A DNA stretch of 64,000 bases from Salinibacter sp. 10B. Its GTDB lineage: Bacteria > Bacteroidota > Rhodothermia > Rhodothermales > Salinibacteraceae. Under the pieces are notes generated by a model. It saw only the letters and a list, made by a program, of their open reading frames with translations, was not told where the DNA came from and ran no database searches. The stretch spans positions 2,623,909 through 2,687,908 of the forward strand of contig NZ_MQWC01000004.1 in NCBI RefSeq assembly GCF_002954405.1, given 5' to 3'. Positions 1 to 64,000 of the stretch are shown here, one piece after another. A program made the position numbers and the translations under genes. The stretch's first letter is position 1. Each line of letters opens with the position of its first letter.

Positions 1-1350
1 GACCTCCTTCCGGAGCCGATCACACGGGAGCTTGACAGCCTGATGGATCAACTTCAGGCGATTCCGTTCAAGCAGGTCAAAGCGATTATTGAGCGGGATC
101 TCGGAAAACCACCCGATGCCATCTACGAACGCATCGATTCAGACCCGCTTGGGTCCGCGTCAATTGCTCAGGTCCACCGAGCCAAAACGCAAGATGGGGA
201 TGACGTCGTGATCAAAGTCATCAAGCCGGGCATTCGCGACGTCATCACGTCGGATCTGAAGCTCCTGGAGTTTTTTGGCGTCTTTCTGCAGTGGATACTC
301 CCGCGGTATCAGCCGAAGCAAATTATTGAGGAGTTTAGTGCATATACCAAACGGGAGATCGATTTCGACTACGAGGCGGATCACGCTGAGATCTTTGCAA
401 CCAACTTTCAGGACGTGCCCGGCGTCGTTTTTCCGGAAGTATACCGGACCCTGAGTACCGGAGACGTGCTCACCATGGAATACTTGGACGGCATTCGTCC
501 GGGATCGGAGGCAGCCCTCCAACTGAGTGAGGCTGAGCGGCAGCAGGTGGTCGACCTTGGGGCCTCGGCCATCATTCGGATGCTCTACAAGGACGGCTTC
601 TTTCATGCCGACTTGCACGCCGGCAATCTCAAAATCATTCCAGGGGATCGACCAGAGGACCTCAAAATTGGATTCATCGATCTCGGAATGGTGGGACGGT
701 TCCGGTCCGAGTTGAAGCGCAGCATGCTGTACTACTATTACGCTTTGGTTCGGGGAGACGTGGAGAATGCAGCCCGTTACCTTCTCAATATGGCCCGCGT
801 TGGGGAAGGGGGCGATCCACAAGGATTTCGTCGAGCCGTCTCTGACATGGCCCGTCATTTTCTGATGCGGAGCAAGCAGGGGTCGGTTAGTCTCGCGCAG
901 GTCATCCTTCGCTCTTTGAGTCTGGGAGGGCAGTATCGGGTGTTCTTTCCTGTGGAAATGACGCTTATGGTCAAAGCACTCGTGACCTTCGAGGGGGTAG
1001 GGCGTACGCTCGATCCGGACCTGGACGTGGTGGCGGTATCGCAGCGCCACGTACGCCGCATCTTTCGGGATCGATTTGATCCGCGGGCGCTGGGATCGGA
1101 AATGCTGACCAGTGCGCCAGAGCTGGTGGACGTTGCGTTGAAGTTGCCGCAGCTCCTTACGTCTGGGGTGTCGTATTTGGAGGAATCGCTGACGGAGCAG
1201 CCCTCGAGTGACCCGTTTTCAGGACTTCGCAGCAGCATTATCGCGGGCTCGTGCATCGTGGGCGGCGTCATTTCTGTGGTACAGGGAGGCCCGGTATTGC
1301 TTTCGATCCTGCTGTTCGGCACTGGGGGAATCTTGGCGCTTTTTGGGTAA
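1..1350 (+). CDS. ABC1/UbiB-family atypical kinase, 5' truncated by the window edge
   Basis: The frame is open from base 1, so the start lies outside the window; 449 residues are visible. The alanine-rich nucleotide loop (SASIAQVH, about residue 52-59), the lysine strand VIKVIKP, the catalytic-loop-like FHADLHAGNL (about 201-210) and the metal-binding FIDLG (about 225-229) are all present, as in AarF/UbiB proteins. Two hydrophobic segments close the C-terminus, consistent with membrane association. In this family the protein supports quinone synthesis or lipid handling through ATPase/kinase-like activity; the exact substrate cannot be read here. No ubiquinone or menaquinone gene is adjacent. 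Confidence 0.9.
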   Translation, partial: DLLPEPITRELDSLMDQLQAIPFKQVKAIIERDLGKPPDAIYERIDSDPLGSASIAQVHRAKTQDGDDVVIKVIKPGIRDVITSDLKLLEFFGVFLQWILPRYQPKQIIEEFSAYTKREIDFDYEADHAEIFATNFQDVPGVVFPEVYRTLSTGDVLTMEYLDGIRPGSEAALQLSEAERQQVVDLGASAIIRMLYKDGFFHADLHAGNLKIIPGDRPEDLKIGFIDLGMVGRFRSELKRSMLYYYYALVRGDVENAARYLLNMARVGEGGDPQGFRRAVSDMARHFLMRSKQGSVSLAQVILRSLSLGGQYRVFFPVEMTLMVKALVTFEGVGRTLDPDLDVVAVSQRHVRRIFRDRFDPRALGSEMLTSAPELVDVALKLPQLLTSGVSYLEESLTEQPSSDPFSGLRSSIIAGSCIVGGVISVVQGGPVLLSILLFGTGGILALFG

Positions 1351-1656
1351 AGGCAGTTGCTAAAACCGGTCGAATCAGGACTGGAAGGAAACGGGACGGC
1401 TGTGGCATGTGTGTTCTCAAACATCCCAGAGGAGCAGCAGAGCCATGTCGGTAGTGCGACAAGGAATATGCAGAATACGGGGAGAGGAGAGACGCCGCTC
1501 TCAATATGGCGAGGAAAAGGGACATCGGATATGCCAGCATGCTCAGTGCGAGGGAGCTGTGAAACGCTCGACGCCGCCCGCTGCGTTTCTTCTCCATCAG
1601 GTCGGATTCGAGGAATGAGGAAATGAGGGCGAACGGAACGGTACCAACACACCATC
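1351..1656. other. Intergenic stretch with no recognised feature
   Basis: About 306 bases lie between the UbiB-like gene and the NmrA-like gene. Short open frames occur on both strands but none has a convincing composition, conserved motif or start signal. No clear terminator hairpin or repeat was found. Confidence 0.5.
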
Positions 1657-2517
1657 ATGCCGAATAGGCTCATTGTCGTGACGGGCGCCAACGGGAATGT
1701 TGGGGCTCCACTGGTCGATGCACTCGCGGAGCAGGGGATTTCTGTTCGGGCTGCCATTCACGGTGGGGAATCTGCGTTTACGGCTGACGTTGAGACGGTC
1801 CATTTTGACTTTACCGATCGGCAGACGTGGCCCTCGGCGTTCCGAGACGCACAAGGGCTCTTCGTGCTACGTCCCCCGCATCTCTCAAACGTGGAGACGA
1901 CGATTCACCCGGCGCTGGATGCGGCCATCGCGGCAGGGGTTGGGCACGTGGTGACGCTTTCCGTGATGGGAGCCGGTGCCAATCCATTTTTGCCACACCG
2001 CCGGATCGAGAAGCATGTCGAATCACAGCCGGTCGCCTGGACCCACGTGCGACCTGGGCTCTACATGCAGAATCTGAGCGGAACGCACCGAGCAGGGATT
2101 TGCAAGCACGACGAGATCATTGTGCCTGCGGGAGAGGGGCGCGCCAACTGGGTTGACACGCGGGACATCGGCGAACTTGCCGCGATGGTCCTAGCGGAAG
2201 GGGCAGAACATGACAAGTGTATCTATGAGCCCACGGGGCCCGAGGCGCTTACCTACCATACCGTTGCCGGAATCCTTTCGGATGTGCTGGATCGGAAGAT
2301 TCAATATGACCGTCCGGGGCTTTGGCGATATGTCCAGCACATGCGCTGTGATACAAACTTCGATCTCGGGTTCATTCTCTTCTCTTGCCTCCTCCACACG
2401 CTGGTGCGCCTGGGCCGCTCATCACGCGTCACAGACGATGTGAAGACGGTATTGGGGCGTCCACCGCGATCCCTTCGGGAGTTTGCCCAGGACTATGCCG
2501 ACGTCTGGCGCTCATGA
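1657..2517 (+). CDS. NmrA-like / atypical SDR NAD(P)-binding protein
   Basis: The 286-residue protein opens with a Rossmann fold carrying TGANGNVG at residues 9-16, the glycine motif of NmrA/HSCARG-type atypical short-chain dehydrogenases. The classical YxxxK catalytic pair is not evident, which is usual for this branch; such proteins act as quinone or isoflavone-type reductases or as NADP(H) redox sensors. The DTRDIGELAAMVL segment resembles the helix that follows the substrate pocket in this family. It is a single gene; the downstream gene is convergent. The substrate is unknown. Confidence 0.85.
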   Translation: MPNRLIVVTGANGNVGAPLVDALAEQGISVRAAIHGGESAFTADVETVHFDFTDRQTWPSAFRDAQGLFVLRPPHLSNVETTIHPALDAAIAAGVGHVVTLSVMGAGANPFLPHRRIEKHVESQPVAWTHVRPGLYMQNLSGTHRAGICKHDEIIVPAGEGRANWVDTRDIGELAAMVLAEGAEHDKCIYEPTGPEALTYHTVAGILSDVLDRKIQYDRPGLWRYVQHMRCDTNFDLGFILFSCLLHTLVRLGRSSRVTDDVKTVLGRPPRSLREFAQDYADVWRS

Positions 2518-2544
2518 GACCTCCCTACGCTGGTGAATGGGGGA

Positions 2545-3903
2545 TTAGCGCGGGGGCTGCCAGGGGACTCTTCCTGCCTCCTGAATGTGCCGACGGAGCG
2601 ACTCGGCCAGGGACTCAAATTGTTCGGGGTGGGTTTTCTTTAGGTCCGTTTGCTCACGGGGATCTCGGCCCAGGTGGTACAGGTGGAAGGGCTCACCCGG
2701 TCGGTTCTGCAGCAACTTCCAGGGACCGTGCCGGACGGCGTGGGCCGCCTTTCCCATGTACTCTGGGCCGCCCTCCCGGCGTACCCAGAACAAGGTTCGG
2801 TCCTCACCGGAGGAAGTGGTGGTTCCGCGGAGCACGGGAAGCAGCGACCGACCATCGAGGTGGCGGTTTAGGCGTACATCCGCAACATCGGCCAGGGTCG
2901 GGTAAAGGTCCATGGTCATCCCGAGGTAGTCTGACTGGGTCCCCGCTTCTATGTGCCCCGGCCAGGTGATCGCCGTGGGGACTCGCACCCCACCTTCATA
3001 CATGTCTTGCTTGCCCCCGCGAAGAGATCCGTTGCTAGCGCCGTGATAGAGCGCCCCTCCGTTGTCGGAGGTGAATACAATCATCGTGTTTTCGTAGGTG
3101 CCGGTTTGCTGGAGGGCCTCGACGACCCTTCCGATTCCGTGGTCAAGGTGTTCGATGAGGGCAACAATTCCCGTCCGCTTATCACTCAACTGAGGTTCAC
3201 GCTCTGCAACCTGAGCCCGCCACTCTGCCGGTGGCTGGATGGGAGAGTGGGGAGCGTTGTAGGCCAGATACAGAAAGAAAGGGGCCCGGGACGAATCTTG
3301 CTGGAGAATGTAATCGCGCGACCAGTCGGTGAACAGCGTCGTTGCGTGGCCCTTCGGGTCAATCACGCGATCATTCCGACGCATGTAATTGTGACCGTGG
3401 CGACGGTGGGTGTAGTAGTCGTCCATCATGTCACCCAGAAAGCCCTTAAAATAGTCAAAGCCACGAGCCGTTGGGGTATTGGGAGGCTCAAGGCCTAGAT
3501 GCCACTTGCCCACCATGGCCGTGTGATATCCCGTTCGGGCCAGCAATTGGGGCAGAAGCACCTCCTTTGGGCTCAGGTATCCCCAGCTGTTGCGGGCGTG
3601 CGTCCGAATGACGCCCGGCACTCCGGCGACATCCGGGTATTGGCCGGTGAGCAGGGACGCGCGGGACGGGGAGCAGACCGGTGAGTTGGCATAGAACCGG
3701 TCGAAACGCATACCGGCGGCCACGAGCGAATCAATGTGGGGCGTCTGCAGGGCGTCCGCACCGTAGCTGCTGAGATCTCCATAGCCGAGATCATCGACCA
3801 TGATCAGGACAATGTTGGGTGGGCCTGAGGATCGTTGCTGTGCGTTCGCCGGAAGGAAGAGAAAAGCAGCGACAATGAAGGCAAGGGCCGAGCGAAATGT
3901 CAT
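2545..3903 (-). CDS. Secreted type I sulfatase (arylsulfatase family)
   Basis: Hydrolyses sulfate esters, probably of a carbohydrate. A signal peptide covers about residues 1-21 (cleavage near ANA-QQ). The mature part starts with the metal-binding VDDLGYGD (36-43) and carries the formylglycine site CSPSR at 77-81, whose cysteine is converted to the catalytic aldehyde by a maturase not seen here. GKWHLG and a VFTSDNGG metal-site motif are also present. The 452-residue length is normal. No SusC/D pair or formylglycine-generating enzyme is adjacent. The sulfotransferase cluster in this window is nearly 40 kb away, so a functional link is only speculation. Confidence 0.93.
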   Translation of the reverse strand: MTFRSALAFIVAAFLFLPANAQQRSSGPPNIVLIMVDDLGYGDLSSYGADALQTPHIDSLVAAGMRFDRFYANSPVCSPSRASLLTGQYPDVAGVPGVIRTHARNSWGYLSPKEVLLPQLLARTGYHTAMVGKWHLGLEPPNTPTARGFDYFKGFLGDMMDDYYTHRRHGHNYMRRNDRVIDPKGHATTLFTDWSRDYILQQDSSRAPFFLYLAYNAPHSPIQPPAEWRAQVAEREPQLSDKRTGIVALIEHLDHGIGRVVEALQQTGTYENTMIVFTSDNGGALYHGASNGSLRGGKQDMYEGGVRVPTAITWPGHIEAGTQSDYLGMTMDLYPTLADVADVRLNRHLDGRSLLPVLRGTTTSSGEDRTLFWVRREGGPEYMGKAAHAVRHGPWKLLQNRPGEPFHLYHLGRDPREQTDLKKTHPEQFESLAESLRRHIQEAGRVPWQPPR

Positions 3904-4009
3904 AAAACGGGGGCGACAGTCAAGAAATTCATGGTGGCTGCTTCATTCGCGGCCCCGAGGATATCAGAAACGAGACCAGGGCATCACCCCACTCAAAGCC
4001 CCCACGAGG

Positions 4010-4696
4010 TCAGTCCGAATCTCCGTCTTCAGAGGTCTCCCCAAACGTCTGCATCACGCGTGTGGCGAGAGCGGTAGACTGCTCGATTTCCTCCTCATCG
4101 GAATGGTCCTCGGCGCGGCGGCGAGCGAACAGAAGCGGATTGGTGGAGGTCGTACGGTCCTCTACACGTGCAACGTGCTCTTTCAGGCCGTCGCGGAGTG
4201 GATTCGGAAGGGTGACGGTACGGGAATCGCGCTGGTTGTCGCCGGGGAGGGTCAGGGCGGCCTCGTCCAGTCGCACATCTTCACGGCGGATGCGCAGGGC
4301 CTCGGTCAGCTCCACGTCGCAGCGGAGAAGCATTTTCGCAAAGAGGCTCTGGGTAGAGCGGGGGACCGACGCTTCTGGTTCGTCTTCTTCCTCCTCCGTA
4401 CGGGTCTTGTGGACATCGGTAATGTAGAACATGATGCCGTCGAGGGCCCGGTTCCGCTCTGGAGGCGACACGTTCGGATGGGCGTCGAGAAAGTCCATAA
4501 AGTCCGATACACTGCTCATCCAGAGCCAGGGGATCCCCTGGTCCTTGCAGTATCGCTGAAAGCACACCGTCCATACCCCGTAGGTTTGGGCAAGCTTCGG
4601 TTTGATGTGGTGCTTCGGCGCGACCCGTCGGATCGCGTCGAGAATCTCGAGCTCCTCCTGATCGAGCGCAACGGTTTCTTTGTCGGGGATGGACAT
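4010..4696 (-). CDS. Degenerate tyrosine-recombinase-like protein lacking catalytic residues
   Basis: The 228-residue protein resembles a phage/integron-type integrase. Residues about 30-95 look like the N-terminal SAM-like core-binding domain (KLAQTYGVWTVCFQRYCKDQ and a DFMDFL segment), and TEALRIRREDVRLDE with RTVTLPNPLRDGLKEH looks like the first half of the catalytic domain. The position of the first catalytic arginine (usual form GLRVSEL) is occupied by glutamate (DVELTEA), and the protein stops before the HxxR and tyrosine boxes. It ends in an acidic tail. Recombinase activity is therefore unlikely; it may bind DNA or be a domesticated remnant. No attachment sites were identified. The homology call rests on motif reading alone. 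Confidence 0.6.
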   Translation of the reverse strand: MSIPDKETVALDQEELEILDAIRRVAPKHHIKPKLAQTYGVWTVCFQRYCKDQGIPWLWMSSVSDFMDFLDAHPNVSPPERNRALDGIMFYITDVHKTRTEEEEDEPEASVPRSTQSLFAKMLLRCDVELTEALRIRREDVRLDEAALTLPGDNQRDSRTVTLPNPLRDGLKEHVARVEDRTTSTNPLLFARRRAEDHSDEEEIEQSTALATRVMQTFGETSEDGDSD

Positions 4697-4892
4697 GGGG
4701 CAGATCGATCAAACCCGGAAGTGGTCGAGGCTGAGGCTGGCGAGGGAGCCTGGACTGTAGCGAACGCGTGCGAGCAAGGGACGATAATCCCGTGCCTCAA
4801 AACCCTTTACGTATAATGATTTATTTTGGTGCAGAGTTCGTTCTGCTTGTGCGGGCGCGTGGAGCCCTCTGAAAGGATAGGGGATGGGGGGG

Positions 4893-5675
4893 CTATCGGT
4901 TGAGCCACCCAGCGATGCCTCGGGCAATGGATCGAGGCGTAAATCGCACCATGGCGGCGCCGATCTTGTTGGGCCACCCGGGGACCGTAAGTGTGCGTTC
5001 CGCCCGAAAGCCTTCATATCCGGCCTGCGCCACGGTCTCCGGCGTCATGGGAACCCCCCATTGGAATAAGTGGGTTTCGTTCATGTTGGCCTTCTCGACA
5101 AAGGTAGTGCGGGTGGGGCCAGGGGCCAGACACGACACGGTCACGTTGGAAGCGTCGAGTTCGTCGGCCAGGCCTTCGCTGAAGGAGAGCACGTACGCTT
5201 TCGTTGCGTAGTAGACGCTCATGAACGGGCCCGGCTGAAAGGCTGCAGTGGATGCCACATTCAGCACGCCGCCGCGATTGCGCTCTTCCATGGCCGGCAG
5301 CAACCGGCGAGTAAGGTCCGTAAGGGCGGTCACGTTGACCTGGATCATGTCCACCTGCCGCTGTGGATCAAGATCCGAGAAGCGGCCGCGCACCCCAAAG
5401 CCTGCGTTGTTGACGAGCACGTCGACTGAAAGGTCGCGGTCGTTGAGGTTTTGGATGATAGTGGACCCGATGCCGGGAGTGCTCAAGTCGGCGGGAAGTA
5501 CATGCGCGGTAATGCCGTAATCTGATTCGAGCGTTTCGGCCAGCTCCCGCAGCGCCTCCTCGGTGCGGGCCAGTAGGATGCAGTCGCTACCGGCACGAGC
5601 GAAGCAGCGGGCAAGCTCACGTCCGATGCCGGAAGACGCCCCGGTAATCAATACGGTTTCGGGGGAAACAGCCAT
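4893..5675 (-). CDS. Short-chain dehydrogenase/reductase (DltE/YqjQ-like)
   Basis: A classical SDR of 260 residues: TGASSGIG at 11-18 binds the cofactor, NNAG at 89-92 stabilises the sheet, and Ser142, Tyr155 and Lys159 form the catalytic triad. The N-terminal pattern and the insertion after the YxxxK motif resemble the general SDR group often annotated DltE or YqjQ. It likely oxidises or reduces an alcohol/ketone with NAD(P)(H); the substrate is not indicated by its neighbours. It is a single gene with no visible operon partner. Confidence 0.92.
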   Translation of the reverse strand: MAVSPETVLITGASSGIGRELARCFARAGSDCILLARTEEALRELAETLESDYGITAHVLPADLSTPGIGSTIIQNLNDRDLSVDVLVNNAGFGVRGRFSDLDPQRQVDMIQVNVTALTDLTRRLLPAMEERNRGGVLNVASTAAFQPGPFMSVYYATKAYVLSFSEGLADELDASNVTVSCLAPGPTRTTFVEKANMNETHLFQWGVPMTPETVAQAGYEGFRAERTLTVPGWPNKIGAAMVRFTPRSIARGIAGWLNR

Positions 5676-6004
5676 GACGAAAGAAGGGCAGGGGCAAGTT
5701 TACAGGGGCAACCGGCGGATTCGTCGTCCGCTTGGAGGAAGATCGGCAGAAACGGCCTTTCGGGAGACAATGAAATCGGGCACGACGGGAAAAAAAGCCA
5801 AGGCAGCACGACGATCATTCCGTACCGAGGAGGGGGACAGGAGATCCCCAACGAGGGCATGTGTGTAGGATTGGATCCGACATGGAGATTGGGCGGCGAA
5901 GGAGGAGTTGCCATCTCCCTACGACCGCAACGAAACACCACTTCCGTCCTTTCGTCGGACAGGCGCGGTTTATTCTTGTCTTTTGTACTGAATGCCTTCC
6001 GATT

Positions 6005-6493
6005 ATGGCCGATCATCCGCAGTGGGATGCGCCTCCCGAGATGCAAATCGATACCGACGCTGTGTACGAGGCGACAATCGAAACGAGCAAAGGCACCATC
6101 GAAGCCGAACTCTATCCTGAACACGCCCCCCGGACGGTCAATAACTTTGCGTTCCTCGCTGACGAGGGGTTCTACGATCAAATTGGGTTTCACCGGGTTA
6201 TTGAGGGCTTCATGGTACAAGGCGGCGATCCCACCGGCACGGGACGCGGCGGCCCGGGCTACCAGTTCGATGATGAGATCGAAGGCAATCCGTTGACTCA
6301 TGAAACCGGCGTTCTCTCAATGGCCAACGCCGGCCCCAACACGAATGGCAGTCAGTTCTTTATCACTCGCGCCCCGCAGTCGCACCTTGATGGCAAGCAC
6401 ACTGTGTTTGGCGACGTTGTCGATGGACAGGACGTAGTCGACGATATTGAGGAGGGCGATATGATCGAGAGCGTGACGGTAGAGAAGCGGTAG
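6005..6493 (+). CDS. Cyclophilin-type peptidyl-prolyl cis-trans isomerase
   Basis: Catalyses proline isomerisation during protein folding. The 162-residue protein contains the cyclophilin core: [25 protein letters not shown] with the catalytic Arg in FHRVI, the substrate-binding [15 protein letters not shown] and the LDGKHTVFG motif. There is no signal peptide, so it should be cytoplasmic. An in-frame ATG 144 bases upstream would add a basic, unrelated extension, so the start at 6005 (MADHPQW) is preferred. The gene stands alone. Confidence 0.95.
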
Positions 6494-6581
6494 GGAACGA
6501 TACTGGACAAAGGGGGCCGTGTAGGACGGAAGGGCGAGGTGCGTAATGCATATACACGCACGATTCCAGACGTACCGATAG

Positions 6582-6878
6582 GTGTCCCTCTCCCCATCGA
6601 ACGTGTTCAATGCTATGAATGCCCGAAACGCCCTCATTGTCCTGGTACTGTTGACCATTGTGATGGCCCTCATTCGGTTCTTTCAGCAGGGCTGGATCAT
6701 AGGCACTACGGCCACGATCGTGGTGGTTGGGGCAGGCTTCGTGGGGGGGAGCATGTACGTGGCTGGCGAAGAGGGGGCGAATCCGCGCCTTGCGCAGCTT
6801 GCCACCCGCCTGCGTGCCATTGGGCTCATCGTCATCGGGCTGGGGACACTCTTTGGGGCCATAATGCTACTCTTGTAG
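6582..6878 (+). CDS. Small hydrophobic membrane protein of unknown function
   Basis: A 98-residue protein with about three predicted membrane segments (NALIVLVLLTIVMALI near residues 15-30; TTATIVVVGAGFVGG near 42-56; IGLIVIGLGTLFGAIMLLL at the C-terminus). A second ATG at 6615 (MNARNALIV) is an equally plausible start and would place the first membrane helix at the N-terminus. I recognise no family. It follows the cyclophilin gene by under 125 bases but shares no obvious function with it. Confidence 0.6.
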   Translation: MSLSPSNVFNAMNARNALIVLVLLTIVMALIRFFQQGWIIGTTATIVVVGAGFVGGSMYVAGEEGANPRLAQLATRLRAIGLIVIGLGTLFGAIMLLL

Positions 6879-7521
6879 TTTAAGCGGGGGCACTAGTGCT
6901 GAAGGGCAGACCGCCCAGTCGCAAAACGGTCAAAGCCGAGAGTCCTGCACGCTTTTTGTCCTCTTCTCGTGGGATTTTCGGGAGAAGACGTATAGGAGAT
7001 ACACTCCGCCATCCGGAGGGAAAGGGGCTCGGCTTTCTCTCTTTCGGTCCGGACGTGTGCTCCATGGCCTCTCCTCTCCCGATCAGCGCTGACTCCATGT
7101 CCTTTACGCCGGCCTCGTCGTTTTGGGCGCGGCCTCTCTCGTCGCATCGTGTAGCTTAGAAGGGCTCCTCTGGCCATGGGGGACCGACATCCCCTCATGG
7201 TTTGCAGACAACCGGGCGAGGGATCCCCACCACATTTTTGCGGCAGCAACGGCCACAGCTCCGCGACTCCAGCTGGCGTCCAGCAAGGGGGCGACTAACA
7301 GAAGCACGTAGGTGTGTATCTCGACGATCGGGAATTTGTACACGCTGCTTCGAGTACAGGCGTCACCACTTTGCCCTTGACGTACGACGACTAGCAGAGT
7401 CACTACTAGACGGCCCGTCGCTTCGATGTGATATAGGCAATGTTTGGGGGAGCGAGAATCCACGTTTCGGTGTTGCCGTACGTGGACCGTCTCGTTCTCT
7501 ATCGAAAATCTCTCCTCTTTT
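6879..7521. other. Long intergenic stretch with no supported gene
   Basis: About 640 bases between the small membrane protein and the aldo/keto reductase. One frame (7123-7311, TTG start) reads as a short hydrophobic stretch followed by a polar tail, but it has no upstream ATG or GTG and no recognisable family. Antisense frames are Arg-rich and look like shadows. No clear promoter, riboswitch or repeat was recognised. Confidence 0.45.
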
Positions 7522-8355
7522 ATGTCTTCCATTCCGAGCCGGACGCTTGCCGCCGGCGACACTCTCCCAATTGTTGGTTTTGGCACCTGGGACCTGTCTG
7601 AGGCCGATGTGCACGATGTTCTCCCAACAGCCCTCGACAACGGGTACACTCACGTCGATACGGCCGAGGGATACCAGAACGAGGAGGCCATTGGCGAGGT
7701 GATTGCGGAATATGAGCGCGACGACCTCTTCCTCACGTCCAAGGTGCTGCCCTCCCATCTGCACTACGAGTCACTGCTCGATGCGCTTGCACGATCGCTG
7801 GAACGCCTCGGCACGGAGTACCTGGACCTCTACCTCATCCACTGGCCGAATCCGGCAATCTCAATCCGTAATACGCTGCGTGCCCTCGAACGCGCCCACG
7901 AACAGGGCCTCATTCGAAACGTGGGGGTCAGCAACTTTAGCAGGTACCAGCTTCAATTCGCCCGGCGGATTGCGAACGTTCCCATCGTGGCCAATCAAAT
8001 TGAATTTCACCCCTGGTACGTCCGGCAAGACCTGCTTGACTACTGTCAGGAGCACGACATCGTAGTGGAGGCGGCTGCTCCGCTCGCCCGAACCACAGTG
8101 CTCGAAGATCCGGTCATCAGAGAAATTGCCGACAGTCACGATGTCATGCCCGCTCAGGTGGCCTTGCGGTGGGCTGTGGAGAAGGATGTCGTGGTGCTCC
8201 CCAAGTCCACGAACCCTGATCACATCCGTGCCAATCTTGACCTCTTCGACTGGTCGCTCGATACCGAAGACATGGAGCGGATAGACCAGCTCGACCGTCA
8301 GGAGAACGTCTACATGATCGACCTGGACGACGAGGTATACGGCGTGCCGGCCTGA
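7522..8355 (+). CDS. Aldo/keto reductase
   Basis: NADPH-dependent carbonyl reductase of the AKR superfamily, 277 residues. The catalytic tetrad is readable as Asp46 and Tyr51 (HVDTAEGYQNE), Lys74 (LTSKV) and His107 (LIHWP). The C-terminal half has the cofactor-binding pattern VVLPKSTNPDHIRANL. The ATG at 7522 places the usual beta-hairpin at the N-terminus; the upstream alternative at 7444 would add a Cys/Arg-rich segment not typical of the family. It is convergent with the citrate-synthase-like gene. The substrate is unknown. Confidence 0.94.
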   Translation: MSSIPSRTLAAGDTLPIVGFGTWDLSEADVHDVLPTALDNGYTHVDTAEGYQNEEAIGEVIAEYERDDLFLTSKVLPSHLHYESLLDALARSLERLGTEYLDLYLIHWPNPAISIRNTLRALERAHEQGLIRNVGVSNFSRYQLQFARRIANVPIVANQIEFHPWYVRQDLLDYCQEHDIVVEAAAPLARTTVLEDPVIREIADSHDVMPAQVALRWAVEKDVVVLPKSTNPDHIRANLDLFDWSLDTEDMERIDQLDRQENVYMIDLDDEVYGVPA

Positions 8356-8361
8356 GCAAGA

Positions 8362-8394
8362 GGCGGGGCGAGAAGCCCCCGTTCTCGTTACGCC
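8362..8394. terminator. Possible bidirectional terminator hairpin between convergent genes
   Basis: An imperfect stem-loop pairs GGCG with CGCC (outer) and CGAGAA with TTCTCG (inner) around a GC-rich loop. It overlaps the stop codon of the minus-strand gene. No long T run follows, so intrinsic termination is uncertain. Confidence 0.35.
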
Positions 8395-9593
8395 GCGCCT
8401 GTCTTGGGGGGCGGTCCCACGTACTGAGCTCGGGGACGAATCACCTGTCCCTCCTCGTACTGCTCGATCATGTGGCCCGTCCAGCCCACCATGCGGCCCA
8501 AAGCAAAGAGCGTGAGGGCGGCCCCGGAAGGGAGGTCGAGTGTGCGCTCCAGCGCCACCAGGGCAAAGTCGAAGGCCGGTGGTCGGTCGAGCAGGTCGGG
8601 CCCGACGGTCTGCGCCGCCTCGGCAAACGCCGTGCCTGTGGACATGGGCCGCGTCGCCTGCAGCATTTCGAGGATCATCTGAGCGCGCGGATCGCCGTCG
8701 GGGTAGAGGCGATGGCCGAAGCCGGGCACCGTGTCGCCTCGCCGCAGTCGCGCCCGGACCGTTGCGCGAAACTGTTCGGGTGAACCCGCTTCCTGCAGGA
8801 GTGCAGCGATGCGGGCCGTATTGCCGGTATGGCGTCGGCCACGCACGGTGGAGAGGCCCGCACTCACGGCGCCGTAGGGCGTGGTGCCCGATGACGCCAC
8901 GCAGCGGACCGCGAAGGCGGTGACGTTCAATCCGTGGTCGGCACTCAAGACGAGGGCAGCGTTGAGGAGCGGCAATGCCGTTTCCTTAACCTTCCACGCT
9001 ATTCCCAGCCGCTCGGCGACGGGGCCGGGACGCTCGGTCCCGTGGTTCGATTCGACGAGGGTGGTCAGCAGGTCCATCAGGCGTGATCCTGTGCGTACGA
9101 TGCCCGCCTTTGATCGATCATAGGCGTGATCATCCGTGTCTTCCATTTGGGGGAGGAGCGCCTGCATCTGTCCTAGCGTCGATTCAGGATCCGACGATGG
9201 ACGTTCGTAAGCTGGCAGGGAGGTCGAGTTGATGTCAATACGGTCGTCGGTGTCCCACAGCAGAGAGGCAACGTCTTCGAGCGAGTGCGTCTTGGCCAGA
9301 TGGCACGCGTCATGCCCACGGTAGTAGAAGAGCCCGTCTTTGATGAGCGTGAGGGCCGACTCTGCCACCGGCAAGCCCCAGTCGAGCGCTGTGCGGGCGG
9401 CGGCTTCTGGGTCAGTCCGCTGCTGGGTCCGGCGCTTAAGCCGTTGCACGTCATCAGCTCGATAGCGGCGGGCGCGATGGCCTTCGTCGGCGGGCTCGGA
9501 GCGGAGCAGTCCTCGGCTCACATAGGCGTACAGCGTGTTTTTGGCAATGTCTAATTCGTCGGCCGCCTCCTCGGCGGTAAGGTAGCGGGGCAT
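8388..9593 (-). CDS. Citrate synthase-family protein with N-terminal helix-turn-helix domain
   Basis: 401 residues from the ATG at 9593. Residues about 5-55 form an excisionase/MerR-like DNA-binding domain (YLTAEEAADELDIAKNTLYA, then a wing with RARRYRADDVQRL). The rest is citrate-synthase fold: ADHGLN (218-223), RRHTGN (253-258), GFGHRLY (291-297) and FDF (341-343) align with the catalytic His/His/Asp regions, so His255, His294 and Asp342 are retained, but the usual GGAN loop after the first histidine is replaced by TGN. It could be an active 2-methylcitrate/citrate synthase-like enzyme, an acetyl-CoA-sensing regulator, or both. The start at 9593 puts the HTH at the extreme N-terminus. Inverted repeats lie just upstream. 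Confidence 0.85.
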   Translation of the reverse strand: MPRYLTAEEAADELDIAKNTLYAYVSRGLLRSEPADEGHRARRYRADDVQRLKRRTQQRTDPEAAARTALDWGLPVAESALTLIKDGLFYYRGHDACHLAKTHSLEDVASLLWDTDDRIDINSTSLPAYERPSSDPESTLGQMQALLPQMEDTDDHAYDRSKAGIVRTGSRLMDLLTTLVESNHGTERPGPVAERLGIAWKVKETALPLLNAALVLSADHGLNVTAFAVRCVASSGTTPYGAVSAGLSTVRGRRHTGNTARIAALLQEAGSPEQFRATVRARLRRGDTVPGFGHRLYPDGDPRAQMILEMLQATRPMSTGTAFAEAAQTVGPDLLDRPPAFDFALVALERTLDLPSGAALTLFALGRMVGWTGHMIEQYEEGQVIRPRAQYVGPPPKTGAA

Positions 9594-9662
9594 TGGCGGA
9601 TGCGTGGAAGGATGAAAGATGAGCGGAACCGTCACTGTCCGGTTCGGCAATTCTTAAACACA

Positions 9663-9710
9663 TTGATTCAAGAATCAAGATTGACAACATCAGCACCGAG
9701 GTCAATCTTG
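9663..9710. promoter_or_regulatory. Inverted-repeat operator candidate between HTH-citrate synthase and DinB genes
   Basis: Two overlapping dyads lie in the short divergent spacer. TTGATTC-AA-GAATCAA occupies 9663-9678. CAAGATTGAC at 9676-9685 pairs perfectly with GTCAATCTTG at 9701-9710. The site is about 70-120 bases upstream of the HTH-citrate synthase start and just before DinB. Autoregulation by the HTH domain is an inference. Confidence 0.45.
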
Positions 9711-9721
9711 GGGCCACAGTC

Positions 9722-10222
9722 ATGCTGAACCAGATGCCCTCGTTCACGATGTCTACGTCTCGCACCGTCGATGATTTTGCGACGCTCTTTCGGTACAATC
9801 GGTGGGCCAACCGCCGGCTGCTCGACACAATGCAGGCGGCCGAAACCACGCCGGAGCGTGCATTGGAGCTGTTCAGTCATGTGCTCCGGACTCAAGATCA
9901 CTGGTACGGCCGCGTGCAGGACACCGAGGCTGCGACTCTCGACTTTTGGAAGACGGAGTCCCTCGCGGCCTGTGCCGAGCGTTTGGAGGGGAGCACCCGC
10001 CGATGGGAAGCGGTGCTGGACGGACGAGCGACGGAGGATCTCGACCAGATGATTGCGTACACGAACTCCAAAGGTACCCCTTACCAAACCTTTCTCCGGG
10101 ATATCCTCACCCATATCGTAAATCACGGCACGCACCACCGGGCCCAAATTGCGCTCGTGCTCCGGAACGCCGACATTGCTCCCCCGGCCACGGATTATAT
10201 CTTCTTCGTGCGTGAGGAATGA
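9722..10222 (+). CDS. DinB/YfiT-family putative metal-dependent protein
   Basis: A 166-residue DinB-superfamily four-helix protein. The three metal-ligand histidines can be placed in SHVLRTQDHW (first helix pair) and in HIVNHGTHHRAQI, the signature C-terminal HxxxH region. Members act as thiol-dependent transferases or metal-dependent hydrolases of unknown specificity. Starts at 9722, 9734 or 9749 are all possible; MSTSRTVDDFATL from 9749 is the closest to typical N-termini. It is divergent from the HTH-citrate synthase and shares its repeat-bearing spacer. Confidence 0.85.
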   Translation: MLNQMPSFTMSTSRTVDDFATLFRYNRWANRRLLDTMQAAETTPERALELFSHVLRTQDHWYGRVQDTEAATLDFWKTESLAACAERLEGSTRRWEAVLDGRATEDLDQMIAYTNSKGTPYQTFLRDILTHIVNHGTHHRAQIALVLRNADIAPPATDYIFFVREE

Positions 10223-10323
10223 GCAGGAATGGGCGCGGGCTGTGGAGTTTGGCACACGGCCCCTGATCACGCCCGGGTTTGCATCCATCCCCGAATTTCT
10301 GTCTCCGAATCCAATTCAGGCTC

Positions 10324-11256
10324 ATGCAAATGTCTCGCTGCTTCGTCCTGTTGATGGCTCTTCTGATTCTTCCCGTCTCGGTACAGGCGCAGGACACGCC
10401 GCCAGACGGGCACATCATCGAGGGCCTAGAACATCCCGAAAGTGTGGCAAAGGGGCCGGACGGAGATACCTTCTATGCCTCGAACATTGGCGCGAAACTC
10501 GCTCCCACTGCGAAGGACGGCGACGGCTCAATCGCGCGTCTCTCCGCGGACGGCTCCGTCGAGACGGCCCAGTTTCTTCCGGCGTCGGACGAGGCGACCC
10601 TCCACGCCCCGAAGGGCACGGTCGTGATGGACGGACGCCTCTACACCGCCGATATCGATCGGGTGGTGGGCTTTAGCCTCGAGAATCGGACACAAATCGC
10701 CGACATTGGTCTTGCCGACAAGGGGGTTTCGTTCCTGAACGACATTGCCGTCATGGAGCGCCAGACGCTTCTTGTTTCTGCCTCCAATCAGGGCACGATC
10801 TACCGGGTGGATCTGGAGGCGGGCACCGCGACGGCACTCGATGTGGAGATTCCTGGGGTGAACGGGCTTGCATACTCGTCTGCCGATGGCGTGCTCTACG
10901 CCGTGAATTTTGGTGGGGAGCAGGGGGGGCAGTTGTGGACCCTTACGCTGGACGAGAGTGGGGCGGTAGAGGGGAGCACCAGCCGTACTCTGCTGGAAGG
11001 AGGACGATTAGACGGCATCGTTCTGCGCCCGAACGATACAATTTTGATTTCGGACTGGGGCGTTGCGGCAGACGCAAGCCCGACCCGGGCCCTCCATCGG
11101 GTGGAAGACGGAGGTACCGGCTCGGTAACGACCATAGCGCTTTCGGACTGGAAGGGACCGGCCGACTTTACCTGCGCTCAAGGACGAGGATGCTGGATTC
11201 CGGATCTTCCGGCGAGCGCAGTGGAGGTGGTGCGTCCTGCCGAGCGGATGAAATAA
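10324..11256 (+). CDS. Secreted beta-propeller protein, SMP-30/YncE-like
   Basis: 310 residues with a clear signal peptide (CFVLLMALLILPVSVQA, cleaved before QDTPPDG), so it should be periplasmic. The mature protein carries repeats of the kind DGxxY-A/V and GVNGLAYSSADGVLYAVNFGGEQGGQLW, typical of six-bladed SMP-30/gluconolactonase or YncE-type propellers; motifs such as HAPKGTVVMDGRLYTADID support this. The start at 10324 is chosen because it directly precedes the signal peptide. Function could be sugar-lactone hydrolysis or simply ligand binding; catalytic metal ligands cannot be assigned with certainty. Confidence 0.8.
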   Translation: MQMSRCFVLLMALLILPVSVQAQDTPPDGHIIEGLEHPESVAKGPDGDTFYASNIGAKLAPTAKDGDGSIARLSADGSVETAQFLPASDEATLHAPKGTVVMDGRLYTADIDRVVGFSLENRTQIADIGLADKGVSFLNDIAVMERQTLLVSASNQGTIYRVDLEAGTATALDVEIPGVNGLAYSSADGVLYAVNFGGEQGGQLWTLTLDESGAVEGSTSRTLLEGGRLDGIVLRPNDTILISDWGVAADASPTRALHRVEDGGTGSVTTIALSDWKGPADFTCAQGRGCWIPDLPASAVEVVRPAERMK

Positions 11257-11275
11257 GGGGAAGAGGAGATGTCAA

Positions 11276-11782
11276 TTACTCCTCTACCATATCAAACATC
11301 GAGCGGCCTGGGTCGTCCACTAAGACGGTCCCCGGACTGTCTTCAGTGGACTCGTCTTCCGAGTCGGAGGCATTGTCAACGTGGGTCCGAAGGCGAGCGA
11401 GCGTGTCGTGCAGGTCAGATTCCTTCGCGTCCTCTTCCTCCTCGGTCAGGTCCTGCAGGCGTTCGCTGGCGGAGCGCAGGCTCTCCACAATGCTCGGGGA
11501 ATCGTCGTCTTCCTTCGCATTCGTCTCCGAATCGGCCTCCGATGGGGTAGGGGCTTCATCGGGCGAGTGCGGAATGCTGTCTCCCGATTCGGGAGAGGGA
11601 GGAGATGGTTCCTCCGCCTCGCGCATCTTGGCGGTGAGGAGAGTGCGGAGCATGTGGTCCAGCGATAAATTTCGCTTTGCAGCCATCTGCTCCAGCCACT
11701 CGATTTGATCTGGCGTTAGTTTTACCTCAAGCGACTCTAGCTGGTCGGAATCGTCAAAAGCGTCGGTAACAGGAACGCGCAT
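11276..11782 (-). CDS. Ribbon-helix-helix-like protein with long acidic tail
   Basis: 168 residues. Residues about 14-52 (SLEVKLTPDQIEWLEQMAA followed by RNLSLDHMLRTLLTAKM) read as a beta-strand plus two helices, a ribbon-helix-helix DNA-binding pattern. The remainder is strongly acidic and Ser/Pro-rich and probably disordered. It may be a small transcriptional regulator or antitoxin-like protein; no toxin gene is adjacent. It lies downstream of the haloalkane-dehalogenase-like gene on the same strand after a hairpin-containing gap. Confidence 0.6.
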   Translation of the reverse strand: MRVPVTDAFDDSDQLESLEVKLTPDQIEWLEQMAAKRNLSLDHMLRTLLTAKMREAEEPSPPSPESGDSIPHSPDEAPTPSEADSETNAKEDDDSPSIVESLRSASERLQDLTEEEEDAKESDLHDTLARLRTHVDNASDSEDESTEDSPGTVLVDDPGRSMFDMVEE

Positions 11783-11882
11783 CCGGGACGTAGGGGACTA
11801 CGAAAGGGTCAGAACTGAATCACTGCGTACGGATAAATCGGCGGATGCCCTGATGGTTTGTACCGAGATGTTGACGATTTCT

Positions 11883-11911
11883 GGGGCGTGTTACTGTGAT
11901 GTAAACGCCCC
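11883..11911 (-). terminator. Stem-loop downstream of the dehalogenase-like gene
   Basis: GGGGCGT plus TTAC pairs with GTAA plus ACGCCCC across a six-base loop, with one bulged base. It lies 27 bases beyond the stop of the minus-strand hydrolase and 100 bases before the next start, a reasonable terminator position, but no T tract follows. Confidence 0.4.
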
Positions 11912-11937
11912 CGATACAGTCATACTTGAATCATAAA

Positions 11938-12828
11938 TCAGGGGGCTCGGCTGATGAATGCGAGCACGTGTTGGGCAATCGATGATCCCCGTTCTTCTTG
12001 GAGGAAGTGCTCGGCGTCGTCGAGCAGGATGTTGGGCTGATTCGAGGCAGTCGGAATGAGCGTTCGGAAAAACGAGTGGGCCTCACCCAAAATGGGATCG
12101 TTGGGCGCAAAAAGCACGAAGGCGGGTTTGGACCATTCTGCCAATCGTGCCCGCGTGCTGCGCATGATGTCCGCTCCGGGGGCGTCCGGCGTCATGGGCA
12201 CTAGGAGCGGCCAGGCAACAGCTCCCGCCTTCGATTCGGGAGTAGGAAATGGGGCTTCATAGGCGGCCTCCTCCGCGTCGGAGAGGGAGGAGGGATCGGC
12301 GAGCCCCTGTTTCACGACTCGCCCGATGGGGAGGTCTGGTACACGCTCGACGAATCGACGCCATTGGAGGAAGGCTGGACTTTTTTCCTCCTCTCCCGTC
12401 GGCAAGAAGGTGTTCAGGATGACCAACCGCGCGATCCGCTCTGGGTGCCGGGCGGCGTAGGCAAGGCCCAAAAGTCCTCCCCAGTCCTGCACCACGAGCG
12501 TAATGTCGGTGAGGTCGAGTGACGCGATGAACGCTCGAAGGGTGTTATAGTGGAGCTCAAAGGAGTAGTCCTCCACCGCCGTCAATTTATCCGAGCGCCC
12601 GAACCCGATGAAATCTGGCACCACGACCCGGTGGGATTCACTCAGAGGCGGAATCATGTGACGGTAGAGGTACGCCCAGGTAGGAGCGCCGTGGAGGCAG
12701 AGAATCGGGGGGCCGTCGCCCTCGTCCACGTAGTGCATCCGCAGGTCGTCCTCCACCGTCACGTAGTTCGGCGTGTACGGAAAGTCGGGTAGACCCTCGA
12801 AGCGCTCAGCGGGGGTACGGTAAGGCAT
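11938..12828 (-). CDS. Haloalkane dehalogenase-like alpha/beta hydrolase
   Basis: 296 residues. The oxyanion HGAPTW (46-51), nucleophile elbow VVQDWGG with Asp115, acid Asp244 (APNDPI) and His274 (DDAEHF) give the Asp-Asp-His triad of haloalkane dehalogenases, in which the aspartate attacks a C-halogen bond. Trp116 next to the nucleophile is one halide-stabilising residue; the second ligand in the cap domain cannot be fixed by eye. No signal peptide, so cytoplasmic. A fluoroacetate dehalogenase or epoxide hydrolase is the main alternative. Confidence 0.85.
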   Translation of the reverse strand: MPYRTPAERFEGLPDFPYTPNYVTVEDDLRMHYVDEGDGPPILCLHGAPTWAYLYRHMIPPLSESHRVVVPDFIGFGRSDKLTAVEDYSFELHYNTLRAFIASLDLTDITLVVQDWGGLLGLAYAARHPERIARLVILNTFLPTGEEEKSPAFLQWRRFVERVPDLPIGRVVKQGLADPSSLSDAEEAAYEAPFPTPESKAGAVAWPLLVPMTPDAPGADIMRSTRARLAEWSKPAFVLFAPNDPILGEAHSFFRTLIPTASNQPNILLDDAEHFLQEERGSSIAQHVLAFISRAP

Positions 12829-13002
12829 CGGCGGTTAGGGGGTGAGTGCGTGAGTAGGGCATTGTGGGGGAGAAACGCGGGAGGATTACACGTCCGGCTG
12901 TCTTGAAACGACAATAGCGGGTTCGCGACAGGCAACCATTGTGGACGTTTACAAATCACTCTGAGCAATTCGACCCCCCCTACTCACAAACATCCACACC
13001 CC

Positions 13003-13401
13003 TTACTCCTCAAAAATCAGGTCTTTCAAGAGAGAGGGAGGCGTTCGATCTTCAACGAAGGCACGCCCTTCTGCTTCTCCCTTCTCGCGCATCTCGTTGA
13101 GGGGGGCTTCACTCGTCACCGAGCCGTCGAGAATGATGCCGGTTGCAATGTCGGCCAGACGCTGGCCCAGGTCCCCCTCCCGCGGAAGGCCCTGTCGGGT
13201 GCCCCGTTCGAGGGTGCGAATCGTATGATTGCCTACGGGGATGTCGAGGGCACGGCTTACGCCCGCGGTGAAGCCCACGACATAGGCAGCCGGCTTGGCT
13301 TTTAGCAAGACCGGAGCATAATCGCCGGGCAGATCGCCGACCTGTAAGCGAAGGCCGTCGGCTACGGTCTCGATGGCCTCGTCGGAATTCTCATGCGGCA
13401 T
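13003..13401 (-). CDS. Hypothetical protein, 132 residues
   Basis: I do not recognise this family. The protein is soluble and acidic, without signal peptide or membrane segment; a moderately hydrophobic centre (KAKPAAYVVGFTAGVSRALDIPVGNHTIRTLERGTR) suggests a small folded domain. It lies between the dehalogenase-like and GH130 genes on the same strand but with gaps of over 170 bases on each side. Coding potential is supported by its composition matching that of neighbouring genes and by the lack of any better frame. Confidence 0.6.
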   Translation of the reverse strand: MPHENSDEAIETVADGLRLQVGDLPGDYAPVLLKAKPAAYVVGFTAGVSRALDIPVGNHTIRTLERGTRQGLPREGDLGQRLADIATGIILDGSVTSEAPLNEMREKGEAEGRAFVEDRTPPSLLKDLIFEE

Positions 13402-13576
13402 GGAAGAGACAAAAGGATTGATGGAAAAACGTCGGACGCCTGCTCAACGGCTCTGGACAATGCCCGTTCAGTCAAAGCACTGACCCGGCGGATCGACGCT
13501 GACGTTCGAAGAGAAGGCTGGAGACAAAAGGGAGCAGTCGTCTCATGCCCTCGTCGCCGGACCGTGTGCGTCCGGG

Positions 13577-14731
13577 CTACGGCGCAGAGGTTGGAGGAGT
13601 GGTGGCAACCCCTACCCGCGAGTCGGCGGCTCCATAGTAGAGGAACCAGCGGTCCTGGAAAAACACAAGTCCCTCCAGAAAGGTCGTGCCCCGCTCGTAC
13701 TGCCCGGTTCGCTCGAAGGCCCGTTCGGGCTTGATAAAGGGCTGCGGCGTGCGGTCGATCAACGCCGTTGGATTCTCGGCGTCGTACAGCGCCTGTCCCC
13801 CCGAGTACGTGCGATCCGGTAGGTTTGGATCTCCAGTCTCGCCGTCATTGCCTGCGTTGTACAGTACGACAATTCCTTGATCCGTCAGGATCGCAGGCGG
13901 TCCGGCCTCCACCAGCCACGAATCGAAGTGACCGTCTCGGGGCGTCAACACTGGCTTCAGGGCTCCCGTCGAGTCTCGGAGGGGCGTCCAGTCTATGAGG
14001 TTTTCTGACCGGGCGGCGTACACGTTGGGCACGCCCCAGTACATCCAGTAAGTGCCGTTGACCTTCGTTGCGACCAGGCGGTTACCCTCGACACGACTGA
14101 GGATTGCTCCCGATTTCGTCTCACGGTCGAGGGAGGGGAAAATTGGCCCATGCTTTGTCCAGTGGACGAGGTCCGGAGAGGTGGCGACGGCCAGTTGGGG
14201 CTGGTCCCGGTCCCACTGTGTGTACGTAAGCACATAGGTTCCATCCTCGTTCTCAACGAGACGAGGATCCTCGACCCCACCGGGCCACTCATGCTGCTTC
14301 TGCTCGTCCAGCTTCGGATAAAACACGGGAGTCGGGCGACGCGAAAAGTGGAGGCCGTCGCTGCTCGTTGCCATTCCGAGCCGGGACGTATGACCTCCAA
14401 TTTTCATTGTCCCTGTTTTGTCTTCGGCCCGGTAGAGCACCACGACGGAATCTCCTCGAACGGCGGCGGCCGGATTGAATGTCGCCATGGCCTCCCACCG
14501 AACGGTCCGCTTTCGAATCGGACCATAAAACGTGGAGGTGGAGTCGGGAGTAAAGAGCGGGTTCACACCCTCTGGGCGCTGAAACGGCCCGATCATCCAC
14601 TCGGAGGGCGTCGACGTAGAGTCGACGGTCACGGGTGAGGACTGGCCGTGAACGGAAGAGACGCCCCCGAAAAGAGCCCCGCTCGCAAGCAGGCTCGTGA
14701 GAAGAAAAAAGAGACAGCGCTCCATTGGCAT
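13577..14731 (-). CDS. Secreted GH130-like glycoside hydrolase/phosphorylase
   Basis: 384 residues with a signal peptide over about 1-29 (FFLLTSLLASGALFGGVSSVHG before QSSP). The mature protein is a five-bladed propeller of the GH43/GH130 type; GGVEDPRLVENEDGTYVLTYT is the hallmark GH130 blade, and a second conserved block is GNDGETGDPNLPDRTYSGGQALYD. Known members act on mannosides by phosphorolysis or hydrolysis; a secreted one more likely hydrolyses, because phosphate is limiting outside the cell. Start at 14731 or at the second Met (14725) makes no difference to the mature protein. Confidence 0.85.
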   Translation of the reverse strand: MPMERCLFFLLTSLLASGALFGGVSSVHGQSSPVTVDSTSTPSEWMIGPFQRPEGVNPLFTPDSTSTFYGPIRKRTVRWEAMATFNPAAAVRGDSVVVLYRAEDKTGTMKIGGHTSRLGMATSSDGLHFSRRPTPVFYPKLDEQKQHEWPGGVEDPRLVENEDGTYVLTYTQWDRDQPQLAVATSPDLVHWTKHGPIFPSLDRETKSGAILSRVEGNRLVATKVNGTYWMYWGVPNVYAARSENLIDWTPLRDSTGALKPVLTPRDGHFDSWLVEAGPPAILTDQGIVVLYNAGNDGETGDPNLPDRTYSGGQALYDAENPTALIDRTPQPFIKPERAFERTGQYERGTTFLEGLVFFQDRWFLYYGAADSRVGVATTPPTSAP

Positions 14732-14826
14732 GAGGTGTAGGGACCGGACAGCGAAACCGTTTAGGTCTACTCGAACGGCTTCGTCGGCGTTTCATGCAGT
14801 CGGGCAGCGAAGGGGCTCGGATGGAG

Positions 14827-17800
14827 TTATTCGGTCTCTTGAGAGGCATACGGCCCGAGGTGGATCGAGGGCTCATCGTAGCCGAGGAGAGTGGTTTGTA
14901 CCCAGGCCGTGGCGTCGCGCTGGAGCATGGCGAGCGACGGCACCATGAGCATGAGCACGGCGGTGCCGAACAGGATGCCGGCGCCGAGGCTCACGGCCAT
15001 CGGGATGAGGAACTGGGCCTGGACGCTCTGCTCGATGATGATGGGAAAGAGGCCGAGGAACGTAGTGAGCGAGGTGAGCAGGATGGGGCGGAAGCGCATC
15101 TGTCCGGCCCGCACGAGGGCGTCGGCCCAGCTGCGTCCCTTTGCGCGCTGCTCATTCGCAAAGTCGAGCATCACGAGGGCGTCGTTCACAATGACCCCAC
15201 TGAGTCCAACGATCCCGAAGACACTGAGCAGGCCCAGCGAGATGTCGAGCGCGAGGTGTCCGATCAGCGCACCGATCCACGCGAACGGAATGGTGCTCAT
15301 GATGACGAGCGGCTGCAAGTACGAGCGGAAGGGAATGGCCAGCAGGGCGTAGATGGCGAACAGGGCCAGCAGGAAGCCGATGACGAGCGAACTCTGGGCC
15401 TTGCGCTGCTGCCGCTGCTGTCCGCCGAACTGGTAGGTCATGCCCGGAATATCGCGCTGGATGGAGGGCAGCACGCTGCTGTTGAGGTTGGCGGTAACGG
15501 CACTGCCGGTCGTCACCGCCGAGTTGACGTCGGCGGTGACGGTGATGACGCGGCGGCCGTCCTGGCGGTTGATTTGAGTGGGGCCGTAGCTGACCGCCGC
15601 CGTGGCCACTTCCTCCAGGGGCACGTCGGCCCCGGACGGGGTACGGATCCGGTACTCGTCCAGGTCGGCGATGGCGTTGCGTTCGTCGTCGGGGAGGCGG
15701 GCGTAGACGCGCACCTCGTTCTGCCCGCGCTGCAGACGGTACGATTCGACGCCGAAGAATCCGGCGCGCACCTGCTGGGCGAGGTCGTTCAACGTAAGCC
15801 CGAGCGTACGAGCGGCAGGCTTCAGGTTGAGCTCGATCTCGCGCTTGCCCTGGTCGCGGTCGGACTGAATGTCGAACACGCCCCCGAAGCGCTCCAGCGA
15901 ATCCCGCACGGCCGTCACAGCCCGGTCCAGCCGCTCTTCGGATGGAGCCGAAATCTCGACAGATACGGGCTCGCCCACCGACACGACGCTCGCGGTGAAG
16001 GCGAGGGAGCGAGCACTCGGAATCTGGCCCGTCTTCTCCCGCCACCGCTCTTCAAACTGCACGGACGTGACGGCCCGTTCCTCCGGATCGATCATCTCGA
16101 AGCTCACCTCCGCCACGTTCGACTGCGTGGGCGTAAAGCCGGCAGCATCGGGGCCGCTCGTGGCGCGCGGCTGCTGGCCGACGGTCACGTACACGTTCTG
16201 TACGAGATTCTGTCCTGCCTGTGTCTCCAGCTCCTCAATGGCGTCATAGCCCGTTTCTTGGAGCCGAGCCGTGATATTTTCGGTGCGCTCCGGCGTGGTC
16301 CCAGCCGGCATTTCCAGCTGGGCGGTCACCAGCTTGCCCTGCACACTGGGAAAGAAGGAGAAGCCGATGTAGCCGTTCGCGACGAAGCTGAACGAGATGA
16401 GCAGCAGCGCCAGGCCGCCACAGATCGTGACGCCGTAGCGTCGGGTGGCAAAGTTGAGGGCGTCGGTGAGCGGGCCGCGGACGAACGTCCAGAGCCCCGC
16501 TGCCACGCGCCGCCGCACCCGGTTGAGGCCGCGCACGAGAAGAGCGGAGGCCTCGTCATCGCGTTTCGGACTCTCGGAGAGGTGGTACGGCAGAATGAAG
16601 AGCACCTCCACCAGCGAGAGCAGCAGCACGATAATTACGATCGTCGGGATGTCGCCCAGGAATTTGCCGATCGTGCCGCCGATGAAGAGGAGGGGCATGA
16701 AGGCGGCGACGGTGGTGAGTACGGCAAAAATCACCGGAATCCCCACGCGCTGCGTCCCCCGAATGGCCGCGTCTAGTGGATTGCCCCCGTTCTCCTGCTC
16801 CGTGAAGACATTTTCCCCCACCACGATCGCGTCGTCCACCACGATGCCGATGGAGAGGATGAAGCCGAAGAGGGAGAGGAGATTGATCGACACGTCCAGA
16901 AACTGCATCACGATGAACGTCCCGATGAACGATAGGAAGATGCCCACGGACGTCCAAAACGCGAGGCGGGGAGCGAGGAAGAGCGTGAGGGCGACGATGA
17001 CAAGCAGCAGCCCCAGGATCCCGTTTTCGATCAGCAGATTGAGCCGGCTGCGCAGATTCTCCGCCTGATTCTGCCAGATGGCCGCTTCGATCCCCGCTGG
17101 CAGGGACGAGGCTAAGTCCTCATCGAGATAGGTTTTCACCGTCTCTTCCACCTGGAGGACCTGCTCGTCGCCCGTGCGGAAGACGTTGAGAATGGCGGCG
17201 GGGCGGCCGTTGAAGCGGGTGATGAGGTCCGAGTTGGTGGCGAACCCGTCCTGCACCGTCGCCACGTCACCGAGTCGGAGGGTGGTGCCGTCGGGACGGG
17301 AGAGCAAGACGAGGTCCTCAAAGTCGGTCTTCGTGTAGTTCTGCCCCTCGGTGCGGATGGTGATCTCCTCCTCGGCCGTCTCGATGTTGCCGCCGGGGAG
17401 GTCGAGGCTGCCCTCGCGCACGAGCTGGGCCACGCGGCCCAGGGTGAGACCGTAGCTGCGGAGTGCCTCACGCGACATTTCCACCGAAATCTCGTAGTCC
17501 CGCACGCCGCTCAGCTGGATGAAGGAGATCTGCGGGTCCTGCGTGAGATCGTCCTTGACGCGCTGGGCCAGCTCCTTCAAGACGCGCTCGCTGGCGTCGC
17601 CGTAGAGGGCAATCTGGAGGGCCTGCTGGCGGTTGGTGACCTCGGTGACGATCGGCTCCTCGGCCTGTACGGGGAACGCCGTGATGCGGTCGACTTCCGA
17701 TTTGATGTCGGTGCGGGCCCGCGAAAGATCGGTGCCGCGCTTCAACTCGGCGGTTACGAGGCCCACGTTCTCGCCCGCGGTGCCCAGGATGCGGTCGATG

Positions 17801-18030
17801 CCCTCCACGCCTTCGATCCGGTCCTCGATGCGGCGGACGATGGACTGCTCGACCTCTTCGGGGGAGCCGCCGGGGTACGTGACGCGGACCTGGACGGCGT
17901 CGAGGCTAAACTCGGGGAAGACCTCCTGTACCGTAGTGGTGGCCGCGCCAATGCCGCCCAGCAGAATCAGCAGCATCAAGAGGTTGGCCGCTACCCCATT
18001 TCGGGCGAACCAGTCGATTACTTTGTTCAT
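14827..18030 (-). CDS. RND efflux pump inner-membrane permease (HAE1/AcrB family)
   Basis: The proton-driven pump of a tripartite exporter, 1067 residues, normal for the family. It starts with the typical cytoplasmic helix and first membrane segment (WFARNGVAANLLMLLILLGGIG). Two large periplasmic loops and two membrane bundles follow; the fourth-helix-like GIVVDDAIVVGENV carries the adjacent Asp pair used for proton transfer. It is the last gene of the TetR-TolC-HlyD-[four-helix protein]-RND operon. The insertion of the four-helix gene 63 bases upstream separates it from its adaptor. Substrate range is unknown. Confidence 0.95.
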   Translation of the reverse strand: MNKVIDWFARNGVAANLLMLLILLGGIGAATTTVQEVFPEFSLDAVQVRVTYPGGSPEEVEQSIVRRIEDRIEGVEGIDRILGTAGENVGLVTAELKRGTDLSRARTDIKSEVDRITAFPVQAEEPIVTEVTNRQQALQIALYGDASERVLKELAQRVKDDLTQDPQISFIQLSGVRDYEISVEMSREALRSYGLTLGRVAQLVREGSLDLPGGNIETAEEEITIRTEGQNYTKTDFEDLVLLSRPDGTTLRLGDVATVQDGFATNSDLITRFNGRPAAILNVFRTGDEQVLQVEETVKTYLDEDLASSLPAGIEAAIWQNQAENLRSRLNLLIENGILGLLLVIVALTLFLAPRLAFWTSVGIFLSFIGTFIVMQFLDVSINLLSLFGFILSIGIVVDDAIVVGENVFTEQENGGNPLDAAIRGTQRVGIPVIFAVLTTVAAFMPLLFIGGTIGKFLGDIPTIVIIVLLLSLVEVLFILPYHLSESPKRDDEASALLVRGLNRVRRRVAAGLWTFVRGPLTDALNFATRRYGVTICGGLALLLISFSFVANGYIGFSFFPSVQGKLVTAQLEMPAGTTPERTENITARLQETGYDAIEELETQAGQNLVQNVYVTVGQQPRATSGPDAAGFTPTQSNVAEVSFEMIDPEERAVTSVQFEERWREKTGQIPSARSLAFTASVVSVGEPVSVEISAPSEERLDRAVTAVRDSLERFGGVFDIQSDRDQGKREIELNLKPAARTLGLTLNDLAQQVRAGFFGVESYRLQRGQNEVRVYARLPDDERNAIADLDEYRIRTPSGADVPLEEVATAAVSYGPTQINRQDGRRVITVTADVNSAVTTGSAVTANLNSSVLPSIQRDIPGMTYQFGGQQRQQRKAQSSLVIGFLLALFAIYALLAIPFRSYLQPLVIMSTIPFAWIGALIGHLALDISLGLLSVFGIVGLSGVIVNDALVMLDFANEQRAKGRSWADALVRAGQMRFRPILLTSLTTFLGLFPIIIEQSVQAQFLIPMAVSLGAGILFGTAVLMLMVPSLAMLQRDATAWVQTTLLGYDEPSIHLGPYASQETE

Positions 18031-18090
18031 CTGTAGAACGTTGGCGGGTTGAAGGTTGGAAGGTGGAGGGTCGGAGGGTTCAGAGTTGGA

Positions 18091-18602
18091 GGGTTAAGGG
18101 TTGGATTGGTCCCAGTCGATTTCATAGCGCACCCGTCCCTCTTGCACTCTTGATGCATTGGGGCGGGACTTCAGGTAGCGGATGAGTCCGTGGATCTGCC
18201 GGGATGCTGTATCGCCGAGATTGTACGTCTTGTTGAACTCCTCCTCGCTGATGTACTCCCGATCTTTGGCGAGATACAACTGGGATTGCACCTCCGCGGC
18301 GGATCCTCGTGCGCGACCGAGCAGATCAAGGAAAACCTTTTGGGTGCGGCTGTTGAAGCCTTCCGCAATGTTACTCATCACCGACACGGCGGCCCGCCGA
18401 ATCTGATCGCGAAGACCGAAGTCGCTGGCAAACGGGTCGTCGTCAGATAGACCATACACGAGATTGCAAAGTTCTCGTCCCGTCTTCCAGGCGTCCAGTT
18501 CCTCAAATCGCGTAATCGTGGCCATCGTCTCTCAGGTACGATTTTCGTCGTCGAAAGAACGCTCAACACACACAACTTTTAACTCCCACCAACCCTTAAC
18601 CC
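18091..18602. repeat. Inverted repeats bounding the first four-helix-bundle cassette
   Basis: GGGTTAAGGGTTGG at 18091-18104 is perfectly matched in inverse at 18589-18602. Both sit in longer runs of degenerate GGTTGGA/GGGTTAAGG-type repeats (18040-18104 and 18570-18610). The left arm contains the stop codon of the four-helix gene; the right run reaches the stop codon of the upstream adaptor gene. Confidence 0.7.
18094..18525 (-). CDS. Four-helix-bundle protein (S23/IVP family) inserted in the efflux operon
   Basis: 143 residues of the 23S rRNA-intervening-sequence/Avd-like four-helix-bundle superfamily. The signature is [22 protein letters not shown] (about 39-60, quoted here in part) followed by a VQSQLYLAKD helix. 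Members include proteins encoded in rRNA insertions and the Avd accessory factors of retroelements; the role of stand-alone copies is unknown, with nucleic-acid binding a common suggestion. It interrupts an otherwise ordinary adaptor-RND operon in the operon's own direction and is bounded by inverted repeats. A homologue at 29510 occupies an equivalent place between gmd and fcl. Confidence 0.88.
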   Translation of the reverse strand: MATITRFEELDAWKTGRELCNLVYGLSDDDPFASDFGLRDQIRRAAVSVMSNIAEGFNSRTQKVFLDLLGRARGSAAEVQSQLYLAKDREYISEEEFNKTYNLGDTASRQIHGLIRYLKSRPNASRVQEGRVRYEIDWDQSNP

Positions 18603-18610
18603 CCAACCCA

Positions 18611-19858
18611 CTAACGCTCAACCCGAACTCTCATACTGTCGGAGTGGACGCGCAGGTCGGTCGTGATGATGCGGCTATTCGGATCGAGTGTTGGGGCCAG
18701 AAACGTTTGGTTTTCAACAGTTTGAATGAGCTCGACCGGTTGCTCCACGAGCATCGAGTCGCCCACGGCAGTCCAGACGGTCGGGGGCTGGTCTGGCGCA
18801 CGCGTGTGAACGGCCCGGCGTGGGACCACGTGGTACGTTCCCGATTGCCGTCCTTGTATGTCGACCGTCGCGTACGTGCCCACGGCCAGCGGCGGAGGCG
18901 CCGTCCCATACGACTCGTCCGGCATGTGCGACGCGACCGTCCCGTTGTCCTCCAACCGGTACGGATTTTCGACCCGCACCACCACATCCACCGTTCGCGT
19001 CTGCTCACTGATGGCGCCTTCGACGCGGTGAACGAATCCGTCCCACGAGAAGGAAGTGCCACCGTAGGTGTGTGACACCGTGGCGGGCAGGTCCACGGAC
19101 GTGCGCCGGGCGGCGGTCGACCAGAGATTTTGGATCAGGGCCGCTTTGCTGGACGGGAGGGAGACGACAATTTCCACCACCTCCGTGCCGTAGACGGTGG
19201 CGACGGGCGTGCCGGGGGCAAGGTAGGCCCCGAGATCGGCCTGCTTGGTGCGCACCATGCCGTTGAAGGGCACCTCCAGCGTCGTGCGGGCCAGGCGCGT
19301 CTCGGCGTTGTCGAGGGCCGCTCGTGCACTTTCGAGGTTGGCCTCGGCCTGGGCCACCTGCGGCTCGTTGAAGACCAGTCGCCCGAGCTCCGTGCTGTCC
19401 GGCTCCGGCGCCTGCCCCGTCCGCTCCCGAATGCGCTCGTAGTCGCGACGGGCGGCGCCTGCCTGCTCACGGGCCTGCAGGAGCTGTACCTTTGCCTGCG
19501 TGACCTGCGCCTCGGCTTGCTGCACGGCGTTCCGGTAGTCGGTGGGATCGACTTGGGCCAGTACTTCGCCGGCTTCAAAGCGTCCCCCGCTCACGAGCGC
19601 TTCCGACACGTCGACGAGCCGCCCGGCCACCTGTGTCGTGAGCTGAATTTCACGAACGGGGCGGACGGTGCCGGTGCCCCGCACGAGCAGGCTCCCGGAG
19701 CGCACGTCTACCGGCACGGTCGACACGAGGGGCGACTGCGGCGGGGGCTCCTCCTTCGGCGGCTGGGGCGCCAAAAGCCGAAGCAAGACGACGATAGCGA
19801 CGGCCCCCACGAGGAGTCCGCCTCCGATGAGGTACCACTTGTAGTTGCTGAAGTCCAT
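18611..19858 (-). CDS. RND efflux periplasmic adaptor (HlyD/MFP family)
   Basis: 415 residues linking the inner-membrane pump to the outer-membrane channel. One N-terminal membrane anchor (WYLIGGGLLVGAVAIVVLLRLL, residues about 8-29) precedes a periplasmic part with the lipoyl half-motif AGRLVDVSEALVSGG, a coiled-coil hairpin (about 105-185, rich in Gln/Ala/Arg) and a beta-barrel with NTRLARTTLEVPFNGMV-type sequence. Its final codons read ...GTTGAGCGT then TAG, and this end coincides with the start of the repeat run that precedes the four-helix gene. Second structural gene of the operon. Confidence 0.94.
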   Translation of the reverse strand: MDFSNYKWYLIGGGLLVGAVAIVVLLRLLAPQPPKEEPPPQSPLVSTVPVDVRSGSLLVRGTGTVRPVREIQLTTQVAGRLVDVSEALVSGGRFEAGEVLAQVDPTDYRNAVQQAEAQVTQAKVQLLQAREQAGAARRDYERIRERTGQAPEPDSTELGRLVFNEPQVAQAEANLESARAALDNAETRLARTTLEVPFNGMVRTKQADLGAYLAPGTPVATVYGTEVVEIVVSLPSSKAALIQNLWSTAARRTSVDLPATVSHTYGGTSFSWDGFVHRVEGAISEQTRTVDVVVRVENPYRLEDNGTVASHMPDESYGTAPPPLAVGTYATVDIQGRQSGTYHVVPRRAVHTRAPDQPPTVWTAVGDSMLVEQPVELIQTVENQTFLAPTLDPNSRIITTDLRVHSDSMRVRVER

Positions 19859-19969
19859 GACGCAAGTCGGTTGCGAAAAAACGAACGGACGACGGTCTCC
19901 ACTTCCCGTGTCCCGCTAATCCGTATGGGCGGACCGGCGGTCAGCCATACGTGGAGACGCACGCTGCAC

Positions 19970-21523
19970 CTACTGGAACAGGCGCGGGTCCTCGACCGAG
20001 TCGGTATCGGTCCACGTGCCGCCTAGGGCACGGTGGAGGGCCAGCCGGGCATTCACGGCCGCCAATCGTGCGGCGGCGAGGCGCGTTTGGGCCTGCACGA
20101 GGCCTCGCTCCGCATCCAGGAGCGAGAGCACGTCGCCGATGCCGCTCTCGTAGCGGTCGCGTTGGGTCTGGAACGAGGCGCGCGCCGAAGCCACCTGCTC
20201 TTGCAGGAAGCGGACGCGCTGCCGCTGCTTGTCGTAGGCCACGAGCGACGCCTTGACCTCCCGAAACGCGGTGAGGACCGTGTTCTGGTAGGCGGCGGCC
20301 TGCTGCTCGTAGCGGGCCTCGGCGGCATCCAGATTGGCGCGGAGGCGTCCGCCCTGGAAAAGCGGGGCGGTTAGCTGCGCGGCAAAGTTTGCAAACCGCT
20401 GGTCGATGTTAATCAGGCTTGCGAGGTCGCTGCTCTGTGTGCCGCCGGTGGCGGTGAGGGACAGGCTCGGCAGCATCTCGGCCCGTGCCACCCCAATCTG
20501 CTGGCGGGCGGCCTCCAATCGGAGGGCACTTGCCCGCACGTCGGGCCGCTGCATCAGCAGGTCGGACGGCAGGCCGGCGGGAATCGGCGACAGGTCGAGC
20601 GAGGCATCAATCGAGTCGGGGAGGAGGGCCTGCTCTTCGCCCGCGAACCGTCCGAGGAGCGTGGCAAGCCGACTCTCGGCGTCGTACAGCTGGCTCTCCA
20701 GCTGCGGCTGCTCCGACTGCGCGGCTTCCAGGCTCTGCCGGACGGTATACAGTTGAAACGACGGCGTGAGGCCCCGCGCGTATCGATCCTTCGTAATTTC
20801 AAGGCGTTGCTGCAGCAGGTCCACCGCCTTTTGGCCCAGCGCCACCTGTCGCTGCAGCGCGGCGACCTGGAAGTAGGTGGAGATTGTTTGGCTGATGACG
20901 GAGATGCGGGCCGTCTGCAAGTCGGCCGCCGTCGCAAAATACTGGCTGAGTGCCGCCTTGCGCTGGCTCCGCACGCGCCCCCAGAAGTCGAGCTCGTAGG
21001 AGAGGCCAAGGGTGGCCTGGTAGGTGGAGAACTCGAAGCGATCCGGGAACGACTGTTGCTGTCCACCGCCGGGCGCACCGCCACCATTTTCGCCGTTGCC
21101 TCCGTCCCCTCCACCGCTCCCGATCGCCCCCCCGATGCCTGTGTTGGCCGGCTGGTTCTGATAATTCAACTGCCCGTTGGCATTCGCGCTTGGGAAGAGG
21201 GGCGCACGTGCAATCCGAAACTGCGCCGCCAATTCCTCCACGCGGGCCTGGGCGGCTGCGAGGTCAAAATTGGCGGCGAGGGCCGTGTCCACGAGCGTCG
21301 TGAGCGTGGTGTCGCCGAAGGCAGTCCACCAGCGCTGGGCGTCGTAGCGGGCCGTGTCGGCGGTTGCGGCAGGGAGGACCGTATCGGCCGGGGCAAACGT
21401 GGCGGGCAACTCCCGTTCGGCTTCCGGAGCGGGCATCGACGGGGTGAGCGAGCACCCCGGGAGCAGGAGTCCGCCCGACAACAGAAGCACGCTGAGTAGG
21501 AAGAAGAAAGCAGAACGGTGCAT
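19970..21523 (-). CDS. TolC/NodT-type outer-membrane efflux lipoprotein
   Basis: 517 residues from the ATG at 21523, chosen because it places a lipoprotein signal at the N-terminus (LLLSGGLLLPGC, acylated Cys24). Two repeated OEP domains with long helices are visible (for example ARVEELAAQFRIARAPLFP and LRLEAARQQIGVARAEMLP), the standard pattern of outer-membrane efflux channels. A Gly/Asn-rich insert (GGAIGSGGGDGGNGENGGGA region, about 145-170) is unusual and probably a surface or periplasmic loop. It is the first structural gene after the TetR regulator. Confidence 0.94.
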   Translation of the reverse strand: MHRSAFFFLLSVLLLSGGLLLPGCSLTPSMPAPEAERELPATFAPADTVLPAATADTARYDAQRWWTAFGDTTLTTLVDTALAANFDLAAAQARVEELAAQFRIARAPLFPSANANGQLNYQNQPANTGIGGAIGSGGGDGGNGENGGGAPGGGQQQSFPDRFEFSTYQATLGLSYELDFWGRVRSQRKAALSQYFATAADLQTARISVISQTISTYFQVAALQRQVALGQKAVDLLQQRLEITKDRYARGLTPSFQLYTVRQSLEAAQSEQPQLESQLYDAESRLATLLGRFAGEEQALLPDSIDASLDLSPIPAGLPSDLLMQRPDVRASALRLEAARQQIGVARAEMLPSLSLTATGGTQSSDLASLINIDQRFANFAAQLTAPLFQGGRLRANLDAAEARYEQQAAAYQNTVLTAFREVKASLVAYDKQRQRVRFLQEQVASARASFQTQRDRYESGIGDVLSLLDAERGLVQAQTRLAAARLAAVNARLALHRALGGTWTDTDSVEDPRLFQ

Positions 21524-21593
21524 GGGAGAGGTCGGAAAACAAGAAGAGCCGACCGGGCGGGTCGGCTGTACATTACGGATTGGGTCCGGGTCG

Positions 21594-22232
21594 TTAGCTC
21601 GGCGCAAGGCCGTGGTAGACGAGGTCGAACAGGTGATCTTTTCGGTTTTCCACGAAGGCGTCCCAGTTATTCTCTGCCGGGGGATGTACGATCTTCACCG
21701 TCGGTTGGGAGACGAAAAAGAACAGACACATAGAGATAACGGAGATGACCGTATGAGTGGGGTCCACCGACCGAATCTCTCCGGCCTGAGCCGCCGAGGC
21801 AATGGTTTCCACGAGAAACTTTGGCGGAGCGTCCCCGGCCTTCATTGCTTCGCGCAGATGCGTTCCAAGAAGCGACCCGCCTGTGAGGTTTTCATTCACC
21901 ATGAGCCGCATGGCGTTCTCATTCGCACGCACAAAGTCCACGTAGCCGTCGATGAAGGCGCGGAGCGTCTCTTCGAAGGTAGGCGCCTCCTCCAGCGATT
22001 CGCCAAACGACGCCATGAAGCGCTGCATCGTAAAGCCGAACACCTCCTCGTACAGTGTCTCTTTGTCGCGAAAGTAGTAGTGGAGCATGGCCTTGTTGAT
22101 GCCGGCAGCATCCGCAATTTCCTGCATCCGGGCCCCACGTTTGCCCTCGCGGGCGAAGACCTGCAGGGCGGCGTCGAAAATGGCCCGCTCAGTGTCGGAG
22201 TAGTCGGCGAGCGGGTCGGCAGCGTCGGGCAT
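21594..22232 (-). CDS. TetR-family transcriptional regulator of the efflux operon
   Basis: 212 residues from the ATG at 22232 (an ATG 15 bases upstream is also possible). The N-terminal HTH reads GARMQEIADAAGINKAMLHYYF followed by DKETLYEEVF, the canonical TetR domain; the C-terminal ligand-binding domain is all-helical. It is the first gene of the efflux operon, 70 bases ahead of the outer-membrane gene, so it most likely represses its own operon and responds to a pump substrate. A dyad upstream of its start is a candidate operator. Confidence 0.9.
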   Translation of the reverse strand: MPDAADPLADYSDTERAIFDAALQVFAREGKRGARMQEIADAAGINKAMLHYYFRDKETLYEEVFGFTMQRFMASFGESLEEAPTFEETLRAFIDGYVDFVRANENAMRLMVNENLTGGSLLGTHLREAMKAGDAPPKFLVETIASAAQAGEIRSVDPTHTVISVISMCLFFFVSQPTVKIVHPPAENNWDAFVENRKDHLFDLVYHGLAPS

Positions 22233-22296
22233 GAGGCAACAGTCCATCTCAATCTCAAAAGCAGACACCCAGGCCAACGAGATGACAACCGCCTGG

Positions 22297-22314
22297 TTCA
22301 ACCATTTGGTTAAA
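22297..22314. promoter_or_regulatory. TetR-type operator candidate
   Basis: The 18-base dyad TTcAACCA-TT-TGGTTaAA lies about 50-65 bases upstream of the TetR start and at the left edge of the spacer to the divergent fasciclin gene. Length, symmetry and position fit a TetR-family operator controlling its own operon. Binding is inferred. Confidence 0.55.
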
Positions 22315-22527
22315 ACAGATGGGTAAGAATGGGTGAAGGGCACCGGTCATCTGGGAATCCTGATGCGGTGACGGTCCCCGTCGCGTCCTCGACGAAAGCG
22401 GCCCTTAACCCGTTCCTCACAGAGTAGAAATGGGCATCGCCCCGGACCTGTCGTGTACCACGGACGAGAGTGCGCGCAGGGATTCTGCGCTTCGTGTTTG
22501 TATTCCGACATCAATTTCGACCTTCCT

Positions 22528-23469
22528 ATGACGTTCGACATCCCCCTGTTTGCTTCGTTGCTCCGCCGATGGTCGCTGCTCGGCATCGGCGTGTTGGCCC
22601 TCGGCCTGGTCGTCGTGGGGTGTGACAACAACGGCGGCGTTCCCGCCGAGGAGCGCACCGTTGCGGGCATCGTGTCTCTCTCTCAGGCCAATACGAGTAC
22701 GCTCGCTGGTGCCCTTGAACAGTCCGATCTCGCTGATTCACTGAGCAATGAGGATACTACCCTCACGGTATTCGCCCCAGTCGACAGTGCGTTCGACAAC
22801 ATCGACAAGGAGGAGTTGACCGAAAACGACGACCTGCTCAGCGAGGTACTGACGGCCCACGTCGTGCCCGGGCGCGCCCTTACCGCCGATCGGATTGAGG
22901 ACGGGAAAACGGTGGTCACCATGGAGGGCGACAGCCTCACCTTGTACGTCGACGACGGGGCCGTGCAGGTGAACGGGGACGCCGTGATCACGGCCGACAT
23001 TGAAGGGACGAACGGCGTGGTACACCTCATCGACGAGGTTCTTCTCAAAACTGCCGACGCGGTGGACCGCGTCCGGCTGGCGCCGCAGTTTGGCCTCTTT
23101 TCCGACCTGGTGGGAGAGGGGGAGCTTGCAAGTGCCCTTCGCGAGGAGGACCGCACCGTCTTTGCGCCGACCGATCAGGCTCTCCTGGAGGCCTTCGACG
23201 AAAACGACAACGGGACGCTCGACGACGACGAATGGCCGAACGACGCCGGATCGACAGTGCGGTACCACGCACTGCAGGCGGTCTACTTTGCCTCCGACGT
23301 GCCCCCCTCCGCCACCGAGTATCCGACGCTGGAAGGCTCGAACGTGACCCTGAAGCGGAGTGACGACACCGTCACGGTGAACGACGCCGCGGTGACGAGC
23401 CCGGACATCGAGGTAGAGAATGGAGTCCTCCATGGCATCGATGCCGTTCTCCACCCACCGAGCCAGTAG
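22528..23469 (+). CDS. Fasciclin-domain lipoprotein with an EF-hand-like loop
   Basis: 313 residues from the ATG at 22528, which gives a lipoprotein signal (GIGVLALGLVVVGC, Cys32). Two fasciclin (FAS1) repeats follow; the first shows TLTVFAPVDSAFDNI and an NGVVHLIDEVLL ending, the second DRTVFAPTDQALLEAF and NGVLHGIDAVLHP. FAS1 domains mediate adhesion and matrix binding. Inside the second domain, residues 224-235 (DENDNGTLDDDE) match a canonical 12-residue EF-hand calcium loop. The protein should be anchored in the outer or inner membrane facing the periplasm or surface. Confidence 0.92.
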   Translation: MTFDIPLFASLLRRWSLLGIGVLALGLVVVGCDNNGGVPAEERTVAGIVSLSQANTSTLAGALEQSDLADSLSNEDTTLTVFAPVDSAFDNIDKEELTENDDLLSEVLTAHVVPGRALTADRIEDGKTVVTMEGDSLTLYVDDGAVQVNGDAVITADIEGTNGVVHLIDEVLLKTADAVDRVRLAPQFGLFSDLVGEGELASALREEDRTVFAPTDQALLEAFDENDNGTLDDDEWPNDAGSTVRYHALQAVYFASDVPPSATEYPTLEGSNVTLKRSDDTVTVNDAAVTSPDIEVENGVLHGIDAVLHPPSQ

Positions 23470-23526
23470 TGGGGTCGGCACGGGGCATAGCATCTCGCCA
23501 GCTCACCATTGCCCTGCGTCCTTCAG

Positions 23527-23563
23527 CGCCGGGCCCGCTCCGTTCCAGGAGCGGCGTCCGGCG
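23527..23563. terminator. Stem-loop between convergent fasciclin and helicase genes
   Basis: CGCTCC pairs with GGAGCG around GTTCCA, and an outer CGCCGG pairs with CCGGCG. The position between two convergent 3' ends fits a bidirectional terminator, but only three T bases follow. Confidence 0.4.
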
Positions 23564-23638
23564 TTTGGCGTCGCGGGGAGGATTGCGGTGAAGGGCGGCG
23601 TTTTCGGGTCTCGGCGCTTCGTACTGCGGACGTTCCCC

Positions 23639-25999
23639 CTACCGAATGACCCGCAGCTTGGCGAATTTCAGCTTCAGCTTCTTGTTGCCGATGTCCGAGC
23701 CGAAGTAGACAACCGCGGTGGCCTTCTCGCCCTCGCCCTCCACGGATTGCACCTTGCCGTCCCCAAATTTTGAGTGCTCCACCCGGGCCCCCGGCACGAT
23801 CTCACCCTGACCCTCGTCGTAGACGACGCGCCGCCCGCTGCCGCCGTCGGTCGATTCGATGCGGCGGAGCCCGTCCGACGAGCCCTTGTTTTTTCCGTTG
23901 CCGCTCAGGTTTTGCCGGTAGTAGTGCGGGTCCATCTCGTCGTAGCTTTCGGTGGACCCGCCGCCGGACGTGAAGCGGTCGGACTCCTGCTCCAGTTCGC
24001 CACCGGCTTCGGTGCGCACCACGTCGCTATCCACTTCCTCCAGAAAGCGGCTGCGCGTATTGGAGGTCTGCTCGCCGTAGCGGTACCGGCTGCGCGCCCA
24101 GCTGAGGTAGAGGCGCTTCTCGGCCCGCGTCACACCGACGTAGAAGAGCCGCCGTTCCTCTTCGAGTTCGCTTTTTTCCTGCGTCGCCTGCTCCAGTGGA
24201 AAGAGCCCTTCCTCCAGTCCTGCGATGAAGACGACAGGATATTCCGTTCCCTTCGCGGCGTGCAGTGTCATGAGCGTCACCTTGTCCCCCTCGTCCTCCG
24301 CTTCGTCCTGGTCGGTCATGAGGGCCACCTCTTGCAGGAACGTGCTGATGGTGGCGTCGTCCGTATTCGCCACGTACTCGGCCAGCGCACTGATGAGCTC
24401 CTGCACGTTTTCCCAGCGGCGTAGATTCTCCTGCGTGTGCTCCTTCCGCAGGTCGCTGAGGACGCCGGCATCCTGGATGAGGTCGCGCGCCAGCTCGTCG
24501 GCGGGCGTGCTTTCGGCCTTTGAGGCGTAGCGGGCGATGAGGTGGCGAAACTTGTCGACCGCGTTCACGGCCCGCGTGCCCAGCGTCTCGATGCTCTCGG
24601 CCCGTTCGATGGCCTGCCAGAGCGAGAGATTGTGTTGCTGCGCGTAGCGCTGGAGCCGTTCCTGCGTCTTGTCGCCGATGCCGCGCGTGGGGTAGTTGAT
24701 GACGCGCTGCAGGCTGGCGGAGTCGTTCGGATTCACCAGCAGCTTGAGGTACGCCAGCACGTCCTTGATCTCCTTCCGCTCGTAGAAGGAGGTGCCGCCG
24801 ATCACGCGGTAGGGCACATTCTCCTTGCGCAGCGCCTCCTCAATGGCCCGGCTCTGGGCATTGGTGCGGTAGAGAACCGCAAAATCGCCATGCTCCATGC
24901 CTTCGCGCAGATGCAGGTCGCGGATCCGTCGCTCAATCTTCTGCGCCTCGTCCTTCTCGCTGAGCGCCTCCATGAGCGCCACGTACTCGCCCTCCGCATT
25001 GTCCGTCCACAGGCTCTTCTCGATCTGGTCGTCGTTCTGGTCGATGATCGAGTCGGCCAGCCGCAGAATGTTTTTGGTGGAGCGGTAGTTGCGCTCCAGC
25101 CGGATCGTGGTGGCCTCCGGGTAGTCCTGGTCGAACGAAAGGATGTTGGTGATGTCGGCCCCGCGGAAGGCGTAGATGCTCTGCGCGTCGTCACCCACCA
25201 CACAGAGATTTTGGTGGCGGTCGGCCAGCTTGCGGGCGAGAACGTACTGGGCCTGGTTCGTGTCCTGGTACTCGTCAATGTGGACGTACTGCCAGCGCCG
25301 CTGGTACTTTTCCAGCACGTCCTCGTGCTCGTTGAAGAGCTCGATTGGCTTCAAGAGCAGGTCGTCGAAGTCGAGCGCGTTGGCCTGTTGCAGGGCGCGC
25401 TCGTAGGCCGGATAGATCTTCGCCGCCGCCTCCTGCTGATCGCCCCGCGCCAGACTCTTGTATTCTTCCGGCCCGATCATCTGGTTTTTGGCACTCGAAA
25501 TCATGCGCTGTACGGCCCGCGGCTTCACCACGTCCCGGTTGACACCCGACAGCTGCCGGGACTGCATCTGCTGCTTGATGATGCGTTTCGAGTCGGAGGT
25601 GTCGTAGATGGAGAAGTCCTGCGAGTAGCCGATCTTGTCGCCCTCCATCCGCAGCAGGCGAGCGAACGACGAGTGAAAGGTGCCCACCCACATGCCGCGG
25701 GCGTCGTCGCCCACAAGGTCTTCTACGCGCTCCTTCATCTCGGAGGCGGCCTTGTTCGTAAACGTGAGCGCCAGAATGTCGCGCGGCTGGGCCCGACCGG
25801 TGGCTAGGAGATAGGCCATGCGGTGGGTGAGCGCGCGCGTCTTGCCGGAGCCCGGCCCCGCGATAATCATGACGGGGCCTTCGGTGGTCGTCACGGCCTC
25901 GCGCTGCTTCTCATTGAGGCCGTCGAGGATCCGTTGTTCGGCCTCTGGGTCGGGATCGACGGTCGTGGGCTCGTCGCGAGTGAGGTGAATGCGGCGCAT
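23639..25999 (-). CDS. pcrA: UvrD/PcrA-type superfamily 1 DNA helicase
   Basis: 786 residues, a typical length for PcrA/UvrD. Walker A AGPGSGKT is at 47-54; LTFTNKAASEMKER (motif Ia), HIDEYQDTNQAQY (Walker B region), VVGDDAQSIYAFRGAD (motif III) and VTLMTLHAAKGTEYPVVFIAG (motifs V/VI region, split here in part) follow in order. The C-terminal Tudor-like module reads VEHSKFGDGKV...KLKLKFAKLRVI, as in PcrA. It unwinds DNA in repair and replication and displaces RecA in relatives. Single gene. Confidence 0.95.
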   Translation of the reverse strand: MRRIHLTRDEPTTVDPDPEAEQRILDGLNEKQREAVTTTEGPVMIIAGPGSGKTRALTHRMAYLLATGRAQPRDILALTFTNKAASEMKERVEDLVGDDARGMWVGTFHSSFARLLRMEGDKIGYSQDFSIYDTSDSKRIIKQQMQSRQLSGVNRDVVKPRAVQRMISSAKNQMIGPEEYKSLARGDQQEAAAKIYPAYERALQQANALDFDDLLLKPIELFNEHEDVLEKYQRRWQYVHIDEYQDTNQAQYVLARKLADRHQNLCVVGDDAQSIYAFRGADITNILSFDQDYPEATTIRLERNYRSTKNILRLADSIIDQNDDQIEKSLWTDNAEGEYVALMEALSEKDEAQKIERRIRDLHLREGMEHGDFAVLYRTNAQSRAIEEALRKENVPYRVIGGTSFYERKEIKDVLAYLKLLVNPNDSASLQRVINYPTRGIGDKTQERLQRYAQQHNLSLWQAIERAESIETLGTRAVNAVDKFRHLIARYASKAESTPADELARDLIQDAGVLSDLRKEHTQENLRRWENVQELISALAEYVANTDDATISTFLQEVALMTDQDEAEDEGDKVTLMTLHAAKGTEYPVVFIAGLEEGLFPLEQATQEKSELEEERRLFYVGVTRAEKRLYLSWARSRYRYGEQTSNTRSRFLEEVDSDVVRTEAGGELEQESDRFTSGGGSTESYDEMDPHYYRQNLSGNGKNKGSSDGLRRIESTDGGSGRRVVYDEGQGEIVPGARVEHSKFGDGKVQSVEGEGEKATAVVYFGSDIGNKKLKLKFAKLRVIR

Positions 26000-26139
26000 G
26001 CGGGAGACGGTAGTTCAGAGAAACGGAAACACGACATCCCTATGTACGGCGTGGTCGGATCTGCGTTCGCCCCGAATGTTGCGGCGGGAGAGGCAGGACG
26101 CCGAGGGTCGGACACGATGAGAGGGACGTCAGCGCAGGC

Positions 26140-28062
26140 TCAGGACGTCGGGTAACGCGACGCATTCCGGGCTCCGTCTCCGGGAGGAAGAGCCGATTGC
26201 GGTTCCACGGCGGGCTCCAGGCGGAAGGCAAAGTGCTGACAGGCGAGGCCTGCGTCGGCGCAGGTGCGGGCAATCTGCGTCCGCTGTGCCTCCGAGGTGT
26301 TTCGGATAGGCACAATCACTTCGTCCACGTCGTAGGTCGCGGCGAGGTGCGAGAGATCCTCTGTGCTCCCCAGCACCTCGACTCCCTGTACTTGTAAAGC
26401 GTGTTGGGAGGGATCATCGTCCAGAAGGCCCACGACCGTGCGATCCATCCGGTGGCGGAGGTGGCGGAGGACGAGGAGGGAGGGATCGGTGCTTCCGTAG
26501 ATGAGGACGTGTCGTCCGCCGCCGCGCTGCACGGCAAAATACTGGCGGAGCGCCCGGAAGCCGAACCGCGTAGCCCCAACGAGACCCGTTGCGATGATCC
26601 AGTCGAGAATGAGGGCCGACAGAGACACCGTTTCGGGGCCGTACAGGACGAACACCCCCCCGAGCGTGCCCGCCGAGGCCAGGGTAGAGGCCTTCACGAG
26701 CCGCACCACCTCCGGCGTGCCGGCGTGCCGCCAGACGCCGTGGTACAGCCCAAACAGGTAGAAGACGCCAATTTTTAGCACCACGATCCAGGGAAGGGCC
26801 TGCACCGTGAGGTCGATCTGAGCGGCCGGCGGGGTGCCCCCGAATCGCAGGTGCACGGCCACGATGAATGAGGCGACGACCACCAACAGGTCCGCGACCA
26901 TGCCGCCGAGCGATTTCCAGTAGATGCCCCCGGCGATGGCCCGCATCAGAGCCCCGATTTTCTCGGTGAGACTGGGCGTATGGGGCGCAGGCGGATCGTA
27001 CGACCGGCTCCCGACGAGGTACAGGCCGAACAGAATGCTTGCGACTCCTCCAAGCAGGATGAGGGCCAGGAAGAGCTGCGCCGTGCTCCAGAGGAGCGAA
27101 AGGGCCGCCAGCGCAAAGACCGCACTGATGCCACTGAGTCCAATGACGGCACCGCGCTCCGAGAGCCCAAGGCGGACGAGGCGATGGTGCGTGTGGTCGT
27201 TTCCGCCTTTCGTGACGCGGCGTCCGCCCAGAATGCGCGTCACCGTCACAAACGTCGTGTCGAAGATCGGGACGGCCAGCACCACGACAGGCACGAGCGT
27301 GCCGGTAATCGGCTCACCGGTACTCTGGACCCCAAGGGCGACCACGGCCAGCATATAGCCGAGGAAGAGGCTTCCACAGTCCCCCATGAAAATGCGGGCC
27401 GGCTTGGCGTTGTATACGAGAAAGCCCAGGCTAGCTCCCGTCAGCGTTGCCGCGACGACGGTGAGGCCCAACTGTCCAATGACGCCCCCGATCACCGCGA
27501 GGGCTGTACCGGTCACCGCCGTGAGACTGGCGGCAAGCCCATCGAGGCCATCGATGAGGTTGACGGCGTTCGTGACCCCGATGATCCAGAGAAAGGTGAG
27601 TGGGATCGACACCCAGAAGGGACCGCCTCGCCAGAAGGCATGGCCGGCGTAAAGCAAAAGGGCAGTGGCACTCACCTGGGCGAGGAGTTTAACCTCGGGA
27701 CGGACATCCCAGAGGTCGTCGGCAAGGCCTACGCCGAAGATCAGACAGGCGCCGAGCCACACCGGCCAGGTATAGGTCGGCAGGGCACCGCCCCCCAGAA
27801 TGCCCGTCGCTACGGCGAGAAAAATAGCAATCCCTCCCAGAAGGGCGACCGGCTGGTCGTGCCAGCGGTCCGTTTGGGGATGGGCGATCCATCCGCGGTG
27901 CCGGGCCACCCGCAGAACGAGGGGCGTAATCAGAAGACTTGTGAGAAGGGCAAGACTTCCTCCGATCCAAGGGGCGAGTGAATACCCACGGACGGATCCC
28001 GAGAGGACTGATCCCCACACGTTCAGGAGGGAGCCGTCAAATGGAAGAAGCGAGAAAGACAT
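26140..28062 (-). CDS. Polyprenyl-phosphate sugar-1-phosphate transferase (WecA/PNPT) fused to FlaA1-like nucleotide-binding module
   Basis: 640 residues. The first half (to about 370) is a multi-spanning PNPT enzyme like WecA/MraY: GVGLADDLWDVRPEVKL, NLIDGLDGLA, FMGDCGSLFLG and NDHTHHRLVRLG are the conserved Asp/His blocks. The second half has about four membrane helices, then a Rossmann domain (GGGRHVLIYGSTDPSLLVLR) of the CoA-binding-3 type normally found at the front of FlaA1/CapD dehydratases or WcaJ transferases, without their catalytic C-terminus. It probably loads the first sugar phosphate on undecaprenyl phosphate for a surface polysaccharide. An alternative start at 28122 adds 20 residues. 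Confidence 0.85.
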   Translation of the reverse strand: MSFSLLPFDGSLLNVWGSVLSGSVRGYSLAPWIGGSLALLTSLLITPLVLRVARHRGWIAHPQTDRWHDQPVALLGGIAIFLAVATGILGGGALPTYTWPVWLGACLIFGVGLADDLWDVRPEVKLLAQVSATALLLYAGHAFWRGGPFWVSIPLTFLWIIGVTNAVNLIDGLDGLAASLTAVTGTALAVIGGVIGQLGLTVVAATLTGASLGFLVYNAKPARIFMGDCGSLFLGYMLAVVALGVQSTGEPITGTLVPVVVLAVPIFDTTFVTVTRILGGRRVTKGGNDHTHHRLVRLGLSERGAVIGLSGISAVFALAALSLLWSTAQLFLALILLGGVASILFGLYLVGSRSYDPPAPHTPSLTEKIGALMRAIAGGIYWKSLGGMVADLLVVVASFIVAVHLRFGGTPPAAQIDLTVQALPWIVVLKIGVFYLFGLYHGVWRHAGTPEVVRLVKASTLASAGTLGGVFVLYGPETVSLSALILDWIIATGLVGATRFGFRALRQYFAVQRGGGRHVLIYGSTDPSLLVLRHLRHRMDRTVVGLLDDDPSQHALQVQGVEVLGSTEDLSHLAATYDVDEVIVPIRNTSEAQRTQIARTCADAGLACQHFAFRLEPAVEPQSALPPGDGARNASRYPTS

Positions 28063-28317
28063 GCAGTGTAGCAATAAGGACGGGAACGGATTGGAGGCGA
28101 AATGAGATGCGACACCCATCACCGTTAATCAAGCCTGAAAGGTGTCCCTCAGGATAGAGGCCTCGAAGCTTTCTTATGAAGAGTTCCGAGATCTAGCGTA
28201 GAATTTCACAGTGGCGGTCTCGGAAGGGAGAGGTTCCAGGAGGAGAAGCAGTTTTGTTACTGATCAAAAACGGTGCCGATTATGAAGTCTGGGCTGTGAG
28301 ACCCGTTGGCACCAAGG

Positions 28318-29460
28318 CTACAGGTCAGACTCTTCGTATTGTTCATGTTGATTCGAAACGGCAACTACTTTCCGTGCCTCCTCCAGGTCCTTCTCGACCA
28401 TGTCGTGTGCAAGTTCTTCTAACGTGATTTCGGGAGACCATCCAAGTGCGTTCCGCGCCTTTTCGGCCTTGCCCAGCAGCTGGTGCACCTCCGTCGGGCG
28501 GTAGTAGCGCGGGTCGATCTCCACGACCGGCCGCCCGCTCTCCGCGTCGTACCCGACCTCGTCCTCATCTTCTCCTTCCCAGACCAACTCCATCCCCGCC
28601 GCCTCGAAGGCCATCTCGCAAAACCGCCGCACCGTCGTCGTCCGCCCGGTCGCCAACACGTAGTCCTCCGGCTCCTCCTGCTGAAGCATCCGCCACATCC
28701 CCTCCACGTAGTCGCGGGCGTGGCCCCAGTCCCGCTCCGCATCCAAGTTGCCGAGATAGGTCTTCTCCTGCAGGCCGGCCTGAATGCGAGCCGCCGCCCG
28801 CGTGATCTTCCGCGTGACGAAGGTCTCCCCCCGCCGCGGGCTCTCGTGGTTGAAGAGAATGCCGTTGGAGGCGTGAATGCCGTAAGCCTCCCGGTAGTTG
28901 ACCACGATCCAGTAGGCATAGAGCTTCGCTGCCGCGTACGGGCTGCGCGGATAGAAGGGCGTCTCCTCGGTCTGGGGCACCTCCTGCACCTCCCCGTAAA
29001 GCTCCGACGTGGAGGCCTGGTAGAAGCGCGTCTTCTCCGTCAGGTCCAGGATCCGGATCGCCTCCAACAGCCGAAGCGTGCCCAGCGCGTCGACCTCCGC
29101 GGTGTACTCCGGCGTGTCGAAGCTGACCTGCACGTGGCTCTGGGCCGCCAGGTTGTAGATCTCGTCCGGCTGGGTCTCCTGCACGATCCGGATCAGGTTC
29201 GTCGAGTCGGTCAGGTCCCCGTAGTGAAGGAAAAAGTCGACGTCCTCCTCGTGGGGATCGGTGTAGATGTGGTCGATCCGGTCGGTGTTGAACTGCGAGG
29301 CCCGGCGCTTGATGCCGTGCACCTCGTAGCCCTTCTCCAGAAGGAGCTCTGCGAGGTAGGAGCCATCCTGCCCGGTAACGCCCGTAATCAGGGCCACCGG
29401 ACGGTCTGCGCCCGCGCGGTCCTTCGGAATTTTGCTCGTGACTTCTTTGTCGGTTGGCAT
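28318..29460 (-). CDS. gmd: GDP-mannose 4,6-dehydratase
   Basis: Converts GDP-D-mannose to GDP-4-keto-6-deoxymannose, the first step to GDP-L-fucose, GDP-rhamnose or GDP-perosamine. The 380-residue protein has [11 protein letters not shown] near residue 27 for NADP binding, [15 protein letters not shown] downstream of it, the [24 protein letters not shown] region and the YAAAK catalytic pair. The ATG at 29460 is preferred over 29541, because the longer form would run across the four-helix-gene repeats. It is followed in function by fcl, from which it is separated by the four-helix cassette. Confidence 0.96.
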
Positions 29461-29492
29461 GAATGTGTGCGACGGTGAACGTAGAACGGAAG

Positions 29493-29956
29493 ACGTGCAA
29501 CGCAGAACGTTACTCTGTGCTGTATTCCGGGGGATCCTCACGGGCGCGACCGGAGTCGTCCCGATTCTTTAGGTGCCGGATGAGGTGATAGAGCTGACGC
29601 GACACTTTGTCGGCCAAATCAGACACGGCTCTAAACTCGTCCTCATCAAGATAGCCCTGATCTCGTGCGACGTACAACTGCGACCGCACCTCGCCGGCGG
29701 ATGCCTTGGCCGTTCCGAGAAAATCGATAAATTGAGGACGCGTACGACTCTCGAATCCCTCTGCAATGTTGGACATCACACTAATCGCCGCCCGGCGAAT
29801 CTGGTCTTTAAGTGTCCAGTCGTCCGTAAATCCGTCTTTCTTGCTCAGGGCGTAGACGTGGTTTGTCAGCGTTCGAGCGGACGTCCACACACGGAGGTCT
29901 TCAAATCGTTCGGCCATGACTCTCAACGCGAAAAGCGCCCGTTCAACGTTGTACGC
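29493..29956. repeat. Imperfect inverted repeats bounding the second four-helix-bundle cassette
   Basis: ACGTGCAACGCAGAACG at 29493-29509 matches the inverse of 29940-29956 at 13 of 17 bases. The left arm abuts the stop codon of the four-helix gene and the right arm encodes the last codons and stop of fcl. Sequence differs from the 18091-18602 repeats, but the placement relative to stop codons is the same. Confidence 0.6.
29510..29917 (-). CDS. Four-helix-bundle protein (S23/IVP family) between fcl and gmd
   Basis: 135 residues from the ATG at 29917 ([11 protein letters not shown]); an ATG three codons upstream is also in frame. It is clearly homologous to the protein at 18094: both share RFE-L--W at the N-terminus, [20 protein letters not shown] in the centre and EV-SQLY-A-D after it. 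It sits between two genes of one pathway, in their direction, with short repeat-bearing spacers (25 bases to fcl, 49 to gmd). This repeats the arrangement seen in the efflux operon and argues for insertion of a mobile cassette. Function unknown. Confidence 0.88.
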
Positions 29957-30929
29957 TCAACGCCTCTTGTTCGCGGTACCAGTCGTAGGTGTTCTGGAGG
30001 CCCTCCCGAAGCGAGGTCTCCGCCTCCCAGCCGAGCGCGTCCAGGCGGCTCGTGTCCACCAGCTTCCGCGGGGTGCCGTCCGGCTTCGAGGGGTCGTGTT
30101 CAATCGGCCCGTCGTGGCCGACCACCTCCTGGATCAGGGCCATCAGGTCGTTGATCGAAAGGTCCTCCCCAACCCCCACGTTCAGCATGCCCTCCGGCGC
30201 CACCTCCCGAATCGCCTCCTCCGGCGTCTCCAGCACAAAGCGCACCGCATCGGCCAGATCCTGCGCGTAGAGAAACTCCCGCTTCGGCTCACCGGTGCCC
30301 CAGAGCGTCACCGGCGCGTCCGAGCCGTCCGGCGCAGCGCCCTTCGCCTCGTGGGCCTTTCGCAACAGCGCCGGCAGCACGTGGCTCGTCTCCAGGTCGA
30401 AGTCGTCGCCCGGCCCGTAAAGGTTGGTCGGCATCAGGGTCAACATGTCGTCCCCGTGCTGGCGGTGGTAAGCCTCGCACAGCTTGTGCCCGGCAATCTT
30501 GGCCACCGCGTACCACTGGTTCGTCGGCTCCAGCGGGCCGGTCAAGAGGCTCTCCTCCGACATCGGTTGGTCGGCGTGCTTCGGGTAGATGCAGGTCGAG
30601 CCCAGGAAAAGCAGCCGATCAACACCCGTCTCGTGCGCGGCCCGAATCACGCTCTGCTCGATCGCAAGGTTGTCCCCGATAAAGTCCGCCGGATAGCGGT
30701 CGTTGGCCAAAATGCCGCCGACGCGCGCCGCGGCCAACACCACAAAGTCCGGTTGCTCCTCCTTAAAAAACGCCCGCGTCGCCTGTGGGTCCCGCAGGTC
30801 CAGGGCCTCGGAGGTGCGGCCGATGAGGTTCGTGTAGCCGGCCTCTTCCAGGTGCGACCAGATGGCCCGCCCCACCATCCCTCGGTGGCCCGCAACGTAG
30901 ATTTTTGCGTCGCTAGACGTCAAGCGCAT
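29943..30929 (-). CDS. fcl: GDP-L-fucose synthase (GDP-4-keto-6-deoxymannose 3,5-epimerase-4-reductase)
   Basis: Completes GDP-L-fucose synthesis after Gmd. 328 residues: VAGHRGMVGRAI near residue 12-23 is the NADP motif, LGSTCIYP is the Ser-Cys region and YAVAK holds the catalytic Tyr/Lys; LPTNLYGPGDDFD-like sequence follows (here MPTNLYGPGDDFDL). The final residues ALSVQR are encoded by the repeat arm of the downstream four-helix cassette, so the original C-terminus may have been altered. It precedes gmd in the transcript. Confidence 0.95.
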   Translation of the reverse strand: MRLTSSDAKIYVAGHRGMVGRAIWSHLEEAGYTNLIGRTSEALDLRDPQATRAFFKEEQPDFVVLAAARVGGILANDRYPADFIGDNLAIEQSVIRAAHETGVDRLLFLGSTCIYPKHADQPMSEESLLTGPLEPTNQWYAVAKIAGHKLCEAYHRQHGDDMLTLMPTNLYGPGDDFDLETSHVLPALLRKAHEAKGAAPDGSDAPVTLWGTGEPKREFLYAQDLADAVRFVLETPEEAIREVAPEGMLNVGVGEDLSINDLMALIQEVVGHDGPIEHDPSKPDGTPRKLVDTSRLDALGWEAETSLREGLQNTYDWYREQEALSVQR

Positions 30930-31112
30930 GTTGGAATCGAGACGGATGATGAGGGGAGCCGGATTTCAAACTGAATGTATCGTAGGGGCGAGGGCCCCGA
31001 AAGGTTCTTCTTTTGGTTGAGGACATCATTATCTGCACGCGGAGGGACGGTGTAGACAAGCCGTGCGTTTGATGGTCGTCCGCTAGGCCAGAAGTGGGGG
31101 AGCTTCCGGAGA

Positions 31113-32369
31113 TTACGTCTCCAGTACTGTTCGGAAGAGGCGGTCGAACTGCTCAATGGCCTCGGCCCGAGCGCTGGATACGGCACGGTGGGCGCGTTCA
31201 GATGCCTCGGCCCAGCGATTGGGATCTGCGTGCCATTCCTCAATGGCCTCTGCGAGGCGAAGGCCGGAGGGGGACGGAAGCACCGTGCCACAGTTGTGAC
31301 TCTCAACCAGGCGGGCGGCCTCGCTGCCGGGAGGGCCAAGGAAAAGGGCAGGTCGTCCCACCCCTAGGGCTCCGTACAGCTTGCTCGGCACCACAAGTCC
31401 TTCGAGTTCCGATTCCATCGTGACGAGGTGGAGGTCGGCTGCACTCAGGCTCTGGGCAAGTTTCTCGCGGGGCTGGAAGGGAAGGAACCGGACGTTCGAT
31501 AGGGAGCGTTGGTCGACCTGGGCTTGTAGCTCGTCTTTTCTGGGGCCTTCGCCCACGAAGAGGAAAAGGACCTCGGGCTGCTCGGTTGCAAGGCGGGCGG
31601 CGGCGTCGAGCACGGCGTCAAAGGGGTGAGCCAGTCCCATGTTGCCCGAATACATCACCACGAACCGGTCGTGCAGGTCATGCTGGTCCCGAAATGGATT
31701 TTGGTCGTGGGGGATGGGGGCAACCTCTGATGGAGGCCAGTTTGGAATGACCGATACCTTTGATTCGGAAAGTCCCCGTTCCTGGACGAGACGCTCCTGC
31801 ATGCAGCGTCCGACGGCCACCACGTGATGATGATTCCGAAGCGCCCAGGTCGACAGGCGGCGCATTGTACGAGCGAGGAGCCCGTCGGTCCCGATGACGT
31901 CGACGCCCGCAGCCACTTCGGGATACAGGTCCTGCGCCCAGTGAACCGTTCGAGCGCCCGTGAGTCGCTCCAGAAGGGGGCCCAGCACCTTGAGCATCGG
32001 CGGGTCTGTTTTGGTGACGATCACGTCCGGCGCTGGAATTTGCAGAGCGCGTGCCACGAAGGCCGGAAAAAGAGACGCGTACGCCAGTCCCCGTTGCCAC
32101 GTACGTTCCCGGGTGAAGGGAAGGGCACGAACTCGTTCAACATGCACGCCATCCTCCGTCACTTCGGTACGAGGAGCATCCGGGGCCGGGCCGGTGAGCA
32201 CTGTGACCCGCCAGCCGCGACGGACGAGGGCCGGCGTAAGCTCGGAGAGGAGGGTGCCGGTGGCGCCTGAAACAGGAGGGTAGACGCGATTGAGGACGCA
32301 GAGGTGAGGGATAGTCGGAGTGGGACGGTTACAAAAGAAGCGGCGAGGTCGTCGGAGGAGAAGGTGCAA
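31113..32369 (-). CDS. Glycosyltransferase family 4, WbuB-like
   Basis: 418 residues with the GT-B fold. The N-terminal domain starts LCVLNRVYPPVSGATG after a short Arg-rich stretch, and WAQDLYPEVA matches WbuB-type fucosaminyltransferases. The donor site reads VVMYSGNMGLAHPFD and the nucleotide-sugar region ESELEGLVVPSKLYGALGVGRP, where the usual E-x7-E spacing is modified as in WbuB relatives. Neighbouring fcl and gmd suggest a role in the same polysaccharide, possibly with a GDP- or UDP-linked deoxysugar donor. Confidence 0.88.
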   Translation of the reverse strand: MHLLLRRPRRFFCNRPTPTIPHLCVLNRVYPPVSGATGTLLSELTPALVRRGWRVTVLTGPAPDAPRTEVTEDGVHVERVRALPFTRERTWQRGLAYASLFPAFVARALQIPAPDVIVTKTDPPMLKVLGPLLERLTGARTVHWAQDLYPEVAAGVDVIGTDGLLARTMRRLSTWALRNHHHVVAVGRCMQERLVQERGLSESKVSVIPNWPPSEVAPIPHDQNPFRDQHDLHDRFVVMYSGNMGLAHPFDAVLDAAARLATEQPEVLFLFVGEGPRKDELQAQVDQRSLSNVRFLPFQPREKLAQSLSAADLHLVTMESELEGLVVPSKLYGALGVGRPALFLGPPGSEAARLVESHNCGTVLPSPSGLRLAEAIEEWHADPNRWAEASERAHRAVSSARAEAIEQFDRLFRTVLET

Positions 32370-32851
32370 TGGAAGGACATGTTTCCCGGGTCGGGGAGAG
32401 CGCTGACGAACGGATTCGACTTAGAACCTCTAACAATACCGTCCTGGCACACCGTCGCTCTGAGCTTGACTCAGAGCCCATCTACCCGAATGGTGAGGGC
32501 TCACCGATCGTTGGATAGGTTCTGGCAATCTAGATTGCCTAGATCAAGTTTGGACATCTAGATGCTGGGAATCTCAGATTCCCTGGAGCGACGAGGGAGA
32601 GTCGCTAAACCCTACTTGCCATTTTTGTTAGAGCCTCTTAGCACCTGACGCCCTCCGCGGGATTGACCCGTCGAGAAGGGAGCCCGTCCAATCTCTCAAG
32701 GGACCGGGACTCTGTCTCGATAACAGTATACGAGTCCATTCGCAACGTTGTCGGTCGGGTTTTATGATCTATCCAAACATTTCTTGTTCTTTCCACATCT
32801 ATCGTTGGGGAGACGAATGTCTTTTATTGGTCGACAATTCCGAGCAACATC
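32370..32851. repeat. Intergenic island of short palindromes (copy A)
   Basis: No gene. Dyads occur in series: GCTCTGAG-CTTGA-CTCAGAGC (32457-32477), GGTGAG-GG-CTCACC (32492-32505), GGCAATCTAGATTGCC (32524-32539), CATCTAGATG (32555-32564) and GGGAATCT-c-AGATTCCC (32567-32583). The 51 bases at 32543-32593 recur inverted at 34538-34588 with one mismatch. The remainder to 32851 shows nothing recognisable. Confidence 0.75.
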
Positions 32852-33418
32852 TCACGCCGAGGCCAGCAGCACGGCGCGCCGCAGTTCGGTCCAGCGTCCC
32901 TCCGTGGCCTCCGGATGATGTGGGTTCTTTTCCCGCAGCCACATCTCGACGGTCGTGAGGTGCACGTCGTCCTCCGCCCGGCGCGCCACCTCGCGAAACA
33001 CGGCGTCGGTCGTCTCGACGTCCGGCTCGCCCATCACGTTCCACGCTATGGTCGCGTACTGTTGGGTGGTGGGGGGCACCTCGACCGTTTCGTCGATTCC
33101 GGCGGGACCGAGCGCGCGGCGACGCAGCTCGTGCTGGATCACCTGTCGGCGGACCGTAAGGGCATGGTAGCGGAGAGCCGTTTGGACGTGGGCGGCCTGC
33201 TCCTCCGCCGTCATCGGGCCCGTGGCCGCCATCGGGCCGGGATCCGGCAACTGTTCGCGCAGGGTCTCCAGCTCCTCGTCGATCGTCGCGCGCAGCGCCC
33301 GCAGGTCCGCCGGCCCCAACGAGTCTACCTGCGCGGTCGCATCGTCGCACGCCTGGCGCAGTCGCTCGCGCCACTCCGCTCGAAGGTGTTGAAGGGAGCC
33401 CGCGGCGGGATCGCTCAT
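32852..33418 (-). CDS. Hypothetical acidic protein, 188 residues
   Basis: I do not recognise a family. The protein is soluble, rich in Ala, Glu, Arg and Asp and predicted largely helical (for example LQHLRAEWRERLRQACDDA and ALRYHALTVRRQVIQHELRR). No signal peptide or membrane helix. It is divergent from the EF-hand gene and both lie between inverted copies of the palindrome-rich repeat. Coding status is supported by sustained halophile-like composition along the frame. Confidence 0.6.
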   Translation of the reverse strand: MSDPAAGSLQHLRAEWRERLRQACDDATAQVDSLGPADLRALRATIDEELETLREQLPDPGPMAATGPMTAEEQAAHVQTALRYHALTVRRQVIQHELRRRALGPAGIDETVEVPPTTQQYATIAWNVMGEPDVETTDAVFREVARRAEDDVHLTTVEMWLREKNPHHPEATEGRWTELRRAVLLASA

Positions 33419-33645
33419 CGGCAGTGAAGGGGCCGTGATCGAGAATAGAGGAGGGAGAGGAAAAGCAGAGCGACAGGATGGGGTTCCATACCCCCTCGCC
33501 TATGTTTCTCGTGCTCTTGCCAACAAGCGGCTCGGAGTCCCCTCGTGCTGCAACAAGCAGCCCTGTCACACGCAACCCATTCCGGGACCCGCATGTACGT
33601 ATGCACACGCCGTCGCTGTCCCCCCGGACGAATGATTCTGTGCCC

Positions 33646-34209
33646 ATGCTTGGTGATTTGCAGGAGTTGAAGGCCTCGCACTACTTCGCCCTCATTGATG
33701 AGGACGACAACGGCCTCGTGGATGCGCGCGACTTTGAAATACGAGCCGAACGGCTTGCTGAGGCCCGAAATGTGACCGACTTCGACGCACAGGCCGAACT
33801 CCGCGACCGGGTCATGGCGTGGTGGGAGCATCTCTGCGCGGTCGCCGACCTGGACGACGACGATCGCGTGACGCGCGAAGAATGGGAAACGTACTGGGAG
33901 GCGCTGCAGGCCAGTGTCCGCCAGGCCGAGGAGGAGAAGGGACGAACGATCCAAAGCCTTGAGCGGGCGGCACGGGGGACCTTCCAGGCCATGAACATGA
34001 CCGATACGGCACACGTGACCGAAGAGGAGTATGCCGCGTGGCTGGAGGCGTGGGGCGTGCCGGAAAGCAAGGCCGCCTTCGATCGCCTCGACCGCGACGA
34101 CACGGGCGTGCTCACGGAGCAGGATCTCGTTATGGCCGTGAAGGAGTTTTATCTGTCGAACGATCCGCAGGCGCCCGGCAATGTCCTGTACGGAGAACTC
34201 CCGTGGTAG
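33646..34209 (+). CDS. EF-hand calcium-binding protein (calerythrin/SCP-like)
   Basis: 187 residues from the ATG at 33646; earlier in-frame starts (33601, 33478) would add an unstructured Ser/Pro extension. Four EF-hand sites are spaced as in sarcoplasmic calcium-binding proteins: site 1 at residues 18-29 (DEDDNGLVDARD), site 2 at 68-79 (DLDDDDRVTREE), a degenerate third site near NMTDTAHVTEEE and site 4 with DRDDTGVLTEQD. Such bacterial proteins buffer or sense cytoplasmic calcium. No signal peptide. Located between two palindromic repeat islands. Confidence 0.88.
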   Translation: MLGDLQELKASHYFALIDEDDNGLVDARDFEIRAERLAEARNVTDFDAQAELRDRVMAWWEHLCAVADLDDDDRVTREEWETYWEALQASVRQAEEEKGRTIQSLERAARGTFQAMNMTDTAHVTEEEYAAWLEAWGVPESKAAFDRLDRDDTGVLTEQDLVMAVKEFYLSNDPQAPGNVLYGELPW

Positions 34210-34988
34210 CCGGCCGTCTCGTCCAGCAGCTTTGACGAAGGGGCTTCTTGTCCATTTGCTCGTCCCGATATACAGCGTCGGTGGGCGACAGCATACTGCA
34301 GCGACGCCAGCGGACTGTTACACGTCATTTATCTGTTCTAAGCGATCTCAAAATTCCCCTGGCAGGTCGATCCGAGCGTGGCAATCTGAGATTGCCAAAG
34401 CCGAGGAGCCTTTCAAAAGCCATGGACTTCGGTAGGGATATTTCTCGACGATGGATATCTGAGAACGCGTTGTGCTATGGGGCAAGGCATGTGCACGGCT
34501 TTGGAAGACTGCTTCTTCCGAAGGAAAACATCACAACCGTCGCTCCAGGGAATCTGGGATTCCCAGCATCTAGATGTCCAAACTTGATTTGGAGCCCATC
34601 TACCGATTGCGGAGACCTCCTCGTCCAGTCGGATGGGTCCCAAATCAAGTTTGGGACGACAAAAAAAGCTTCTTTCTGACGTTTGGAAAGGGGCACACAT
34701 ACCGTCGACATATAGCACAAGCCGTTCTGAGATATCCTTGCTCGAAATGACGTGCCGTAATTTGGGAATTTTGAGATCGCGGCCTCAACTCGCATGTTCA
34801 TCTGTAACGGTCCACTAGCGGCTGCGAGACGAGAACGCGCATGTGTCCCAGGACGACCCCCTCGTCCATCGAGTGGGCCCGCGTCAGTCTGACCCCCCCT
34901 TTGGAATCTCCACCCCCATATTCCCGTATCCACACTCCTCCGCTCAGCATCGGGCACGTCATTCGTACCATCAATTCACTTCCGCGAC
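34210..34988. other. Gene-free region holding a MITE-like repeat element
   Basis: About 780 bases without a convincing gene between the EF-hand gene and the RsbQ-like hydrolase. Its central 439 bases form the repeat element described separately. Outside that element I see no terminator, promoter consensus or small gene. Confidence 0.5.
34342..34780. repeat. MITE-like element with terminal inverted repeats and nested palindromes (copy B)
   Basis: Seventeen bases at 34342-34358 (GCGATCTCAAAATTCCC) are perfectly inverted at 34764-34780. Further imperfect pairing runs inward (GGATATCTGAGAACG near 34453 with CGTTCTGAGATATCC near 34722). Inside are TGGCAATCT-g-AGATTGCCA (34379-34397), GGGAATC-tgg-GATTCCC (34548-34564), CATCTAGATG (34567-34576), TCCAAA-CTTGA-TTTGGA (34577-34593) and GTCCCAAA-TCAAG-TTTGGGAC (34637-34657). 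No transposase is encoded. Confidence 0.7.
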
Positions 34989-35807
34989 ATGGCTGGCGAC
35001 ATTATCGACCGCAACAACGTGAGGATTGCCAGCGAGCACGGCCGGCCCATGCTCTTTGCCCATGGGTTTGGGTGTGACCAGACCATGTGGCGATACGTGG
35101 CCCCACGCTTTGAGGACGACTACCAGGCCGTTCTTTTTGACTACGTAGGGGCAGGCGAGTCGGATCTCAGTGCCTATGATCCCGACCGCTACGATTCGCT
35201 GGACGGATACGCGCAGGACGTTCTCGACGTGTGTGAGGCCCTGGACCTGGACGACGTGATCTTTGTTGGGCATTCGGTGAGTACCGTCATCGGCATGCTT
35301 GCTGCCATTGAGCAGCCCGACCGCTTCGGGGAACTCGTGCTCATCGGCACGTCGCCGTGTTATCTCAACGACCCGCCCGACTATTACGGCGGTTTCGAGC
35401 GGGAGGACCTGGAGGGGCTTTTGGAGATGATGGACAAAAACTACATGGGGTGGGCCGACTATTTTGCCTCCCTTCTCATGCAGCAGGCCGAAGAGGCCGA
35501 CGACGTGGTCGAGGAGCTCGATCGGAGTTTTTGCTCCACCGATCCCCACATTGCGCGCCAGTTTGCCGAGGTTACGTTCCTGTCCGACTACCGCGACGCC
35601 GTGCCGGAGGTGCCGGTCTCGTCCCTCCTCGTGCAGTGCCGAGATGATATTGTCGCTCCGCCCGAGGTGAGCCGATACCTCGAAAAGCACCTGCCGGACA
35701 CGACGTTGGCCATGCTCGATGCCGCCGGCCACTGTCCGCATCTGAGTCACCCGGCGGCCACAACAGATGCCATCCAAGACTATCTCTCGCCCAACGGGTC
35801 GACGTAA
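34989..35807 (+). CDS. RsbQ/KAI2-like alpha/beta hydrolase
   Basis: 272 residues, nearly the size of Bacillus RsbQ. The nucleophile elbow GHSVS places Ser96; QCRDDIVAP gives the acid at 219-220; GHCPHLSHP gives His248. The last motif is the hallmark of the RsbQ/D14/KAI2 receptor-hydrolase group. RsbQ is needed, with the PAS phosphatase RsbP, for energy-stress signalling; its plant relatives perceive karrikins and strigolactones. Here the stop codon is 13 bases from the start of a PAS-histidine kinase, matching the RsbQ-plus-PAS logic with a different output. Cytoplasmic; no signal peptide. Confidence 0.88.
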   Translation: MAGDIIDRNNVRIASEHGRPMLFAHGFGCDQTMWRYVAPRFEDDYQAVLFDYVGAGESDLSAYDPDRYDSLDGYAQDVLDVCEALDLDDVIFVGHSVSTVIGMLAAIEQPDRFGELVLIGTSPCYLNDPPDYYGGFEREDLEGLLEMMDKNYMGWADYFASLLMQQAEEADDVVEELDRSFCSTDPHIARQFAEVTFLSDYRDAVPEVPVSSLLVQCRDDIVAPPEVSRYLEKHLPDTTLAMLDAAGHCPHLSHPAATTDAIQDYLSPNGST

Positions 35808-35820
35808 CGCGACCGTCGAT

Positions 35821-36915
35821 ATGGATTCGCTCCTGGACACTGCTCCCTGCGGCTTCGTCTCGTTCACGGACGACGGCACGATTCAGGCCGTCAATCAGAC
35901 GCTGCTGGGATTTACGGGTCGTTCCCGGACGGAGGTGGAGGGCACACACGTCGAGACGCTGCTCACGTCTGGGGCACAACTCTTCTACCACACGCACCTC
36001 TTTCCCCTCCTCAAGATGCAGGGGCACATTGATGAGGTGTATCTGTCCCTTCAAACCCGCACGGGCGATGATCTGAACTGCTTGCTGAACGGGAAGCGAA
36101 CGCAGCGCGACGGGTGCACCGTGAACGACCTCGTTCTCGTTCCCTTCGAGGAAAGAAACCAGTACGAGGACGAAATCTTGCAGGCCAAACAGGCCGCCGA
36201 GCAGGCCAACCGGGCAAAGGATAAGTTTCTGTCGACGGTCTCCCACGAGCTCAAAACGCCCATCAGCACCATTAAAAGCCTGTCTCAGTACCTGGCGATG
36301 GGCGTGCGCGGGACGGTGACCGACGAGCAGCGGGACTATCTCCAGCGGATCGAGGATGCGGCCGATTACCTGAGCACGCTGATCGAGGACATTCTCGGTT
36401 TTGCCCAGCTAGAGGCGGGCACCGTCGACGTAACGCCGGGGCCCGTTTCGATGGCGGAGGTGTTGGCTCGGGCCGAGTCGCTGGTGGAGGTGCGGTTCGA
36501 CGAGGCCAACCTGACGTACGAGCCGGCCTCGTGTCCGCCCGATCTGTACGTGCAGGCCGATCCTGATCGTCTGCAGCAGATTTTGCTTAACCTGCTCACG
36601 AATGCGATTAAGTTTACGCCTGCGGGGGGCACCGTGTCTATGAGCGTGGACACGACGGAGGAAACGGCACAGATCCATGTGCACGACACCGGGCACGGCA
36701 TTCCGCAGTCGAAGCAGGCGCACATCTTCGACCCCTTCGTGCAGGCACAGGAGGGGGCAGGGTCAGAGTTGGACAGCGGGGTTGGGCTCGGACTGGCCAT
36801 CAGTCAGGACCTGGTGGAGGCCATGAACGGACGCCTGGCTGTGGAGAGCGTAGAAGGAGAGGGCTCCACGTTCACCGTGACCCTTCCGCTCACTGCCCCA
36901 CCGCACGGGGCGTAG
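35821..36915 (+). CDS. PAS-domain histidine kinase, putative RsbQ-like partner
   Basis: 364 residues with no membrane segment. Residues about 1-110 form a PAS domain (APCGFVSFTDDGTIQAVNQTLLGFTG, quoted in part), followed by a coiled coil (about 112-135), HisKA with phospho-acceptor His142 (VSHELKTPIST) and HATPase with N (LLNLLTNAIKFT), G1 (DTGHGIP) and G2 (GVGLGLAIS) boxes. An in-frame ATG at 35767 would overlap the hydrolase by 41 bases; 35821 is preferred because the PAS domain starts there. No response regulator is adjacent. Close coupling with the RsbQ-like gene suggests the hydrolase product or the hydrolase itself is sensed by this PAS domain (inference). Confidence 0.9.
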   Translation: MDSLLDTAPCGFVSFTDDGTIQAVNQTLLGFTGRSRTEVEGTHVETLLTSGAQLFYHTHLFPLLKMQGHIDEVYLSLQTRTGDDLNCLLNGKRTQRDGCTVNDLVLVPFEERNQYEDEILQAKQAAEQANRAKDKFLSTVSHELKTPISTIKSLSQYLAMGVRGTVTDEQRDYLQRIEDAADYLSTLIEDILGFAQLEAGTVDVTPGPVSMAEVLARAESLVEVRFDEANLTYEPASCPPDLYVQADPDRLQQILLNLLTNAIKFTPAGGTVSMSVDTTEETAQIHVHDTGHGIPQSKQAHIFDPFVQAQEGAGSELDSGVGLGLAISQDLVEAMNGRLAVESVEGEGSTFTVTLPLTAPPHGA

Positions 36916-37437
36916 CGGGACGAGCCGAGCCCGCATTGGGAGAGCCTCCGTCTATCACCGGCGGCGTTGTGCGGAGTCCGGAATGACCGTACGGGTCTTC
37001 ACATTGCCGTTACGATGAAGTACGTATTGCCGACCGGTTCCCGAACCCCTTCTTTACAGGTGCCCACTTCCGCACTCCTTTACGGGAATCGTTGAGAATG
37101 AGGGGACGTTCGCGATTGGCTCGTCCGCTGGCTCGCGATGACAGGATCTTGAGGTAGCGAAGGAGCCCACCCGTCCCCATCCCTTTGGAATGGTCACAGC
37201 AGACGATTGGAAAAAGGCCGGCCGCAGGGGGAACTCATCCCTTCGCCCAACCTTCACTTTGCATGAGATTGGGCCGTTTCCCCTTGTCTTCTCGGCGGGG
37301 GACAGCATGGGGACGGATTTCGTGTCGCCGCATCATTTCTTTTCGGCGGGGGGCCTACCCGCGCCTCGTGCGGCACAGCGGCTCGATGGACATGGCTCTC
37401 GCCTGTTCTGCTCTTCCGAGTGTCTCCTCGTTTCCTG
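36916..37437. other. Intergenic region with one degenerate dispersed repeat
   Basis: About 520 bases between the histidine kinase and the BY-kinase. The only recognisable element is at 37114-37142: read on the minus strand it runs GTCATCGCGAGCC...GAGCCAATC, resembling the common intergenic GTCATTGCGAG-type repeat. No gene or clear promoter consensus was identified, although the promoter for the BY-kinase gene should lie here. Confidence 0.4.
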
Positions 37438-39864
37438 ATGTCTTCTTCGAACGGATCGCCTGAACGCATTTCTGAGATGGGCTCACTCTACCCGGAGGCA
37501 TCGGCCCCGACCGGGGGCGCGTCGCCCCAAGAGCATCTCCACACGCTGTGGCGGGGCAAATGGTTGATTTTTGGTCTCGTCGTTTTGCTCGGCGGGGCGG
37601 CCTACTTGTATTACCAGAGCCAGCCGCGGCAGTACCGGGCCACGACAGCCCTGCTCCTCAACGAGACGGACCGTCCGGAGCGGATGGCCGAATTTCTTCC
37701 GGTTCAGCCGTCCAACCAGGTGGGGCGCGACCTATACTTTCTGCGCAACTCGCAGGTATTCGCGCGGGAGGTGGCCCGAGTGCTTCGCACCCGCGCCGAT
37801 TCGCTCCAGCCCAACGAGGGGGCAAGTCTGTTTTGGACGGCGGCGGGCACGCCGCGCTCACAGGCCGCCCTTGCGGCCCGCCTGCACGGGGCTGTGAGCG
37901 TACGTCGGGACGCGCAGGACGTGCCGGCCCTTCGGATCAGCGTGACGAGCTCACACCCGAAAGAGGCCGCTCTCGTGGCCAACACCTATGCCAAGGTGTA
38001 TCGCGACCATCTGCGCCGCACCAACAGCGCCCGGATGCGGAGCACCCGGCAGTTTCTCGAGCAGCAGAAGGAGACGCTCCACGACCAGCTGCAGGCGCTC
38101 GAAGACTCGATTGCTGCGCGAGTGCGGGCCAGCGGCCAGCTCGGCCTTCTCAGTCCGGCCGACAGCGGGCTCGGGATTGTAGGAGAGGCCAATCAGCTTG
38201 CCCAGAAGATCTCGGATCTGCGGGTGCAGAAGGGGCAGGTGCGACTCGATCTCAAGATGGAGCGAGCGCTTCTCGACTCGGCCGAGGCGCGTCTCCGTCG
38301 CATACGGCCCAACCTTGCCGACCGGGCGGCCTCGATGACATCGGAGCGGCTCCGGCAGACGCACGAACAGATTGCGGATCTTGAGTCCGACCTGCAGGCC
38401 GTCAAGGCGCGAAACGAGATCCTCTCCGCCGAGATGCAGGCCCAGGTGGACAACATGCAGGCCCGCCTAGAATCGCTCCGGGAGAAGGCCAACCGACTGG
38501 CCAAGGAGTACGTGAACCAGGCGCTTTCCACTGACGCCATCAACCCGATGGGGGGGAGCGAAGGCGGGAGCCTGTCGTCCGTGGTGGACCTGCGGCAGCA
38601 AATCACGAAGCACCGCATCGCCATCACGCGCCTCTCGGCCCGGCAGGAGGTGCTCAACGAGCGGTTGGACGAGCACCGGGCGGCCCTCCAGCAGTCGCCC
38701 GACCGTACGTTGGCCCGGCTGCGCCGTCGCAAGGGCACGACGAAAGAGCTCTTCGTCTCGCTGTCGAAAAGTCTCCAGCGGGCCCAGGTGGCGGAAGAGT
38801 CGACACCCGAACAGGCGAGTATCATCCAGCGTGCTGGCCCCCCGTCTACGCCCATCGCCCCCGAGGTCTGGAGCAAGGTCCTGCTGGCCACTCTGCTGGG
38901 CGGCGTGGGCGGCTGCGGCCTCGTGCTGATGTACGATCGGCTTGACGATGTCGTGGAGGAGCCCGAGGATCTTGAGCGCAGTCCGAACGAGCTCTTTGGA
39001 GCCATTCCGGAGTGGGAGCCGGACATGATTCCGGATTCAGACAATGACCGGTCCGACTGGCCGGGCATTGCCTCGCCCTTTTCGCCAGCGGCTGAGGCGT
39101 ATCGGCACGTCGCGACGAACGTCCGGCTCGGCCTTCCGCACGCGGTGACCACGCTTCTCGTCACGAGCCCCGGCGCCCGGGAGGGCAAGACAACGACCAC
39201 CGCCAATCTGGGAGTGGCCCTCAGCGAGTCCGGGCGCGACGTGCTCCTCGTGGATGCGGACCTGCAGGGCCCGACTCTGCACAAGATGTTCGACATCGAG
39301 CGCACACCGGGGCTCACCGACCGGCTCGCCGACATTGACGACGGAATACGGCTCTTGCACGCGCCCGACGAGGCACAGGAGACTCCTGGGGGGGCAGATG
39401 GGGAGGCGCACGCGTTCCTGCAGCGCACCCAGCAACAGCAGATGGGACGGCTGGGCGTCCTGCCCGCCGGGACGGAGGTCCCGCAGCCCGCGCTTCTGTT
39501 GCAGGAATCCCACGTGGAGCCCCAACTTCAGACGCTTACCGAGCAGTGGGACGTGGTGCTCTTCGACACGCCGCCGGCGCTGCTCTACGATGACACCTTT
39601 CGCCTTGCGGCCCTGACCGACCTGGTGCTCCTCCTCGCCGCGGCGGGCGACACGCATCAGAGTGCCTTTCGGGACGTGCGCACGCGGCTGGAGACCGTGT
39701 GCCCGCACAGTGTGACGGCTCTTCTCAATCGTCACCGTCCGTCGCCCAGTACGACCTACGGATACACGTCCTATTCGTACCCGTCGACCCGAGCGGAAGA
39801 GGACCGAGCCGCGCGGTGGCGTCGCCGCGTCTCGCAGGGCCTGCGGCGCGTGGTGAAGGGATGA
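37438..39864 (+). CDS. Wzz-type polysaccharide co-polymerase fused to tyrosine autokinase (BY-kinase)
   Basis: 808 residues controlling chain length and export of polysaccharide. The N-terminal Wzz part has a membrane helix near residues 43-62 (LIFGLVVLLGGAAYLYY), a long periplasmic coiled coil (about 180-430) and a second helix near 480-500 (KVLLATLLGGVGGCGLVLMY). The cytoplasmic kinase carries Walker A GAREGKTTTT (about 579-588), Walker A' VLLVDADLQGPT and Walker B VVLFDTPP. A tyrosine cluster (TTYGYTSYSYPS, about 774-785) is the autophosphorylation site. The start at 37438 lacks a signal peptide, as expected. It faces the polysaccharide cluster convergently. Confidence 0.94.
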   Translation: MSSSNGSPERISEMGSLYPEASAPTGGASPQEHLHTLWRGKWLIFGLVVLLGGAAYLYYQSQPRQYRATTALLLNETDRPERMAEFLPVQPSNQVGRDLYFLRNSQVFAREVARVLRTRADSLQPNEGASLFWTAAGTPRSQAALAARLHGAVSVRRDAQDVPALRISVTSSHPKEAALVANTYAKVYRDHLRRTNSARMRSTRQFLEQQKETLHDQLQALEDSIAARVRASGQLGLLSPADSGLGIVGEANQLAQKISDLRVQKGQVRLDLKMERALLDSAEARLRRIRPNLADRAASMTSERLRQTHEQIADLESDLQAVKARNEILSAEMQAQVDNMQARLESLREKANRLAKEYVNQALSTDAINPMGGSEGGSLSSVVDLRQQITKHRIAITRLSARQEVLNERLDEHRAALQQSPDRTLARLRRRKGTTKELFVSLSKSLQRAQVAEESTPEQASIIQRAGPPSTPIAPEVWSKVLLATLLGGVGGCGLVLMYDRLDDVVEEPEDLERSPNELFGAIPEWEPDMIPDSDNDRSDWPGIASPFSPAAEAYRHVATNVRLGLPHAVTTLLVTSPGAREGKTTTTANLGVALSESGRDVLLVDADLQGPTLHKMFDIERTPGLTDRLADIDDGIRLLHAPDEAQETPGGADGEAHAFLQRTQQQQMGRLGVLPAGTEVPQPALLLQESHVEPQLQTLTEQWDVVLFDTPPALLYDDTFRLAALTDLVLLLAAAGDTHQSAFRDVRTRLETVCPHSVTALLNRHRPSPSTTYGYTSYSYPSTRAEEDRAARWRRRVSQGLRRVVKG

Positions 39865-40063
39865 GCAGCTCCGTACGGTGTGCTCACCGGCAATAGGAGA
39901 GAGGCGCGGGGGCGAGGGGCGCATTCCTTCTCCGATCGCTTTATTCGGGAAGGGCAAGGCTTATTGTAGCGCCGCTGGACTGTGCCTTTGCGAGATTAAC
40001 CGCAGGAGCGACACACCCCGGCACTGGATTTACCGTCTTCTGCAAAGGTCAATATTCTCTGTG

Positions 40064-40090
40064 TAGCGTCGTTGGAGTCCAACGACGCTA
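40064..40090. repeat. Perfect 27-base palindrome
   Basis: Two 13-base arms (TAGCGTCGTTGGA and its exact inverse) flank a single central G. It lies 200 bases beyond the BY-kinase gene. It lacks a following T tract, so it is not a standard terminator; it could bind a dimeric protein or be a transposon footprint. Confidence 0.75.
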
Positions 40091-40216
40091 TAATGGCTGT
40101 TCTGTGCGAGTTCGTATGCTCGCGTTCCTGACATCTGCATTCCAAGAGTGTTGGGGCACTACAGGAAGAGAGGATCGTCCGGTCGCCTTCGTGCCGTTCG
40201 AAGGAGACCGACTCAC

Positions 40217-40271
40217 CCAGTTCTGAGCACACTCGTCACTCCGAGCGGAGCGCAGTGGAGCCGAGGAGTCT
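40217..40271 (+). repeat. Left direct repeat flanking the GIY-YIG gene
   Basis: Fifty-five bases starting CCAGTTCTGAGCACAC and ending GAGGAGTCT match 40872-40926 at 49 positions in the same orientation. The core, GTCACTCCGAGCGGAGC, resembles the widespread intergenic GTCATTCCGAGC...GAGGAATC repeats. Confidence 0.8.
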
Positions 40272-40428
40272 CATTGCGGGGAGGGGCCACTGATCTCGTG
40301 CACCTCTTCTCACGTCGAAAAAGTCCGACTTCCGTTCTGGGCGGACCCTGCCGGAAGCGTTATGGATTGGGGGGGGCAGAGTGTCTACACATCCTAATGC
40401 CCGTCGAAGCGTCCCCGGAGCCGGAGCC

Positions 40429-40722
40429 ATGCCCAATCCGCCGTACTACGTCTACATCCTCAGCAACCGGCACCGGACGGTCCTGTACATCGGAATGACC
40501 AATGACCTCCGACGTCGTCTCCGAGAACACCGCGACGGGCGGGACGGAGCATTTACGACCCGGTACAATGTGTTTGACCTCGTGTATTACGAGCGGTACC
40601 CGACCTCCACCGCGGCCATCGAGCGGGAGAAGCAACTCAAGGGGTGGAGACGGGAGAAGAAGGACGCGCTCATTCGAAGGGAGAATCCCGACCTGGAGAC
40701 GCTTTCGCCCCCGGTGGAGTGA
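40429..40722 (+). CDS. GIY-YIG domain nuclease-like protein
   Basis: 97 residues consisting of a single GIY-YIG domain (UPF0213/UvrC N-terminal type): YYVYIL near residue 6, VLYIGMTNDLRRRLREHR near 18-36 with the catalytic Arg, and KQLKGWRREKK near 72-82. The ATG at 40429 starts right before the domain; an upstream GTG at 40381 would add 16 unconserved residues. Members cut DNA or are of unknown function and often occur next to short intergenic repeats; here direct repeats lie on both sides, suggesting the gene and repeats travel together. Confidence 0.9.
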   Translation: MPNPPYYVYILSNRHRTVLYIGMTNDLRRRLREHRDGRDGAFTTRYNVFDLVYYERYPTSTAAIEREKQLKGWRREKKDALIRRENPDLETLSPPVE

Positions 40723-40761
40723 CGGCAGTGCTCCATTTCGAACGTCTCCGCTTCCGGTAAT

Positions 40762-40810
40762 AAGATTCCTCCACTCCGGGCCGACAGTTGTCGGCCCTCC
40801 AGTCGGAATG
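40762..40810. repeat. Palindromic repeat related to the GIY-YIG flanking repeats
   Basis: Read on the minus strand it begins GTCATTCCGAC and ends GGAGTGGAGGAATC, with a perfect dyad GGGCCGACA-GT-TGTCGGCCC at 40778-40797 in the middle. It looks like an inverted, diverged member of the same repeat family as 40217-40271 and may double as a terminator for the GIY-YIG gene. Confidence 0.6.
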
Positions 40811-40871
40811 ACGATGGTGCGCATGACTGGCGCCTTCGCCCCATTCGTCCCTCTGGAAGATGTCAACCCGG

Positions 40872-40926
40872 CCAGTTCTGAGCACACACGTCACTCCGAG
40901 CGGAGCAACGCGGAGTCGAGGAGTCT
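40872..40926 (+). repeat. Right direct repeat flanking the GIY-YIG gene
   Basis: Second copy of the 55-base repeat, 655 bases from the first. It ends about 40 bases before the stop of the acyltransferase gene on the opposite strand, so the repeat unit abuts the end of the polysaccharide cluster. Confidence 0.8.
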
Positions 40927-40967
40927 TCTGAATATGAATCGGCGTCGCTCTTTGCGACGGCCGACCG

Positions 40968-41582
40968 TCACAGTTCGCGCACCACCGTTGCCGGGTTGCC
41001 CGCCACCACCGTCCGCGGCGGCACATCCTGCGTGACGACACTCCCGGCCCCGACGACGGCCCCCTCGCCAATCGTGACGCCCTTCAGAATGAGGCTCTCC
41101 ATGCCCACGAACACGTCGTCCTCAATGACGATGGGCGCGGCGGCGCCGGCGTTGATATCCTCAGCGCGCGCCTCCGGGGTCAGGGGATGAAAGTCGAAGT
41201 CGACGATGGACGCATTGCCGCCCACCAGCACCCGATTGCCGATCTGTATCTCCTCAGCGGCGACGAGGGTCGTGCCCGTAAAGCCACAGTTCGTGCCAAT
41301 GTCGATCGCGGCATCAGCCCGGCGGGTGGACAGCACGACGGGCGCGGTGGGGGCGAGGGGATTGGAACGGGGCCAGGAGCGGAGGGTGAGCCCGTTGCCC
41401 ATTTCGATCTGGCTGCCGCGGTGCTTCTGGATGATGGGTCGCCCAAAGATCTTCCAGTCCTGACCCCAGGAAATGCCGTGCCACGCGAACTGGGCGCGGA
41501 CGAGGGGCCAGGCAAGGCGGCGGCGCAGCTCCAGGGTCGCCGTCCAGGGCATGTTGCGGACTTTGGTCCAGGCGTTGCTCAT
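40968..41582 (-). CDS. Hexapeptide-repeat acyltransferase (WcaF-like)
   Basis: 204 residues. The C-terminal two thirds show left-handed beta-helix hexapeptides (for example IGTNCGFTGTTLVAA, IGNRVLVGGNASI and the final VTIGEGAVVGAGSVVTQDVP) ending in the PPRTVVAGNPATVV signature of sugar O-acetyltransferases. It probably acetylates a sugar of the polysaccharide. It is the last gene of the long minus-strand cluster and follows the GT2 gene by nine bases. Confidence 0.92.
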   Translation of the reverse strand: MSNAWTKVRNMPWTATLELRRRLAWPLVRAQFAWHGISWGQDWKIFGRPIIQKHRGSQIEMGNGLTLRSWPRSNPLAPTAPVVLSTRRADAAIDIGTNCGFTGTTLVAAEEIQIGNRVLVGGNASIVDFDFHPLTPEARAEDINAGAAAPIVIEDDVFVGMESLILKGVTIGEGAVVGAGSVVTQDVPPRTVVAGNPATVVREL

Positions 41583-41591
41583 GGAAGGCCG

Positions 41592-42377
41592 TCATTCATC
41601 ACGAGGGGCATCGGCTGAATCGCGCAGCCGGGTATCCAGACGAGTAAGGGTCAGTAGGAGCTCGGCGTACGTGCGCTGGAGCGTGTAGTACCAGCCGGGC
41701 CAGCCGTCGAGGATTAGCCCTTGCCCGAAGAGACAGTAGAGGGGGACGAGGAGGGGGCCGAGCACGTCGGTTCGTCGCAGCCGGTCCGGAAGGTCGAGGT
41801 CGCCGCTGTCCCGCAGCTTCTCCGCTTCTAAGCGGGCGTACTGGCGCTGATTGTCAAACCAGCGATCCAGGGGCTTTCGGTCGTCGTGTTTCAATTCGGT
41901 GTCGAGGGCTTCTACGGCTCCATCCACAGACAGCCGTTGCGTGTGGCCGTCCTGCACGTACCGCGCCACCTTCTTGCGAAAAAGCACGACGCGTGGGGGG
42001 TACAGGTTGGCACGGATGGGACTTCCGAAAACGCAGTACGTGAACGTCGCCCGGTAGCCTGCAACGTCGGAGGATGGATTCAACGCCGTCATCTCCTCTA
42101 CAAATGCAGTCGGAACCTGATAGTCGGCGTCGAGCGACAAGACCCAGTCGCTCTCGATCTGATCAAGCCCATAGTTCCACTGACTCGTGTGGTTGTCGAA
42201 CTCACGCTGCACGAGGTCAACATTGTTGAAGGAGTCCGCTAGCTCGACGGTCGCGTCGTCGCTGTAGCTGTCGACGATTACCACGCGCTCGGCCCAGGTG
42301 AGCCGGTCGAGCGTGCGGCCGATATTGGCCTCCTCGTTGTAGGTAAGGAGGAGGGGGGTGATTTCCTCTACATTCAT
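41592..42377 (-). CDS. Glycosyltransferase family 2 (WaaE/KdtX-like)
   Basis: 261 residues with the GT-A fold: LLLTYNEEANIGRTLDRL at the N-terminus, then VIVDSYSDDAT and LSLDADYQVP, which holds the DxD-like metal site. The segment FDNQRQYARLEAEKL resembles LPS-core WaaE-type glucosyltransferases. Its ATG overlaps the TGA of the preceding GT4 gene by four bases, implying translational coupling. Confidence 0.92.
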   Translation of the reverse strand: MNVEEITPLLLTYNEEANIGRTLDRLTWAERVVIVDSYSDDATVELADSFNNVDLVQREFDNHTSQWNYGLDQIESDWVLSLDADYQVPTAFVEEMTALNPSSDVAGYRATFTYCVFGSPIRANLYPPRVVLFRKKVARYVQDGHTQRLSVDGAVEALDTELKHDDRKPLDRWFDNQRQYARLEAEKLRDSGDLDLPDRLRRTDVLGPLLVPLYCLFGQGLILDGWPGWYYTLQRTYAELLLTLTRLDTRLRDSADAPRDE

Positions 42378-43555
42378 CCGGATGAATCATCAATGAACGA
42401 TACGCTCGCGGGATTCTCTTCGAGAAGCCACTGGTAGGCGGTCTGCATCCGCTCCCCGACGGCTTGCCACGTGTACGTGGATTCCACGAGTTGTCGTCCC
42501 CGCCGTCCCATCGTCTTTCGCTCATCGTCCGTTCGGTGCAGTGCCGCATGTAAGGCTTCGCGGATCGCGTCCGGTTCCGGTTCGACCCACCATCCACAGT
42601 CGTGCTTCTCCAGCTCCTGCCAGGGGGTGCCCGTCGTCGTGAGGACGGGCACCTCCGCGGCCAGGGCCTCGGCCACGACAATGCCGAAATTCTCACTGTA
42701 GGTGGGCAGGACGAACAGGTCTGCAGCAGCGTATTTGTGCCACTTGTCGGCGTCGGGGACCGGTCCCGAAAACACGACCGTTCCGTCCAGCCCCAAATCG
42801 GCGGCCTGTGCTTCCAGCTCCACCCGATGGTCATCTTCACTGGGGCCAACCAGCTCCAGCGTCCACCTCTCAGGCCGCAGGGCCGCCCACGCGTCCAGCA
42901 GCATCGGCAGGCCCTTCTTCGGATGAATGCGCGACAGGAAGAGGGCTCGCTTTCCGTCCGTCGATGTCCCGTCCTCGGGCAGCGTGCTGGGCAACTCAAC
43001 GCCGTTGGGAACCACAGCGACGGGTTGGGACATACCGAGGGCGCGCAGATTCTCAACCTCCGCCGGCGCCGTGGCGTGGAAGAGCGAGGCCTGGCGAAAG
43101 ATGTGCTTCTGGTACAGGTGCCACGCGGCCCGTTTCTTCCCGGCCTGATGCGACAGCGACCAGTTCGTGACCATGCCCCGTGGTGTAGCGACGAGAGGCA
43201 CACCGGCCCACCGCGCCACCCAGGCCGATATAGCATTGCTGGGCAGCCACGCCCCGTGGTCGTGAATCACATCGGGTTCCACTTCTTCGACGATATCCCA
43301 CAGGCGGTGGTAGAAGCCGAGTGGACTCCGGAGCGTGCGCTGGAAACGGGTTCGCTCCTCGATGCAGTGAACGTGTACGTCGCCACCGGGAAGAATCGGT
43401 TCCTGGTCCGCCGTCGGATCTGCAGGGATGGATGTCACCAAGTGTACCTCAACGCCCTCCGCGTCCAGGGCCTCGCAGAGCGCCGGTACGCTGCGGGACG
43501 TCCCGCCGTGATCGGCGCGGGTACTTCCGACGATGTGAACGACGGTCAGCGACAT
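42374..43555 (-). CDS. Glycosyltransferase family 4
   Basis: 393 residues, GT-B fold. The N-terminal domain has HIVGSTRADHGGTSRSVPAL and HDHGAWLPSNAISAW; the C-terminal donor site has LFLSRIHPKKGLPML and TYSENFGIVVAEALAAEVPVL, the retaining E-x7-E motif. It transfers a sugar from a nucleotide donor to a growing lipid-linked chain. Overlaps the downstream GT2 gene by four bases. Confidence 0.93.
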   Translation of the reverse strand: MSLTVVHIVGSTRADHGGTSRSVPALCEALDAEGVEVHLVTSIPADPTADQEPILPGGDVHVHCIEERTRFQRTLRSPLGFYHRLWDIVEEVEPDVIHDHGAWLPSNAISAWVARWAGVPLVATPRGMVTNWSLSHQAGKKRAAWHLYQKHIFRQASLFHATAPAEVENLRALGMSQPVAVVPNGVELPSTLPEDGTSTDGKRALFLSRIHPKKGLPMLLDAWAALRPERWTLELVGPSEDDHRVELEAQAADLGLDGTVVFSGPVPDADKWHKYAAADLFVLPTYSENFGIVVAEALAAEVPVLTTTGTPWQELEKHDCGWWVEPEPDAIREALHAALHRTDDERKTMGRRGRQLVESTYTWQAVGERMQTAYQWLLEENPASVSFIDDSSG

Positions 43556-43577
43556 TTACCAGACTCGATGGGACGTG

Positions 43578-44447
43578 TTATCGAGAAATGGCGAGATCAT
43601 AGCCAAGTGACTTAAGCTGCTTTCCAGCGATCCGCTCAAACTCTTGGATTTCAGTTTGATTGAGTTCGTCTTTCCATTGACCAACGCTCGATGCATCGAT
43701 GGACCGGTTGAGTCGATCAAATTTGTCGTGATGAGCACGCGGATCTTCAGCTCGACGGGTCATCGACAATTGTTCTTCCTCGAATGGAAGTCCGACCGCC
43801 TGCATGAGCAACACCAATTCCTTCTCTGGAGCCGACACCAAGTCCTCGTAGGCTATGTCGACAACCTGTTCCGTATTTACGCTGAGGCGCGCTCGAATGC
43901 ATTTTGCCCAGTACCGAGCAAACTCGTCTACACTTTCGCCATGCGGGATGGAGGCCGAGCGGGCCGATCGGTAGCAGTCTCGCCCATCCCGGTGGATGTG
44001 GATGACGGTTGATCTTGGAAAGTGCTCTACCAAAAACGCCGTCTGTAGAATGTGTTGTGGCGTTTTTTCTACGAGAATTTGCCCCCCCCTCTCACTCCTG
44101 AATGCATGAGCGGCTGCGTCAAAGAACGCGACGAGGTCTGCATTTTCCTCGAAGAGTTTCTCCACACGGGACGGTTCCAGTCCAAAAATGCCTCGCTGTG
44201 AGATAAACACATTCTGCCACGTGAAAGCCGCCGTTTCTGCCTCCCACGTACAACACGCAGAATGATTTCCAAGCAGTACTTGCAGGAGCGTGGTCCCGCT
44301 CCGAGGTGCTCCGACCACAAAAATGTGCTTCTCGGTTGACGTGGAGGGCTGCCACCTCCAAAGTATATTCTTCACAAGATGATACGGATTTCGAAGATAA
44401 GCTTTTAGAGGATGGCGAACATTTTTGATCAGGTGTCTCCAGTTCAT
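43578..44447 (-). CDS. Sulfotransferase (Stf0/Sulfotransfer family)
   Basis: Transfers sulfate from PAPS, probably to a sugar hydroxyl. 289 residues with the 5'-phosphosulfate loop GAPRSGTTLL (47-56), an EKTPQ substrate/catalytic-region motif (127-131) and the 3'-phosphate block VIHIHRDGRDCYRSA (148-162). No signal peptide or membrane helix, so sulfation would occur in the cytoplasm on lipid-linked or nucleotide-linked sugars. Confidence 0.9.
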   Translation of the reverse strand: MNWRHLIKNVRHPLKAYLRNPYHLVKNILWRWQPSTSTEKHIFVVGAPRSGTTLLQVLLGNHSACCTWEAETAAFTWQNVFISQRGIFGLEPSRVEKLFEENADLVAFFDAAAHAFRSERGGQILVEKTPQHILQTAFLVEHFPRSTVIHIHRDGRDCYRSARSASIPHGESVDEFARYWAKCIRARLSVNTEQVVDIAYEDLVSAPEKELVLLMQAVGLPFEEEQLSMTRRAEDPRAHHDKFDRLNRSIDASSVGQWKDELNQTEIQEFERIAGKQLKSLGYDLAISR

Positions 44448-44474
44448 GGATGAGACTCTTTTCAGATAGTACTA

Positions 44475-45701
44475 CTAGCCCAATGGTAAGGGGGAGGCTA
44501 GAAGCTGAGCGTACGTGTTCAGAAAGCGTTGGCCGGTGGCCTCCAGGGAGAAGAGTTCCTCTGTTCGCTCGCGTCCCCGCTTCCCGATCGTATCGGCGCG
44601 AGCTGGAGCACTGAGGATGTCTTGCATTGCGGCCGCAAGGCCTTCAGCGTCGCCGACCGGGACGAGTAGTCCCGTCTTTCCGTCAAGCACCGTCGTGGAC
44701 GGGCCACCGCACGCCGTGCTCACCACCGGACGACCACTTGCCATTGCCTCTAAGATGGTGAGCCCAAGGCCCTCCTCGTCGGACGAGACCACGTAAAGTG
44801 CCGCGTTGCGGTATAGGTCCGCAAGCTCATCCTTCGACACGTCTGCTCGAAACGTGATTGCGGATCGAATGCCAAGTTCCTTAGCAAGATTCCAGGCGCC
44901 GGGGGACGGGGTCGAGCGACCGGCGAGTACGAGCGGAGGTGGCTCATCAATGCACTGGCTCAACTGTGCATATGCCTCGAACAAGAGCTGAACGTTCTTC
45001 CGCGGATCCGCGAACCGGCCCACAGACAGAATATATTCGCCATCGGAAGGTGGTGGGCCTGGTGTGAACTGTTCTGTATCCACGCCCGGAGGGGCGAAAA
45101 TCACGTCGTCGGCTGGCACGTGGTCGGCGACGTGGTCATACATCCACTGGTTTTCAACGAAAATCGCGTCGACGTGCTGGAGCGCAGTGTGATCGAGTCG
45201 ATCAGTGACTCGTGTCATCCACCGACGCCACAAGGCTGCAGGATGCAGTTGTCCATCGAGGGCTGACGTGCGCTCCTCCCGCGCCAGCGTGGCTACCTGG
45301 AGGGTCACTGGGGGAGCCACGTGCCGAGACACGTGGGCCCAAGCCGGCGTCCCGGCCACGACCTGCACCAGGTCGTACTGGTTCAGGCGCTCCGTGAGTA
45401 TCGACCGGGGTTGGTAGCGGAAGTACTCAATCTCTGACGCCCACGCTCCAACGTGGTCATAGGATACGCCGTTCACGGACTCCGATCGTACCTGGACACC
45501 GTCGGCCCACGTCGACGGCGCTCGCAGATGAACACTGGCCCGGTCACTTGAGCCGAGCGCCACGGAGATGACATCTGCGTCGTACCGGTTAGATTCCGAG
45601 ATCAAGTCGCGGAGGAAGTGGGCGACTGTTGCAACCCCGCCCGAGGTGGAGAGATCGGGGACGACGATGGCGATTGTTTTTGGCTTCGCCGTGGAATTCA
45701 T
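44475..45701 (-). CDS. Glycosyltransferase family 4
   Basis: 408 residues, GT-B. The N-terminal loop VPDLSTSGGVATVAHFLRD binds acceptor/donor; the C-terminal domain carries ILSVGRFADPRKNVQLL and SSDEEGLGLTILEAMASGRP with E-x7-E. Part of the polysaccharide cluster, 27 bases upstream of a sulfotransferase gene in the transcript direction. Donor sugar unknown. Confidence 0.93.
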   Translation of the reverse strand: MNSTAKPKTIAIVVPDLSTSGGVATVAHFLRDLISESNRYDADVISVALGSSDRASVHLRAPSTWADGVQVRSESVNGVSYDHVGAWASEIEYFRYQPRSILTERLNQYDLVQVVAGTPAWAHVSRHVAPPVTLQVATLAREERTSALDGQLHPAALWRRWMTRVTDRLDHTALQHVDAIFVENQWMYDHVADHVPADDVIFAPPGVDTEQFTPGPPPSDGEYILSVGRFADPRKNVQLLFEAYAQLSQCIDEPPPLVLAGRSTPSPGAWNLAKELGIRSAITFRADVSKDELADLYRNAALYVVSSDEEGLGLTILEAMASGRPVVSTACGGPSTTVLDGKTGLLVPVGDAEGLAAAMQDILSAPARADTIGKRGRERTEELFSLEATGQRFLNTYAQLLASPLPLG

Positions 45702-45794
45702 ACGAACCCGTTTCTTGGTTTTGTCTGGGCCGAAATCGGAACCGGGCGAGTTAACATCTCGGCAGTGGAGGGCCTCCGTAATAGTCAGAGATCA

Positions 45795-46808
45795 TCAGGG
45801 TCCCGATGAATCACAGAGTCGGTGGTAGCAGCCACTCATGAACTCAGTAAGCGTGTCGGCGACTGCAGCGTTCCCGCGTTCATTTAAGTGAACGTGGTCT
45901 CGGTAAAATTTTTTCACTCCAGATCTCCGGGCCCATCCCTGAGCGAGATTGAGTACAGGCACGTGCATTGAATCTGCAACCTGAAGAAATTGATGTCTCC
46001 GGGTTGATGGTTCAGGTCCTTCTATCTTTCCGACAACCTCGCCCCTGTTCGGGGTATGCACGATTACGACTGGTGTCTCGGCCGCTTGAATATCACCAAC
46101 CAGCGCTCGAAGGGAATCGAGATTTTGTTTCAGCCGAGCCTCGGGTTCAGGTGTGTTCGAAGGTGTGTCAGAATTCGATGATTGTGCCTTGCTCCCCCAT
46201 TCAGGCAGGTATGGTTGAAGGCGCGGCCACAGGTAGCGCCTTCCCAACTCCCCGATCGCCAGTGTCGGGTTTTCGTTTGGATAGGAGGGATGGCGGCCCA
46301 CGATCTCTCCCGTGCTTTTCGCCTGTACTAGATCGTGGGTACCGATTTGCAAAATCACGGCGTCACTCTCAAAGAGTCCATACCGGTCGACGTAGGCCTT
46401 CAGGTTCCCAATACCCCACGATCCGGCTGAAGCGTTCAGGACTTCAACCGGTGTTTTACATTGGCGATCCAGAATCTCTTCGGTCTCCTCCGGAATCGTT
46501 TGGGATTGATCCGTTAGTACGCCTCCCCACGTCACCGAGTCCCCCAGAAAGAGGATACGTGTGAACGTGGAATCCGGTCGGGTCATCAGGTTCTCACTGC
46601 GCTGGTGGTACCCGTTGATGTGCACGCGATTCGTGAATCTGTACGTGTTCTGATTCGCCTGAAACACGTACCCGATCGTCGAGTCCGCCTGAAGGAGCGG
46701 CGGTGTCCCCAGCCCCAATCCGGCCCGTAGTGACACTTCAAAGAGAATTGCCAGCAGGAAGAGCCCTATTCCCGTATATGCTGTGTATCGTGCCCATCTA
46801 GACTTCAT
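45795..46808 (-). CDS. Membrane-anchored SGNH/GDSL hydrolase
   Basis: 337 residues. An N-terminal membrane segment (YTGIGLFLLAILFEVSLRAGL, about 10-30) anchors a periplasmic SGNH domain: FLGDSVTWG carries the nucleophile Ser, NASAGSWGIGN the Gly block, QIGTHDL the Asn-like position (here Thr-His) and DHVHLNERG the Asp/His pair. Such proteins add or remove O-acetyl groups on cell-surface glycans. Its ATG overlaps the upstream GT4 stop by four bases, tying it to polysaccharide synthesis. Confidence 0.85.
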   Translation of the reverse strand: MKSRWARYTAYTGIGLFLLAILFEVSLRAGLGLGTPPLLQADSTIGYVFQANQNTYRFTNRVHINGYHQRSENLMTRPDSTFTRILFLGDSVTWGGVLTDQSQTIPEETEEILDRQCKTPVEVLNASAGSWGIGNLKAYVDRYGLFESDAVILQIGTHDLVQAKSTGEIVGRHPSYPNENPTLAIGELGRRYLWPRLQPYLPEWGSKAQSSNSDTPSNTPEPEARLKQNLDSLRALVGDIQAAETPVVIVHTPNRGEVVGKIEGPEPSTRRHQFLQVADSMHVPVLNLAQGWARRSGVKKFYRDHVHLNERGNAAVADTLTEFMSGCYHRLCDSSGP

Positions 46809-48037
46809 TCCTGACCAGTCTCTTTCGCTCGGTTCTCTGACGAGGAAGGATTCACCACTTCAACCAGATGACGGACGACACGTCGGCGGTATGCGTCCCA
46901 TGTGTAGTCTTTCGCAGCCGCAACGGCAGCCTCTCGCATGTCGGCAACAGCCTCAGGATGTTCGACGCACCACCGCATTCGATTGGCCAGTGCTTCTACG
47001 TCTTCGGCGGGCAGGACCCATCCACTTTCGCCGTTCGTCACCACCTCTTTCGCTCCCACGTGCTCGCTCACGAGAGCGGGAAGACCCGTGGCCATGCCTT
47101 CCACCACCACACGGCCGAAGGAGTCGAATCGCGAGGGGAGTACGAGTACGTCGGCCTGCCGGTAGGCGTGGGCCAGCTCGTCACGATTCAGATATCCAAG
47201 CCGGTCAATCTTTGGGCCACTATCTTCAAAGAGGCTCTCATCCCCCTTTCCTGCAACCAGTACCTGATGTTTCACTCCCTCGCCGTGTAGCAACTGGGAC
47301 GCCTCTAGCAGAACGTCGGCGCCTTTTCGACGGTCGGCATGTCCAACGAGAAGAAATGTGAACGGGTCGCTCGGTCTCTCAGGTCGCGGTTGTTCCGGAG
47401 GGGCAAAGTCTGAGAGATTCGTTCCCATCGGCACGCTTGTCACCTGTTCGTTCGGAAGACCTGCCTCGACGTAGCTTTCTCGGGCAAGCTCGGATACAGT
47501 CAACACGTGATCGGCGAGGGCAATCTCTCGGTCTTTGTGCTTCGTAATTCGGTTGTGAGCTTCCTCCGATTCGAGAGGCTCGTACGCCGCGTCCTGCCAC
47601 TCGTGATGAAAGCTTGCGGCATCGAGAATGGTCGTGGCCCCCTGCTGCTTTGCCGTCCGAAAGGTATGGAACGCCGCGTTCTCGTAACAGACGACGGCAT
47701 CCACGTCTTTGGGAAGACGGGCTGCACACCAACGGTCGAACCATTCCATGGCTCGGTGCTGCCACACCACCGCCCGGGCGGGTGAGCACACGGCCTGCGC
47801 TACGCGCCGGACGAACGGCTCGACGTAGCAGTGCTGCACAACGTGGCCTGGCATCTTCAATGTGTCCTGTGGACTCCGACGGGCCAGCAGCCAGTACAGC
47901 GGCCCCTTGCTGCTGGGCAGAGCCGAGGGTACGCCCGTCCAGTATTCCGCCAGGTGCCCCTGTGCGTTTAGCGCCCGGGCCAACTGATGAGAGTGCTGCC
48001 GGCCGGGGTGAGTGACGAGGATGCGTGGTTTGCCCAT
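46805..48037 (-). CDS. Glycosyltransferase family 4
   Basis: 410 residues from the ATG at 48037 (MGKPRILVTHPGRQHSHQLA). The open frame extends 136 codons further upstream, but that part is Cys/His/Arg-rich and unlike coding sequence here. GT-B features: FLLVGHADRRKGADVLLEA and PSRFDSFGRVVVEGMATGLP with the E-x7-E pattern. Overlaps the SGNH hydrolase start by four bases. Confidence 0.92.
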   Translation of the reverse strand: MGKPRILVTHPGRQHSHQLARALNAQGHLAEYWTGVPSALPSSKGPLYWLLARRSPQDTLKMPGHVVQHCYVEPFVRRVAQAVCSPARAVVWQHRAMEWFDRWCAARLPKDVDAVVCYENAAFHTFRTAKQQGATTILDAASFHHEWQDAAYEPLESEEAHNRITKHKDREIALADHVLTVSELARESYVEAGLPNEQVTSVPMGTNLSDFAPPEQPRPERPSDPFTFLLVGHADRRKGADVLLEASQLLHGEGVKHQVLVAGKGDESLFEDSGPKIDRLGYLNRDELAHAYRQADVLVLPSRFDSFGRVVVEGMATGLPALVSEHVGAKEVVTNGESGWVLPAEDVEALANRMRWCVEHPEAVADMREAAVAAAKDYTWDAYRRRVVRHLVEVVNPSSSENRAKETGQE

Positions 48038-48102
48038 TGGGGAAATCGAAAACGCGAGGTGCCGAGCGCGTGCTGAGTAGATGCGTGCCGTGACAAGTGT
48101 AG

Positions 48103-49452
48103 TTATCTTGTGGCGGTCGCAGCCTCCACAGGTGTTTTCTGTGGAGGAACCGCGTCTGTCCGCACTTGCTGATAGCTCCACGTGTATATCACGAAGCCAA
48201 CGACGGTCCAGTATGTGATGGCTGCCATATTCGTGAATATGACAGGCAAGAGAATGTGGGTGATGCCTTTTCCGACACCGACAATGCCCACAACCACCTC
48301 GAATGCGGAGTTCGCGGCGCGGAATACCTGATAAGCCATCCAGGCCACAAAACATTTCAAACCGAAGAGCACGAGCCACCCGATTCCCCCAAGCTCGAGG
48401 ACGAGACGCATGACCCCATTCTCTACATATCCTCCCGGGATCCACGATCGCCCCTGATTCCCAGATACGAGGCGAGGGGCCCCCTGGTGAAACGTCCCAA
48501 CCCCATACCCGAGAATTCCTGCTCGCTTAAGCCCGTTAAGGGGGCCCAAGAGCGTGTTAATCGTTCGTTTCGACGGATCATCGTGCGCAGTCTCGACGCG
48601 ATCCTGCAAGGCCATCCATCCCTCATCCAGATTCGTCTGCGCTGTAATACCAAACACCAGTCCCCCAACGAGGATTACACTCAGCACGAGCGCCGTTCCT
48701 CCCCTCTTCTGACCTAGAAGAAGTAGTCCAATGCCGGCGATGAGAATTCCAAGAATGAGAACCGGGCCGCGGGACCCGATCATCGGTAGTACGACAAGAC
48801 ACACACCGAAGAAAATGGCACCGCCCCAGGTGAGCAGTCGACGTTTCGTGAGGAATCCCGCCACGGCCACCGCAAATCCCAGGATCGTGTTGAATATCAT
48901 GAAGGCCGACATGCCGTTCATGTATGCAAACGTTCCCGTAATCCGCGGTCGTCCCGCGACCGTCGATATGTTGGCGGTATCTGCAACATACTGGTTGACC
49001 CAGCTCGATGTGGGCTGGAAGAACTGGTAGATCCCAAGGAGCATCACCGGCAGAGCAACCAGCCCCATGTATACCAGAATAAGGTGATCGGGCGTCCATT
49101 CTCGCAAATGGGCGAGCAGCGCTGGTAAAAGGATCACGAGCGGGAGATACGCCAGATGGGCTTTGAGCCCAAGCACCCGTACCGCCACGTTCGGCTGAAC
49201 GAAATTGAAGGCCTGCAGAATGACGACATACACATACAGGCCAAGTAGAACAGGGAACCATGTTCCCCGAATGGGCTGGGGATACCACCGTGAGTTTCGT
49301 CCAAGAGCGAAGAGAGTGAAGGCTACTCCGAGAACGATGTCTTTCAGTATGTAGAAGAGGAGCGACTGACTAGGAAACACCCATTTCCGCAGTGCCCCAT
49401 CGAACACTGCAAGCAGAAAAAAAAGACCGGCAAGCCATTTCCAGAGCTTCAT
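48103..49452 (-). CDS. O-antigen ligase/polymerase-like membrane protein (Wzy/WaaL family)
   Basis: 449 residues with about ten to twelve membrane helices from the N-terminus (LAGLFFLLAVFDGALRKWVF) on. A large periplasmic loop near residues 275-345 contains RTINTLLGPLNGLKRAGILGYGVGTFHQGA, the position where Wzy and ligase proteins carry catalytic Arg/Gly-rich motifs. It likely polymerises lipid-linked repeat units in the periplasm. It is the only polymerase candidate in the cluster. Confidence 0.82.
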   Translation of the reverse strand: MKLWKWLAGLFFLLAVFDGALRKWVFPSQSLLFYILKDIVLGVAFTLFALGRNSRWYPQPIRGTWFPVLLGLYVYVVILQAFNFVQPNVAVRVLGLKAHLAYLPLVILLPALLAHLREWTPDHLILVYMGLVALPVMLLGIYQFFQPTSSWVNQYVADTANISTVAGRPRITGTFAYMNGMSAFMIFNTILGFAVAVAGFLTKRRLLTWGGAIFFGVCLVVLPMIGSRGPVLILGILIAGIGLLLLGQKRGGTALVLSVILVGGLVFGITAQTNLDEGWMALQDRVETAHDDPSKRTINTLLGPLNGLKRAGILGYGVGTFHQGAPRLVSGNQGRSWIPGGYVENGVMRLVLELGGIGWLVLFGLKCFVAWMAYQVFRAANSAFEVVVGIVGVGKGITHILLPVIFTNMAAITYWTVVGFVIYTWSYQQVRTDAVPPQKTPVEAATATR

Positions 49453-49461
49453 CTTACTATC

Positions 49462-50466
49462 TCAATAAACAACTCGGCGCAGAAGATGAAGGTAATCAGA
49501 TGCAATGCGGGAAATGCGGTGACGGTCTACGTGTGACGGCATCGCTTCCCTAAGGGTCGTACGTACGTCCGAAAGTAGTGCCCGTTCGGCGGCGTCGGTT
49601 AGAGCCTCCGGATCGTCGGGAGGCACGACCAGCCCACAGTCGCCGACTGCCTCCGGCAGACCGCCAGTCTCCGACGCCACCACGGGACACCCGCTTGCAA
49701 TCGCCTCCAGAGCCGCAACCCCAAATGTTTCAGAACTCGAGGGAACAAGCAGCAATTCCGAAGTCCGATAATACTCAGCTAAATCAGCGGGCTCGGTCCA
49801 TCCCGTGAACTTCACGGCATCTCGCACACCCCCTTCTTCTACTCGCTGTTCCAATGCATCTCGTTCAGGTCCGTCGCCACAGATCGTGAGTGTTATGTCA
49901 AAGCCCCGTTTCCGGAGGCGTGAAAGGACATAAATTGCAAGGTCGGCCCTTTTTTCAGAGACGAGGCGACCGACGAACAGTAGTCCATTTCGTTGTTCAT
50001 CCTCAACATCCAACTGGTCGAAGAGAGGACGAAAGGTGTTTGGAATACGAATGGTGGGTCCAGGTACGGTATTAGCGACGGCTCGGCTAACCGCGACATT
50101 GACCCCGAGGTAGGAGGCTCTTCGCTTGAGCCACGACCGAAGGGTAGGGGTTTCAGGGCCGGATAACAGTCCGTGATGAATGATCACCATTGGTGTGCCC
50201 GTCAACAGTGGTTCGTGAAGGCTCCGTAGGGAGACGCCACTCTGCACGAAGACATCGGCCCACTGGACGTGGCGCCGCATCGTGGCGGACGAGGGATTCC
50301 GGTCCACCGTCAGGTCGTCGAGCTCATCTTCGCCCTCCAGGGGCGTTATTGTCGCCACCCGGACTGCGTGCCCAGCATCCTGCCAGGCGGTTGCCAGCAC
50401 CCGGCTCATCATTTCTAGGCCGCCGACGGACGGGTAGAACGCTCGGCTTTCGAGGAGAATGTTCAT
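49462..50466 (-). CDS. Glycosyltransferase family 4
   Basis: 334 residues from the ATG at 50466 (MNILLESRAFYPSVGGLEMM); an in-frame Met 42 bases upstream would overlap the spacer to the sulfotransferase gene. GT-B motifs: FVGRLVSEKRADLAI, the strand ICGDGPERDALEQ and PSSSETFGVAALEAIASGCP with E-x7-E. Transfers a sugar in the cluster's repeat unit; specificity unknown. Confidence 0.93.
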   Translation of the reverse strand: MNILLESRAFYPSVGGLEMMSRVLATAWQDAGHAVRVATITPLEGEDELDDLTVDRNPSSATMRRHVQWADVFVQSGVSLRSLHEPLLTGTPMVIIHHGLLSGPETPTLRSWLKRRASYLGVNVAVSRAVANTVPGPTIRIPNTFRPLFDQLDVEDEQRNGLLFVGRLVSEKRADLAIYVLSRLRKRGFDITLTICGDGPERDALEQRVEEGGVRDAVKFTGWTEPADLAEYYRTSELLLVPSSSETFGVAALEAIASGCPVVASETGGLPEAVGDCGLVVPPDDPEALTDAAERALLSDVRTTLREAMPSHVDRHRISRIASDYLHLLRRVVY

Positions 50467-50474
50467 GGTGGAGG

Positions 50475-51356
50475 CTATTTCCAATGCGAGAGGTCCTTTC
50501 CCAACCACCTCTCAAGCTCCCGGTTGGGATCCTCATAGACCTGTTGGAGATAGGCCCGATCTTCCTCCGCCATTGACGGCTTGCTGGTATCAAACAACAC
50601 ACGACGGGCGAAGGATCGAAGTGTGTCGATCGCGTCCGGGAAGTACGTCTCAGCGCGTGAGAATACGATTTGCCAGGCGTTCCGAAGCGTGGCATACACC
50701 GTGCGGGAAGTGGGATACTTCGTGACGTTGTGACGCGATTCGACATCAGGGACAAACGACGCATCAACCCCAATGGTCTCATATAAATGTTGGACAACCT
50801 TCTTGGGATGTCGCCGAAGGTCCCGATGTAGGACGACCTCGATTTGGGCTCGCCTGAATGTGCGTTCGTAGCGTCGCAGGTGGTTGATGTAACGACCTTG
50901 ATTGACGAGATCCCGTCCGAATTCCGTATTCTGCTCCCGAACTAGCTCGCCAAACGACTGATCGGGGTCGGCCCTCCCCGTATATAGATAAAAGTGATAC
51001 TGCGAAAACGCCCGGTCGATGGGATTCCGGAGCAGGCAGATCAGCTGCACGTCCGGAATGTGGTTTACAATCCGCGCAGGTGCTTCCTCGCTCTGCAGGA
51101 GACGTGCCGTGCCCTCCCCGATGGCGGTCTCCCCATCCCAGTGCTCGAAGTGAGACGCAAACCAGTCAATGCCCTTGTGGTACCGGCGGTTAAAAAACCA
51201 TGTCTCCTTGGGAAGACTAAAGCAGACATCTGGGTGCTGTCGGAGAAACTGAGACAACGCAGTTGTCCCTGCCTTCTCTGCACCTATAATCATAAAATTA
51301 GGCAAGACTGTGCTGCTTATCTCTCCAGTCTTGCCCTTCTCGATGGGCTTGTTCAC
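50475..51356 (-). CDS. Sulfotransferase, heparan-sulfotransferase-like
   Basis: 293 residues. The PAPS loop GAEKAGTTAL is at 25-34, followed by LPKETWFF (48-55), whose Lys-Glu resembles the K/E pair of glycosaminoglycan N- and O-sulfotransferases, and the 3'-phosphate block LICLLRNPIDRAFSQY (105-120). This group sulfates carbohydrates. It is paralogous to its neighbour at 51363, and the two genes are six bases apart. Confidence 0.92.
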   Translation of the reverse strand: MNKPIEKGKTGEISSTVLPNFMIIGAEKAGTTALSQFLRQHPDVCFSLPKETWFFNRRYHKGIDWFASHFEHWDGETAIGEGTARLLQSEEAPARIVNHIPDVQLICLLRNPIDRAFSQYHFYLYTGRADPDQSFGELVREQNTEFGRDLVNQGRYINHLRRYERTFRRAQIEVVLHRDLRRHPKKVVQHLYETIGVDASFVPDVESRHNVTKYPTSRTVYATLRNAWQIVFSRAETYFPDAIDTLRSFARRVLFDTSKPSMAEEDRAYLQQVYEDPNRELERWLGKDLSHWK

Positions 51357-51362
51357 CTGAGT

Positions 51363-52196
51363 TCACCTCCAATGAGAAAGATCACATTCCAAACGTTGTT
51401 CGGTCCACGAAATCGTATCCTTGTACACATCCCGGAGATACGTTCGTGCTTCCGGTTCCATTCCGGGGCGGTCGCGGTTCGTAAAAAGGTCTCGCGCCTT
51501 CTCGCGGAGCACATCGACTGCCACCGGAGCTATCGCTTGTCCTACCGCCTCCAATGGCTGCCACGCCCGACGAGCCCAGTAGAAAAGACCTGGTGAGGTT
51601 GGATGCTTCGTCGCGTTGTACGTGTCAGTCGCCGGGTCAAAGTCTGGGTCCACCCCGATGAATCGATACACATTCTCGACCACCGACGTGGTCTCGCTCT
51701 GCAGGTCTTCCTGCAGGATGATCGTCATCTGGTCGCGGTTGAAATAATCGTCGAAGCGAGGAATTTGCCGGTCGTATCGGCCGAGCCGAATGATCTCGTC
51801 CCGAAACTCGCTGTTTTGATCCCGGATGACCTCCCCGAACGAGGCAGGGGTGGTGGCCTTGCCGGTATAGAGGTGGTAGTAATAGTGCGAGTACGCTCGC
51901 CTGATTGGATTACGGAGCAGGAAGATCAACTTCACGTTTGGCAACCTCTCGGCAATCCGCTCGGGCGCCTCCTCCGAGGCCATGGTCATACTCGATGCCT
52001 CTCCTACCGCATCCTGTCCTTCGTACCCCTCAAAGTGAGACGCAAACCACTCCCATCCCCGGTTGTAGTGTCGCCCAAAAAAATCCGTCTCCTTCGGCTC
52101 ACTCATCAACACCCCGGGGTGCTGGTCAAGGAACTTGTACAAAGCGGTCGTGCCGGCCTTATGGGCTCCGCAGATCAAAAAGGTGGGAAGCGTCAT
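51363..52196 (-). CDS. Sulfotransferase, heparan-sulfotransferase-like
   Basis: 277 residues from the ATG at 52196. GAHKAGTTAL (10-19), EPKETDFF (33-40) and LIFLLRNPIRRAYSHY repeat the motifs of the adjacent paralogue, and both proteins share the C-terminal pattern ending DLSHW. The pair looks like a tandem duplication that diverged, possibly to sulfate different positions or sugars. Confidence 0.92.
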   Translation of the reverse strand: MTLPTFLICGAHKAGTTALYKFLDQHPGVLMSEPKETDFFGRHYNRGWEWFASHFEGYEGQDAVGEASSMTMASEEAPERIAERLPNVKLIFLLRNPIRRAYSHYYYHLYTGKATTPASFGEVIRDQNSEFRDEIIRLGRYDRQIPRFDDYFNRDQMTIILQEDLQSETTSVVENVYRFIGVDPDFDPATDTYNATKHPTSPGLFYWARRAWQPLEAVGQAIAPVAVDVLREKARDLFTNRDRPGMEPEARTYLRDVYKDTISWTEQRLECDLSHWR

Positions 52197-52209
52197 GTTC
52201 TTCTCGGTC

Positions 52210-53319
52210 CTACCCAGAAAACACATTCGCGTCGATTGTACGCAGGATTTCTCGCGCCACTTTCTGGCTACGTGCCTGCTCCCGGTACCACGTGTACCCC
52301 TGTCGGCTCAGGTTTTCCCAGTCAATGGATTTTGTCCCCGCTTGCTCTAGCGTCGTGTAATGCGTACCGCGTGAAAGAACCGGAGTATGCTCTGCAGACC
52401 CATTCGGAAGCACCACCGGCGGGACCCCGTGCGCCAGATACGCAGCTACAACCCCTGACTTGGTCAGCAGATCAAGGCGGCGGTGGGCAAAGCCGAGTCG
52501 GGCCCCTGCAAGCCATCGGCTCACCTGCTTCGCCGACTGAATTCCCTTTATTTTGTGTCGAATCGTTAGATCGGGAATGTGCTCCGGCCGCGGCCCGATG
52601 TCGACGAGCCGATCAACTTGTCCGGCGTCGAGCACCCGGCTAAGTGACTCCGACCGGGAATATAACATGTCCTTTTCTTGTTTCCCGCAAAAGACGACGG
52701 CATAGCGGTCTCGATGATCGAGCGGCGTGCGGGTATCCGGCTCACCAACATTTGAGAATACGGGCTGGAAGACCACTGTTGACGGCCTGGGCGTCCATTG
52801 CTGGAGTTGCTTCACACCGCTCGGACGATTGACAAACACTCTCTCGGAAAGCTGCACAAGCTGCTTGGCAACCCACCGATGGACGGGTGTGAGCCAGAAG
52901 GAACTCCTCCAGATCGGACCGGAGGCGCTAATTTCGTGAAACACCGTGACTAGTGGCATGCCGTCGTCGCCACATGCTCGCCGGAGGCCCCGTACGAGCC
53001 AGAGGGGAGCTCCTCGCTTCGCATAGCCGTAACCCGAGTATTCCAAGAGCACCACGGCCCGGCCCTTGACCTCGTCGGCCAACCGCTGTACGGTCTCGGC
53101 CAGTTCCGTCGCTGAGCACTGCCCGCTCAAGTCAAAAACGGGAAAGTCGCCCTCAATGTCTTCGGTGGACTCTTTGTTGGCGTGGACGAGCACCGGCTTT
53201 ACGGCTCCGGCCGACACCTCCACGAGCCGCCGAGAGAGAATGGTGGTGTAGTCCGCTACGCCCCCAACTGTGGGTGGGAGTTCTGGGGCAATATGAATAA
53301 GCCGAATACTGCGGTCCAT
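52210..53319 (-). CDS. Divergent glycosyltransferase (GT4-like)
   Basis: 369 residues. The N-terminus LIHIAPELPPTVGGVADYTTIL is a clear GT4-type acceptor loop. The C-terminal domain is divergent: AHRRLDLLTKSGVVAAYLAHGVPPV replaces the usual E-x7-E motif, and a segment of about 25 residues after VVFCGKQEKDM has no obvious counterpart. It may use an unusual donor or have lost activity. It lies in the cluster six bases from the neighbouring P-loop gene. Confidence 0.78.
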   Translation of the reverse strand: MDRSIRLIHIAPELPPTVGGVADYTTILSRRLVEVSAGAVKPVLVHANKESTEDIEGDFPVFDLSGQCSATELAETVQRLADEVKGRAVVLLEYSGYGYAKRGAPLWLVRGLRRACGDDGMPLVTVFHEISASGPIWRSSFWLTPVHRWVAKQLVQLSERVFVNRPSGVKQLQQWTPRPSTVVFQPVFSNVGEPDTRTPLDHRDRYAVVFCGKQEKDMLYSRSESLSRVLDAGQVDRLVDIGPRPEHIPDLTIRHKIKGIQSAKQVSRWLAGARLGFAHRRLDLLTKSGVVAAYLAHGVPPVVLPNGSAEHTPVLSRGTHYTTLEQAGTKSIDWENLSRQGYTWYREQARSQKVAREILRTIDANVFSG

Positions 53320-53324
53320 GATCT

Positions 53325-54137
53325 TTATTTCCTTTCGATCATCGACGGCTCGATAAGCTCGTACCCAAATGCTTGCACCACTCCCTCATCCACGTTCTCG
53401 TTCACGAACTCCACGACCTCTCGGGAAAGATCTCGTCTCCACTTCCGATTCCCGTAATACTGCCTGTAGAACGCAAGATCTTTTTCGTCGTCCTTCGTTG
53501 ACGCTCGAACGTTCGAAAACGATTCATCCTTCGTACTCAGACCGTACGTATCCGACATCTCCTCGATCACCTCCCGCGTATTCAGCAGTACGTTCTCGTA
53601 CTTCACGTTGAACACCTTGAAGGAATCGGCCAGATCGAGGTAGGTCCTGTTCTTTCTGTTCCATATCTCCACCGGACTCTCAAACTGCTTCACCATCCAT
53701 CCACCCTCCTTGTACCGCACGTTCTTGCATTTCTGTCGGATGAACGCCTCCAGGTGATCCCGATTCGACAGGTCTCCGATGCCATAGGGCCTCCGGTAGG
53801 TGGATAGAAGCCAAGCATACGGGTTCTTTGTAACGGTCACAAACAATACCTCGCTCGCCCGACGCCCATCAATTTGCTCTACGTCAACGAGTCGGTGCTT
53901 CCATCCGAGGTTCTCTTTCTCGCTTAGATAAAAATAGAGATTTGCAAAATCGACGTGCCAAGCCCGTTCCCACCCAATCAATCGACTCGCGTACAAAAAG
54001 TAATTCGCGAGAATGCTAGACCATTCGGGAGGAGTACCGGGAACGAAATGGACATCTAAATTCCTCCGGATCAGCTGACGAATATAGTTTGTGCCGCTGT
54101 TTCTTTGTCCATATAGCTTAATTTCTTCTTTCCTCAT
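53325..54137 (-). CDS. Sulfotransferase-like P-loop protein, divergent
   Basis: 270 residues. The PAPS-binding loop is replaced by GQRNSGTNYI (10-19), and the 3'-phosphate block reads LFVTVTKNPYAWLLSTY (98-114). Overall layout (P-loop at the very start, central helix, basic C-terminal part) fits a carbohydrate sulfotransferase-like protein, but sequence is far from the other cluster members. Base composition is visibly richer in A+T than in the efflux or helicase genes, which suggests recent acquisition. Confidence 0.7.
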   Translation of the reverse strand: MRKEEIKLYGQRNSGTNYIRQLIRRNLDVHFVPGTPPEWSSILANYFLYASRLIGWERAWHVDFANLYFYLSEKENLGWKHRLVDVEQIDGRRASEVLFVTVTKNPYAWLLSTYRRPYGIGDLSNRDHLEAFIRQKCKNVRYKEGGWMVKQFESPVEIWNRKNRTYLDLADSFKVFNVKYENVLLNTREVIEEMSDTYGLSTKDESFSNVRASTKDDEKDLAFYRQYYGNRKWRRDLSREVVEFVNENVDEGVVQAFGYELIEPSMIERK

Positions 54138-54145
54138 ATTATTTA

Positions 54146-55234
54146 TTATGTCAGCTTTTCATAGAACTCTTCGAGTCTATCTGCAGCGTCATCCCACCGC
54201 AACTCCTGAACGCATTCATGACCGCACCTCGCAATTTGCCGGCGCTTCCCGTCATCGGCCGCGAGCGCAGTGAGCGCGCGGTGGAGGTGGGGGGACTGCT
54301 TCTGTGACAACAGGTAGGCATTATCCCCGTGACTGAGGCCGCTCGCAAATCCCACCCGCGTCGCGACCAGCGCCGCACCGCAAGCCATTGCCTCCGTCAT
54401 GACCATTCCGAAGCTCTCATAGATCGAGGGGAGAGTGAAAATGGCGAGGTCACGATACCAGTCGAGGAGTGCCTCACGCTCAAGGTAGGGAATTACCTCA
54501 ATTTGTGAGCGCACGTCCTTCGGAAAATTCTCCCTTACGTCCATATCACCGACCCCCACGACACTGAACATCCAGTTGGGGTGGTCTCGAAGGAAGGAGG
54601 GCACGTCGCTCTCCAAAAGGCGAATATTCTTGATGCGACTCCAGTTCCCACAAAATCCCACGCGCTTCGGCCGGTCGTACTGGACTGTCTGCCCGAGAAA
54701 GAAATCGGGAAGTGGATTCTGAATCGTGTACACTAGCTCTTCCGGGACGTACTCTCGCTCAATCAAGAATGGGACGTCGTACGTGCTCACCGTCACGATG
54801 GCGTCGGCGGCATGGAGTCCCCAGTCGTAGAGCTGCGACAGGTCCCACTGAAACCAGTGCTCAAGCTGTAAATCGTCTTCGGTCGTCTGTCGTTGGACCA
54901 CCACACGGTGCTGCTCGATCCCGTTGGAGTGGTGCACGAGAGGCACTTCGGGATGGATCCACTGGAGATACAGAGCCAGTAGCCAGGTTGGCCCACCCCA
55001 CAGCTCGACGAGATCATAGTCTCCCGGTCGGCAATGCCAAAATGCAAATATAGCGATCATGACCGGAAAGAAATACCGCCGGCCCCGTCGAATGTCCCCC
55101 CATGCCCAGTCGGCCGGCCCGTACGCGTCGACCGTATGACCGCGCTCACGCAGTCGTTCTACGTATCCCGTAATCACGTAGCCGCTTCCCTGGCTGGGAT
55201 CGTGAGGCGTATTGCTGACGGAGAGGATTCGCAC
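54146..55234 (-). CDS. Glycosyltransferase family 4
   Basis: 362 residues, GT-B. SVSNTPHDPSQGSGYVITGYVERL is the N-terminal glycine loop region (quoted in part), VELWGGPTWLLALYL follows, and VGFCGNWSRIKNIRLL with PSIYESFGMVMTEAMACGAA (E-x7-E) form the donor site. Part of the same transcript as its neighbours, nine bases from the divergent sulfotransferase gene. Confidence 0.92.
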   Translation of the reverse strand: MRILSVSNTPHDPSQGSGYVITGYVERLRERGHTVDAYGPADWAWGDIRRGRRYFFPVMIAIFAFWHCRPGDYDLVELWGGPTWLLALYLQWIHPEVPLVHHSNGIEQHRVVVQRQTTEDDLQLEHWFQWDLSQLYDWGLHAADAIVTVSTYDVPFLIEREYVPEELVYTIQNPLPDFFLGQTVQYDRPKRVGFCGNWSRIKNIRLLESDVPSFLRDHPNWMFSVVGVGDMDVRENFPKDVRSQIEVIPYLEREALLDWYRDLAIFTLPSIYESFGMVMTEAMACGAALVATRVGFASGLSHGDNAYLLSQKQSPHLHRALTALAADDGKRRQIARCGHECVQELRWDDAADRLEEFYEKLT

Positions 55235-55266
55235 GAAATTTCTTTACTACTACAAAAACGATACAC

Positions 55267-56157
55267 TTACTCCCTTCTTTTCGAAATATCATCCAAGGCC
55301 TCTCTGAAAGCCAATAATGCCATACATATACTCGATGGGTTTTTGGCAGCATCTCTTAACACGCAAATAGCATTATTAGCAAAACTTACAATCGATCTCT
55401 CGTATGCTATAGAATCCATTATTATTGTATAGTATTTTGACTTGGTATACTCTTTTGAGTCCCCTTCAGGCAATAGCCCACCTGATTGACCTTCTTGGTC
55501 TAAGTGGAATATATACGTTTCCTTGAGCTCCCTAATTCTATACCCTCGACTCTTTAGTCTGCTACCAAGCTCAAGATACAGATATCCTGCCCACGGCTTC
55601 TCTCGGTATCCTCCTTCTTCGGAAAACACCTTTTCTGGAAAAATCGCGGATCCATCGGCGATGGCCTTCGAGTTTTGGTCGTCCTCCGGAAGCACCGTAT
55701 GCCCCTTCGGATGGATTTCACCCGGCCTTGCGATCGCATCCGAGTTCAGTCCCGTTCCGTAGTTCTTCTCCCCAATCACCCATACCGCTTTCGGGTCGGA
55801 TTGAAGGGCCTCTACACACGTCTCCATGTGCCCTTCGGGAAATTCGTGGTCGTCATCCATCGTTCGGATGTGGGTCCCCCGGCAAGCCCGCGCCGCTCGG
55901 TTCCGGTTGGGGTAGAGCCCTTTCTTTGGTCCCTTCACGTACCGGCAATCGTACGTCTCCGCCACTCTCTGGACCTTTTCCACATACTTGGGATCGGAGT
56001 CGTCCGAGACTAAGACTTCGAAGGGCTGAACCCGCTGGGCTCGGAGCGATCGAAGCGTTCGCTCCAGGCTCTCGGGCCGGTTGCGTGTGACGAGAGCTAC
56101 GCTCATGCGAATGTCCCTTTCGCGGAGATCACTGCTTTGGGATTCGTCGGGAACCAT
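55267..56157 (-). CDS. Glycosyltransferase family 2
   Basis: 296 residues from the ATG at 56157; a longer start (56241) would overlap the upstream sulfotransferase gene, and a shorter one (56106, MSVALVTRNRPESL) begins exactly at the GT-A fold. VSDDSDPKYVEKV, NRNRAARACRGTHIRTMDDDHEF (DxD-type metal site within TMDDDHEF) and a C-terminal helix region are visible. The 3' part (55267-55500) is markedly A+T-rich compared with the 5' part. Confidence 0.9.
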   Translation of the reverse strand: MVPDESQSSDLRERDIRMSVALVTRNRPESLERTLRSLRAQRVQPFEVLVSDDSDPKYVEKVQRVAETYDCRYVKGPKKGLYPNRNRAARACRGTHIRTMDDDHEFPEGHMETCVEALQSDPKAVWVIGEKNYGTGLNSDAIARPGEIHPKGHTVLPEDDQNSKAIADGSAIFPEKVFSEEGGYREKPWAGYLYLELGSRLKSRGYRIRELKETYIFHLDQEGQSGGLLPEGDSKEYTKSKYYTIIMDSIAYERSIVSFANNAICVLRDAAKNPSSICMALLAFREALDDISKRRE

Positions 56158-56165
56158 GCCAATTT

Positions 56166-57110
56166 CTATAGATCCTGCAAACAAATCTGTACACACTTCT
56201 CGAGGCGCTCTTTCTCCGCTGGAGAGTATCGCTCTCTCCACTTATGATTTCGGCTCTCTAGCTCTACGCGCTCAATGAACGACGCCATGCTTGGACTTTT
56301 TTTCAGTCCAATCGACCCCAAAATATCTTCCAGAGATCGTTCCGGGTTTGTCATGATGTCTTCGTATCGGACCTCACAGAAGCACTGCTTCTCCAGATGG
56401 GTGGCCTCTTCGACGATGCCCCTGACGAACGTCCCCCATTGGAACGCTGCAAACGTGAGCGGATCCTCGTATCGAGTCCTCCACACATTCTGCCACGGTT
56501 CCGGCCATCCTTCGATCCACCACTCCCGCTTTTCCCAGGCTCTCTCAAATGCTCCCGTCACGAGCTTTCGATGATACGACGCCGCGGCCGCGCGACCGTC
56601 CCGCCGAACGTGCACGAACACGGCGTCCGGAAAGACGCGTTTCAAGTACCGGATTCGGGGAAAATCCGTATACTTGGAGAGCAATCGGGGCTTGCCCTGG
56701 TAGCGGAGAACGGCCTGAACAGTATCCCGGACGCAATCAATCTCCCGGGAATCCACATCCTCCGGAGTTCGTCGACGGGGCGGATCCTCACCGTCTCGAT
56801 CCCAGAGGAAGTCTTCCAAATGATGTCCCCAGAATCCCCAGGGCTCCACAGGCTCGGGCAGGTAGTACCGGATCTTCTCTGGGAAGCACTTCCGGCCTTG
56901 CGTGACCTCGTAATACAACGAGTCACCGAGTCCAGGAAGGTCGTACAGCCGGTTCAAAGTACTAATCGCCGGCACTTCCGGTCGGACGTGCTGATGCTGG
57001 GAGATCCAGCCCAGCTCCTCGTGCGCGGCCAGTAACTGCAGCGTGATGGTCGTTCCCGAGCGGGGACTTCCCACCAAAAAAACAGGGGGTTTCATTTTGC
57101 TCCTCAGCAC
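56166..57110 (-). CDS. Sulfotransferase
   Basis: 314 residues. The 5'-phosphosulfate loop GSPRSGTT is at 14-21 and the 3'-phosphate block VFVHVRRDGRAAAASYH at 164-180. Trp-rich middle segments (for example EWWIEGWPEPWQNVW) resemble a group of bacterial carbohydrate sulfotransferases. A second Met at residue 6 is an alternative start. Located between a GT2 and a GT4 gene of the cluster. Confidence 0.9.
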   Translation of the reverse strand: MLRSKMKPPVFLVGSPRSGTTITLQLLAAHEELGWISQHQHVRPEVPAISTLNRLYDLPGLGDSLYYEVTQGRKCFPEKIRYYLPEPVEPWGFWGHHLEDFLWDRDGEDPPRRRTPEDVDSREIDCVRDTVQAVLRYQGKPRLLSKYTDFPRIRYLKRVFPDAVFVHVRRDGRAAAASYHRKLVTGAFERAWEKREWWIEGWPEPWQNVWRTRYEDPLTFAAFQWGTFVRGIVEEATHLEKQCFCEVRYEDIMTNPERSLEDILGSIGLKKSPSMASFIERVELESRNHKWRERYSPAEKERLEKCVQICLQDL

Positions 57111-57164
57111 ACTTGAACGGCGATCGGCTCCTGCTCGGGACCAGAGATCGAAGGTCCTGCTCGT

Positions 57165-58331
57165 TCATCCCCCGGAGTGAACTTGACGGGTCTCCGGATC
57201 TTCCAAAGCAGAGACGTACCTCCGAATGATGTCACTCCACTGAAACTGTCCAGCTGCTTGCATACACTCCCGAGACAACTGCTCGTACGACGAGGGATCC
57301 AACGTCAAGAGATCCGATATTTTCCGACCCATGGACTCTTTCTCCGCGGCAGGGACCATCAGAGACTTCGGAAGTTTTTGCAGCATGTCCCGCGGTCCCG
57401 GCACGTCGTATGTTACGACAGGAATGCCCGCGGCCAGCATCTCGAGAACGGCATACCCGAACCCTTCGATGTAGCTCGGCAGAACTCCCACGGTGATCCC
57501 TCGCAAAAGTTGAGGAAGCTCCTCGTATGAATAGGAGGGTACGACTTCGACGTCGGACTGAAGGGGTTCGGGAATGTCCCGGAGCACCTCTGTTCGCGGC
57601 TGTCCCGTTCCCAGAAGACGGAAGGCGGCCCCGGGATGCTGCCGACGAATCGTTTGAAAAACAGGGGGCAAATCGAGCGCTCCTTTCCGCGGATTCCACA
57701 CCCCAATATAACCAACTGTGGGCCGCTCTTCCACCCCGTCTTCGCTTGCCACTGAATTGAGCGCGGAGAGTCGCTGTTGGGACAACCCTCCCTGCTTCAG
57801 AACGACGTGCTTATCGGGAAAGTGCGACTCGGCAAACCGAAGTTCGTCCCGATTCATCGCCGAAATGGCGTCGGCGTGTCGGACGCTCTGTTCGATTAAA
57901 AATTCGGGCTTTGTGAGCTTGTTCGAGATATAACCGGCGAGCCGACCGAGCACAGAGCCACGGGTTCGGTTCTTCTTCCGTGATGGCGCCTTTTTTCCGT
58001 ACGACTTATGATGGTGATACAACCCGTGCGAATTGTAAACAACGGTGGCGTCCGTTCGCATGTAGCGTTTGGAAGCCGGTAGATTCCCCTGATCAGCCTG
58101 AATCAGATCGTAGGACGTCTCTGAGTGCCGCACGTGCTGCACGGCCTTCCACGGAAACAAGGCCCCCCCGAAGTATCGAACGAAAACATTCTTTTCAGGA
58201 AACGCGTCTTCAAAGGTATACTTGTCCACACGATGCCCCATCTCGCGGAGGTGCTCCGCAAGCATGACGTTTCCCTGAGGTCCCCCAGCACTTTTCGTCC
58301 ACGGCATGTGCGAAACAACGAGAACGTCCAT
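57165..58331 (-). CDS. Glycosyltransferase family 4
   Basis: 388 residues, GT-B. VSHMPWTKSAGGPQGNVMLAEHL provides the N-terminal loop (quoted in part), VGYIGVWNPRKGALDL and PSYIEGFGYAVLEMLAAGIP (E-x7-E) the donor site. A basic stretch of about 15 residues (KKAPSRKKNRTRG) occurs in the N-terminal domain and is unusual in this acidic proteome; it may touch the membrane. Part of the polysaccharide transcript. Confidence 0.93.
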   Translation of the reverse strand: MDVLVVSHMPWTKSAGGPQGNVMLAEHLREMGHRVDKYTFEDAFPEKNVFVRYFGGALFPWKAVQHVRHSETSYDLIQADQGNLPASKRYMRTDATVVYNSHGLYHHHKSYGKKAPSRKKNRTRGSVLGRLAGYISNKLTKPEFLIEQSVRHADAISAMNRDELRFAESHFPDKHVVLKQGGLSQQRLSALNSVASEDGVEERPTVGYIGVWNPRKGALDLPPVFQTIRRQHPGAAFRLLGTGQPRTEVLRDIPEPLQSDVEVVPSYSYEELPQLLRGITVGVLPSYIEGFGYAVLEMLAAGIPVVTYDVPGPRDMLQKLPKSLMVPAAEKESMGRKISDLLTLDPSSYEQLSRECMQAAGQFQWSDIIRRYVSALEDPETRQVHSGG

Positions 58332-58354
58332 GTCTATTCTATCCGATTTGTCAT

Positions 58355-59069
58355 TTATCTATACATATTAAATTCCCTGCTATCGTATTTTTCAATTCTG
58401 CATTCTTTCACATATCTCTTGGCGATGATATCATCTATCTCATCTTACTATACTGATTAATGCCTTCCCCTTCTATCATTCCGTGATCATACTCTACATC
58501 GATAAAGCAACAAATCTTTCTCGTGGCTGCCTCCAGACTGGTCACAAGGTCATAAAAACGCACCAATCTCTTTACCTCACCGTACTCCTGTTTTGCACGG
58601 TGGATTGTCCGTACGGCCTGAGCCCATAGGTACTTTCCTTTTTTCGCCGTTCCCGGTCCGTACCGCCGTCGGATAGAATCAATCACATGGTTCGGGTTCC
58701 GCAGCATGGCAACGACCGTCGCTCCACGTTCTTCAATATACGTACGAATCGTGTCTCTTCGATCGGCCCGCCAGTGTGCATACGAAACGGGGAGATGGCG
58801 GGGGCAACCGACGAATGCTCGCATTGCATCTTCGAGTCGGGTCCACAAGGAGCGTTCGTCTATCGGAGAATCCAGAGTGATGTGGCTGGGAACACACAGC
58901 TTGTCTCCCCACACCTTCATCCCAATGCTCTTCTCCGCTCCCGGACCGTGATGCTCCGAAAGCATCCCAACATCACAGTGTGCAGCGATTATTGCTGCAC
59001 ACTGTGACGTGCCCGAGCGAGGCGCCCTGATACGAGGCATACATCACGTTCAGATGGCTTGTCATTCAT
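58355..59069 (-). pseudogene. Frameshifted sulfotransferase, paralogue of the gene at 60144
   Basis: The longest single frame is 58435-59040 (201 residues), but both ends continue in other frames. Upstream, a frame from the ATG at 59069 reads MNDKPSERDVCLVSG and joins APRSGTSQ if one G is restored in the GGG run at 59025-59027. Downstream, after QYSK, one added base near 58445 gives DEIDDIIAKRY...EKYDSREFNMYR to a stop at 58355. The repaired protein of about 238 residues aligns along its length with the 252-residue paralogue. The start at 59069 also leaves three bases to the next gene, as expected for this cluster. Two single-base losses imply a pseudogene, unless they are sequencing errors. 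Confidence 0.8.
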
Positions 59070-59072
59070 ATC

Positions 59073-60101
59073 TCACATGCCGTATTCGTCGTGAAAATCA
59101 CTTCCTAACACATCAAGAGCACGGTTTACCTGCTCAATATTCCGACTCGAAAGCTCATTCTTCCATCCATATAGACGCTTCTCTCTGGAAACGTCTTTCC
59201 GTTCGGACTGTGTGGATGCACTCTCCTCAGCGAGAAAATCCTTTGTTGTCTCCGTTTCTTCAGGAAGAACTCGTGCGAGGTAATCCGCCCCGTGTCTCAC
59301 CAACCGTTCGTAGCGGACCGGTATCACCATTCCCTCGTCTTCCAACTGTCTCACGTACCGTTCTACACATACCCAGTATCCCGTCAGACGCGCCGCAATT
59401 CCTCGTCGGTTGAGTTTCCGAAGCGCGTCGGCATCCTCCCGAAATAACTGTTCTCTTCCATCTCCGACCTCAAGAAGTTGCTCCACCAGCGAAAGGTCCG
59501 CTGGCCACTGCCAGTTTGTCCGCAGTATGCTGGCCACAACGGCACGCGGATCTCGGCGAATGTGCAGAATTGTGGGCCCAAACTCATTCCGGATTGCCGG
59601 AATCAGGAAATGTGCTCTCGTAAACTTTACCGCTACTCGGGTTCTCATTGCCTCCCGGAGACGGTGTGCGATTTTCCCCCAGGTCCCGTTTATCCCCAGT
59701 TTGTTTTCCGCGTCGTACCGCGGGGTCCGCGGGTACACTCCCGAAATCGACGACACGAGGGCTCGCCGAATGTACGCTCGGAGCGGACTCCCTTTTTCAA
59801 AGTGCTTGTCGGCGTAGGGCATGAGGGGAATCCGAAATGAGCGACGGAGGTCAAGCCCGTATGTCGAAGACAAAACAGAGGTTCGGTATGGCGCAAACTC
59901 GGAATACAGCGGCTCTAGGATCGGCTTGGCGTTTCGAGCTCGAGCAATCGATTGGAGAAGCCACGTAGTCCCGCTCCGCCAAAACCCTGTTACGACGATA
60001 GCTTCTGAAGGGTAAAGTGTCCTTCCGATGACCGAATCGATAGCCCATTCGGGATGCCGAAGACACACAAGCCGATTTGTATCTTCATAAAAGCAGGTCA
60101 T
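59073..60101 (-). CDS. Sulfotransferase
   Basis: 342 residues. The PAPS loop is GFWRSGTTWL (39-48) and the 3'-phosphate block ILHIRRDPRAVVASIL (178-193). VKFTRAHFLIPAIRNEFGPT and a Trp-rich segment after it (RTNWQWPADLSL) are typical of larger bacterial carbohydrate sulfotransferases. The N-terminal 30 residues before the loop are longer than in the other cluster members. Adjacent genes are also sulfotransferase-type. Confidence 0.9.
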   Translation of the reverse strand: MTCFYEDTNRLVCLRHPEWAIDSVIGRTLYPSEAIVVTGFWRSGTTWLLQSIARARNAKPILEPLYSEFAPYRTSVLSSTYGLDLRRSFRIPLMPYADKHFEKGSPLRAYIRRALVSSISGVYPRTPRYDAENKLGINGTWGKIAHRLREAMRTRVAVKFTRAHFLIPAIRNEFGPTILHIRRDPRAVVASILRTNWQWPADLSLVEQLLEVGDGREQLFREDADALRKLNRRGIAARLTGYWVCVERYVRQLEDEGMVIPVRYERLVRHGADYLARVLPEETETTKDFLAEESASTQSERKDVSREKRLYGWKNELSSRNIEQVNRALDVLGSDFHDEYGM

Positions 60102-60143
60102 CCCAATCCGAAGTGGTTCCTTGAATGATTGGCCTATTCTCTA

Positions 60144-60902
60144 TCAGCCCTGGTTTGTGTAAGAGCCGACGGCCGCTTTTTGGGTGAGTTTTTTGTACGC
60201 GCGGAATGCTTCTGGATCATATGCGTCCAAATTATAGCTTTGAACGTCACGGTGGGCGACCGAAGGATCGATTTTCTCACGCTCATACTGACGCGCTCCA
60301 CTGTGCCCCTCGATCATATCCAACGAGAACGGAAGACCTAAAAACACGCAGATATCCGACATAACAACCTTCGGCCGTTCCACCAGATCCACGAACCGGA
60401 CGAGGTGTGTTCTATCAGGATACTCTTCACTGGCCCGACTAATGGTGCGAGCAGCTTGGGACCACCTCTCTTTTGCAAGGTCAACTGTCGACGCTGGCCC
60501 CCGCCGACGAATGGAGTCAACGACGTGGTCGGGATCCCGTATCATCGCAACTAACTTTGCTTCCTTCTCTACGTAGGTCCTGATCGTATACTGCTGAGAA
60601 GGAGGGGGAGGATACGACTCCATAAACTGTGGTCGACGTCGCGGACGACCGATTACTGCACGAACCCCGTCTTCGAGCCGACGCCAAAGGCTTCGATCAT
60701 CCGGAATTGGATCCAGCCTAATCTGATTCGGGATGCAAAGCTTATTTCCCCAGACCTTGACTCCCGGAATCGTGTGGCCTGCGTGCCCCAGGTCCTCAAT
60801 TACCATTCCCACATCCGGATGAGAACCAATCATTGTGGCACAGAGCGTTGTTCCGGATCGGGGAGAACCGACGAGAAGACACCCAGTTCTAGTTTGAGAC
60901 AT
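60144..60902 (-). CDS. Sulfotransferase
   Basis: 252 residues from the ATG at 60902, which directly precedes the first strand and the GSPRSGTT loop (12-19); the frame is open further upstream into the ABC gene spacer, but without typical sequence. The 3'-phosphate block is LVAMIRDPDHVVDSIRRR. It is the intact paralogue of the broken gene at 58355: both share VGM, KVWG-KLC-P, DERSLW-RLED-like and TIRTY-E patterns. Confidence 0.88.
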   Translation of the reverse strand: MSQTRTGCLLVGSPRSGTTLCATMIGSHPDVGMVIEDLGHAGHTIPGVKVWGNKLCIPNQIRLDPIPDDRSLWRRLEDGVRAVIGRPRRRPQFMESYPPPPSQQYTIRTYVEKEAKLVAMIRDPDHVVDSIRRRGPASTVDLAKERWSQAARTISRASEEYPDRTHLVRFVDLVERPKVVMSDICVFLGLPFSLDMIEGHSGARQYEREKIDPSVAHRDVQSYNLDAYDPEAFRAYKKLTQKAAVGSYTNQG

Positions 60903-60943
60903 TTGCCGGTTCGTTGTAGAATAAAGAATCTTAAGAGACCGTC

Positions 60944-62743
60944 CTAGAGCGACTGCATCTCCACCATCTCTCGAAAGTCCCCATCCTCGCGCATCCGGAG
61001 TTCGTCGTACGTTCCGGCTTCCACGACGCATCCTTCATCAAGCACGTACACCCGGTCGGCATTCTTGACCGTTGAGAGCCGGTGGGCGATAATCACGACT
61101 GTCACCTCGCCCTTCAGCGCATCAATACTCTGCTGGATGTGCTGCTCGGAGGCGGTGTCAAGGTCACTCGTGGCCTCGTCTAGAAGGAGCAGGTTCGGCT
61201 CTTTAAACAGCTCTCGAGCCACAAAGAGGCGTTGGCGTTGCCCACCGGAAAGGCGCACGCCGCGGTCTCCAACCACCGTCTGATACCCATTCGGTAACTC
61301 CCTGATGAAGTGGTGTGCGTGGGCCCGTTCGGCGGCGTGGACCACCCGTTCCCGCAGGGCCGGATCGTCTTCAATGTCTCCCTGCCAGAGACTGATGTTG
61401 TTGGCCACCGTATCGTCAAAGACGACCGTCTCCTGCGAGACATAGCCGACTTGGTCCCGCCAGAAGGCGAGATCCACCTCGTCGTGCGGCACGCCGTCGA
61501 TCGTGACCGTGCCCGTGCGGGGCTTCAGCATGAGCGTGAGCAGGTCCACGAGCGTCGACTTCCCGGCGCCGGATTCGCCCACCAGTGCCACCGTCGTGTT
61601 CGCTGGAATGTCGATGTTAATATCCCGCAGCACGTCGCCGTCCTCCTCATTGTAAGCGTAGCACACGTTCCGCAGCTCGATGCCCTCGTGGAGGACCTCT
61701 ACTGCCTGGCGACCGCTCCTCTCCTGGTTCGCGAGGACGCCCTCAAACTCGTCGTCCACCATCTCCACCGATCCAATTTTATCCATCGTTCTCTGCCATC
61801 CACTCTGCAGTGAAATCATTGACTGCATGCCGCGGTGAAAAAGAAGCAGGGCCACAAAGATCGGCGCGATAGGATCGTTGAAGACGGCCACCTGAATGGC
61901 GATGAGCGAGACAATCAGGAGAACCGATACTGGTTCTTTCAACGCACTCGTAAAGGCCCCCGCCGTCCGCTGGCGCAAGATGTATCCAGTAAGCCGGTTC
62001 ACGCTGTCGACCACACCCTCACGCAGATGCTTCGTCTGTCCGGTGGACACAATGTACTTGAACGCCTGGAGAGACTGAACGAGTAGCTTATTGAGCGTGC
62101 TCATCTCTGCGGAGCGCTTCCGTGAGAGCCGCCGCACGTAGGCATTTAAGTACTTGAAGAGAAATAGAAGCACCGCCCCCACTCCCATCGCCATGAGGGC
62201 AAATCGCCACGCAATAAAAAACGCGCCCGTAAAGTAGCTGACGGTGTTAACGGTCTGACTCGTGAAGCCGATGAAGCTCTTGAACGATTGGAAGAACCGG
62301 TTGACCTGCTGGTTGATGACGTTAATGAAGTGCCCCGCGTTCTGACGGATGTAGTACCGGTAGTCCATCCCGGTGTACGCGTCGAACAACTTCGTCTTCA
62401 GCTCGCGCAGGAGCTGGGCCTGCAGGTAGCCCTGGTATCCCCCTTTGGCGAACTGGAGTGTGCCTTTGGCCACGAACGTCACCGCGATAAACGCCAGGAT
62501 GGCCACCATCGAGTCGGCAATGCCCATCCACGTCAGCAGGTCGTGCAGGACCTCCTCCGCCCAGCCCATGTCCTCGGGGTCCCCCCCGGACTGCGATGCC
62601 CGAAGCAGTGGGAGCAGCAGTGTGATGCCGAACACCTGGGCGACGGCCGTCGCCACCGTAAGCGCAAAGATCAGGTACATGCGCCGGCCGAGGTAGCGGC
62701 GGTAGATCCTCAGGTATCGAATGAGATCACTAAACGTCTCCAT
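60944..62743 (-). CDS. ABC transporter, fused permease and ATPase (PglK/MsbA-type flippase)
   Basis: 599 residues. Six membrane helices occupy about residues 22-310; the ATPase domain carries Walker A GESGAGKST (389-397), signature LSGGQ (498-502) and Walker B LLLLDE (518-523). Homodimeric half-transporters of this type flip lipid-linked oligosaccharides (PglK) or lipid A (MsbA), or export polysaccharide. No Wzx flippase is seen in the cluster, so this protein is the best candidate for moving repeat units across the inner membrane. Confidence 0.93.
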   Translation of the reverse strand: METFSDLIRYLRIYRRYLGRRMYLIFALTVATAVAQVFGITLLLPLLRASQSGGDPEDMGWAEEVLHDLLTWMGIADSMVAILAFIAVTFVAKGTLQFAKGGYQGYLQAQLLRELKTKLFDAYTGMDYRYYIRQNAGHFINVINQQVNRFFQSFKSFIGFTSQTVNTVSYFTGAFFIAWRFALMAMGVGAVLLFLFKYLNAYVRRLSRKRSAEMSTLNKLLVQSLQAFKYIVSTGQTKHLREGVVDSVNRLTGYILRQRTAGAFTSALKEPVSVLLIVSLIAIQVAVFNDPIAPIFVALLLFHRGMQSMISLQSGWQRTMDKIGSVEMVDDEFEGVLANQERSGRQAVEVLHEGIELRNVCYAYNEEDGDVLRDINIDIPANTTVALVGESGAGKSTLVDLLTLMLKPRTGTVTIDGVPHDEVDLAFWRDQVGYVSQETVVFDDTVANNISLWQGDIEDDPALRERVVHAAERAHAHHFIRELPNGYQTVVGDRGVRLSGGQRQRLFVARELFKEPNLLLLDEATSDLDTASEQHIQQSIDALKGEVTVVIIAHRLSTVKNADRVYVLDEGCVVEAGTYDELRMREDGDFREMVEMQSL

Positions 62744-62804
62744 CAGCTAGAACCAATGATGAGCATTCGAAAAAACGGAGGCGTTCTCCGTCCGGGCTGG
62801 GGGA

Positions 62805-63551
62805 CTACGAAATGACTTTCGAAACCGGGGTGTCTTCGACGAGGCAGTCCCGCAGAGCCCGGCCCGTGCGCACGAGAGGATGCTGTTGCCCAATTTCGTC
62901 CTCGAATCGCTCTCGCGAACGGGTCTTCAGGCGCCTGCGCTGCTCGGATGGCAGTGCATGATACCCCCGTTCGTCTCTAATGGACTCGACGTTCTCCTCC
63001 GTATGATCAAACCGTGCGAACGTAGTTCCGAACTGTCGGTTTAGCGCCTCAATCACTGTACCAAAATCATCGATAACCACCTCGAAGGGGGCTACGACGA
63101 CGTGTTCGCGCACAGGTTCGATCCGCTCGTAGAACGCAATCCAGGCACGAAGTTGGACGAGGTGCGAAATTGCGAGGAGCGACGACCGTGTTTCCGAAAC
63201 AACGCTGTTCTGCAGTTGAAGGGCACGAAAGGAAACCACCGCCTCCACAGGATCTCGAACGAGAACAATGGTGGGAACTCCCCGGTCCACAGCATCGAGA
63301 ATCGGGGCGGGGGCGTGATTGTGGTGGGCAACTGTCAGGGGCTCCTCCTGTGCTTGCTTGAAAGCCCCAACGGCAAAGCTGTTGGCCGAGCGCGGAAAGC
63401 CCTCAATGCAAATATCCGTGTCGTCGTTCACTAAGCGGTCCTGATAGCCGTCGCGGTATTGGAAAACAAGATTGTAGAGCGTTGGGTGCTGGCCGACGAA
63501 CTGCCGAACCCGATGCTGCAGTATCGTTTTGGCGCGACGAAGGAAAGACAT
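62805..63551 (-). CDS. Sulfotransferase-like P-loop protein
   Basis: 248 residues. The nucleotide loop reads GFPRSANSFAVGAF (51-64), where the usual GTT of the PAPS loop is replaced by ANS, and the second block is IVLVRDPVEAVVSFRAL (95-111). The layout is that of small bacterial sulfotransferases. It is the first complete gene of the cluster after the BY-kinase tail, separated from it by 65 bases. Confidence 0.78.
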   Translation of the reverse strand: MSFLRRAKTILQHRVRQFVGQHPTLYNLVFQYRDGYQDRLVNDDTDICIEGFPRSANSFAVGAFKQAQEEPLTVAHHNHAPAPILDAVDRGVPTIVLVRDPVEAVVSFRALQLQNSVVSETRSSLLAISHLVQLRAWIAFYERIEPVREHVVVAPFEVVIDDFGTVIEALNRQFGTTFARFDHTEENVESIRDERGYHALPSEQRRRLKTRSRERFEDEIGQQHPLVRTGRALRDCLVEDTPVSKVIS

Positions 63552-63616
63552 TTCTCTCTCGGTAGTGAAAAGGTAAGCACCAGTGCGCCTCAGTCTGGGT
63601 CAACATGTCAGCTGTT

Positions 63617-64000
63617 TCACCAGTGCCGGAGGCTCTTCTGAACTGTCCCGCGCTCCGTGTCCTCGTAGTAATCCTGCAGCTGCTGGTAGGCGTAGGCGTA
63701 CCCGTAGTTCGACCCGTCGCTGTAGAGGATAGATGAGGCGTCAAAGTGATTGAGGACGCAGCCGATGAGGTCCGCATCCACGTCCGTGATCCGGTCCACC
63801 GTGTGGTCGAACGCGTGCCCGTCCGTCTCGCCGGCCCGTGCCACGAGGATCGAGCCGTCACAGTGCGGGGCCAGGCCCAGCATGTCGCTGAACAGGAGGG
63901 CGGGGGGCGTATCGATGAGAACGTAGTCGAACTGCTCGTCGAGCGTGTCAATCAACTGTTTCATACGCCCCGACCCCAGGAGTTCGGCAGGATTCGGCAC
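63617..64000 (-). CDS. C-terminal part of a second BY-kinase/Wzz-type protein, cut by the window edge
   Basis: Only the last 127 residues are visible; the frame is open to base 64000, so the start lies beyond the window. DYVLIDTPPALLFSD is the Walker B region of a BY-kinase, and the tail holds a tyrosine cluster (NYGYAYAYQQLQDYY) typical of the autophosphorylated C-terminus. It probably heads the polysaccharide transcript and duplicates the function of the gene at 37438, although the two proteins differ clearly. Confidence 0.88.
   Translation of the reverse strand: MPNPAELLGSGRMKQLIDTLDEQFDYVLIDTPPALLFSDMLGLAPHCDGSILVARAGETDGHAFDHTVDRITDVDADLIGCVLNHFDASSILYSDGSNYGYAYAYQQLQDYYEDTERGTVQKSLRHW

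Follow-up and report, generated by a model that had tools for sequence, protein, structure and literature searches.

A PF05635 gene within complementary heptad arms at an efflux operon junction of Salinibacter sp. 10B, and a candidate hairpin element gained or lost between genes

Introduction

In an efflux operon of Salinibacter sp. 10B, a small gene of the PF05635 family (23S_rRNA_IVP, S23, four-helix bundle; IVP hereafter) stands between the adaptor and RND pump genes with repeats on both sides, and the question is what such a gene does at this junction and whether the repeats belong to it. To our knowledge, PF05635 genes are common, often multicopy and represented by solved structures, but outside rRNA no role is known for them. 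Heptameric repeats have long been noted as a curiosity and are ascribed to polymerase slippage. A first-pass annotation had read the gene and its repeats as a small mobile cassette. It is suggested here that the focal feature is one copy of an IVP-hairpin element, whose protein would act on its arms as a hairpin at the DNA level, a reading from sequence comparison to which we give about an even chance.

The focal junction and its arms

The window (the whole stretch of 64,000 nt that was analysed) carries a minus-strand efflux operon, for which ORFs and Pfam give the order OEP, adaptor, PF05635 gene and RND pump. The first-pass annotation had placed an S23-type gene between the adaptor and RND genes, in the same direction, and this is borne out by both sources; the span that it had marked is exactly the intercistronic region. 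The features are as follows.

18031..18610, minus strand: whole adaptor/RND intercistronic spacer, made up of the IVP element (arm, gene, arm), from sequence and ORFs; exchanged as a block between the genomes G003 and G010
18094..18525, minus strand: PF05635 gene, 143 aa (Pfam, 109 bits)
18558..18622, minus strand: 5' (sense) arm of degenerate heptads GGGTTGG/GGGTTAA/GGGTTGG, from alignment and a period-7 signal
18034..18103, minus strand: 3' (sense) arm, complement of the 5' arm, from alignment and an independent lag-7 segment at about 18046-18102
18091..18104: perfect 14-nt inverted pair, copy 1, GGGTTAAGGGTTGG, from sequence
18589..18602: perfect 14-nt inverted pair, copy 2, CCAACCCTTAACCC, from sequence
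18611..19858, minus strand: HlyD/MFP adaptor, upstream operon gene (PF13437, HlyD_3)
14827..18030, minus strand: RND pump, downstream operon gene (PF00873, ACR_tran, 569 bits)
19970-21607, minus strand: OEP, first of the listed efflux operon genes (PF02321)
about 29513..29956, minus strand: second PF05635 copy in the window, at an unrelated junction and with its own arms (CGTTGAACGTT type), from genome search, flanks and tree

The focal protein scores 109.4 bits on the PF05635 profile, against a curated cut-off of 33.8, and its gene is presumably transcribed together with the efflux operon. The perfect 14-base inverted pair reported earlier was rightly positioned, its two copies being exact complements; a repeat search gives a longer, imperfect pair (18074-18104 / 18589-18619, 31 nt, 74%), and local alignment gives gapped arms of about 65-70 nt. 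As had also been noticed, the left (3') arm supplies the stop codon of the IVP gene; this arm ends a few bases short of the RND start, and the 5' arm overlaps the last codons and the stop of the adaptor gene, where the RVER* codons fit the repeat. With a score of 23, the focal pair comes at rank 1-2 of 93 when compared with the arms of all other loci. ORFs, Pfam and Rfam place the element between the adaptor and RND genes and outside any rRNA gene; the Rfam scan of the focal junction gave no match.

Private arms of PF05635 copies in many phyla

Seven PF05635 copies are present in the window genome (G000), and two of these lie within the window. Reading the flanks of the other copies, a comparison that the first-pass annotation had recommended, showed that these too are bracketed by short degenerate repeats, complementary from side to side; the repeats could not be upheld as element ends common to the copies, since the heptad motif is a different one in each (GGGTTGG, CGAGGATTGAG, TTTCGAG, TGCGTAT, GTGTATG and others). 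The arms of two of the seven (L001 and L003) score at background, and two copies (L005, L006) contain an in-frame TAG.

Across 93 loci of the genus, family and phylum, own-flank complementarity was 18.05, compared with 11.25±0.31 for re-paired flanks (maximum of 10,000 permutations, 12.6), and among 76 named loci from 15 phyla it was 20.2 against a permuted 10.25±0.36, with 50 of the 76 individually at p<0.05. This complementarity is found mainly within 100 nt of the gene on either side. In the same genomes, 61% of IVPs and 10% of 415 ordinary genes exceed the 95th percentile of cross pairs. The arms have a 7-nt periodicity, with an excess at lags 7, 14 and 21 that is absent from coding controls, and their inverted similarity (z 39) is greater than their direct similarity (z 25), the latter probably due to some copies having a full hairpin on one side. 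Significant arms are missing in about a third of PF05635 copies. By computation, then, PF05635 genes in many phyla lie inside complementary heptad arms that are private to each copy.

The named loci also agree with the earlier proposal that such genes enter operon junctions in line with the direction of transcription: 53 of 69 have the same direction as both neighbours, and only four are opposite to a co-directional pair. Conserved 23S words, sought in the sampled copies as a test of rRNA location, were not found. One IVP group (L063, L064, L066, L074) lies directly downstream of radC, judged by the radC C-terminal peptide that precedes its members.

Arms at non-homologous sites become more alike as protein identity rises (9.0 below 40% identity, then 9.7 and 10.2, and 12.2 at 60-70%), a trend that persists when GC is matched and when the named set is taken by itself (Mantel r 0.15, a value reached in none of 2000 permutations, p<1/2000). 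Because the arm motif tracks the protein lineage at unrelated sites, the arms belong to the element. Within orthologous groups, the two arms of one gene match each other more closely than arms drawn from two species do, by a modest mean of +2.15 (p 0.016), and the two arms therefore seem to change together.

Heptad hairpins without a gene

Heptads were sampled by lag-7 segment detection, over 400 kb in G000, rather than counted genome-wide; a generic inverted-repeat scan of 864 kb was swamped by the GC-rich background, and lag-7 segments were used instead. The 400 kb contain heptad hairpins without a gene in spacers, for example at L144 and L140. At L144, both pyruvate dehydrogenase gene junctions (18306-18405 and 19396-19490; genes recognised by eye) have gene-less hairpins, with differing motifs. 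Such hairpins resemble the IVP arms of their own genome (14.7) more than the IVP arms of other genomes at similar GC (11.0±0.46). In a sample of 29 genomes, those with more IVPs tend to have a higher heptad density (rho 0.58, p 0.0009, with no correction for phylogeny and weak by family). IVP-rich genomes have 38 lag-7 segments against 11 expected from other lags, and IVP-free genomes have seven against nine expected, one of the seven being a run of N in G096. There are exceptions to the trend: G071 has 15 IVPs without a heptad excess, G010 has no heptads in 400 kb, and G047 and G075 have a few heptads and no detected IVP.

These data bear on whether the association could be passive, with polymerase slippage producing heptad hairpins in spacers and IVP genes merely tolerating or preferring such sites. 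Gene-less heptads do occur in many places, and the available portions of two reports (PMC4692102, PMC4679880) describe abundant heptameric repeats without a named driver; slippage of this kind would nevertheless leave the link between motif and protein lineage at unrelated sites unaccounted for, as well as the rarity of such arms at ordinary genes of the same genomes and the scarcity of heptads where IVPs are absent. We regard passive residence as improbable.

Level at which the arms act

The arms could instead work in RNA, as an intervening sequence whose ends pair in the transcript, where an RNase cuts the stem and frees the IVP RNA, making insertion into an operon harmless. The anatomy is that of the 23S rRNA intervening sequence of Coxiella burnetii, where an S23p ORF forms the loop between complementary ends that RNase III cuts (PMC4990558), the bias towards the same direction at gene junctions is as this would have it, and the predicted RNA fold of the focal spacer pairs both arms; the folding z-score, however, is only -1.17. 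In 103 arm pairs, G-U and A-C mismatches numbered 183 and 208 (null 1832 and 2279, p 0.4), and a weak G-U excess seen in 48 pairs, which had suggested selection at the RNA level, was gone in the larger set. There being no excess of G-U over A-C, the arm sequences favour a DNA-level structure. Moreover, an RNase III stem needs no tandem heptads, and the same motifs also occur in hairpins that have no gene. Action at the RNA level is thus considered unlikely.

Gain, loss and spread at spacers

The gene is at the focal junction in eight of the 11 genus genomes that have the operon and is absent in three (G004, G007, G010); it does not, then, hold the same operon position in all relatives, which the first-pass annotation had named as evidence against mobility. 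The eight include G005, counted from a contig that starts inside the gene, and G016, whose copy aligns in two pieces only and may be broken. Outside the genus, the junction has the gene in four genomes of three other family genera and lacks it in four other family members; seven relatives in all have a gene-less junction with intact pumps.

Between the filled junction of G003 and the empty one of G010, the flanks are mostly 94-99% identical and the spacer is wholly replaced. The comparison of relatives proposed earlier thus found junctions without the gene, but not the repeat-free site that was to define the element ends, as the "empty" spacer consists of a gene-less hairpin, 82 nt long, whose motif is unrelated. 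No target-site duplication was seen at the focal junction, where the empty sites are occupied by this unrelated hairpin. The gene-less junction hairpins of G010 (L013) and G007 (L016) are identical over about 81 nt while the flanking genes clearly differ, as if these hairpins had been recently exchanged.

In the protein tree, with moderate support, the junction copies fall almost entirely into a single group, which goes against a separate entry at this junction in each lineage. The copy at 29.5 kb of the window is nested inside this group, and therefore one lineage probably moved from the junction to a new site. At a second site, upstream of der/engA, five genomes have a complete or almost complete gene (that of G001 being diverged), G003 has a degraded fragment (G003:C1:456532-456651) and five have nothing. 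This fragment, together with the in-frame TAG codons of L005 and L006, is copy decay in progress. The IVP protein is under purifying selection, with dN/dS of 0.07-0.17, and 0.08 for the focal gene compared with its G006 ortholog. The element is gained or lost at orthologous spacers, and its preferred place is between two genes that run in its own direction.

This distribution already contradicts the reading of the gene as a stable accessory of the efflux operon, such as a regulator or assembly factor, in an ordinary spacer. The occurrence at the same junction in the other family genera and the purifying selection would suit such a gene; its absence from the junction of relatives with intact pumps, and the presence of relatives of the protein at many unrelated sites, make it scarcely credible.

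Protein fold and absent partners

The AlphaFold model of the focal protein has a pLDDT of 90. Its best solved match is 2gsc (XCC0516, Z 19.2), followed by 2rld (BT_0352, Z 16.7), and the Avd matches come next (4dwl, Z 13.4, and the diversity-generating retroelement complex 8ube, Z 14.0), above unrelated bundles and at 9-10% identity. According to this predicted model, the protein has the four-helix fold of the solved PF05635 members 2gsc and 2rld.

The element encodes the PF05635 protein only, without a transposase, and searches of G000 gave no match to reverse transcriptase (PF00078) or to Y1 (HUH) transposase (PF01797) that might act in trans. Reverse transcriptase was rejected as a partner, as its number has no correlation with IVP count (rho 0.04) and it is missing from 13 of the 24 genomes with at least five IVPs. 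The number of Y1 transposases correlates with that of IVPs over 60 genomes of the phylum (rho 0.52). A Y1 transposase is not required, because the window genome and five of the 24 IVP-rich genomes have none.

As for the small mobile cassette of the first-pass annotation, presence or absence at the same junction in relatives and copies elsewhere in the genome stand, whereas common terminal repeats and a clean empty site do not. A conventional version, in which a transposase acts on terminal inverted repeats and the cassette enters operon junctions, would fit the occupancy of orthologous junctions and the L001 group, which appears derived from junction copies and lies at a new site. It is very improbable given the lack of common terminal repeats, of a clean empty site or target duplication, of any transposase in the element, and of Y1 or reverse transcriptase in the genome.

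Promoter-like motif and DNA-uptake setting

Within the family of the window genome, the motif CGTTA-N-RTGTCT is found just upstream of 14 of 64 PF05635 copies, against a background of 0.0004 per flank. In G000, CGTTA-N15-17-GTGTCT has 23 sites compared with three for the control (L312-L331 and others). These precede, among others, genes identified by Pfam as RecA, SSB, ComM, RadC, a ComEA-like HHH protein and a phage-integrase-family recombinase (IntI-like by eye), as well as DUF2851 and LTD genes, and the motif is also upstream of the IVPs L004 and L006. By coordinates, 13 of 169 genus sites are directly before PF05635 genes; the focal gene is without the motif. Read from the identity of its genes, the set is a probable DNA-uptake and recombination (competence) regulon. 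At L321, a small ORF with the motif reads by eye like a RAYT/REP transposase and has no Pfam match.

Proposed mechanism

From the anatomy and association described above we infer a protein action, a homogenising process and a transfer route. In the IVP-hairpin element, the arms would be a DNA-level structure, probably a single-strand hairpin, on which the PF05635 protein acts; its substrate might be folded single strands, in the context of recombination. The two arms could be kept alike by fold-back copying or slippage. The gene with its arms would be the parent, and gene-less hairpins its satellites or remnants. Spread between strains may proceed by recombination or replacement of spacers. 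DNA uptake is a plausible occasion for it, since a promoter-like motif is common to several non-operonic copies and to recA, ssb, comM, radC and the comEA-like gene. A broader idea is possible, if doubtful: that PF05635 proteins drive bacterial heptameric inverted repeats in general, building or maintaining private heptad hairpins without a transposase and spreading them through spacers, with the protein in many cases made together with uptake and recombination proteins.

PF05635 genes and heptameric repeats are hereby tied together, and each gains a testable partner. The results also suggest DNA uptake and recombination as the setting of IVP elements.

Comparison with known systems

The IVP-hairpin element differs from insertion sequences and MITEs in that its copies have no common terminal repeats. 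The focal protein has, in the predicted model, a fold in common with Avd of diversity-generating retroelements, at the low identity given above; unlike those systems, the window genome has no reverse transcriptase. REP/REPIN sequences with their RAYT (TnpA_REP) are closer, as they also combine a gene with flanking hairpins and dispersed gene-less hairpins of similar sequence; however, the IVP element has no tyrosine transposase, its sequence varies per copy and its unit is a degenerate heptad. The IVP-hairpin would be functionally like RAYT/REP without the transposase.

Heptameric intergenic repeats have been described in Xanthomonas (GGGAATC, often as inverted pairs, 70 in Xcc) and Nostoc (GGGGATT) (PMC4692102), and in Beggiatoaceae (TAACTGA) (PMC4679880). 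As far as the available portions of these papers extend, they name no associated gene; searches of the freely accessible literature gave no report linking PF05635 genes to heptameric repeats. The 7-nt units and intergenic position are alike in both, whereas the repeats analysed here bracket PF05635 genes in many phyla and have a private motif per copy. An IVP of X. arboricola (L271) has arms of the GGGAATC type and immediately precedes an ORF resembling accC, as recognised from its sequence.

Among known systems, the rRNA intervening sequence with its S23p ORF comes closest to the IVP element; it is patchily distributed and has been called selfish (PMC4990558). Both have the same protein family, an ORF enclosed by complementary ends (at the focal site, the imperfect arms and the perfect 14-mer) and a patchy distribution. 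The focal element differs in lying between protein genes and not in rRNA, in having arms of tandem heptads private to each copy, and in the existence of gene-less versions. The data suggest that rRNA intervening sequences are a particular instance of a broader kind of DNA element.
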